A stretch of DNA of 36,508 bases from Geobacteraceae bacterium. GTDB lineage: Bacteria > Desulfobacterota > Desulfuromonadia > Geobacterales > Geobacteraceae. A program made the translations under genes and the position numbers. Below are positions 1-36,508 of this stretch, one piece after another. The stretch is from contig JANXYN010000049.1 of NCBI GenBank assembly GCA_025356035.1, positions 1 through 36,508 on the forward strand, written 5' to 3'. Positions within the stretch are counted from its first letter, which is position 1. Each line of letters opens with the position of its first letter. The notes under the pieces were generated by a model. The model did not search any database, was not told where the DNA came from, and was given only the letters and a program-made list of their open reading frames with translations.

Positions 1-58
1 CGTGATGACCGCCTGCGCCACCTGTGGCGGCGCGCTCCACCGCTTCTACCCGTTAGTG
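1..58. repeat. 58-bp exact inverted copy of 335-392 at the window edge
   Basis: Bases 1-58 are the exact reverse complement of 335-392, which lies inside the glcF-like gene. The identity stops sharply: base 59 no longer pairs with base 334. The copy replaces what should be the continuation of the gene's second cysteine-rich domain and supplies its stop codon (53-55, TAA on the minus strand). An exact fold-back at the very end of a sequence is typical of a chimeric read or contig-end assembly error. A real inversion is possible but less likely. Confidence 0.9.
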
Positions 59-1138
59 ATAGACATTGAAGGTCCCCCCCAGTCCGCAGCACTTGTCGGC
101 CCCCTCCATCTCCACCAGCTCCACTCCCGGCGCAGCCCGCAGAAGCTCGCGCGGCTGGCTGGTGATGTTGCGGGTCCGCAGGTGGCAGGGATCATGGTAG
201 GTTATCTTGAGCTCCTCGCCGGCACCGGTCTCTTCGGCCTTCAGGCCGAGTTTGACCAGCAACTGGGCGGCGTCGACCGTCTTCGCCGCTACGGCGTCGA
301 GGCGGGCCTTCAGTTCCGGGTTGCGCTTGCCTACCACTAACGGGTAGAAGCGGTGGAGCGCGCCGCCACAGGTGGCGCAGGCGGTCATCACGTAATCGGC
401 CTGAAATTTCTCGATGGCCGCCAGATTCCGCTCGGCCAGCTCCCGCACGGTCTTTAAGTCTCCGCCGGACATGCCGGGAAGGCCGCAGCACTGCTGGTCC
501 CTGGGGATGATTATCGTGCACCCCAGGTGCTTGAAGAGCGCCAGCGCCGCCTCGCCAATCTCGGTATAGACGAAGTTGGTCATGCAGCCGACAAAAAAGA
601 CGATCCTTGGCTTCCCCGGCTCCCCCTCGATGATCTCCGGGTGGCGGGCCATGAACGGCTTTTTGGCGATGGCGGGGATATGGCGCTTCCTGCCAATGAA
701 CGGGAGTGGAAAACGGAGCCTTAAGCCAGAACTGGCCGGCACCTTGCGGAAAAAGAGCGGTCCCAGAATGGCTGCCGCCAGGGCGCCAAAGTTCATGAGC
801 TTGCGGTTCCTGATCACCCTACCCACCGCCTGATGGAAGGTAGTAAGCCCGCGCGCCTGAGCCAGGGCCTCCCGGGCGGCCACCACGATCTCGTCGGTGG
901 CGACGTCGTTGGGGCACTTCTCCACGCAACTCCCGCAGAGGAGGCACTTGGACATGGCCAGGTAGGTCTGGTCGTCCAGGACGATGTCCTTCTTCAGCAA
1001 GTGCTGGGAGAGCGCCACCTTGCCACGCGCCACCGCCGGCTCCCGCTGCAGGGCGGCGAAGGCAGGGCAGTGCGCCCGGCAGGCGCCGCACTTGACACAT
1101 TTTTTCAGCTCTTTTTCAACTCGTTTTAACGGGTCCAA
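53..1138 (-). CDS. glcF: GlcF/LldE-like iron-sulfur subunit of lactate/glycolate dehydrogenase (3' end missing)
   Basis: Electron-transfer subunit that would pass electrons from the neighbouring FAD dehydrogenase towards the quinone pool. Two ferredoxin-type 4Fe-4S motifs are visible, CVKCGACRAHCP near residue 15 and CLLCGSCVEKCP near residue 65. They are followed by two cysteine-rich (CCG) domains with CCGLPGMSGG and CCGLGGTFNV. The start is TTG at 1138, preceded by AAGGTG about six bases upstream. The family normally has roughly 55-65 more residues after the last CCG motif. Here the frame ends after the residues NVYH, where the sequence enters the inverted copy of 335-392, so only the part above base 58 is trustworthy. 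It lies downstream of the glcD-like gene on the same strand, separated by heptamer repeats. Exact substrate (D-lactate, glycolate or another 2-hydroxyacid) cannot be read from sequence; the adjacent racemase favours lactate. Confidence 0.85.
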   Translation of the reverse strand: MDPLKRVEKELKKCVKCGACRAHCPAFAALQREPAVARGKVALSQHLLKKDIVLDDQTYLAMSKCLLCGSCVEKCPNDVATDEIVVAAREALAQARGLTTFHQAVGRVIRNRKLMNFGALAAAILGPLFFRKVPASSGLRLRFPLPFIGRKRHIPAIAKKPFMARHPEIIEGEPGKPRIVFFVGCMTNFVYTEIGEAALALFKHLGCTIIIPRDQQCCGLPGMSGGDLKTVRELAERNLAAIEKFQADYVMTACATCGGALHRFYPLVVGKRNPELKARLDAVAAKTVDAAQLLVKLGLKAEETGAGEELKITYHDPCHLRTRNITSQPRELLRAAPGVELVEMEGADKCCGLGGTFNVYH

Positions 1139-1162
1139 GATTACACCTTTATAAATAGAATT

Positions 1163-2650
<1,488 letters not shown>

Positions 2651-2668
2651 TGTTTACTCTCTTTTTTA

Positions 2669-2770
2669 CCACGGAGACACGGAGGCACGGAGAAACCCAA
2701 AGGCTCTCAAGGGTTTAAACCCAAAGGCGTCTTAGGATTTGCTTTTCTCCGTGGCTCCGTGCCTCCGTGG
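2669..2770. repeat. Long imperfect inverted repeat built of CACGGAG-type heptads
   Basis: A 27-base arm (2669-2695) made of ACGGAG/CACGGAGG units matches the reverse complement of 2744-2770 at 25 of 27 positions. A 12-base palindrome, GGGTTTAAACCC (2711-2722), sits in the loop. It occupies the gap between larA and glcD. A degenerate relative may lie at 9781-9815. These units resemble dispersed intergenic repeats common in environmental bacteria; it may act as a transcript-stabilising or attenuating hairpin. Confidence 0.85.
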
Positions 2771-2778
2771 CGGATTTA

Positions 2779-4041
2779 TCAGTCAGTAAAGACAGGCAGC
2801 ACTGCCCCGCCTTCGGGGATCACGTAAGCCCTGTAGTCCGCCGGCAGCATCGCTTCGGCCAATGCTAGCGCCTCGTCAAGGGAGCGGGCCGGGGTCAGCC
2901 CCATCGTCGGCACCTCTTCGGGATGCAGTTCGGAGACCAGTATCACCCGGAAGCGCTGGGCCTTCTGCAGGGTAGCATAGGCGGTCTGGCCGTTGATCTC
3001 GTAATGGCGGCGCAGTTCAGCCTCGAATGCGTCGAGGTCATTGAAACGGAACCAGTTGAAGAAAGTGGGGTGGCCATAGCCGTCCCGGCACTGGGCCAAC
3101 AGGATCATCACCCCGCCGTCCTGAACGGCCTGACTCCCATACTCCATGGATTTATGGGCCTGGATGAAATTGATATCCTTGGGAAAGCCGCCGCAGGAGA
3201 CAACCACCAGCTCCGCTTTTGCCTGGATCGGGAAGGCAAAGCGTTCCGCATAAAACCGGCAGCCATCCAGGTGCGCCTGCTGCCACTCACCGGCAAATGC
3301 GGCAATGATCCGCTTGTCCGGGGCGAGAACGGTATTGAGGATAAAGTCCGGGGCCACCATGGCACACGCTTCCAGCATCGCTGCATGCACTGGATTCCCC
3401 TCCAGGTTGCCGGTCACCGCCCGCCGGTTCTTGCCGCTTCCCGCAGTGGGATTCAGCACCGCGAAATGGCTCGCCATGCAGGCTTGTCGGCTGGCTACCC
3501 CGGGAAGGACCGACTTTCTGCCGCCGCCAAAGCCAGCAAAATAGTGAAAGCCGATAGTGCCGGTCAGGATCAGGCGATCCGCCTCCACCACCTGCCGATT
3601 CAGCTCTACTGCGATGCCGTTGGCGGTCTTCCCGACCAGAACCAGCTTGCCCGGATCGTCACAGTCATGGTCAACCACCCGGATCCGCCGATGGAGCCGG
3701 CCGACGATCCGTTCATGCTCATGGTCCGTCTGCTTTCGGTGGATGCCGAGGGCAATGACGATGGTAATGTCGTTATCGCTGATCCCCGCCCCATTGAGCC
3801 GCTCCACCAGGAGCGGCAGATAGATCTCGCTGCCACTGTAGCGGGTGATATCAGAGGTGACGATCACCACCCGTTCGCCGGGGTTGAAGGTGTTGATCGT
3901 TTCGGCGCAGCCAGCCAGGGCCAGCCGGACAATCTCCTCCGGGCTCTCGGCCGGCGCCGGCACGGCAGCCCGAATCACCGCCTGCAGCCGGGCAGGAGGG
4001 AGTTCCAGGGAAAACACGCTATCACCGTAATGCAGCTCCAT
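2779..4041 (-). CDS. larA: Nickel-pincer lactate racemase family protein (LarA-like)
   Basis: LarA interconverts D- and L-lactate using a nickel-pincer nucleotide covalently attached to a lysine. Numbering from the ATG at 4041, the conserved residues are all present: His101 in ALGIHR, His166 and Lys176 in the HYFAGFGGGRKSVLPG block, and His192 in MASH. They correspond to His108, His174, Lys184 and His200 of the Lactobacillus plantarum enzyme. The length of 420 residues matches the family (about 424). The frame could extend 12 residues upstream to a TTG at 4077, but the ATG fits the family N-terminus better; neither has a strong ribosome site. The cofactor genes larB, larC and larE are not in this window. 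Relatives act on other 2-hydroxyacids, so lactate is inferred mainly from the adjacent glcD/glcF genes. Confidence 0.88.
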   Translation of the reverse strand: MELHYGDSVFSLELPPARLQAVIRAAVPAPAESPEEIVRLALAGCAETINTFNPGERVVIVTSDITRYSGSEIYLPLLVERLNGAGISDNDITIVIALGIHRKQTDHEHERIVGRLHRRIRVVDHDCDDPGKLVLVGKTANGIAVELNRQVVEADRLILTGTIGFHYFAGFGGGRKSVLPGVASRQACMASHFAVLNPTAGSGKNRRAVTGNLEGNPVHAAMLEACAMVAPDFILNTVLAPDKRIIAAFAGEWQQAHLDGCRFYAERFAFPIQAKAELVVVSCGGFPKDINFIQAHKSMEYGSQAVQDGGVMILLAQCRDGYGHPTFFNWFRFNDLDAFEAELRRHYEINGQTAYATLQKAQRFRVILVSELHPEEVPTMGLTPARSLDEALALAEAMLPADYRAYVIPEGGAVLPVFTD

Positions 4042-4083
4042 ATGGTTAATGATACAAATTCGCCGGAAAAAGCGCAAGCCATT

Positions 4084-4125
4084 AAATGGAGGAGGGGCGC
4101 ACTGCCGCGCGCCCCTCCTCCATTT
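4084..4125. terminator. 17-bp perfect hairpin between malic enzyme gene and larA
   Basis: Arms 4084-4100 and 4109-4125 are perfectly complementary (17 bp, GC-rich, eight-base loop). It lies 34 bases beyond the malic enzyme stop and upstream of larA. There is no clear U-tract, so it is a likely but not classical terminator or processing hairpin. Confidence 0.6.
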
Positions 4126-4158
4126 CAGCCGGCCTCTGCTCAGCAGACCGGTCGGAAT

Positions 4159-5508
4159 TTATTCAATCGAATCCCAGGGCTTGATCACCCCCGATTCCAG
4201 GGCCGCCCGCTCCACCGCATCGGCCACCGCCTTGTGCACGGTTGGATGAAGAATGCCGGGAACCAGCTCGCCCTCTTCGGCATGGGCCGCAATCGCCTTG
4301 GCGGCGGCCAGCAGCATCTTGTTGTTGATCTTGGTGGCATGGGCGTTGAGGGCACCACGGAAGATCCCTGGAAAACCGAGGGCGTTGTTGACGCTCTTGC
4401 CATCGGCAGCATACGAGGCGCCGGCCGCCATCGCCTCGTCCGGCTTGATTTCCGGGTCGGGATTGGAGAGGGCCAGGATCACCTGCCCTTTCTTCACCTG
4501 GGTCGCCTTGATCAGCCCCGGGCAGCCGGTGGTGGCCACAACAATATTAGACTTATCCATCACACCCGCCAGATCGGTCGGCTCACCGCCGTTTTCAGCG
4601 AGAAGCGCCATTGCACCGGCATTGAGATCGGTTCCCACCACTTTTTTCACCCCGTAGGCCATCAGCAGCTTGGAGATGCCGGTACCGGCGGCGCCAAGGC
4701 CGATCACACCGATGGTGGCGTTTTTCAACATCATCCCGGAATACTTGGTGGCGTTCAGCAGGGCGGCCAGCACCACCACTGCGGTGCCGTGCTGGTCATC
4801 GTGCATGACCGGAATGTCGAGCAATTCATCAAGACGCCGTTCGATCTCGAAGCATTCAGGGGCCGCGATATCCTCCAGCTTGATGGCACCGAAGGTCGGA
4901 GCGATCTGCCGTACCGTTGCCACGATCTCCTCCACGTCTTTGGTGTTCATCAGGATCGGCACCCCGGATACCCCCACCAGATGGTCAAACAGGACTGCCT
5001 TACCCTCCATAACCGGCATTCCAGCTACCGCGCCGATATCTCCCAGGCCAAGAATAGCGGTACCGTTGGTCACAATTGCCACGGTGTTGTTGATGGCGGT
5101 ATACTGGTAGGCAAGCTGGGGATTCTTCTGAATCTGCCGGCAGATGGAGGCGACCCCGGGTGTATAGATCTTGCGCACGTCGCTGATGGAGGTAATAGGA
5201 ACCCGGCTTTTCATCGCAATCTTCCCACCCTCATGAACCTTCTGCACCAGGTCGATGACATCCTCGACAATAATCCCTTCCACCCGGGTCAGGGCATCGA
5301 GAATTCGTTCCAGATGTTCCTCGCCATCCACGTAGATGGTAATTTCCCGCACATTGTGAGTGATCCCGGAGCTCATCAGCTTGATGTCGCCGATATTTCC
5401 CCCAGCGGCGCCGATGGCACTGGTCATCCGCCCCAGATAGCCGGGCTGGTCGGTGAGCATCACCCGTAGGGTTTTGACCACCTTGTCAGCTCCCTTTTCG
5501 ATATTCAT
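4159..5508 (-). CDS. NAD(P)-dependent malic enzyme with N-terminal ACT domain
   Basis: Oxidative decarboxylation of malate to pyruvate (or the reverse), linking C4 acids to the pyruvate produced by the lactate genes next door. Residues of about 12-85 form an ACT regulatory domain, which probably binds a small effector. The catalytic part follows with YTPGVASICRQI near 115, NGTAILGLGDIGAVAGMPV near 158, EDIAAPECFEIE, the MHDDQHGTA motif and a Rossmann GLGAAGTGISK. I chose ATG 5508 because GGGGGTG lies seven bases upstream; the in-frame ATG at 5538 has no ribosome site and falls inside the dyad at 5532-5556. Length is 449 residues. Cofactor preference (NAD or NADP) is not decided by what I can see. 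Confidence 0.92.
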   Translation of the reverse strand: MNIEKGADKVVKTLRVMLTDQPGYLGRMTSAIGAAGGNIGDIKLMSSGITHNVREITIYVDGEEHLERILDALTRVEGIIVEDVIDLVQKVHEGGKIAMKSRVPITSISDVRKIYTPGVASICRQIQKNPQLAYQYTAINNTVAIVTNGTAILGLGDIGAVAGMPVMEGKAVLFDHLVGVSGVPILMNTKDVEEIVATVRQIAPTFGAIKLEDIAAPECFEIERRLDELLDIPVMHDDQHGTAVVVLAALLNATKYSGMMLKNATIGVIGLGAAGTGISKLLMAYGVKKVVGTDLNAGAMALLAENGGEPTDLAGVMDKSNIVVATTGCPGLIKATQVKKGQVILALSNPDPEIKPDEAMAAGASYAADGKSVNNALGFPGIFRGALNAHATKINNKMLLAAAKAIAAHAEEGELVPGILHPTVHKAVADAVERAALESGVIKPWDSIE

Positions 5509-5531
5509 CTTCACCCCCGGCAATCTTTCAT

Positions 5532-5556
5532 TAAGCATAAAATCGTTTTATGCTTA
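5532..5556. promoter_or_regulatory. Perfect 11-bp dyad, candidate operator of the malic enzyme gene
   Basis: The 11-base arm TAAGCATAAAA (5532-5542) and its exact complement (5546-5556) flank a three-base centre. The dyad begins immediately downstream of a predicted -10 box and covers the expected transcription start, the classical place for a repressor. It could alternatively be a short AU-rich RNA hairpin. Confidence 0.6.
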
Positions 5557-5558
5557 CT

Positions 5559-5588
5559 AAAATACATGCCCCGTCCGATGGATGTCAA
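5559..5588 (-). promoter_or_regulatory. Sigma70-type promoter for the malic enzyme gene
   Basis: On the minus strand a perfect TTGACA (-35, 5583-5588) is followed after 18 bases by TATTTT (-10, 5559-5564). The start site would fall inside the dyad at 5532-5556. The rest of the gap up to 5774 shows no gene or structure that I recognise. Confidence 0.65.
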
Positions 5589-5774
5589 GGATTTTCGGCC
5601 GCGGCAGGGGGCCGGTTCTAGCCGGGCAGCGCCCCTTGAACCTACCATTATTAAACCCTGTTATGCGTGTTGGCAACTCCTCACCAAGGCCCTCACTCTT
5701 CCCCCGTGGTTGAGCTAAAATGGCGCCCGCTCCTCCTGAACAGCACTTTTCCTGGGGAATCTGCCACTTTAAGA

Positions 5775-5801
5775 TTGACAAACCGCCCCATTTCCTATAA
5801 C
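5775..5801 (+). promoter_or_regulatory. Probable promoter of hppA
   Basis: TTGACA at 5775-5780 and TATAAC at 5796-5801 are separated by 15 bases, slightly shorter than ideal. It would give a leader of about 65 bases before the hppA start codon. Confidence 0.5.
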
Positions 5802-5874
5802 AATTTTCCGTTTTGTGAAACGACACTTTTCGTTATCCAAGCCTTATACAGGCAAATTATCAGGAGGTTTTTAT

Positions 5875-7944
5875 ATGGAACAGTATGCAGTGTTTTTCGC
5901 CCTGGCCTGCGCCGCACTGGCAGTCGCCTACGGGGTCGTTTCGGCCATCTGGATTCTGAAGCTCCCCCAAGGGGACGAGCGGATGCGTGAAATTGCCGCC
6001 GCCATCCAGGAAGGGGCTGGCGCGTACATGAAGCGTCAGTACTCCATCATTGCCATCGTCGGGGTGATCATCTTCTTGCTCCTGCTGCTCATCCCGTCGC
6101 TCGGCTTCAAGATCGCCATCGGCTTTGCCATAGGCGCCCTCCTCTCCGGACTGACCGGCTTCATCGGCATGTTCGTCTCGGTGCGGGCCAATGTCAGGAC
6201 GGCTGAAGCAGCCAAGTCCGGCATGGTCAAGGCGCTGAACGTCGCCTTCCGCGGCGGTGCCATTACCGGCCTCCTCGTTGTTGGCCTCGGCCTGCTCGGC
6301 GTTGCCGGTTACTACTTCGTCCTGACCAGGATGATGCCGGACGCCTCCGTCAAAGAAGTCGTCAGCCAGCTGGTGGGACTCGGCCTCGGCGGCTCGCTCA
6401 TCTCGATCTTTGCCCGGCTCGGCGGCGGGATATTCACCAAGGGAGCCGACGTCGGCGCAGACCTGGTAGGCAAGGTCGAAGCGGGGATTCCCGAAGACGA
6501 TCCGCGCAACCCGGCCGTGATCGCCGATAACGTCGGTGACAACGTCGGCGACTGTGCCGGTATGGCCGCCGACCTGTTCGAAACCTATGCCGTCACTCTG
6601 ATCGCCGGCATGCTCCTCGGCGCCATCACCTTTTCCAGCGCCGCTGCCGTCCACTACCCGCTGATCCTCGGCGGCATCTCGATCATCGCCTCCATCATCG
6701 GCACCTTGTTTGTCCGGCTCGGCAGCAAGCAGAAGATCATGGGCGCCCTCTACAAGGGGCTGATCGCTTCCGGCGCCATTGCCGCGGTAGCCTTCTATTT
6801 CGTGACCGTCAATATGTTCCCGAACGGCCTCTCCACGGGAAGCGTCACCTATAGCGCCATCAACCTCTTCATCTCGTCCCTCGTCGGCCTGGCCGTCACC
6901 GCCGCCATCTTCGTCATCACCGAATACTACACCGCCACCGAATACGGGCCGGTCCGGCACATCGCCCAGGCATCCACCACCGGCCATGGCACCAACATCA
7001 TCGCCGGCCTCGGCGTTTCCATGAAATCCACCGCCCTGCCGGTTCTGGTTATTGCCGCTGGGATCATCGTCTCCTTCAGCTGCGCCGGCGTTTACGGCAT
7101 AGCCATCGCCGCAGTCTCCATGCTCTCCCTGACCGGCATTGTGGTCGCCATGGATGCCTACGGTCCAATCACCGACAACGCCGGCGGCATTGCCGAAATG
7201 GCCAACCTCGATGCTTCGGTACGCGCAGTCACTGACCCGCTCGACGCGGTCGGCAACACCACCAAGGCCGTGACCAAAGGTTACGCAATCGGTTCCGCCG
7301 GCCTGGCAGCCATAATTCTCTTCACCTCCTACGTACAGGAGTTGACCATTGCCGACAAGTCCTTCTCCCTCTCCGATCCGCTGATCATCGTCGGGCTCTT
7401 CATCGGCGGGCTTCTCCCTTACTACTTCGCCGCGCATTGCATGGAAGCGGTCGGTAAAGCCGGGGGTGCCGTTGTCGAGGAAGTCCGCCGCCAGTTCCGC
7501 GAAATCAAGGGGATCATGGAGGGTACCGGCAAGCCGGATTACGCAGCCTGCGTAGATATCGTGACCAAATCTGCCCTGAAACAGATGATCATCCCCGGCC
7601 TGATCCCAATCCTTGCGCCGATCCTGATCGGCTTCACCCTCGGGCCCAAAGCGCTTGGCGGTGCCATCGTTGGCTCCATCGTCACCGGCCTGTTCGTCGC
7701 CATTTCCATGACCACCGGCGGCGGCGCCTGGGATAATGCCAAGAAGTACATCGAGGATGGCAAATTCGGCGGCAAAGGGGGCGAAGCCCACAAGGCCGCC
7801 GTCACCGGCGATACTGTCGGCGACCCTTACAAGGACACAGCCGGCCCGGCGATCAACCCGATGATCAAGATCATCAACATCGTCTCGCTGCTGATCGTCC
7901 CGCTGCTGAACTCCGTCACTCCGCTCTTCAGCCGGTTTATGTAA
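5875..7944 (+). CDS. hppA: Membrane-bound ion-pumping pyrophosphatase, K+-independent type
   Basis: Integral membrane enzyme that couples hydrolysis of pyrophosphate to ion transport, conserving energy from biosynthetic pyrophosphate. The protein has 689 residues and many hydrophobic segments. The pyrophosphate-binding region near residues 190-240 contains [32 protein letters not shown] and a second Asp-rich motif near the C-terminus ([15 protein letters not shown]). In the potassium-determining motif, residues 460-469 read [10 protein letters not shown]; Lys464 (and Thr467) is the state of K+-independent H+-pumping enzymes, where K+-dependent members have Ala and Gly. Start is ATG 5875, preceded by a perfect AGGAGG; a longer frame from GTG 5815 lacks this support. 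Monocistronic, with a terminator behind it. H+ rather than Na+ pumping is inferred from the subgroup. Confidence 0.97.
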
Positions 7945-7952
7945 GCAAATAT

Positions 7953-7980
7953 GGCTGGCGGTGCTATGCCACCGCCAGCC
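7953..7980. terminator. GC-rich hairpin just after hppA
   Basis: An 11-bp perfect stem (7953-7963 with 7970-7980, six-base loop) begins nine bases after the hppA stop codon. No good U-tract follows, so it probably works with the second hairpin at 7991-8026. Confidence 0.55.
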
Positions 7981-7990
7981 ATTTCATTAC

Positions 7991-8026
7991 AAAAGGCGAC
8001 CTGGAACATGTTCCAGGTCGCCTTTT
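7991..8026. terminator. Bidirectional intrinsic terminator (36-bp perfect palindrome)
   Basis: Bases 7991-8026 form a perfect 36-base palindrome with AAAA at one end and TTTT at the other. It can end transcription of hppA from the left and of the cytochrome/ferritin-like unit from the right. Confidence 0.85.
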
Positions 8027-8097
8027 TCATTTCCAGAATTGATCGGCATGCAAATGCTTTATCTTGTTTAATGCAAAGCCTTCGGCCGCTTTACCTG

Positions 8098-8409
8098 CTA
8101 ATCCCTGAACGGGTTTTTCCCCCAGAAATGGCCGAGCACCTCCCGCTCTTTCTCGGTCAATACCGCCCCCTTCTGCTCCATGCTCTTTTGCAGGCGCTCC
8201 ATGTCTTTGCGTTGCGCCAGGGCCTTCTCGATCCGCTGCAGGTTGTGGCAGACCAGACACTTTTCCTCAATAACCCGCAGTGGCTCTGCATCCCAGCGCC
8301 GGTGGCCCCCCAGATTCTTTTCCTCTCCGCCAGCTGCCATCAGCATCGTCATCAGCATAGCCGTCATGCTTGCGCCAACCAGCAGATAATGGGTCGTCGT
8401 TCGCCGCAT
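8098..8409 (-). CDS. Small monoheme c-type cytochrome
   Basis: Periplasmic or membrane-anchored electron carrier of 103 residues. A hydrophobic N-terminal segment (about residues 8-27) serves as signal peptide or anchor. One heme-binding motif, CLVCH, lies near residue 52, and the C-terminal half is charged and helical (KDMERLQKSMEQK). Its ATG overlaps the stop codon of the ferritin-like gene by one base (TAATG), so translation is probably coupled. A distal methionine ligand cannot be assigned from sequence. No redox partner is named by the context except the ferritin-like protein. Confidence 0.85.
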   Translation of the reverse strand: MRRTTTHYLLVGASMTAMLMTMLMAAGGEEKNLGGHRRWDAEPLRVIEEKCLVCHNLQRIEKALAQRKDMERLQKSMEQKGAVLTEKEREVLGHFWGKNPFRD

Positions 8410-8906
8410 TATTCCCTCACGTAGATATCCTGGTCGGACTTGTCGACCATGGTCATGACGTGCATGTACTCATCCTCAATGATGTCGTAATGTTTCTGGG
8501 TCTCCTTCACCACCCGCTCGAAGATGCCCCGCACCAGCGGATCGATGATATCCTTGACCATACTGGTATACTGCTCGATGCAGGCCTTCTCCTCCTTAAG
8601 GGCAATCTCAAGGGCTTTTTGCTCATGGGTTTCCTCATCAATGGCCTTCTCCAGGGCTTGGTAGGTGGCATTTTTCTTGTTAGGCGGGGCAGCCATGAAG
8701 CTCTTCAGGTCGCCAAACTCCCCCCCCTTGTAGTGGTCAAAAAATGATTTCAGGTGCCCTACCTCTTCGTTGGCCAACAGATCGAATACTTTTTTGGCCC
8801 GCTCGTTTTTGGTTACCGACCCTGCCCTCCGGTAGAAATCCATGCTGTCCTTTTCCGCCTGGATGGCCAATTTGAGTGCCTCCTGCAGTGTATACTCTTT
8901 CCCCAT
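8409..8906 (-). CDS. Rubrerythrin/ferritin-like diiron domain protein
   Basis: A 165-residue, all-helical ferritin-like protein. Glutamate and histidine ligands of a diiron site appear as AEKDSMDFY near residue 17, ANEEVGHLKSF near 46, DEETHEQKALEIALKEEKACIEQY in the middle and ETQKHYDIIEDEYMH near 136. The C-terminal rubredoxin domain of classical rubrerythrin is absent. Family members reduce peroxide or store iron; the cytochrome translated from the same message could supply or accept electrons. An excellent ribosome site (AAAGGAGG) precedes the ATG, and a strong promoter lies 40 bases upstream. Confidence 0.88.
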   Translation of the reverse strand: MGKEYTLQEALKLAIQAEKDSMDFYRRAGSVTKNERAKKVFDLLANEEVGHLKSFFDHYKGGEFGDLKSFMAAPPNKKNATYQALEKAIDEETHEQKALEIALKEEKACIEQYTSMVKDIIDPLVRGIFERVVKETQKHYDIIEDEYMHVMTMVDKSDQDIYVRE

Positions 8907-8947
8907 AACAGTTCCTCCTTTCCCCCATTAAATATCCATTTTGAAAA

Positions 8948-8975
8948 AGTATACCGGCTTACCCCGCCGGGTCAA
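8948..8975 (-). promoter_or_regulatory. Sigma70-type promoter of the ferritin-like/cytochrome unit
   Basis: On the minus strand TTGACC (8970-8975) and TATACT (8948-8953) are separated by 16 bases. It lies directly upstream of the ferritin-like gene and overlaps the end of tcdA by none of its coding bases. Confidence 0.65.
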
Positions 8976-8979
8976 GCGC

Positions 8980-9762
8980 CTAAACGCTATTTTTGCCTCC
9001 CTGCAGCAGATCATTTACCACCACACCTGCCATGGTCAAACCGAAAATGCTCGGGATGAAGGAGATGCTGCCGAGGATCACCCGTCGATGCTCACAGGAA
9101 AAACGCTGGTCATCCTTATTGGGACAGATGCAGTCCCCCTTGCACCCGCCATCCTTGACCTCCTGGGGGCGGTATCCCTCGGTGGAAAAGACCACCTTGA
9201 CTCCCCGGGCAATCCCCTGTTTTTTCAAGAGCTTTCTCATCGAGCGGGCCATCCGGCAGTTGCTGGTTTCGGCGATATCCGCCACTTTGATTTGGGCGGG
9301 ATCGAGCTTGGCTGCGGCCCCCATGCTGGATATGATCGGTAGGCCCCGTTCCTTGCAGCTTCTGATCAGATGGAGCTTGCTGGTAATATGGTCAATGGCA
9401 TCAACCACATATTGGGAATCCTGGGTGAGGAGAAAATCGGAGTTTTCGGCGGCATAGAAATCCTTGAACGGAACGATATCGGCTGCCGGGTTGATCAGGC
9501 GGAGCCGTTCGGCCATGACCTGGACCTTGGCCTTGCCAACCGTGCCATCCATGGCGTGGATCTGCCGGTTGACGTTGGTCAGGCAGATATCGTCGAAGTC
9601 GACCAGGATCAGCCGGCCGACACCAGCCCTGCAGAGGGCCTCGGCCGCATATCCGCCAACCCCGCCGAGACCGAACACTGATACTGTCGAGCTTTTCAGA
9701 GTAGCCAGACCGACAGTGCCGATCAGGAGCTCGGTGCGGGAAAAACGATGCAGATTGGACAT
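8980..9762 (-). CDS. tcdA: tRNA threonylcarbamoyladenosine dehydratase (TcdA/CsdL, ThiF-E1 fold)
   Basis: ATP-dependent cyclisation of t6A to ct6A at tRNA position 37. The 260-residue protein has the E1-like Rossmann motif GLGGVGGYAAEAL near residue 31, the DFDDICLTNVNRQIHA segment near 55 that marks the TcdA branch, and VVDAIDHITSKLHLI near 120. A cysteine-containing stretch CKGDCICPNK near 206 is followed by the hydrophobic SISFIPSIFGLTMAG end typical of the family. Start ATG 9762 has AAGGGG seven bases upstream. It is downstream of tatD on the same strand, 96 bases away. Other ThiF-family roles are less likely because of the NVNRQIHA motif. Confidence 0.9.
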   Translation of the reverse strand: MSNLHRFSRTELLIGTVGLATLKSSTVSVFGLGGVGGYAAEALCRAGVGRLILVDFDDICLTNVNRQIHAMDGTVGKAKVQVMAERLRLINPAADIVPFKDFYAAENSDFLLTQDSQYVVDAIDHITSKLHLIRSCKERGLPIISSMGAAAKLDPAQIKVADIAETSNCRMARSMRKLLKKQGIARGVKVVFSTEGYRPQEVKDGGCKGDCICPNKDDQRFSCEHRRVILGSISFIPSIFGLTMAGVVVNDLLQGGKNSV

Positions 9763-9858
9763 GATAACCCCTTTAGAAACTTAACCACTGAGCCACAGAG
9801 GGCAGAGAAAAACCCCTGGTACCTGCAACTGGTGACTCTGATGTATTTCAGTCGTTGC

Positions 9859-10617
9859 TTATAAGTTTAACAGCCGATCCGCATTCGCGGTGGTGACCGC
9901 CGCCACTTCCTCCAGGGACAACCCTTTGATGGCGGCGACCTTTTTTGCCGTTTCCACCAGCAATGCCGGCTCATTGCTCTTTCCACGGTAGGGCTCGGGC
10001 GTCATGTCCGGGGCATCTGTTTCGAGGAGGAGATGCTCCAGGGGGATGCTGCGCACCACCTGCAGCGGTCGGACCGCGTTCCGGTAAGTCACCGTCCCGG
10101 CAACACCGATCTGCAGGCCGAGTCGAATGCACTCCACCGCCGTCTCGATGCTCCCGGAAAAGGCGTGCATCACCCCGCCAACCTGTGCCACCTTTTCTTC
10201 CCTGAGGATCTGCAGGAGATCATGAAAGGCCCTACGGCAGTGAATAAGCACCGGCAGGCCCGTAGCAACGGCCAGTCGCAACTGGTCACGGAAGGCAACC
10301 AGCTGTTTTTCCCTGGGGACACCCGCAAGCAAGTAATCAAGGCCGATCTCCCCGATGGCTGCACCCCCGCTGCAGTGATTGGCCAACCGTTCCAGAACCT
10401 CTGCGCTATAGAGCTCCGCGTGCATGGGGTGGAGGCCGAAGGCGGGAAACACTCCCTCCCATGTCTTGGCCAGGGCGGCGATCTCGCCCCACCCCGTCGG
10501 ACTGACGCCAGGGACAAGGTATTTTGCAACGCCTGCCTGGCGCGCCTCGGCAATAACCGACCCAAGCCGACCGGCAAGGGGGGGGGCGTCCAGGTGGCAG
10601 TGAGTATCAATAAACAT
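9859..10617 (-). CDS. tatD: TatD-family metal-dependent DNase
   Basis: TIM-barrel metallohydrolase; characterised members are 3'-5' exonucleases or deoxyribonucleases. Metal ligands are visible as DTHCHLD at residues 4-10, a glutamate in GEIGLDY near 93, HCRRAFHD near 128, HAFSG near 153 and ETDAPDMTP near 202. Length from ATG 10617 is 252 residues, close to family size. That ATG matches the usual MFIDTHCHL start but has a poor ribosome site. A GTG at 10641, preceded by GGAGGG nine bases upstream, would add eight residues and is a credible alternative. Confidence 0.93.
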   Translation of the reverse strand: MFIDTHCHLDAPPLAGRLGSVIAEARQAGVAKYLVPGVSPTGWGEIAALAKTWEGVFPAFGLHPMHAELYSAEVLERLANHCSGGAAIGEIGLDYLLAGVPREKQLVAFRDQLRLAVATGLPVLIHCRRAFHDLLQILREEKVAQVGGVMHAFSGSIETAVECIRLGLQIGVAGTVTYRNAVRPLQVVRSIPLEHLLLETDAPDMTPEPYRGKSNEPALLVETAKKVAAIKGLSLEEVAAVTTANADRLLNL

Positions 10618-10748
10618 GGGCGCAGTAACCGTTTGCCGCACTGATGGTGTCCCTCCGTTAAAGCTTAGCATCTTGGCGCAAAAAATTGAACTCCGTTTCT
10701 CCACGCGTTAACCAATTGGCACTTACAGCTAATCTTGGTACACTTCTG

Positions 10749-10766
10749 GCAGATTAAAAAATCTGC
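10749..10766. promoter_or_regulatory. Small dyad upstream of doxX
   Basis: GCAGATT and its complement (10749-10755, 10760-10766) flank AAAA, 32 bases before the doxX start codon. It may be an operator or a leader hairpin; no matching family is recognised. Confidence 0.35.
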
Positions 10767-10797
10767 TGCAAAATTCAATGTATCCAGGAGGAAATGT

Positions 10798-11229
10798 ATG
10801 GCAAAATTCACCGATTCCCTGTCCCTGTTGTTGCTCAGGATCCCGCTGGGGATTATCTTTCTCGCCCACGGTTCCCAGAAGCTGTTTGGCCTGTTCGGCG
10901 GTCATGGGGTTGCCGGCACCATTAGCGATTTCCAGCAGATGGGGATTCCGCCGATCCTGACGATTCTTGTCATCATTGCCGAGTTTGGCGGCGGTCTCGG
11001 CATCCTCTGCGGGTTTCTCACCCGGCTTTCCGCCATCGCCATCGCCATTAACATGGTCGGGGCGGTGGTCACCGTCCATCTTGCCAATGGCTTCTTCCTC
11101 AACTGGTACTGCGTAACGGGCAAGGGGCACGGCCTTGAATACAACCTGGCGCTGCTCGGCATTGCAGTCTATCTGGCGGTCCAGGGTGCCGGCAGTTTTT
11201 CCTTGGACCGGTTGCTGAAAAAAGGCTAG
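10798..11229 (+). CDS. DoxX-family membrane protein
   Basis: A 143-residue integral membrane protein with four hydrophobic segments, the typical DoxX topology. Diagnostic features are LRIPLGIIFLAHGSQKLFG near residue 13, GIPPILTILVIIAEFGGGLGILCGFLTR in the middle and a short polar loop (NWYCVTGKGHGLEYN) before the last segment. Biochemical roles of the family are diverse and mostly unknown (thiosulfate:quinone oxidoreductase subunits and oxidative-stress complexes are examples), so no reaction is assigned. The start is ATG 10798 with AGGAGG six bases upstream. It is divergent from tatD and ends in its own terminator. Confidence 0.9.
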   Translation: MAKFTDSLSLLLLRIPLGIIFLAHGSQKLFGLFGGHGVAGTISDFQQMGIPPILTILVIIAEFGGGLGILCGFLTRLSAIAIAINMVGAVVTVHLANGFFLNWYCVTGKGHGLEYNLALLGIAVYLAVQGAGSFSLDRLLKKG

Positions 11230-11283
11230 CTATTTTTCTGTTGCCCTTTTAACGGTAAAATGTCATTATTTCCACAGGATTGG

Positions 11284-11314
11284 AAGGCGAAGAGACCCTC
11301 TTCGCCTTTCTTTT
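11284..11314 (+). terminator. Intrinsic terminator of doxX
   Basis: An 11-bp perfect stem (11284-11294 with 11298-11308) with a three-base loop, followed by TCTTTTGTTT. Its position argues against the longer prfC frame beginning at 11280. Confidence 0.85.
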
Positions 11315-11354
11315 GTTTAATAATCGGCAGAAGCAGAAACCAGGAGTAGCGGCA

Positions 11355-12938
11355 TTGAAGAAACATAACCAGAAAGAAATCGACTGCCGGCGTACCTTCG
11401 CCATTATCAGTCATCCGGACGCCGGCAAGACCACCATTACCGAAAAACTCCTGTTGTTCGGCGGCGCCATCCAGCAGGCGGGAGAGGTAAAAGCCCGTAA
11501 GGCTGGACGCTACGCCACCTCGGACTGGATGGAAATGGAAAAGGAGCGCGGCATCTCGGTGACTTCGTCAGTGATGAAGTTCACCTACGGCGGCCATGAG
11601 ATCAACCTTCTCGACACCCCCGGCCATAATGACTTTTCCGAAGACACCTACCGCACTCTTACCGCGGTCGATTCCGTGCTGATGGTGATCGACTCGGTCA
11701 AGGGGGTGGAGAGCCAGACCAAAAAGCTTCTCGAGGTCTGCCGCCTGCGCCAGACCCCTATCATGACCTTCATCAACAAGCTTGACCGGGAAGGGCGGGA
11801 GCCGCTCGACCTGCTGGACGACATCGAGAGCACTCTGAAGATCCAATGCGCCCCCATGACTTGGCCAATCGGTATGGGCAAGCGGTTCCGCGGTACCTAT
11901 CATCTCTACAGCAAAGAACTAACCTTCTTTGATCCCACCGCTGCCAACGGCACCGGTGAAACCGTCACCGTCCAGGGGCTGACCGACCCGCGCCTCGACA
12001 CGCTCCTCGGTTCCCAGGTGGAAGAGCTGCGCAATGATGTGGCGCTCCTCGAAGGAGCGGCACACCCCTTCGAACAGGAGGCTTACCTGGCTGGACTGCA
12101 GACGCCGGTCTTCTTCGGCAGTGCCATTAACACCTTCGGCGTCCAGCAGCTGCTCGACTCCTTTGTGGAATTTGCGCCTCCCCCCCTGCCGCGGGACGCC
12201 ACCAGCCGGATAGTCTCCCCCTACGAGGAGGCCTTCAGCGGTTTTGCCTTCAAAATTCAAGCGAACATGGACCCGGCGCACCGTGACCGGATCGCCTTCT
12301 TCCGCATCTGCTCGGGGAAATTCAAAAGGGGGATGAAGGTCCGCCATCTGCGACTTGGCCGCGACGTCCAGATCGCCAATGCCACCATCTTCATGGCCCA
12401 GGACCGGACCAATATCGAAGAAGCTTACCCCGGCGATATCATCGGCATCCACAACCATGGCACCATCAAGATCGGCGACACCTTTACCCTGGGAGAAGAG
12501 CTGAAGTACACCGGCATCCCGAATTTTGCCCCGGAGCATTTTCGCAAGATCCGCATCTTGAACCCGCTTAAATCAAAGGCGCTGGAGAAGGGGCTGGTGC
12601 AGCTAGCTGAGGAGGGGTCTACTCAGGTATTCCGCCCGCTGATGGGAGCAGACTGGATAGTAGGGGCGGTTGGCCTGCTCCAGTTCGACGTGGTAATGCA
12701 TCGGCTCGAGCACGAATATGGAGTACAGGCGACCTACGAACCGGTCAGCTATGTGACTGCGCGCTGGGTGACAGGAGATAAAAAGAAACTGGACGAATTC
12801 CAAAAGAAGGAAGTGATGAGCCTCTTCACCGACGGCGAAGGGAACCTGGCCTATCTGGCCGGCAGCCAATGGCGATTGGACAACGTCATGGAAAATTGGA
12901 AGGAACTAGCGTTCCATGCAACCCGGGAGCACCGCTAA
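11355..12938 (+). CDS. prfC: Peptide chain release factor 3
   Basis: GTPase that removes RF1/RF2 from the ribosome after peptide release. The P-loop SHPDAGKTT is at residues 19-27, followed by the switch region ([11 protein letters not shown]), [14 protein letters not shown] (G3) and NKLDREGR (G4). Domain II and III sequences continue to the end, including the conserved [15 protein letters not shown] chose TTG 11355, since AGGAG lies eight bases upstream and 527 residues is the normal RF3 length; the open frame extends to 11280 but runs through the doxX terminator. It is convergent with the sensor gene, only ten bases apart. Confidence 0.97.
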
Positions 12939-12948
12939 GGCACCGGCA

Positions 12949-13653
12949 TTACACCTCGATCTCGAATATTTCCAATATCGAGATCACCGAAAATGAGATG
13001 GTGACCGCACAGACGGTCCGGAAAAACTGCACCGGGATCCCCGCGATCGGCCTGACAATCAAGCCGCCAAACACCGCATAGGCGGCAAACCCTGCAGACG
13101 CAATGCTGAGGCCAGTCATCAGCTTTTTGGTCCGTGCTTCGTCGAGGTTTTCCGCCAGCGGTCTCATGACGTCCTTCAAGTACAAAAATGCCACGAAACT
13201 GAGGAACGCACCGGAAAAGCCAAACAGATACCGGCAGATCAACCCCGCCCTACCAATGGAATCGGAATTGGTAAAAATCAGCATCACCAGAAATGCCACA
13301 TACATTACCGGCGGGACAACCCGCACCCAACGCTTGTCCTCGGCCCTGAAGGTCAGCAGATTGATGGCAAACTGGAACAGGAAATAGAAAGAGGCCATCA
13401 ACAATATCTGCGAGACGTAGAGTAACAAGGGGTCATCCGGGGCAAGGAGGATTGTCAGCCTGATCCAGTCGGTCCATTCGCAAAGGCCGTGGGCCAGGCC
13501 GAAAAAAGCCAGCATCCAGAAGCTGTCAACCAATGAAATGTGGGCGGCCTTCTTGATTTTCGAGAAGGTGACCGCAAACATCACCAGAAAGCTCAAGCCA
13601 TAGATGAAAAAGATGTAGAACAGTGAATTGTCGTAAACATCCATGGGATCCAT
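12949..13653 (-). CDS. Seven-helix membrane sensor module without an output domain
   Basis: A 234-residue protein that is almost entirely membrane segments (about seven). The pattern of YGLSFLVMFAV near residue 18 and MLAFFGLAHGLCEWTDW near 47 resembles the N-terminal sensor region of many Geobacter histidine kinases and GGDEF proteins. In those proteins it continues into a coiled coil and a catalytic domain; here it ends at EIFEIEV, directly after the last helix. The next 10 bases lead to the convergent prfC, so there is no downstream kinase. It may sense a membrane or redox signal and act through a separate partner. The ribosome site AGAGGAG overlaps the stop of the 82-residue gene upstream, so the two are translated together. 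Function is otherwise unknown. Confidence 0.75.
   Translation of the reverse strand: MDPMDVYDNSLFYIFFIYGLSFLVMFAVTFSKIKKAAHISLVDSFWMLAFFGLAHGLCEWTDWIRLTILLAPDDPLLLYVSQILLMASFYFLFQFAINLLTFRAEDKRWVRVVPPVMYVAFLVMLIFTNSDSIGRAGLICRYLFGFSGAFLSFVAFLYLKDVMRPLAENLDEARTKKLMTGLSIASAGFAAYAVFGGLIVRPIAGIPVQFFRTVCAVTISFSVISILEIFEIEV
12958..12985. terminator. Hairpin between convergent prfC and sensor gene
   Basis: GATCTCG and AATATT are matched by AATAT and CGAGATC with one unpaired base, a stem of about 12 bp with a short loop. It lies inside the last codons of the sensor gene and 20 bases after prfC, and may terminate prfC transcripts. No U-tract is present. Confidence 0.45.
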
Positions 13654-13660
13654 GCTCCTC

Positions 13661-13909
13661 TTACGGATTCTGATTCTTGTCCTTGGCGATGGCCAAGGTT
13701 AAGGCGTACTCCAACTCGACAAGCTCATCTTTTGTTGAAAACAGCTGTGCCGCCCGGAGAAGCTCTTCCACAAGCCAACAACAATCTTTACTGGAGAGTT
13801 GTTGCCGCGACTTGTTCAGCAGCGCGATCCTTTTGCTGGTTATGGCCGCGCCGATCACCTTGCCAAGCCGTTGCATCATGATCTGTTCAAGTTCATCGGC
13901 CAGTGTCAT
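13661..13909 (-). CDS. Small soluble protein of unknown function
   Basis: 82 residues, predicted mostly helical, without membrane segments or cysteine motifs other than an isolated CC pair near residue 43 (SKDCCWLVEELL). The ATG at 13909 follows a GAGGGGGGC ribosome site. Its stop codon overlaps the ribosome site of the membrane sensor gene, so the two form one operon. The amphipathic helices (ELEQIMMQRL, VELEYALTLAIAK) would suit a protein-interaction partner of the sensor, but this is inference. A TATAGT box lies about 30 bases upstream. I recognise no family. Confidence 0.7.
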   Translation of the reverse strand: MTLADELEQIMMQRLGKVIGAAITSKRIALLNKSRQQLSSKDCCWLVEELLRAAQLFSTKDELVELEYALTLAIAKDKNQNP

Positions 13910-14003
13910 GACTCATGCCCCCCTCGGGCGAGCCTACTATACCATTTTTCCCCGTATCTTATTAAAATTTTTTGGCTATCCTGAATAACGGCTTGGAGTA
14001 AGG

Positions 14004-15128
14004 CTAAAGGGAAACATTGCGGCTTTCCCGCTCGATTTTATCAACCACACAGTAGATCCCACCCTCCCGCAGTCCTGGCTTGAAGCAGCCGTTACAGGAA
14101 ATGCACCGGGCCCGGGTTTCATCGCCATCCTGCCAGCGTCTTGCCAACTGTGGTTCACGGATGAAGGGGCGGGCCATGGCCACGTAATCTGACTCTTCCC
14201 GACGCACAATCCCCTCTACCACCTCGAAAGACCGCATCCCCCCCACCACCATTACCGGACAGGCAACCGCATTCTTAATCCGCACCGCCAGAGGCAGATT
14301 ATACGCCTCCTGTTCCCGCTTTGCTATTTCTTGTCTGACTGGCGACCGCTCCCCCGATGCCGGGGTCCCGCCGCTCACCTCAATGGCGTCGATCCCTTCC
14401 TCATCCAGCAGTCGCGCTGCAGAGAGGGCATCGTCCAGTTCCAACCCGCCATCCAGATTGTCGGCACCATTCAACTTGACCAACACCGGGAATCCCTTCC
14501 CCACCGCACTCCGCACCCTACGGTAAACCTCCAGCAGAAACCGGCAACGATTCTCCAGACTGCCGCCGTAGCTATCCTCACGCCGGTTGGTGAGCGGCGA
14601 CAGAAACTGGTTGAGTAAATAGCCATGGGCCGCATGGAGCTGGACCGCATCAAAGCCATAATCCCTGGCACGACCGGCTGCGGCAGCAAAACAGTCAATC
14701 AGGCTCTCAATGTCAGCGGTGCTGAGTGCGGCCGGCTGCTCCGGAAACTGGGCGACTTTCAGTGCAGATGGCGCCAGGGGCTGGCGACCCGCACCAACCG
14801 TGGAAGTCTGGCCACCGGCATGTACCAGCTGCAGGCAGAGCTTCCCCCCCCCCTCATGTACTGCGCTCGCCAGCCCCTTCATCTCTTCGGCAAAAACATC
14901 GGAATAGAGCCCCATCATGCCAGGGAGCTGTTTGCCGTCTGGCCGCACATAGGTATAGCCGCTAATAATCAGTCCAACCCCGCCGCGGGCTAGTTTTTTA
15001 TAGTAGGCCGCCAGCTTCTGGGTAGGCCGGCCATCCTCCTGGCACATCCCCTCCCAGGTAGCGGAGCGGACCAAACGGTTTTGCAGAGACATCCCATTGA
15101 TCCTCGTCTCATCGAACACCTTGCGCAT
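14004..15128 (-). CDS. Old-yellow-enzyme family NADH:flavin oxidoreductase
   Basis: FMN-dependent TIM-barrel reductase of the NADH:flavin oxidoreductase/2,4-dienoyl-CoA reductase superfamily. Visible markers are NRLVRSATWE near residue 17, the substrate/FMN segment HAAHGYLLNQFLSP near 168, NRREDSYGGSLENR near 183 and the phosphate-binding GGMR region near 297. The C-terminus carries CISCNGC followed 11 residues later by another Cys, which resembles the 4Fe-4S motif of the larger iron-sulfur flavoenzymes. However, the FAD/NADPH domain that normally follows is absent (374 residues in total). Substrate is unknown. GGGAGG lies seven bases before ATG 15128. It follows pyk by 40 bases and is probably cotranscribed with it. 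Confidence 0.88.
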   Translation of the reverse strand: MRKVFDETRINGMSLQNRLVRSATWEGMCQEDGRPTQKLAAYYKKLARGGVGLIISGYTYVRPDGKQLPGMMGLYSDVFAEEMKGLASAVHEGGGKLCLQLVHAGGQTSTVGAGRQPLAPSALKVAQFPEQPAALSTADIESLIDCFAAAAGRARDYGFDAVQLHAAHGYLLNQFLSPLTNRREDSYGGSLENRCRFLLEVYRRVRSAVGKGFPVLVKLNGADNLDGGLELDDALSAARLLDEEGIDAIEVSGGTPASGERSPVRQEIAKREQEAYNLPLAVRIKNAVACPVMVVGGMRSFEVVEGIVRREESDYVAMARPFIREPQLARRWQDGDETRARCISCNGCFKPGLREGGIYCVVDKIERESRNVSL

Positions 15129-15168
15129 AGATGCCTCCCTACCCGAAAAAACTGGCTTTTTTTTGACG

Positions 15169-16611
<1,443 letters not shown>

Positions 16612-16666
16612 AGGCCTCGAATGAAATTATGCTGTGGAACATGGCCTTACAACTTTTTCCAATACG

Positions 16667-17002
16667 TCAATGGTGAAAGCGCCCCTTCCGTTCCTTATGC
16701 GCCGCATTTGGCGTACGGTGGCATTCAAAACAGCGCTGATCCTCCACCTTGCGCACATCGAGGGCTGAGGCCGGCTTATCAGGCACCGGCATGCTGTACT
16801 GCTCAGTCTGAAAGGCGAGGCGGTTCCGCTCGTCGCTGAGAGCCGGAGCATGATAGGCCACCTGCCAGTTGCTGCTGATTGGCAAGGTATGGCACTGGTC
16901 ACAACCACCCGGCGGCGGAATGGTCTTCCAGGACGTGAACATGGTGCAACCTTGAAGCAAGCCGAGTGCTGCTAACGGGATGAAAATGAGGCTTTTTGAC
17001 AT
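16667..17002 (-). CDS. Diheme c-type cytochrome lipoprotein
   Basis: A 111-residue lipoprotein: hydrophobic leader (residues 4-16) ending in the lipobox LLQGC, so Cys19 would be lipidated. Two heme-binding motifs follow, CDQCH near residue 34 and CFECH near 91, joined by a segment without cysteines. It is probably a periplasmic electron carrier attached to a membrane. ATG 17002 has CAGGAGT upstream; the longer frame to 17062 is unsupported. The gene is first in a likely unit with pyk and the flavin reductase. The pairing with a glycolytic enzyme gives no direct clue to function. Confidence 0.87.
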   Translation of the reverse strand: MSKSLIFIPLAALGLLQGCTMFTSWKTIPPPGGCDQCHTLPISSNWQVAYHAPALSDERNRLAFQTEQYSMPVPDKPASALDVRKVEDQRCFECHRTPNAAHKERKGRFHH

Positions 17003-17050
17003 GGGATACTCCTGGTTTTCTTGGTAAGGAACGCTGGGCGCACTGCAAAT

Positions 17051-17078
17051 ATCATAGCACAACGGCTCAGCAAAACAA
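17051..17078 (-). promoter_or_regulatory. Promoter of the diheme cytochrome/pyk unit
   Basis: On the minus strand TTGTTT (17073-17078) and TATGAT (17051-17056) are spaced by 16 bases. The -10 box is good and the -35 box weak. The leader would be about 40 bases. Confidence 0.5.
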
Positions 17079-17224
17079 CCCTTTCCCCACCCGCATCATT
17101 CAGCACTTCTAGGAGGGCTGTTTAACATAGCAGAAGCACTACGTGGCAATGAGGCGGCAAATATATTGTTTCAGCCTATGCAAAGTTTGTTGCTCCCCAC
17201 GCCGATAAACTCTCGTGCCGGTGA

Positions 17225-17230
17225 TATAAT
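17225..17230 (+). promoter_or_regulatory. Extended -10 promoter of the small membrane protein
   Basis: A perfect TATAAT (17225-17230) is preceded by TGA, giving the extended -10 form (TGN-TATAAT). No convincing -35 is present, which fits an extended -10 promoter. It sits 26 bases before the start codon. Confidence 0.6.
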
Positions 17231-17255
17231 TGAAAAAAACAATGGAGGTGCGCCG

Positions 17256-17411
17256 ATGAGCGAGACAGGCTGGGAATTATGGGGGCTTAAGTTCCATTGG
17301 ATTATCGTAGTTATTCTGGTGATCGTTCTCTTTCTGGTCATCGTCTTGGTGAAGAAAAAAGTGGCACCCAAAAAAATCGACAAAAAGGCCGGCGATGAAG
17401 GTGAGGAGTAG
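17256..17411 (+). CDS. Small single-pass membrane protein
   Basis: 51 residues: a short polar N-terminus (SETGWELWGLKFHW), one long hydrophobic helix (about residues 15-34, rich in Ile/Val/Leu), and a highly charged lysine-rich tail ending GDEGEE. GGAGGTG lies just upstream of ATG 17256; the longer frame from 17166 includes the promoter and is not used. It stands alone between divergent and convergent transcription units. No family assigned; it could be a small regulator or subunit of a membrane complex. Confidence 0.75.
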   Translation: MSETGWELWGLKFHWIIVVILVIVLFLVIVLVKKKVAPKKIDKKAGDEGEE

Positions 17412-17465
17412 CAGGCGCCGTCAGGCTGCTTCAGCCTGAGCGGCCAGTTGAGGAGCATGTATCAT

Positions 17466-17504
17466 AAAAAAAGCCAGCTGGGCATTTTTGCTGCCAGGCT
17501 GGCT
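17466..17504 (-). terminator. Intrinsic terminator after oppF
   Basis: On the minus strand AGCCAGC (17498-17504) pairs with GCTGGCT (17472-17478), extended by inner TGGC/TGCC pairing, and is followed by a run of seven T. It lies 22 bases after the oppF stop and marks the end of the transporter operon. The A/T-rich flank and stem would also stop plus-strand transcription of the small membrane gene. Confidence 0.85.
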
Positions 17505-17525
17505 GATTTATCGTAAAGCTGCGGG

Positions 17526-18530
17526 CTATCCAAGCGGGAAATGGCACGCCACATAGTGACCATCGCCAAGGTCACGCAGTTCCGGCTCGCTGGCAGGATC
17601 GGTGCAGATGGCTGGTCGGCCCTGTGCGTGGTATACCGGGCATCGCGGGGCAAACCGGCAGCCGTGCAGCGGCCGCTCGAAGTCATGCACACCCCAGGCC
17701 CCGGTTGTTGGTGCTTGCACTGCCTCGCGGTTCTGTTTTTCCACCAGCGACGACCAGAGGATGTGGGTGTAGGGATGACTCGCCTTGCTGGCAATCCGTT
17801 CAGCCAGCCCCATTTCCACGATCTTGCCAAGGTACATGACCGCCACCTTGTGACTGACCAGTTCCACCACCTGCAGGTCATGGGAGATGAAGAGGAAGGT
17901 AAGCCCCAGCTGCTGCTGCAGGTCGCGCAACAGGTTCACCACCTGGGCCTGGATCGACACATCGAGAGCACTGGTCGGCTCATCGGCAACAATAAACCGC
18001 GCCCCGACCCCGAGCACCCGGGCAATCCCGATCCGCCGCTTCTCGCCTCCGGAGAGTTCATGTGGAAACTGGGAAAGCTTGTTGCTCTTCAGGTTCACCT
18101 GGTCGAGGAGCTCGCGGGTTTTCCTCTCCACTTCCGCATCCGAGAAGCGGTGATGAACGGTGATCGCTTCCTTGAGGATCTCACGGATCCGCATCTTCGG
18201 ATTGAGCCCGGCGTCAAGATCCTGGAAGATCATCTGCATCTGGCTCCGCAGCAGACGGAGTTCTTCGGCCGGCATGCAGGTAATATCCTTCCGGTCAAAA
18301 AGCACCTTGCCGGAAGTGGCCCTGGTGAGGCCGAGAATGGTCCGGCCGATGGTGGTCTTGCCACACCCAGATTCACCCACCAGGCCGACTGTCTCGTTCT
18401 CCTTCAGGTAGAAACTGACCCCATCCACCGCCGGAATGAACCGCTCCTCAGCCGTGAGCGAGGAGAAGAGGCCGCGGCGCTGGGTGAAGTGTTTTTTCAG
18501 ATCAAAGACTTCCAGTAACGACTTGGGCAT
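17526..18530 (-). CDS. oppF: Oligopeptide ABC transporter ATPase OppF
   Basis: Second ATP-binding subunit of a peptide importer on the cytoplasmic face. Walker A is GESGCGKTT near residue 54, the Q-loop MIFQDLDAGLNP near 99, the signature LSGGEKRRIGIAR near 159, Walker B FIVADEPTSALD near 180 and the H-loop SHD near 217. The C-terminal oligopeptide-transporter extension contains HGCRFAPRCP and a further cysteine, a motif that in some family members binds an iron-sulfur cluster. AAAGG lies upstream of ATG 18530. It is last in the oppA-B-C-D-F order and 53 bases behind oppD. Length 334 residues is normal. Confidence 0.95.
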   Translation of the reverse strand: MPKSLLEVFDLKKHFTQRRGLFSSLTAEERFIPAVDGVSFYLKENETVGLVGESGCGKTTIGRTILGLTRATSGKVLFDRKDITCMPAEELRLLRSQMQMIFQDLDAGLNPKMRIREILKEAITVHHRFSDAEVERKTRELLDQVNLKSNKLSQFPHELSGGEKRRIGIARVLGVGARFIVADEPTSALDVSIQAQVVNLLRDLQQQLGLTFLFISHDLQVVELVSHKVAVMYLGKIVEMGLAERIASKASHPYTHILWSSLVEKQNREAVQAPTTGAWGVHDFERPLHGCRFAPRCPVYHAQGRPAICTDPASEPELRDLGDGHYVACHFPLG

Positions 18531-18583
18531 ACATACCTTTCACAGATGCAGACAAAAACTTCAGCCTTTAGCCTTCAGCCTGA

Positions 18584-19684
18584 TTAATCAAAATACAACC
18601 AGCAGCGGACCCTATGCCCCGGCTCGATCTCTCGCAAGTCTGGTTCGCAGCGTTCACACTGCTGACGAATCTTGTCAGTTACCCGGTTGCAGCGGGCATA
18701 GAATCGGCACCCTGCCGGGGTGTTAATGGTATCGAGCACTTCCCCTTCGATGGCCAGCAATGGCGTCTTTTCCCGAACATGGGTCTCGTTCGGGATGGAA
18801 GCGAGGAGCGCAGCGGTATAGGGATGGCGGCTGGCAGCATCTCCCGCCAGTATCTCGGCGGCAGGCCCGTTTTCAACCACGGTGCCGCCATACATGACCG
18901 CCACCCGGTCAGAGAGGCGCTTGATCACGCTGATGTCGTGACTGATCAGCATGGTGGTGATGCCAATATCCTGTTTGAGCTCCGCCAGGAGGTCGACGAT
19001 CTTCGACTGGATGGTGGCGTCGAGGCCGGTGGTTGGCTCGTCGGCGATAAGCAACGATGGCTCCGAAGAGAGTGCCATCGCGATCATCGCCCGCTGGCAC
19101 ATGCCGCCGGACAGACCGAACGGATGGTTGTCATATCTAAGCCGGGGAGAGTCGATTTTCACCCGCTCAAGCCAGTGAATGGCCCGTTCGCGCGCCTCAC
19201 CGACCCCCTTATGACTCGTGTGGAGCTGGACCACCTCGGCAATCTGTTTCCCCACGGTGGTAAATGGATTGAGGGCAGCCTTCGGGTTCTGGAAGATCAT
19301 GCCGATCTCTTTTCCCCGCACCCGGCCGAGCAGATGCTCGGCGTTCTTCCGCCAGCCGGCAGCATCCTTGGCAACCCCCATGATCCGACCGTGTTCCTCG
19401 GTCAGCTGTACATACCGGTCGAGATTCTCCAGAAGGTTCCGCGCTACCCCGCCGCTGGTGAATTCGATCCGACCACTGATCACGCCGGGCGCGGCAGTAA
19501 TCAGCCCCATCACCGACAGGGCGGTGACGCTCTTGCCGCTGCCACTCTCACCGACCACCCCGAGGGTCTCACCGCGGGCAATGGCCAGGCTCACGTTATC
19601 CACCGAACGGATGAATGCCTGCTTGCTCCGGGAGTAGAAATAGGTCCGGAGTCCCTCTATGTTCAATAGTGGCGTGCTGGTCAT
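18584..19684 (-). CDS. oppD: Oligopeptide ABC transporter ATPase OppD with an enlarged helical region
   Basis: First ATP-binding subunit of the importer. Walker A GESGSGKSV near residue 43, Q-loop MIFQNPKAALNPF near 132, signature LSGGMCQR near 191, Walker B LLIADEPTTGLD and H-loop SHD are intact. Between Walker A and the Q-loop there is an extra stretch of about 35 residues (NLLENLDRYVQLTEEHG and onward), which makes the protein 366 rather than about 330 residues. The C-terminal cysteine motif (AGCRFYARCN, then three more cysteines) is present. Its ATG overlaps the oppC stop as ATGA, so translation is coupled. Confidence 0.95.
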   Translation of the reverse strand: MTSTPLLNIEGLRTYFYSRSKQAFIRSVDNVSLAIARGETLGVVGESGSGKSVTALSVMGLITAAPGVISGRIEFTSGGVARNLLENLDRYVQLTEEHGRIMGVAKDAAGWRKNAEHLLGRVRGKEIGMIFQNPKAALNPFTTVGKQIAEVVQLHTSHKGVGEARERAIHWLERVKIDSPRLRYDNHPFGLSGGMCQRAMIAMALSSEPSLLIADEPTTGLDATIQSKIVDLLAELKQDIGITTMLISHDISVIKRLSDRVAVMYGGTVVENGPAAEILAGDAASRHPYTAALLASIPNETHVREKTPLLAIEGEVLDTINTPAGCRFYARCNRVTDKIRQQCERCEPDLREIEPGHRVRCWLYFD

Positions 19685-20574
19685 TTGTTTCTCTTGCCTT
19701 CGAGGATGTTATTGAGCCCATCCCCGAGAAGGTGAAAGCCGAGGATGGTAAAGAGGATCGCCAGCGCCGGGGCGGTGGAGGGCCAGAATTTACCCTGCAT
19801 GAAGTAGTTGGAGCCCGCCTGCACCATGTTCCCCCAGGAAGGGGTCGGCTCCTGCACGCCAAAACCGAGATAGCTGAGACTGGTTTCCATCAGGATCGCC
19901 TCCCCCATGCCGATGGTGGCCTGGATGATCAGCAGCGCCTTGCAGTTGTGCCAGAGGATATGCTTCCAGATGATGGTCTTGGTCGGGAGCCCGAGCGCAA
20001 TGGCTGCCTCGATAAAGCTCTTCTGCCGGAGGAACTGGATCTTTCCCTTGATCAGCGAGGCTACCACCGGCACATTGGTGATGCCGACCACTAGCATGAT
20101 GTAGTAGATATCCGGTTTGAAAGCGGCCACCACCAGCAAGATCAGCACCATCCGTGGGAACGAGTCGACCAGATTGGTGAAATAGGTGATGGCGGTATCG
20201 ACCCAGCCGCCACGGTAGCCGGCCAGCACGCCGAGCAGGGTGCCGAACAAGAGGGCGATGGCGATGGCAAGCAGACCGGGAAGAAAGTAGGCCTGGATGC
20301 CGAGGATCAGTCGGGTCAGAATGTCGCGACCCATGAAGTCCGTCCCCAAGAGATAGCCGGGGGTCCCCGCCGGCGCCATCAACAGCTCCAGGCTGATCTC
20401 CTCAGGGTCATGGGGGAGCAGCTTGAACATGCCGAGGAGATAGGAGGCTACCACCAGCGTGACAATGAGGAGCCCATACCCCACATAGGCCAGATCGACC
20501 CCGTCCGCCTTCTTCCAGAAGGGGAGATCGGAAAACTCGCTGATTTCACCAGGTTTTTGGCTGTATTTCTTCAT
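19681..20574 (-). CDS. oppC: Oligopeptide ABC transporter permease OppC
   Basis: Inner-membrane permease of the importer, 297 residues. It has a long cytoplasmic N-terminus before the first helix (near residue 32), the LLGTDFMGRDILTRLILG motif typical of the OppC/DppC N-terminal region near 75, and the permease (EAA) loop with EAAIALGLPTKTIIWKHIL near 188. The C-terminal region has PSWGNMVQAG and a final helix. Stop overlaps oppD. Only a weak ribosome site precedes ATG 20574, and a 139-base gap separates it from oppB, with a small imperfect hairpin (GGTGC/GCACC) near 20608-20626. Confidence 0.95.
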   Translation of the reverse strand: MKKYSQKPGEISEFSDLPFWKKADGVDLAYVGYGLLIVTLVVASYLLGMFKLLPHDPEEISLELLMAPAGTPGYLLGTDFMGRDILTRLILGIQAYFLPGLLAIAIALLFGTLLGVLAGYRGGWVDTAITYFTNLVDSFPRMVLILLVVAAFKPDIYYIMLVVGITNVPVVASLIKGKIQFLRQKSFIEAAIALGLPTKTIIWKHILWHNCKALLIIQATIGMGEAILMETSLSYLGFGVQEPTPSWGNMVQAGSNYFMQGKFWPSTAPALAILFTILGFHLLGDGLNNILEGKRNK

Positions 20575-20713
20575 GTATGGAACGTCCTGTTGCTCAAATC
20601 AGACCAGGGTGCACCATGGGCACCGGATTTAAGGCGCTTGGAACGCACCTTCCCTAGCTATTCATCCTTGTTAATTCTGGGTTTGTCTTGTTCAGTATCT
20701 GTTGCTTAGCAAA

Positions 20714-21676
20714 CTACTCTTTGGAAGCCCGCGGATTCACCGCCACGTAAACCACGCGCTGCAGCAAGGTCCCGCAGCGGACGAAGACCGCCGCCAGGAT
20801 GGCGATCCCCATGATCACCGGAAAGTCCCGGTCCTGGGCCGCCTGCCACGCCATCCTCCCCATCCCCGGCCAGTTGAAGACCTGTTCGACAATTACCGCC
20901 CCACCGAGGATGAACGGGATCTTGGCGGCAATGATCTCGGTAACCGGGATCAGGAACCCTTCCTTGAAGGCGTGGCGCCAGACCGAAGCACCCTTGGCGC
21001 GGGCGGTGCGGATATAATCCTCTTCCATCACCCTTCCCATCTCCTCGCGCAGGTAGCGGACCACCTCGCTGATGGTGCCGCTCCCCACCCCAAGCACCAG
21101 CACCGGGAGGAGAAAATAAAGCCAGCTCAGTTTCTGGCTGCTGGCAAAACCGAAGGCGAGCGGGAACAGGCCGAACTTGTGCATGAAGACATAAAGGACG
21201 ATGTAGCCAAGCCAGAACACCGGCAGTGCCGAGACCAGATAGGCGAGCATAGTGAGTGGCCAGGAAAGCCAGTTGGTGCCGCGCACCGCCGCATAAAGGG
21301 CGATCGGAACCGCGATCAGGAGGGTTACCAGCATTGAGCCGAGGGTGAGGACCAGGGTATTGAACCCCACCCGTAGCGTCTCGGCAAGGACCGGTAGACC
21401 GGTCCTGACCGAAGTGCCAAAATCGCCGCGCAGCATATGACCCAGCCAGGAAAGGTATTGGGCATACCAGGCCTTCGGCACCCCCATGGCCTCCCGGATA
21501 CCTGCTCGGGCCTCTTCAGTAGGCATCTGCCCTTCCAGCAACAGACTGAAGGGGTCACCTGGTGCTAGGTAGAGGATGGTGAAAACCACCAGGCTCACCC
21601 CAAACAGGAGGAGCCCGGTGATCAATAGTTCCCTGGCCAGGACCAGGGCGATGGGGCGATACGACGCGAGTTTCAT
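20714..21676 (-). CDS. oppB: Oligopeptide ABC transporter permease OppB
   Basis: Partner permease, 320 residues with about six membrane helices. The N-terminal helix and the LAPGDPFSLLLEGQ segment near residue 38 are the DppB/OppB signature. LRGDFGTSVRTGLPVL near 88 and the EAA loop (DYIRTARAKGASVWRHAFKEG near 221) follow. The C-terminal FNWPGMGRMAWQAAQDRDFPVIMG block is also typical. It starts six bases after oppA and is certainly cotranscribed with it. Confidence 0.95.
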   Translation of the reverse strand: MKLASYRPIALVLARELLITGLLLFGVSLVVFTILYLAPGDPFSLLLEGQMPTEEARAGIREAMGVPKAWYAQYLSWLGHMLRGDFGTSVRTGLPVLAETLRVGFNTLVLTLGSMLVTLLIAVPIALYAAVRGTNWLSWPLTMLAYLVSALPVFWLGYIVLYVFMHKFGLFPLAFGFASSQKLSWLYFLLPVLVLGVGSGTISEVVRYLREEMGRVMEEDYIRTARAKGASVWRHAFKEGFLIPVTEIIAAKIPFILGGAVIVEQVFNWPGMGRMAWQAAQDRDFPVIMGIAILAAVFVRCGTLLQRVVYVAVNPRASKE

Positions 21677-21682
21677 GTCAGG

Positions 21683-23296
21683 CTATTTCTGCTCCTTCTC
21701 AGCAATGAACCAATCGTCGGCAAAGGAAAAGAACTTGTACGGATGGATAGCCACCCGCCGCACCTTCTTCTGATAGGCGGTATAATTGGTCAGGGTCCAG
21801 AGGAAGGTGTAGGGAGTTTCCTCGGCAAGCAGCGCATGGAGCTTGCGATTGATGGTGCGCCGCTTCTCGTGGTCGAGGGTCAGCTTGCTCTCGACGATGA
21901 GACTGTCGATCTCCGGATTGGAGTACCCGCCGAAGTTGTTCTTCCACGGGCCGATCTCCGCTGAATGGAACAGGGAGGAGATATCCGCCGAATCGTCAAA
22001 CACCCAGGAGGCGTAAATGATGTCGAAGTCGTGCTCAAGGAAGACATCCTCCTTCCAGGCCTGCCACTCCTTGAACTCCACCTTGATCTCCACGCCAATG
22101 TTCTTCAGGTAGTTTTTGAAGGCGAGCACCACCCGTTTGACCGCCTCACTCTCCTTCTCGATCGGCACCTTGAGCGACAGGGAAAGGCGCTTGCCACCTT
22201 TCTGCATGATGCCGTCCGCCCCCCGGGTAAAGCCGGCCTCGGTCAGGAGCTTGATCGCCTGTTGCGGGTCGTAGGGGATCGGCTGCACATCCAGGTTATA
22301 GGCCCAGCTCCCCGGTGCAAACGGCCCAGAAATGATAGTCCCCTGGCCATTGAAAAAGGAATCGAGCATCTCCTGGCGATTCACCGCGCAGGTAAATGCC
22401 TTGCGCACCCGTTTGTCTGCCAGCAGCGGGTCGCGCATGTTGTAGCCGAAAAATGAATATGAGAGGGCATTGTAAGGCTGCAGGATGAAGTTCTTATTCC
22501 CCTGAATCTCCGGAATGTCCCGTGGGTTGACCAGTACGATCATGTCAATGGCGTTGTAGACGAGGGCCTGGGTCATGATGTTCTGGTCGGCGAACGGCTT
22601 GGAGACAAACCGGTCGATATGCGGCCGCCCCTTGAAGTAGTTTTCGTTAGCCACCAGGACGATCTCCCGGTCGGCGGTGATCGACTGTAGCATATACGGA
22701 CCGGTGCCGATCGGGTGCTGGACGAACGGATCTTCCCTGGTGAGAAAGTCGGGGTTTCTCGGCCCATGCTGGGGGATGATCTTGAAGCTGAACTTGGCCA
22801 AGGCGTTGAGAATCGGCCGCTTCAGGGTAAAGCGGACCGTGGAATCATCCAGCTTCTCCGCAGTTTCAATGAACTCGTAACGTACCTTCAGCGGGGTGAT
22901 GGTCTTGGGATGCTTCATGATCCGGTAGGTGAAGATGACGTCGTCGGCGTTAAACTTTTGAACCGCCTCACCCTCGCGCGGGTGCCAGGTCACATCCTTG
23001 CGCAGATAAAAGGTATAGGTACGACCGTCCTTGGAGATCTCCCAGCGCTCGGCAAGCTCCGGCACGATCTCCTGCTTCTCGTTGATCCCGACCAGGCCGT
23101 TGAAAATGAGCTCGGTGAGCCGCAGCGAAATCATCTCGTTACTGGTGATCGGGTCGAGGGTGGCCGGCCGGCCGTACTCACCATAGCTCAGGGTACCGCC
23201 ATGCTGCCGGGCGTCCCCCTTGCGCGCAGCCTGAGACGCCACTGTCATGGCAAAGAGTATGGTGCACATCAGTAACGCAATCCATATTTTTTTCAT
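21683..23296 (-). CDS. oppA: Periplasmic peptide-binding protein OppA (SBP family 5)
   Basis: Solute receptor of the importer. Residues 1-23 are a signal peptide (MKKIWIALLMCTILFAM, cleavage after SQA). The mature protein shows the family 5 pattern: GRPATLDPITSNEM near 43, LVGINEKQEIVPELAERWEIS near 72, YTFYLRKDVTWH near 94, FNADDVIFTYR, and the C-terminal ligand-binding lobe. No lipobox cysteine is present, so it is probably a free periplasmic protein. Length 537 residues is usual. A GAGGAGG ribosome site precedes the ATG. Specificity (peptide, nickel or another solute) cannot be read directly; the OppD/F cysteine motifs favour peptides. Confidence 0.95.
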   Translation of the reverse strand: MKKIWIALLMCTILFAMTVASQAARKGDARQHGGTLSYGEYGRPATLDPITSNEMISLRLTELIFNGLVGINEKQEIVPELAERWEISKDGRTYTFYLRKDVTWHPREGEAVQKFNADDVIFTYRIMKHPKTITPLKVRYEFIETAEKLDDSTVRFTLKRPILNALAKFSFKIIPQHGPRNPDFLTREDPFVQHPIGTGPYMLQSITADREIVLVANENYFKGRPHIDRFVSKPFADQNIMTQALVYNAIDMIVLVNPRDIPEIQGNKNFILQPYNALSYSFFGYNMRDPLLADKRVRKAFTCAVNRQEMLDSFFNGQGTIISGPFAPGSWAYNLDVQPIPYDPQQAIKLLTEAGFTRGADGIMQKGGKRLSLSLKVPIEKESEAVKRVVLAFKNYLKNIGVEIKVEFKEWQAWKEDVFLEHDFDIIYASWVFDDSADISSLFHSAEIGPWKNNFGGYSNPEIDSLIVESKLTLDHEKRRTINRKLHALLAEETPYTFLWTLTNYTAYQKKVRRVAIHPYKFFSFADDWFIAEKEQK

Positions 23297-23432
23297 AGCA
23301 TCCTCCTCAAATCAAAGCTAAGTAAAGATCTTGACAACTGTGCATTACAGCGAGCGACCGAGGCACGCGAAACCTTCCGCCCAAATATATTGTCTGCAAC
23401 AGAATATTCTCTCTGGCAAAATGCTCTCGGCG

Positions 23433-24914
23433 TTAGAATATCCGCACATCCCCGGCGCTTTTCTGCTCCCGCGAGTAGATCCCCTGCAGGGCATCCTGGA
23501 TCTGGCGCACCTGGGGAAACTGTTTCCCCATCTCGAAATAGATCTCCTGGGACTCGGAAAATTTCTTGGTCCGATAATAGGCCTCCGCCAGCTCCACCAG
23601 CAGCAGCGGGTCGTTGGCCTCGATCTTGTTCTTGTTCCCCTTGTCCCGTCCCGCCTCCATGAAAGTGACCGCCTTGGCGTAGTTCTTCCTGGAGAGGTAG
23701 TAGCCGCCGAGAGCGGCGTTGACGCTGAAGAACTTCTTCCCTTCACCACTCTCCGCTGCAGCTGTTGCCCGCTGCAGCAGCTTAGGCGCCTCGGCTCTCA
23801 GCTCGGCACAGGCGGCAACAGCCTCCGCCAGCAGCTCTGGATCTGCCGGCTGTTTCAGGGCAAGCCCCTCCCACTCCTTCACCGCTTCGGCCCTGTGCCC
23901 CTGGCGGAACAGAATCGCAGCCTCACGGACATTGGCCCGACCCCGGTAAGAGGCAGGGAGTTTGCCAGCGGCAGCTGATGCTGCGCTGAAGCGTGATGCC
24001 TGCTCAAGGCTGCCGAACCGATAATGGGCCTCACCAAGATAATATTCCGCGGTTTCCCTCAGTTTCGGGTCGGCCGCACTCCTCGCCAGATAGGTAAGGG
24101 CGGCCTGACCGTAGAGCTTGGTCAGGACTTCCAGCAGTGCCAGGTCATAGAAATAGATAGTCTTGTTTTTCCCCAGCTTTTCTTCATAGGAGTAGGTCCT
24201 GAGATCTGCATTTCTGATGAGATCGAGACCCTTGTCTGTTTGGGAAAGGCTTGTATAGACCGCCAAGGCATCCTTCAACAGTCGCATGGGGATCTTCTTA
24301 CCCCCTTTTTTGGCCGCTGCGACTGCCTTGTCACACATGGCCAGGGGCTCACGCTCGGCCATGCCTGCCCTGCCGAACACGGCGGCCAGCGCTCCCTGTA
24401 CCTCCGGATCGGTGGCAACAACCGCTTCCCAGAGCTGTTTCGCCTTGTCCTGGTCTCCCTGCAGATGGTAGCACAAGCCAAGTTCAGCCTTGGCTATGGC
24501 CAGGTACTTCGCCGGCAGATTTTCCCCCAGCAAAAAACGTTCGAGCAGGGGAGCCGCCTCGCCCGGCTTATCGTTATCGAGGAGAAGTTCCGCCAGATAC
24601 AGGTCGACAAAGTGGCTCCCCCCCTTCCCCTGCCCAGTTCCCAGTCGCTTCAGATAATCGTAATAGATCAACGCCGAGGTCTGCTGCAGTTCCCGGTGCA
24701 GGGTGGCGCTTTTCAGGTAGGTCATCCCAAGCGCAAGATTGATACCGCCCAGCCGGTCGGCCCCGGCAGTGGCCAGGCTCTGCCGTAGAAGACTTGCCGC
24801 CTCTTCGTAGTGACGCTGTTCATAGAGTTTCATACCATGGGTCAGCGGGTCGCCCGCAGCATACGCCGCGCCACAGATGGTAAACAAGACAGCAGACATT
24901 AAAAACCAGCGCAT
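23433..24914 (-). CDS. Exported TPR-repeat protein
   Basis: 493 residues with a signal peptide (about residues 1-20, cleavage after AYA) and repeated helix-turn-helix units of TPR type through most of its length, for example GMKLYEQRHYEEAASLLRQSL near 27, LGLCYHLQGDQDKAKQLWEAV near 145, YYLGEAHYRFGSLEQASRF near 293 and LGGYYLSRKNYAKAVTFMEAG near 400. Such proteins act as periplasmic scaffolds. GTAGGAGT precedes ATG 24914. It lies 31 bases after the TolB-like gene and 136 bases before oppA, on the same strand. Partner and function unknown; the context suggests a complex with the propeller and PEGA proteins. Confidence 0.85.
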   Translation of the reverse strand: MRWFLMSAVLFTICGAAYAAGDPLTHGMKLYEQRHYEEAASLLRQSLATAGADRLGGINLALGMTYLKSATLHRELQQTSALIYYDYLKRLGTGQGKGGSHFVDLYLAELLLDNDKPGEAAPLLERFLLGENLPAKYLAIAKAELGLCYHLQGDQDKAKQLWEAVVATDPEVQGALAAVFGRAGMAEREPLAMCDKAVAAAKKGGKKIPMRLLKDALAVYTSLSQTDKGLDLIRNADLRTYSYEEKLGKNKTIYFYDLALLEVLTKLYGQAALTYLARSAADPKLRETAEYYLGEAHYRFGSLEQASRFSAASAAAGKLPASYRGRANVREAAILFRQGHRAEAVKEWEGLALKQPADPELLAEAVAACAELRAEAPKLLQRATAAAESGEGKKFFSVNAALGGYYLSRKNYAKAVTFMEAGRDKGNKNKIEANDPLLLVELAEAYYRTKKFSESQEIYFEMGKQFPQVRQIQDALQGIYSREQKSAGDVRIF

Positions 24915-24945
24915 ACAGACTCCTACGGAATAGTAACTGCCTTGC

Positions 24946-26238
24946 TTAATGTTTCAGCTTTGCGACAAAAATCTGGTCCCACTGATTGACCTGGGCGCGG
25001 AAGGCAATCGCTCCTTCGGCCGAGCAGGAGACATCATGATTCATCTTGGTATCGGTCTTCAGTGGCAGATTGGTTTTATCCCTGAGATCAGCCAGGTAGA
25101 GGGGATTGTATTCCTGCTTGTCGTTCTTCACATAGACGAGCCGAGCACTGTCAGGAAGCCACGCCGGCCCGCGTTCCACATCGGGGACGACATCGGTGGC
25201 AACAACCTTTGCCGCCAGTCCCTCGCCGTCAGAGGGGTCCGAACCGTCCGCGGCGATTACCACGATGGACCAGATTTTTGGGTCGCCGGCCGAATTGTAG
25301 TTGGAATAAAAGGCGATCTTGCTCCCGTCAGGCGACCAGACCGGCCTTAGATCGTCGTAATTCCAGCGGGTAAGGGCCTTCATGGTTTCGCCAGGCCGCG
25401 CCGGATCGGCGATCAGGTAGATGTCATGGTTTTCGTTGCCGCCCCGCATCAACACGATCTTTTTGCCGTCCGGCGACCATTGGGGGAAGAGATGGGCCTT
25501 GCCGCCCTGGGTGAGCCTGCTGAGCTCCTGATTGGCGAGGGTCAGCAGGTAGATATCGCCTCCCTTGCCGGTGCGTCCTGAAACGAAGACCAGCTGGTCT
25601 GCCACCGGAGACCAATGGGCATGGCCATCTTTCTCCTTGTGGTTGGTAAGTCTCCTGGTGTTCTTCGTGCCGAGTTCGCCGAGATAGAGATCGTAGTTTC
25701 CCTCCCCGCCATTGCTCATGAACACATAGCGCTCACCGCCGGGTGACCAGCTGAGCCCTGCATTGTAGCTCACCTCGTCAATGATCCCGGGAAGAAACAG
25801 CTGCATCTCCCCCTTTCCAGCGGAAAGCTGGAAGTAGATGCGCTGCAGCTCGGTACCATCCGCCCAGGCAATGATGATCTCTTTCTTCTCAGCAGTGCTC
25901 CGTTCAAATGCGATAAATTCTCCGCTGGGCGACCAGACCGGATTGGCATCGTTATGCCCCGCTTCTATCGCAGTCAGCGGCCGAACGGAGAGGGGTTCGA
26001 CCGGTTCCGGTTTCTTTTCCTCGGGCCTAATTTCTACGGATTTTACCGGGAGCCCCTGCTCCGCCGGCTTTGCTGGTTCAGACGGGGCGACCGGTGAAGA
26101 AGCTAGTGGGGCCTTTGCCGGCGCAGGCTGTATTTCAGCTGCAGTCGCCGTTGCCGTCACAAGCAAAGCCGCAAGCAATGCCCCTCCTATACCTCTCCTG
26201 TTCCATGCCAGATGCAAGCAAACCCCCTTGATCATCAC
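24946..26238 (-). CDS. Periplasmic TolB-like beta-propeller (PD40 repeats)
   Basis: 430 residues with an N-terminal export signal (hydrophobic GGALLAALLVTATATAA near residue 18) and a proline/alanine-rich linker. It then carries five or six WD40-like PD40 blades, each marked by a WSP[DG]G or equivalent motif: NPVWSPSGEFIAF, LSWSPGGERYVFMS, HWSPVADQLVFVSG, PQWSPDGKKIVLM, RPVWSPDGSKIAFYS and AWLPDSARLVYVK. The N-terminal TolB domain of true TolB is not evident. The frame starts at GTG 26238 with an adjacent ATG at 26235; ribosome site weak. It sits 48 bases behind the PEGA lipoprotein. Probably a periplasmic interaction platform. Confidence 0.87.
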   Translation of the reverse strand: MMIKGVCLHLAWNRRGIGGALLAALLVTATATAAEIQPAPAKAPLASSPVAPSEPAKPAEQGLPVKSVEIRPEEKKPEPVEPLSVRPLTAIEAGHNDANPVWSPSGEFIAFERSTAEKKEIIIAWADGTELQRIYFQLSAGKGEMQLFLPGIIDEVSYNAGLSWSPGGERYVFMSNGGEGNYDLYLGELGTKNTRRLTNHKEKDGHAHWSPVADQLVFVSGRTGKGGDIYLLTLANQELSRLTQGGKAHLFPQWSPDGKKIVLMRGGNENHDIYLIADPARPGETMKALTRWNYDDLRPVWSPDGSKIAFYSNYNSAGDPKIWSIVVIAADGSDPSDGEGLAAKVVATDVVPDVERGPAWLPDSARLVYVKNDKQEYNPLYLADLRDKTNLPLKTDTKMNHDVSCSAEGAIAFRAQVNQWDQIFVAKLKH

Positions 26239-26286
26239 AAAACATAAGCAGCTATGAACGTCAGTCGTTATGCCCTTACCTGCCGT

Positions 26287-28875
26287 TTATTGCTCCTTGA
26301 TCTGATCCCAATACTTCTGGGCAGCCTCGCGGTTCTGCTCGAAGGTACTATTTCCTTCGAGCGCCTTCGGGAAGAAGTCGAAGTATTCCCGCCAGGCCAG
26401 GTTGGCGCTGTTCAGGACATTGTTCTTCTTGGTAATTAGATAGAGCTTGTGATAGGAGAGGGCCATATAGTAATAGGTGTCATGCACCGCCTCGTCGTAC
26501 TTCTTGGTCGGAAAGAAGCGGGTGTTCTGCTTGGCGATCTGCAGATTCTGGATCGCCTTGCCGAAATATTTGGCGGCCGCATCCTTGTCCTTGTGCACCA
26601 GGGCATTCCCCTTTTCGTAGTAGGCGTGCCCCAGATTGGTATAGGCCACCGCGAACTGCTTATAGACCAGCTGTTGGTTCTCGGGGAGGGTCAGCACATT
26701 TTCGAACTCGCGGATGGCGCTGTCGTAATCGCCCTGCTCGTCCAGGTAAAGCTGTGCCAGCAGATGATGGGCCTCGGAATAATCGGGATGCCCTTTCTGG
26801 GTGCTGCTGTAGGCTTGGATAGCGCCATTCACATCCCCCTTCGCCAGCGCCTTGTCCGCCAGCTTCAGATAATCCTTGTGCAGGACGATCCGTTTGCCGC
26901 CGGTGCGGTCCTCAACCTTCTTGTCGAACTCCACCACCTCTTCCCAATCCCGGTAATTTTCGCCGATGGTCAGCCGCACCGTATGGAAACCGAGGGTGAC
27001 CGGCTTCCCCCCGCTAAGGGGCGTCTTGCCAAAGGATTCGCCATCAACGTATACCGAAGCCCCGTCGGGCTGGGATTCGACCTTGAAGATCGAGTTGTTG
27101 ACGGTAAGCGCAAACTCTTTAGTTTCACCGTTCTTGTCGACCCGGAACTTGTCACTGATCTGCTGGTAGCCATGCCGGTATAGCACCATCGAATAATTCT
27201 TGCCGACCCGGATCGGCACTTCCACCTTGCCATCGGCGCCGGTCGAAGCGATCCAGTCGTTGTTCAGATAGATATTCACACCGGCCAGCGGCGATACATC
27301 AGGGGGAACACCACCCTTGGCCGAAAGAACGAAGTAGTTGCGCTCCTTGTCCCCATCTCCCTCGCGGGGGACATAGCGGGTCACCCGGTCACCGATGGCC
27401 ACTTTCTCACCCTTTTTCAGGTCTTCGACCGCCACCAGGGCGCTAGAGTCATCGACCTTCTTGACCTTGGCATTCCCCACCGTCCGGTAGCCAATCACCT
27501 TGCCCGCCTCGTCAAACTTGGGGGTTTTCACGTCAAACTCCATCCCCTTGCCGATCCGGTAGGCCGATTTACCCAGATTGATGCGGAACCGATCGTCTTC
27601 GCTCCCCACCACTGTCCCCTCGAAGGGGAACCGCTCGATCACGCTGGCAACAATATCCTTGGCAGCACTGTTGACATCCCCGGCGCTTTTTGCCCTGCTC
27701 AGCTGGCTCAGGATCAGCTTGCCGCTGGAGGTGTAGAACTTGGTCTCGATCAGGAAACCCTTGTCATCCTTGGCAACGCTGCCGATGACGATCATGTCCA
27801 CCGTTCTGATCAGCTGGCTATTCTGCCACCCCTTGCTGGTCAGCTTGTCAACCCCAATCCTGGCCCGTTTCATCTCGGCCTGGAGGGTTTTGGTCGGGAC
27901 CTCGCGGAAGCCCGCGTACTTGAACAGCTGGCCGCGCAGCGCCTCTTCAGTCCGGTCCAGCATCTCCTTCAGGTCCGCCCCCGGCGTGTTGCTGCCGAAC
28001 GCGTAAATCCCCGTTCTGATAGGTTTTGGCGTGGCCGGGTAAAAATAGTGCTGGATATCCACCTCGCCTTGCAGCACCACCGATTTCTCCCAGCTGGCCG
28101 GGATATAACCGGGCGCGGAGAGGGTAACCCGGGCCTTCTTACCGGTGGCGACCGCATAGATCTTGCTGAATTTCCCACTGGCATTGGTCTTCCCCAGCTC
28201 CTTGCCGTTGACGCTCACCGTCACTCCCGGCACCGGCTTTGCCCTGCCATATTCATCGGTGAAGCAGCCGACAACCAAGGAGGTCCGCTCGCTGAGGGCT
28301 ACCTCCAGCTTCTCGCCAGGCTTCACCTTAGCGGTTTTTTGCCAGGAGCCGAAACCCGGCTTGCTCACCGTAATGGCAAAGCCCCCTTTCGGCATGGCCT
28401 CATATTCATAAATAAATGCGCCGCTGGCATCGGTCTTCCCCACTTCCTTGCCACCTACCGCGATGCTCGCGTCTCCAACCGGCTTTCCCTCATCGGTAAC
28501 AACGATACTGATCAGCTGGGAGGCCTTGAGATCCGCAGTGAACGAATACTTGTCCACTTGCCCCTCTTTGGGGAGCTTGACCACAAACGACCCTTTCCAG
28601 GGCATGATGGTATAGCCGGGGAGTTCTTTACTGACCGTCACTTGGACTTCAGCGCCACCCTTCTTGCGAATGATCTTGCTGAAATTGCCCTTGGCGTCGG
28701 TTATCCCCTGCTCCTTGCCGTCCACTGTCACTTTCGCCTGATCTGCCGGCTTACCGTCGAGGCGAGCCTGCAATTCGAGCTCAAGCTTCTCGCCGGTCTC
28801 CTTCTCCCCCTGACAGGCGAAAAGTGCCGCCAGAACAAAGATTGTCCCAACCAATTTCAGTGTCTGCTTCAGCAT
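26287..28875 (-). CDS. Large lipoprotein with Ig-like repeats, FlgT-C-like region, PEGA and TPR domains
   Basis: 862 residues. A signal peptide ends in the lipobox LFAC (Cys21). Residues of about 30-290 hold three carboxypeptidase-regulatory/Ig-like modules with the recurring pattern VxGKExGxTDAxG (near 50, 145 and 230). The middle (about 310-505) resembles surface-assembly proteins: a CsgG/FlgT-like block (MIVIGSVAKDD) and a FlgT-C-like block (GTVVGSEDDRFRINLG through KGEKVAIGDRV). A fourth Ig-like module near 540, a PEGA domain near 596-655 (QPDGASVYVDGESFGKTPL) and C-terminal TPR helices (666-862) follow. The ribosome site AGGAG precedes ATG 28875. PEGA and TPR proteins usually act in envelope or surface structures; the substrate or partner here is unknown. 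Confidence 0.85.
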   Translation of the reverse strand: MLKQTLKLVGTIFVLAALFACQGEKETGEKLELELQARLDGKPADQAKVTVDGKEQGITDAKGNFSKIIRKKGGAEVQVTVSKELPGYTIMPWKGSFVVKLPKEGQVDKYSFTADLKASQLISIVVTDEGKPVGDASIAVGGKEVGKTDASGAFIYEYEAMPKGGFAITVSKPGFGSWQKTAKVKPGEKLEVALSERTSLVVGCFTDEYGRAKPVPGVTVSVNGKELGKTNASGKFSKIYAVATGKKARVTLSAPGYIPASWEKSVVLQGEVDIQHYFYPATPKPIRTGIYAFGSNTPGADLKEMLDRTEEALRGQLFKYAGFREVPTKTLQAEMKRARIGVDKLTSKGWQNSQLIRTVDMIVIGSVAKDDKGFLIETKFYTSSGKLILSQLSRAKSAGDVNSAAKDIVASVIERFPFEGTVVGSEDDRFRINLGKSAYRIGKGMEFDVKTPKFDEAGKVIGYRTVGNAKVKKVDDSSALVAVEDLKKGEKVAIGDRVTRYVPREGDGDKERNYFVLSAKGGVPPDVSPLAGVNIYLNNDWIASTGADGKVEVPIRVGKNYSMVLYRHGYQQISDKFRVDKNGETKEFALTVNNSIFKVESQPDGASVYVDGESFGKTPLSGGKPVTLGFHTVRLTIGENYRDWEEVVEFDKKVEDRTGGKRIVLHKDYLKLADKALAKGDVNGAIQAYSSTQKGHPDYSEAHHLLAQLYLDEQGDYDSAIREFENVLTLPENQQLVYKQFAVAYTNLGHAYYEKGNALVHKDKDAAAKYFGKAIQNLQIAKQNTRFFPTKKYDEAVHDTYYYMALSYHKLYLITKKNNVLNSANLAWREYFDFFPKALEGNSTFEQNREAAQKYWDQIKEQ

Positions 28876-28920
28876 GATATGTCTCCTGAAAAAACTTTCT
28901 GAACTTATGAAATGCGGATT

Positions 28921-29006
28921 GGCTGCGCGCAGCCCGCCGTTTCCTTTGTCTTACGGAATGACAATGCCTGCGCCATGCGGTAACATCCCCGGTAACAGGG
29001 CATGGC
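28921..29006 (-). other. Intercistronic hairpins between the two lipoprotein genes
   Basis: The 135-base gap contains a perfect 14-base palindrome (28921-28934, GGCTGCGCGCAGCC) and a 7-bp stem (28972-28978 with 29000-29006) enclosing a direct repeat GGTAACA. Neither has a U-tract, so they look like RNA-processing or stability elements rather than terminators. Confidence 0.45.
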
Positions 29007-29010
29007 ACTA

Positions 29011-29460
29011 CTACATGGTGGGGGGCTGGATATTCACTTCACCCGGGTTGACGATCTTATCCTCGTCGCTTTTGGACCCCTCGATCGACTTGCGCTTTCC
29101 TTCGTGGATCTTCTTCAGCTTGATTTCCAACTGCTTGCGCGAAAACCGGCCAAGCTCGACGGTCTGGGTATCGGTCAGATAACCGATCCGGCTCGCCTCG
29201 ACCTTGTAGATCCCCTTGGCGACGCCGTTTTTGAGCGAGCTGAATTCGCCTTTTTCGTCGACGGTCACCGAATGGGAGGCATTTTCCAGCGCCGAAGTGG
29301 TATTGATCATGTTGATCACAGTTCCCTGCGGGCTTTCCTGGGGCACCAGCCGCATATTGGCGTCCAGCAGCTGCACGTTGCCATATATTTTGGGTGAGCA
29401 GGCCGAAAGGAGCAGCGCAGTTGCAGCAAGTAGTACCAAGCGAAGCGTTGTTGAATTCAT
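29011..29460 (-). CDS. Small lipoprotein with one Ig-like (carboxypeptidase-regulatory-like) domain
   Basis: 149 residues, first gene behind the riboswitch. The signal peptide ends in LLSAC (lipidation at Cys21). Residues of about 25-115 form one beta-sandwich of the carboxypeptidase-regulatory type: KIYGNVQLLDANMRLVPQESPQG, VTVDEKGEFSS and IYKVEASRIGY, a pattern repeated in the larger lipoprotein encoded next. The tail is lysine-rich (KKIHEGKRKSIEG) and ends in a proline-containing stretch. AAGGAGAG lies close to ATG 29460. The 232-base leader up to the riboswitch terminator shows no other gene. Function unknown; it may interact with the PEGA lipoprotein. Confidence 0.82.
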   Translation of the reverse strand: MNSTTLRLVLLAATALLLSACSPKIYGNVQLLDANMRLVPQESPQGTVINMINTTSALENASHSVTVDEKGEFSSLKNGVAKGIYKVEASRIGYLTDTQTVELGRFSRKQLEIKLKKIHEGKRKSIEGSKSDEDKIVNPGEVNIQPPTM

Positions 29461-29684
29461 ATCACTCTCCTTAAATTAAAGCTGGTGTGTATGGCAACAA
29501 TGGGTGCGGCAAGATCAGGCATTCTCGTCATGCATTTTTCATGCGCCAAACTGCGTTTATGCCGATTTTTTCGACGACTGCGCGTCAGGCAACTGCCCAG
29601 CGGAGCCCTTCATGGCAAATGGGAGCAGCACAGCAACATGACAAGGTAACATATCGGCAAAAGAATGATGACATTAAGTGGAAA

Positions 29685-29746
29685 ATATAAAAAGCCGCCA
29701 AAGAAGTATATTAAAAATAGCTTAATACACCGATTCTTTGGCGGCT
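29685..29746 (-). terminator. Rho-independent terminator, expression platform of the riboswitch
   Basis: On the minus strand a 13-bp perfect stem (29734-29746 with 29693-29705) encloses a second A/T-rich stem (GTATTAA-type pairing) and is followed by TTTTTATATTTT. It lies 16 bases beyond the 3' side of the aptamer P1 helix and before any coding region, so it is a conditional terminator rather than a gene end. A short alternative pairing, AGUAUA (just 3' of P1) with UAUACU next to the 3' terminator arm, is possible but weak. Confidence 0.85.
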
Positions 29747-29761
29747 CGACTGGCGTATACT

Positions 29762-29879
29762 AACAACAGCGTTTCCACCCTGCTTCCGTGGCGGGCACTG
29801 CTGATAAATTTAGCCTCGTGGCTCTGCGTCCCCCGGTTTCCCAAGGTTTGCTCTGAGCAAAGATCTTGCTTCAATTGTT
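29762..29879 (-). ncRNA. GEMM-I riboswitch aptamer, Ib subtype (predicted 3',3'-cGAMP sensor)
   Basis: The minus strand carries the conserved cyclic-dinucleotide riboswitch core. It has CAGAGCAAACC (29847-29857 region), a stem CCUUGG/CCGGGG closed by a GAAA tetraloop (29837-29840), the GGGACGCAGAGCC joint (29826-29832 and on), GAGGCUAA, and the 3' helix CCAC...GCAGGGUGG at 29775-29791. P1 can form from AACAAU (29874-29879) and GUUGUU (29762-29767). At the position equivalent to G20 of the Vc2 c-di-GMP riboswitch, directly before GCAAACC, the base is A (plus-strand T29852). A at this site marks the GEMM-Ib subtype, which prefers 3',3'-cGAMP and occurs in Geobacter. Ligand selectivity is a prediction. 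Confidence 0.88.
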
Positions 29880-29890
29880 CTTTTGGCAAC

Positions 29891-29918
29891 ATTTAACATT
29901 AGTTTGACAGGTTGTCAA
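29891..29918 (-). promoter_or_regulatory. Promoter of the riboswitch-controlled operon with an overlapping dyad
   Basis: On the minus strand a perfect TTGACA (29913-29918) and TTAAAT (29891-29896) are spaced by 16 bases, placing the start near 29884, just before the aptamer. The -35 box is half of a perfect dyad, TTGACA-GGT-TGTCAA (29904-29918 on the plus strand), which may be an additional protein-binding site. Confidence 0.65.
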
Positions 29919-30008
29919 GCAGAACCGGCAGGTGCCATCAGCGGCCAGCGCCGACTGGTTGACAATTTTTGACTACGGGAACGCTAAATTGCGGACTGGC
30001 AGCCGTAA

Positions 30009-30045
30009 ATAGCCACTGCCATCGGGCGTCCTGACCGCTGGCTAT
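30009..30045 (-). terminator. Weak hairpin after the rhomboid-like gene
   Basis: ATAGCCA (30009-30015) and TGGCTAT (30039-30045) can form a 7-bp stem with a 23-base loop directly after the stop codon. No real U-tract. The remaining bases up to the riboswitch promoter show no gene. Confidence 0.3.
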
Positions 30046-30049
30046 CCGA

Positions 30050-30850
30050 CTAACCCTTGCTGCCGGTGTTCTGCACATGAGAATGGGTGAAAATATGATC
30101 CCGGCAGTAACCGTACTGACCTTCGCACTGAGGACAATAACGGAAATCCATCTGCGGGTGGCTCTGGTCGGTAATGCCGCAGACCGTGCAGCGGTGAAAC
30201 GGCTCGTCCTTCTTGACTAGCTGCCGTGTCTGGCTGGCCATCCGCCGTCTGCCGCTTTTCAGGAGCCAGAGGAGATCTTTGCCGAAAAATATCAGAAAAT
30301 TGCCCACGGACGCCAGCACCAGCAAACGGGTCGAATTGCTGCCGACCAGTAGCTGCCAGCCATAGCCAAGCCAGGTAATGAGTGCCAGCCATTTGATCCG
30401 CACCGGCAGGATGAAAAAGATCAGCAGGGTAAAGTCGGGGAAGAGAAAGGCAAAGGCGAGGAACACCGAGCCGGCGATGAAGGCGTTGGACGACGGGTAG
30501 GCGGGGGTGAGGAAGGAGACCGCCACGGCCAACCCATAACCAAGCAGCAGAAAGACATTGTAACGGAATGTGCCCCAGTGCGCTTCGAGGGCGTTGCCCA
30601 TCAGGTAAAACATGTACCAGGCGAATATAATGAACAGCGGATGAAGCGTGGGCGGGACAAAGAGAAAGGTCAATAGCCGCCAATACTCCCCTGCCAGCAC
30701 ATATTCCGGGATCAACAGAACCCTGTCGAAGGAGAGCTGGCGGGTCAGCGACAGGACAAAAACCAATGACTGACCGATAATCAGGTAGAGGGTCAGGTTC
30801 GGCACGGCCACGCCGTGCAGTTTTTTCTCCAGCTTATCCAGCAAAGCCAT
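30050..30850 (-). CDS. Rhomboid-like membrane protein with C-terminal zinc ribbon, catalytic motif not seen
   Basis: 266 residues from ATG 30850 (GGGAGG just upstream; the longer frame starts at TTG 30871). It has about six membrane helices with the rhomboid framework: EYWRLLTFLF near residue 55 and FAWYMFYLMGNALEAHWGTFRYN near 75. Active rhomboids have GxSG in helix four; here the equivalent position reads SSNAFIAGSVF, so it is probably a non-proteolytic relative. The C-terminus is a soluble zinc-ribbon-like region with CTVCG and CPQCEGQYGYC plus His residues. Function unknown. It stands alone, upstream of the divergent lpxD. Confidence 0.8.
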   Translation of the reverse strand: MALLDKLEKKLHGVAVPNLTLYLIIGQSLVFVLSLTRQLSFDRVLLIPEYVLAGEYWRLLTFLFVPPTLHPLFIIFAWYMFYLMGNALEAHWGTFRYNVFLLLGYGLAVAVSFLTPAYPSSNAFIAGSVFLAFAFLFPDFTLLIFFILPVRIKWLALITWLGYGWQLLVGSNSTRLLVLASVGNFLIFFGKDLLWLLKSGRRRMASQTRQLVKKDEPFHRCTVCGITDQSHPQMDFRYCPQCEGQYGYCRDHIFTHSHVQNTGSKG

Positions 30851-31089
30851 GCGCCCTCCCGCTTCTCCCAATCGTACTCTTCCAGCAACTCGCCGGCGCC
30901 GCTGTTGCCTAAGCCGGATAGGTCAGGAACGGTACTGGAACGAGTCAGTTTGACTGTCGGCACTATACGGAAGATTCGGTCCAAAATCAAGCAAAGAAGC
31001 GCGCCGGCAAGCACGCCTTGGCCGAGAACCCATCCGGCACCGACAAATGCCGCCGCTTTGCCGGCAGATCTCGCCACCCTACCCATCAT
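30793..31089 (-). CDS. Possible small membrane protein overlapping the rhomboid-like gene
   Basis: A 98-residue frame with a clear hydrophobic helix (about residues 13-40, [20 protein letters not shown]) and a polar part ([22 protein letters not shown]). It overlaps the start of the rhomboid-like gene by 58 bases and has no clear ribosome site at ATG 31089. The end, inside the overlap, looks non-biological. It may be a short real gene or chance. Otherwise the 400-base gap between the rhomboid-like gene and lpxD contains nothing I can identify. Confidence 0.35.
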
Positions 31090-31253
31090 GGCGGGTCGCC
31101 AAATCTTTCTTGCAATTCTGCCGTCATTCTGCCATCATTTTCATTAATGGCCGCCATCGCTCAATCCATCAGACTTCACCTCAGGCGTTGCCCAGGCTGC
31201 TCAATTTACCCGGCAACCAGTGCGATGCGTTGTTCCCGGAAAAGGAAGTTTTC

Positions 31254-32297
31254 ATGCAGATCACTTTGCAGGAGTTGGCCGACCATCTGAGCGGCCAAGT
31301 TATCGGCGATCCGTCGGTGAGGATTCAGGGGCTGGGCACGCTGGACAATGCGCGGGAAGGAGAAATCACTTTTCTCGCCAACCCCAAATACGCCCACAAA
31401 GTCGAGACTACCAATGCGACGGCAGTTATCCTCCCTGGCAAAGCCGACCCGTTTGGGCACAACGCCATTGTCGTAGCAAGCCCCTACCTTGCTTTCGCCA
31501 TGCTAATGACCCTTTTTGCCAGTAAGCCGAGAATTGCCAGGGGAGTTATGGAGGGGGCCTTTGTCGATAAGGGGGCAACCATCGGCAAGGAGGTGACGGT
31601 CTATCCTGGCACCTATATTGCCGACAGGGTCCGGATTGGCGATCGTGTGACACTCCATCCCAATGTGACCCTTTACGAGGGAGTCGTGATTGGCGACGAT
31701 GTGACATTGCATGCCGGGGTATCGGTGCGTGAAGGATGCCGGCTTGGCAACCGGGTTACCATCCACAATGGCACCATCATCGGCGCCGATGGTTTCGGCT
31801 ACGCACCAAACGGCCAGGCCTGGTTCAAGATCCCGCAGATAGGCATTGTCATCATCAATGACGACGTAGAGATCGGCGCCAATACCACCATCGACCGGGC
31901 GGCCCTGGAGACCACCCGGATCGGCCGCGGCACCAAGATCGACAACCTGGTGCAGGTGGCGCATAATTGCGTGATCGGCGAGGATTGCATGATCGTGGCG
32001 CAAACCGGTATTGCCGGCAGTTCCACCCTGGGCAACCATGTGACACTAGGAGGGCAGGTGGCGATTATCGACCACCTGCAGATCGGCGACAATGCCATGA
32101 TTTCCGGCCAGTCGGGGGTAGTGAGTAACGTGGCGCCCGGTGCGGTGCTGAGCGGCACGCCAGCCATCCCGCATCTGGCAAGGCTCAAAGCCTCGGCGAT
32201 CTTTCCACAGCTGCCGGGAATGCGCAAATTGCTGGCCAAGCACGAAAAGCGGTTGGCTGCCGTTGAAGAACGATTTGCTCCGGCATCGCTAAAATAA
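31254..32297 (+). CDS. lpxD: UDP-3-O-(3-hydroxyacyl)glucosamine N-acyltransferase
   Basis: Third step of lipid A synthesis: acyl transfer from acyl-ACP to the 2-amino group. 347 residues, with an N-terminal uridine-binding domain ([12 protein letters not shown] near 40) and a left-handed beta helix of hexapeptide repeats (for example [20 protein letters not shown]). The catalytic histidine is His237 in VAHNCVIG, equivalent to His239 of the Escherichia coli enzyme. FGYAPNG and FKIPQIG, which line the acyl site, are present. ATG 31254 follows AAGGAAG; the frame could start earlier but without support. It is not linked to fabZ, lpxA or lpxB here, so it may be a second copy. Confidence 0.95.
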
Positions 32298-32450
32298 TGC
32301 TTGCAATCCTGGCAAATTATCTCTATGCTTAGACGTTCAGCTTATCGGCCTGGCAGGTACCAGGAAGTAACCACCCACCTGCCGGCACTGACTTCTTTTT
32401 GTTTCATCGTTCACTAACCCCCCTGCTTTCAGTTAATTCCCCCTGAAATC

Positions 32451-32506
32451 GCAGTAGCAAAACGGTTGGCGACGATGCATCGATGTCGGTCAACCATTGC
32501 TACTGC
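32451..32506. other. 56-base long hairpin in the leader of the DEAD-box helicase gene
   Basis: GCAGTAGCAA (32451-32460) is exactly complementary to 32497-32506; inside, GGTTG pairs with CAACC and further bases (GAC/GTC, GATGCATC) stack to the tip. A second, smaller stem (GCGGGCCA with TGGCCCCGC, about 32516-32540) follows. The rest of the 410-base gap holds no gene. Structured leaders are known upstream of cold-induced helicase genes; an independent small RNA or a mobile repeat is equally possible. Confidence 0.55.
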
Positions 32507-32707
32507 CGTCCTCATGCGGGCCATCAGTTTGGCCCCGCGGCGCTCGCATGCAAACTCTAGCCATTGAGCCTTGTGCAAATCCGGAACACCCAGATTGCCG
32601 CGTGGTGGGTACTGATCTTATTTAGTAAGCGCCCTACTCTTAGCACCGCTGCGGTAATCCCGATCGAGCTGAATTTTTTTGCGCGTGCCTCAACATAAGG
32701 AATCATC

Positions 32708-34075
32708 ATGTCTTTTGCCGAACTGCAGTTACACCCCGCCATCCTCAAGGCCATCGAAGCATGCGGCTACACCGAGCCGACCCCAATCCAGCAACAGGCC
32801 ATTCCGATGGCCATGGCAGGCCATGACCTGATCGCAACCGCCCAAACCGGCACCGGTAAGACGGCAGCCTTTGTCCTGCCAGCACTGCAGCGTCTCAACG
32901 CTCCTGCCACTGGAACTGGCCGCGGCCCACGGATGCTGATCCTGACGCCAACCCGGGAACTGGCAAACCAGATCACCGACTCCATCCGTAACTACGGCAA
33001 GTTCATGCGGGTAAAAAGCTGCGCCATCCTCGGCGGAATGCCCTATCGGGAGCAGCTCCGCCTCCTGTCACAACCGGTTGATATCGTCATTGCCACGCCA
33101 GGCCGCCTGATCGACCACCTGAATAACCGGCGCATCGACCTGGGCCGCCTGGAAATGCTGATCCTCGATGAGGCCGATCGGATGCTGGACATGGGCTTTA
33201 CCGAAGACGTGGACAAGATTGCAGCGGCGGCACCGTCTAACCGGCAGACCCTTATGTTCACCGCCACCATGGACAGCACCATGGCCAAACTCGCCCAGCG
33301 CCTCCTGAAAAACCCGGAGAGGATCACGGTTGCCGGCAAAAAAACCACCCTCGACAATATCGAGCAGCGCCTTCATCTAGCCGATGATCTGGGCCACAAG
33401 AACCGCCTTTTGCAGCATTTCATCGCGGACATCACATTGACCAAGGCGATCATCTTCTCCGCCACCAAGCGTGATGCCGACGCCCTCGCCCAGGAACTGC
33501 ATCAGCAGGGTCACAAAGTGGCAGCGCTTCACGGCGATATGAACCAGAGCGCGCGCAACCGCACCATCACTGACATGCGCCGCGGCAAGGTGAGGCTTTT
33601 GGTGGCAACCGATGTGGCCGCCCGGGGCCTCGACGTAACCGGCATCAGTCACGTCATCAACTTCGACCTGCCGCGGTTCGCTGAGGATTACGTACACCGT
33701 ATCGGCCGCACCGGCCGTGCAGGGGCAGCCGGGATTGCCGTCTCCTTTGCCTCGAACAACGACAAGAACTATCTGGACAAGATCGAGCGCTTTATCGGCC
33801 AGACCTTGCCGCTCCATGTAATTCCAGGGCTGGAGCCGACCAAAGTGCTGCGGAGCAAAACCTCCACTTCCAAGGGCCCCAAGCGCGGCGCACCTTCGGC
33901 TGGGCGGAAAAATTACGCTGCCCCTTCGGCCCGGCGCAGTGACAGCCGCTCGGACAGCGGCCAGGCAAACGGCGCTGAGCGCACCAAGAAATGGAGCTCA
34001 CCGAAACCATCCAGACCGGTAACGGTCGAATACCGTGGCGCCGGTGCCAACCGCCAGAGCAGACGGGTGATCTAA
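32708..34075 (+). CDS. DEAD-box ATP-dependent RNA helicase (RhlE-like)
   Basis: 455 residues. All helicase motifs are visible: Q motif (GYTEPTPIQQQAIP near 20), motif I AQTGTGKTA (45-53), PTRELA, TPGRL, DEAD (154-157), the motif III variant TAT (rather than SAT), ATDVAARGLDV and HRIGRTGRAG. After about residue 380 comes a basic, Ser/Arg/Lys-rich tail of some 75 residues that probably binds RNA without specificity. RhlE-type enzymes act in ribosome assembly and cold adaptation. AAGGA precedes ATG 32708. The gene is monocistronic, with a structured leader and its own terminator. Confidence 0.95.
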   Translation: MSFAELQLHPAILKAIEACGYTEPTPIQQQAIPMAMAGHDLIATAQTGTGKTAAFVLPALQRLNAPATGTGRGPRMLILTPTRELANQITDSIRNYGKFMRVKSCAILGGMPYREQLRLLSQPVDIVIATPGRLIDHLNNRRIDLGRLEMLILDEADRMLDMGFTEDVDKIAAAAPSNRQTLMFTATMDSTMAKLAQRLLKNPERITVAGKKTTLDNIEQRLHLADDLGHKNRLLQHFIADITLTKAIIFSATKRDADALAQELHQQGHKVAALHGDMNQSARNRTITDMRRGKVRLLVATDVAARGLDVTGISHVINFDLPRFAEDYVHRIGRTGRAGAAGIAVSFASNNDKNYLDKIERFIGQTLPLHVIPGLEPTKVLRSKTSTSKGPKRGAPSAGRKNYAAPSARRSDSRSDSGQANGAERTKKWSSPKPSRPVTVEYRGAGANRQSRRVI

Positions 34076-34109
34076 GCCCGCCGGCCGAAGAAATCTCTGT
34101 TAGTAATGC

Positions 34110-34148
34110 ATAAAAGACCCTCTCCCGTAATGGCAGAGGGTCTTTTAT
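34110..34148. terminator. Bidirectional terminator after the helicase gene
   Basis: A 14-bp perfect stem (34110-34123 with 34135-34148) ends in TTTTATTTT; the complementary A-rich side would serve the opposite strand too. Confidence 0.88.
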
Positions 34149-34213
34149 TTTCCTGATTAGCACCCCCCGCCGCCTCGGCGGCGCTTTATCGGGGAGTAAC
34201 TCCGGTGAACGCG

Positions 34214-34259
34214 CTTCGACTCCGCTCAGCGCACGAACGTTCCCTGAGCGGAGTCGAAG
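34214..34259. repeat. REP-like hairpin (16-bp arms)
   Basis: CTTCGACTCCGCTCAG (34214-34229) and its exact complement (34244-34259) flank 14 bases. Sequences of this kind are dispersed intergenic repeats in many environmental bacteria. It sits downstream of the broken azoreductase, at the start of the accessory region. Confidence 0.8.
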
Positions 34260-34314
34260 GGAACTGAACTTACTCAGAAGGTCCAATTCTGCCGCAAAGT
34301 GGCTATATTCCCTC

Positions 34315-34870
34315 TCAAAACTGGATCGCAACCTTGCGGGCTCTTTCTGCGGCAGCAACTTTAAATGTTTCTGCACGATCCGGAATGGCATCAACCCCCT
34401 CGACCACGATCGCCTCAAAATCCTCAATTCCCATAAAGCCCATGATCGACTTGAGGTACGGTACGGAATGGTCCTCCTTCTTGCCAAAGTGGAAGCCGCC
34501 GGAAGAGTGAATATGAAGACACTTCCTGCCCTGGTCTTTCAGAAGCCTTACAGGTCCGGTGGCGGTGTACACGAAGGTCTTTCCAACCACACAGACCGAG
34601 TCTATGTACATTTTTAATCCCGCCAGAAACCCCAGGTTATACATTGGCGTCACAAACACGTATTTGTCGGCGGCCATGAATTAATCGGCGTGCTTCCAGA
34701 TGCGGCCAACCTTGCGTTGTTCGTCGATGGTGAGTGAGTCGAGGCTCTCACCTTTGAGCATCCTTCCCCATCCGCTCAAAACATCAGCATCAATCCGCTG
34801 GATGTTGTCGCAGTAAAGGTCGAGAGAATGCACCTCGTCATCAGGGTAGGGTTGGTGGTCTATCCAGGGG
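34315..34870 (-). pseudogene. Broken FMN-dependent NADH-azoreductase (AzoR-like)
   Basis: Flavodoxin-fold quinone/azo reductase remnant. The frame 34315-34677 (120 residues) carries [32 protein letters not shown] and SSGGFHFGK, the C-terminal 60 percent of AzoR. Immediately upstream, the same frame continues with family sequence ([10 protein letters not shown], then [18 protein letters not shown] and RIWKHAD), but a TAA codon at 34681-34683 interrupts it. Restoring Gln there gives the usual [13 protein letters not shown]. The first 35 or so residues with the FMN-phosphate loop are not found; at that point the higBA region begins. So the gene has a nonsense mutation and a lost 5' end. The isolated C-terminal frame could still be translated from ATG 34677 but would not bind FMN normally. 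Confidence 0.82.
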
Positions 34871-34911
34871 GGCGTCTGGAAATGGACGCTCCCTTTTTTC
34901 GCATATTCAAC

Positions 34912-34940
34912 TTGACACGCATCACGTGACAGATTATTAT
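34912..34940 (+). promoter_or_regulatory. Near-consensus promoter and operator of higBA
   Basis: TTGACA (34912-34917) and TATTAT (34935-34940) are separated by exactly 17 bases. The palindrome TCACGTGA (34922-34929) lies in the spacer, the likely site for autorepression by HigA. The expected start (about 34947) coincides with the toxin start codon. Confidence 0.7.
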
Positions 34941-34946
34941 CCTGGT

Positions 34947-35228
34947 GTGATCAAGACATTCGCCAACAAGCACACTCAGCAGCTTTATCTCACCGGCAAG
35001 TCAAAACGCCTGCCTGCTGATGTGATCGGAAGAGCGGTGCGCCGCCTGGAATATATCGACTTGGCTGCCACTTTGGACGATTTGAAAATTCCGCCCAGCA
35101 ACCGGCTCCATGCATTGAAAGGGGACCGTACCGGGCAATACTCCATATCCATCAACGACCAGTGGCGGATATGTTTTTGCTGGGAAGATGGCGATGCTTT
35201 TGACGTAGAAATAACCGACTACCATTGA
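34947..35228 (+). CDS. higB: HigB/RelE-family toxin
   Basis: mRNA interferase of the RelE superfamily (HigB/GraT type), 93 residues. Diagnostic sequences are [16 protein letters not shown] near residue 52, [14 protein letters not shown] and the final DVEITDYH. I place the start at GTG 34947, giving [11 protein letters not shown] as is usual; the frame is open to 34926, but that region contains the promoter. No ribosome site is visible and the predicted transcription start falls on the GTG, so translation may be leaderless. It precedes higA by eight bases, the toxin-first order of this class. The pair looks intact and is inserted where the azoreductase lost its 5' end. Confidence 0.9.
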
Positions 35229-35236
35229 GGTGTATC

Positions 35237-35551
35237 ATGAGCATAAAAAATAAGGGAAAGCGTGCAACCCCCCCTACCCACCCAGGCGCCATGCTGCGCG
35301 AGGATTTCATGCCTGATTACGGGCTTACGGTCACCACGCTTGCCGATACCCTTGGCGTCTCGCGCCAGACGGTCAACGAACTGCTGCGGGAGCGCAGAGC
35401 GCTCAGCCCCGCCATGGCGCTGAGGCTCTCCAGGTTGTTCGGCAACAGTCCCGAGTTCTGGCTCAATGCCCAGCGGGCGGTGGATCTGTGGCAGGCGGAG
35501 AAGGAACTGGAGAAGGATCTGGAGCGGATTCGCACGCTCAAGGCGGCGTAG
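35237..35551 (+). CDS. higA: HigA antitoxin, HTH XRE family
   Basis: 104 residues. A helix-turn-helix of the HigA/VapI type: HPGAMLREDFMPDYGLT near residue 15, TLADTLGVSRQTVNELLRER near 33 and LRLSRLFGNSPEFWLNAQ near 62, with a charged helix at the end. It neutralises HigB and should repress the promoter at 34912-34940. ATG 35237 is preceded by GAGGTG five bases away. Confidence 0.93.
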   Translation: MSIKNKGKRATPPTHPGAMLREDFMPDYGLTVTTLADTLGVSRQTVNELLRERRALSPAMALRLSRLFGNSPEFWLNAQRAVDLWQAEKELEKDLERIRTLKAA

Positions 35552-35565
35552 GCGGAGTTGTAAAA

Positions 35566-35591
35566 AAGGCGGCTGATTGGCCGTCTTCTTT
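35566..35591 (+). terminator. Terminator of higBA
   Basis: AAGGCGGC (35566-35573) pairs with GCCGTCTT (35580-35587), one G-U pair included, followed by CTTTTG. It lies 14 bases behind the higA stop. Confidence 0.7.
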
Positions 35592-35652
35592 TGATGCACA
35601 TGGTTTAGCGAGACGGTGGACGAAAGAAAGTCCGAAAGTCAAACCTGACCCC

Positions 35653-35973
35653 GTGCTTTTTCAGAGTCACCCTTATTCGCTATCGAATCGGGCATGAGGC
35701 GGCGCGCAGTTTCGGGCAAAAGCTGATGGGAGCAGTTTCGTCAGGATGGTTGCGGTTACGCCCAATGATGAAGAGCGGGCCTGGGATATCTTCAGCAAAT
35801 ACCGGGATCAGGATTTCAGCTTCGTTGATTGCACCAGCTTTGCTGTGATGGAGCGCATTAAGCTTTCCACAGCCTTTAGTTTTGACCGGCATTTCTCGGT
35901 TATGAAGTATGCTGTCGTGCCGGGAAAAGAAATTAAGAAAACTGATGTCACTGGAATTCGGGCGCGCTCCTAA
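35653..35973 (+). pseudogene. Frameshifted VapC (PIN-domain toxin) remnant
   Basis: The frame 35746-35973 contains the C-terminal half of a PIN domain: NDEERAWDIFSKYRDQDFSFVDCTSFAVMERI and FDRHF, with two of the acidic metal ligands. Upstream pieces lie in other frames: PLFAIESG (about 35670-35693), then HEAARSFGQKLMGAVSSGWLR (35693-35746), which fit a PIN protein. Two frame changes, near 35693 and 35746, and loss of the VDT start motif after GTG 35653 would account for this. So it is an inactive toxin; no vapB antitoxin is seen. The reconstruction upstream of 35746 is inference. Confidence 0.6.
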
Positions 35974-35992
35974 ATCACGAGGTTCAAGTGCT

Positions 35993-36382
35993 ATGAAAAA
36001 CAAACTGGCGATTTTCGAAGATTATAAAATCCGCAGGGTATATGACGAGGAATCCGAAACCTGGTATTTCTCAGTGGTTGATATCATTCAGGCTTTGCTG
36101 CAACAACCGGATTATCAAACAGCTCGGAAGTATTGGAATAAGCTGAAAGAGCGCATGAGCAAGGAAGGGAGTGAGTCGGTGACAAATTGTCACCGACTGA
36201 AACTGGAAGCGGCTGACGGGAAGAAATACCTTACCGATGTTGCCAGCCCGGAAACCCTGCTGCGCCTGATCCAATCTGTCCCAAGTCCCAAGGCCGAACC
36301 GATCAAGCTTTGGCTAGCCAAAGTTGGCTATGAGCGGATGCAGGATAGGGGGAATTCCGGGGACACCATAGAATGGCGCTAG
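35993..36382 (+). CDS. BRO-N domain protein, C-terminally truncated
   Basis: 129 residues. The region IRRVYDEESETWYFSVVDIIQALL, followed by YQTARKYWNKLKERM and YLTDVASPETLLRLIQSVPS, is a BRO-N (phage antirepressor-like) domain of the type also found in DinD-like DNA-damage-inducible proteins. The normal protein continues for another 100-150 residues after GYERMQ; here the sequence changes to DRGNSGDTIEWR and stops. The end coincides with GGGGGAATTCCGGGGACACC (about 36348-36367), which resembles the edge of a repeat/IS200-like element. ATG 35993 has a GAGG site 11 bases away. Probably non-functional, or a domain-only product. Confidence 0.75.
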   Translation: MKNKLAIFEDYKIRRVYDEESETWYFSVVDIIQALLQQPDYQTARKYWNKLKERMSKEGSESVTNCHRLKLEAADGKKYLTDVASPETLLRLIQSVPSPKAEPIKLWLAKVGYERMQDRGNSGDTIEWR

Positions 36383-36444
36383 TTTAAGGCTTTTCCCCAT
36401 AGCAAAAAAGCTGAAAATATTGGCAAAAAATGGCATAATGCGCC

Positions 36445-36508
36445 ATGAAAAATTCAACGCCGATGTTTCCTGGGTTTCATCTCCAGACCCTCCGCCGCAA
36501 GCCTCGTT
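36445..36508 (+). CDS. Start of an unidentified gene, cut by the window edge
   Basis: From ATG 36445 a frame stays open for 21 codons to the edge (KNSTPMFPGFHLQTLRRKP). CATAAT lies eight bases upstream and could be a -10 box, and TGGC/GCCA half-sites flank it. A transposase would suit the surroundings, but the sequence is too short to decide. Confidence 0.35.
   Translation, partial: MKNSTPMFPGFHLQTLRRKPR

Follow-up and report, generated by a model that had tools for sequence, protein, structure and literature searches.

Two described systems stand closest to the element reported here, the Geobacter GEMM-Ib or 3',3'-cGAMP riboswitches (pilM, pgcA and the proven cGAMP aptamer 4YAZ) and the Vc2-like c-di-GMP-I riboswitches (GEMM-Ia; RF01051). 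In the cGAMP switch of pilM, which acts as an ON switch, the terminator sequesters C75, the equivalent of C92 in the numbering used here (PMC9262584), and C75 and C76 of 4YAZ are the equivalents of C92 and C93 (PMC6274999). At position 20, an A20G change shifts the selectivity of the Gmet_0970 riboswitch from cGAMP to c-di-GMP (PMC6456294), while a Vc2-type RNA with G20A binds cGAMP (PMC6274999) and may bind both ligands. Hypr enzymes, the cGAMP-type GGDEF proteins, are defined by a serine at the GHxxGS position (PMC8835794).

The window analysed here is a stretch of 36,508 nucleotides from a Geobacteraceae bacterium (assembly GCA_025356035.1, contig JANXYN010000049.1). The covariance search that a sequence-only reading of this DNA had proposed was positive: cmscan found a single Rfam match in the whole window, to RF01051 (c-di-GMP-I/GEMM-I), scoring above the gathering threshold of 35 bits and covering model positions 1-87 (Table 1), and it reported no match to RF03167 (c-di-GMP-I-GGC) in the window. 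The GEMM parts listed in that reading, namely GCAAACC, a GAAA-capped P2 stem and GGGACGC, are all present in the stated order on the minus strand, and the base 5' of GCAAACC is indeed A and not G. Two features go beyond that list, a long P3 arm (49 bases vs. 10 in the model) and a G48-C81 pair. By every test made, the predicted element is a genuine GEMM-I riboswitch of a known kind. The 49-base insert of P3 (29806-29757, minus strand) has a hairpin of its own; the insert of a paralogous element in the same genome (L008) is similar in size and different.

Table 1. Features of the predicted riboswitch and of the genes downstream of it, in window coordinates.
Feature	Position	Strand	Basis
GEMM-I / c-di-GMP-I aptamer	29737..29862	-	RF01051, 50.6 bits, E 3.6e-7, complete model
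P1 5' strand UCUUUG, pairs with CAAAGA 29740-29735	29858..29863	-	compensated pairing in 11 related elements
Position 20 = A (Rfam position 11); J1/2 CUCAGA = 29857-29852	29852	-	cmscan alignment
C46 (29826), A47 (29825), G48 (29824; co-varies with C81 at 29743)	29824..29826	-	A48/U81 vs. G48/C81 in relatives
C92 (29741), predicted Watson-Crick partner of ligand guanine	29741	-	cmscan alignment; 4YAZ C75 equivalent
C93 (29740), P1 partner of G14	29740	-	cmscan alignment; 4YAZ C76 equivalent
Intrinsic terminator stem; 5' arm 29747-29734 covers C92 and P1 3' strand	29692..29747	-	fold -30.2 kcal/mol
Terminator U-tract	29689..29693	-	sequence
Putative sigma70-like promoter: TTGACA 29918-29913, 16-nt spacer, TTAAAT 29896-29891	29891..29918	-	sequence; L008 counterpart
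First downstream gene: 149-aa lipoprotein-like (LLLSACS); CarboxypepD_reg-like below cut-off	29011..29460	-	
862-aa lipoprotein-like: CarboxypepD_reg, PEGA, TPR; likely same transcript	26287..28875	-	
PD40 beta-propeller protein; likely same transcript	24946..26238	-	
TPR protein; likely same transcript	23433..24914	-	

The promoter and the terminator named in the sequence-only reading both needed qualification. The putative sigma70-like promoter has a perfect -35 hexamer but a poor -10 hexamer that matches at four of six positions, and a consensus scan made no call; paralogue L008 carries TTGACA-N11-TAATGTTA with the same spacing. The 13-bp terminator with its U-tract is present and strong, but it does not lie just downstream of the aptamer as had been stated: it overlaps the aptamer, and its 5' arm extends from 6 nt upstream of C92 to 7 nt downstream, taking in the whole P1 3' strand. 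The 13-bp outer stem belongs to a helix of 24 bp in total with one 3-nt bulge, and the full-leader fold is -74.6 kcal/mol (z -4.2), with equally good folds in 0 of 200 shuffles. Because of this overlap a switch mechanism can be proposed, and the anatomy argues for the earlier suggestion that ligand binding prevents the terminator, since C92 and the P1 3' strand are used by the terminator 5' arm.

The overlapping pairings were compared in 11 related elements, those of Desulfuromonadia (L004, which is the window's element, L008, L023, L024, L034 and L035), Nitrospirota (L151), Acidobacteria (L084) and Gemmatimonadota (L120, L124 and L127). Covariation is found at the P1/P2/P3 junction: in these 11 elements P1 pairing is kept via compensating U-A, C-G and G-C swaps at positions 10-12, and in the relatives inspected in full the 48-81 pair is either A-U or G-C. 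A terminator-like outer stem through C92 is kept in all 11 elements; in seven of them it reaches into the P1 strand, with the 3' arm tracking the same changes, and an obvious T-run follows the outer stem in nine (L084 and L124 have no clear T-run). Since strand-sharing and compensating P1 changes recur in these elements, the predicted ligand-ON transcriptional switch is well supported. The canonical GEMM-Ib elements of the same genome show the same overlap, with terminator arms beginning 9-16 nt before C92, and the terminators of three elements with G20 (L003, L007 and L009) begin at least 20 nt after C92, two further ones (L002 and L005) being ambiguous. Computed energies favor the terminator state over the P1-forced full-length state by about 20 kcal/mol, so that switching must be kinetic and decided during transcription.

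We consider it fairly probable that the element is a GEMM-I transcriptional ON switch whose likeliest physiological ligand is 3',3'-cGAMP from a GacA-like enzyme of the host. RNA polymerase would start near 29885 and transcribe the aptamer first. A ligand bound at the P1/P2/P3 junction would hold P1 (29863-29858 with 29740-29735) and C92, by which the 3' strand would be barred from the terminator and transcription would read through into a lipoprotein operon that we infer to extend from 29460 to about 23433. Without ligand, 29747-29734 would pair with 29705-29692 and transcription would stop at the U-tract. The switch most likely turns on a surface-lipoprotein gene group upon binding of a cyclic dinucleotide, probably cGAMP and possibly also c-di-GMP. 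Beyond single domains, no orthologues of the 862-aa operon protein were found in the order.

The host genome has 19 GGDEF matches, one of which (L057 on contig C124) reads GHLIGS..GGDEY, with GHLIGS replacing GHxxGD, and has an N-terminal receiver domain as judged by eye. Its best match in the PDB is 6d9m (E 3.2e-67; 2.6e-31 for the next structure), a receiver/GAF diguanylate cyclase listed as an endolysin fusion. We take 6d9m to represent a construct of GacA from G. metallireducens, the structure described in PMC6456294. L057 is a close GacA homologue and is predicted to be a cGAMP-type (Hypr) GGDEF protein.

The 3.4-Mb host assembly, of which the window is contig 132, contains 14 RF01051 matches, which fall by eye into four sorts. 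Five elements have G20 (L002, L003, L005, L007 and L009), and six are of the canonical Geobacter GEMM-Ib type (L006 and L010-L014), with AATACTNAACC..CGGAAAGCC, alternatively given as TACTNAACC..CGGAAAGCC; these six sites match the description of 4YAZ in having A14 and C15-G40 (PMC6274999). A20 in a Vc2-like core is found twice, in the window and in L008, which precedes a TonB-receptor-like gene (by eye). The fourth sort is a further GEMM-I variant (L001; G000:C103:18275-18352), best matched by RF03167 yet with A at 47 and C-G at 21-46. Other observations on these elements are that L005 (G000:C74:696-778, minus strand) lies directly before an ORF with an anaerobic carbon monoxide dehydrogenase-like start (by eye), that a GGDEF gene (L060) lies immediately upstream of canonical element L013 (G000:C170:18360-19094), and that canonical GEMM-Ib elements occur in tandem as L010/L011 (G000:C220:10382-10660) and L012/L014 (G000:C52), the C220 pair having identical aptamers and lying close to a contig end.

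A search of 277 genomes of the class Desulfuromonadia for A20 with GCAAACC..GGGACGCANAGCC gave 70 sites, spread over 53 genomes; the G20 form gave 51 sites, spread over 44 genomes. G48 is found at 28 of the 70 A20 sites vs. none of the 51 G20 sites (p 2e-8, uncorrected for relatedness). In the relatives inspected in full by eye, A48 is accompanied by U81 and G48 by C81; the two positions therefore behave as a base pair. An automatic count over all loci, made with looser criteria, gave 75 A-U, 22 G-C, 14 A-C and 1 G-U, several of the A-C cases being misassigned 3' ends. A48G as a possible new specificity base was considered and dropped, since the exchange is at the least one of compensated pairing at the base of P3. 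In RF01051 model numbering, the A20 relatives exchange position 81 with 39 (A-U/G-C); in the structure line of Rfam, 81 is paired with 40.

When one genome per species was scanned, A20 elements turned up in many phyla among the matches listed, and elements that combine A20 and G21-C46 are common in Firmicutes, Chloroflexi, Gammaproteobacteria and others, likewise among the matches listed; most of 18 sampled loci have a GEMM-I match at the pattern. Hypr genes were sought in 95 non-Desulfuromonadia genomes with an A20 element (5 with G48 and 90 with A48; many are metagenome bins). They were found in 3 of the 5 A20+G48 genomes, which represent the window's branch outside Desulfuromonadia, vs. 1 of the 90 A20+A48 genomes (Fisher p 2.8e-4), a co-occurrence drawn from few genomes and related sequences; the pattern survey found no Hypr gene in the other two A20+G48 genomes, both Gemmatimonadota MAGs. 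The Hypr pattern was used without an extra hydrophobic constraint, which would miss real Hypr genes such as that with GSRTL in the genome of L084, and each match was inspected in frame, most other matches not being GGDEF genes. As a control for this type of pattern, the GD form detected ordinary GGDEF genes in 48 of 50 genomes. Within Desulfuromonadia the comparison cannot discriminate, since the loose pattern matches almost every genome (268 of 277). Two GGDEF domains of Gemmatimonadetes genome G315 (L226 and L231) have Asn at the Hypr position (GHEAGN).

Hypr genes in only 1 of 90 genomes that have A20 without G48 make A20 alone a poor marker of cGAMP. The earlier statement that the A variant prefers cGAMP may not hold in general, A20 in a Vc2-like context being widespread in bacteria without a detectable Hypr GGDEF (A20/A48 elements L064-L183; Firmicutes, Chloroflexi, Gammaproteobacteria and others). 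These bacteria have many ordinary GGDEFs, and they lend some weight to an alternative in which a Vc2-like pocket accepts A20 and the ON riboswitch in fact responds to c-di-GMP; G11 of Cd1, the equivalent of G20, is described as a selectivity factor and not a hard filter (PMC9262584). We regard this alternative as unlikely: the same bacteria carry A48, whereas the G48-C81 branch of the window co-occurs with Hypr genes, the host has separate G20 elements for c-di-GMP, and A20G flips a Geobacter riboswitch to c-di-GMP (PMC6456294). A sensor that answers c-di-GMP as well as cGAMP at the concentrations found in cells is rather improbable, even with the precedent of the G. sulfurreducens riboswitch before the OmcST operon, for which a response to both has been reported (PMC6456294), and with a window core that lies between those of Vc2 and canonical GEMM-Ib. 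A match that is degenerate or due to chance and no longer binds ligand, to which the non-standard P3 pairs under the Rfam model and the long extra arm might point, is very improbable given the score above gathering, the close paralogue in the genome and alternative pairings conserved across phyla.

We favor cGAMP as the leading reading, with c-di-GMP cross-talk possible, because the combination of A20 with G48-C81 co-occurs with Hypr enzymes across phyla; this branch probably senses cGAMP. Tentatively, we suggest that a second lineage of cGAMP riboswitches, to which the window's element would belong, spans several phyla; separate from Geobacter GEMM-Ib and extending to Nitrospirota, Acidobacteria and Gemmatimonadota, it would combine A20 and G48-C81 in a Vc2-like core with a direct-terminator ON design. 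The branch may be a new variant, with earlier reports possible given a limited literature search. If such a lineage is real, cGAMP riboswitch control reaches well past Geobacter and its relatives and A20 is no marker by itself. Labelling all A20 GEMM-I elements cGAMP-selective is unsafe. If the ligand is cGAMP, an uncharacterised surface-lipoprotein operon joins the cGAMP pathway that controls Geobacter metal respiration, and A20 with G48-C81 becomes a testable sequence rule for phyla in which, in that limited search, cGAMP switches have not been described.

The description of the element as a cGAMP-selective GEMM-Ib riboswitch can thus be kept in part. It is a GEMM-I element with A20, in a genome with a GacA homologue and six canonical sites, but the canonical C15-G40 pair (positions 21-46) and J1/2 sequence are absent, and it is therefore filed here as GEMM-I with A20. 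Like the Geobacter GEMM-Ib switches, it has A20, A47 and C92 in a three-helix junction fold and a terminator 5' arm that includes C92 and the P1 3' strand, from which ligand would keep both in the ON state, as in pilM, and its host encodes a putative GacA-type enzyme. It differs from them in having G21-C46 and CUCAGA where the canonical branch has C21-G46 and another J1/2 (A9-A14 and C15-G40 in 4YAZ), in its G48-C81 pair and long P3 arm, and in lying before lipoprotein genes and not cytochromes or pili. With Vc2-like GEMM-Ia RNAs it shares the core GCAAACC..GGGACGC and G21-C46 and CxCAGx in J1/2; it differs from them in having A and not G at position 20 and G at position 48. The c-di-GMP-I-GGC family (RF03167) is of the same clan and fold, with a consensus G at position 47 where the window has A. 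The window core is nearer to Vc2 than to the canonical cGAMP aptamer, and the window's element and its one paralogue form a branch separate from the proven Geobacter cGAMP switches.
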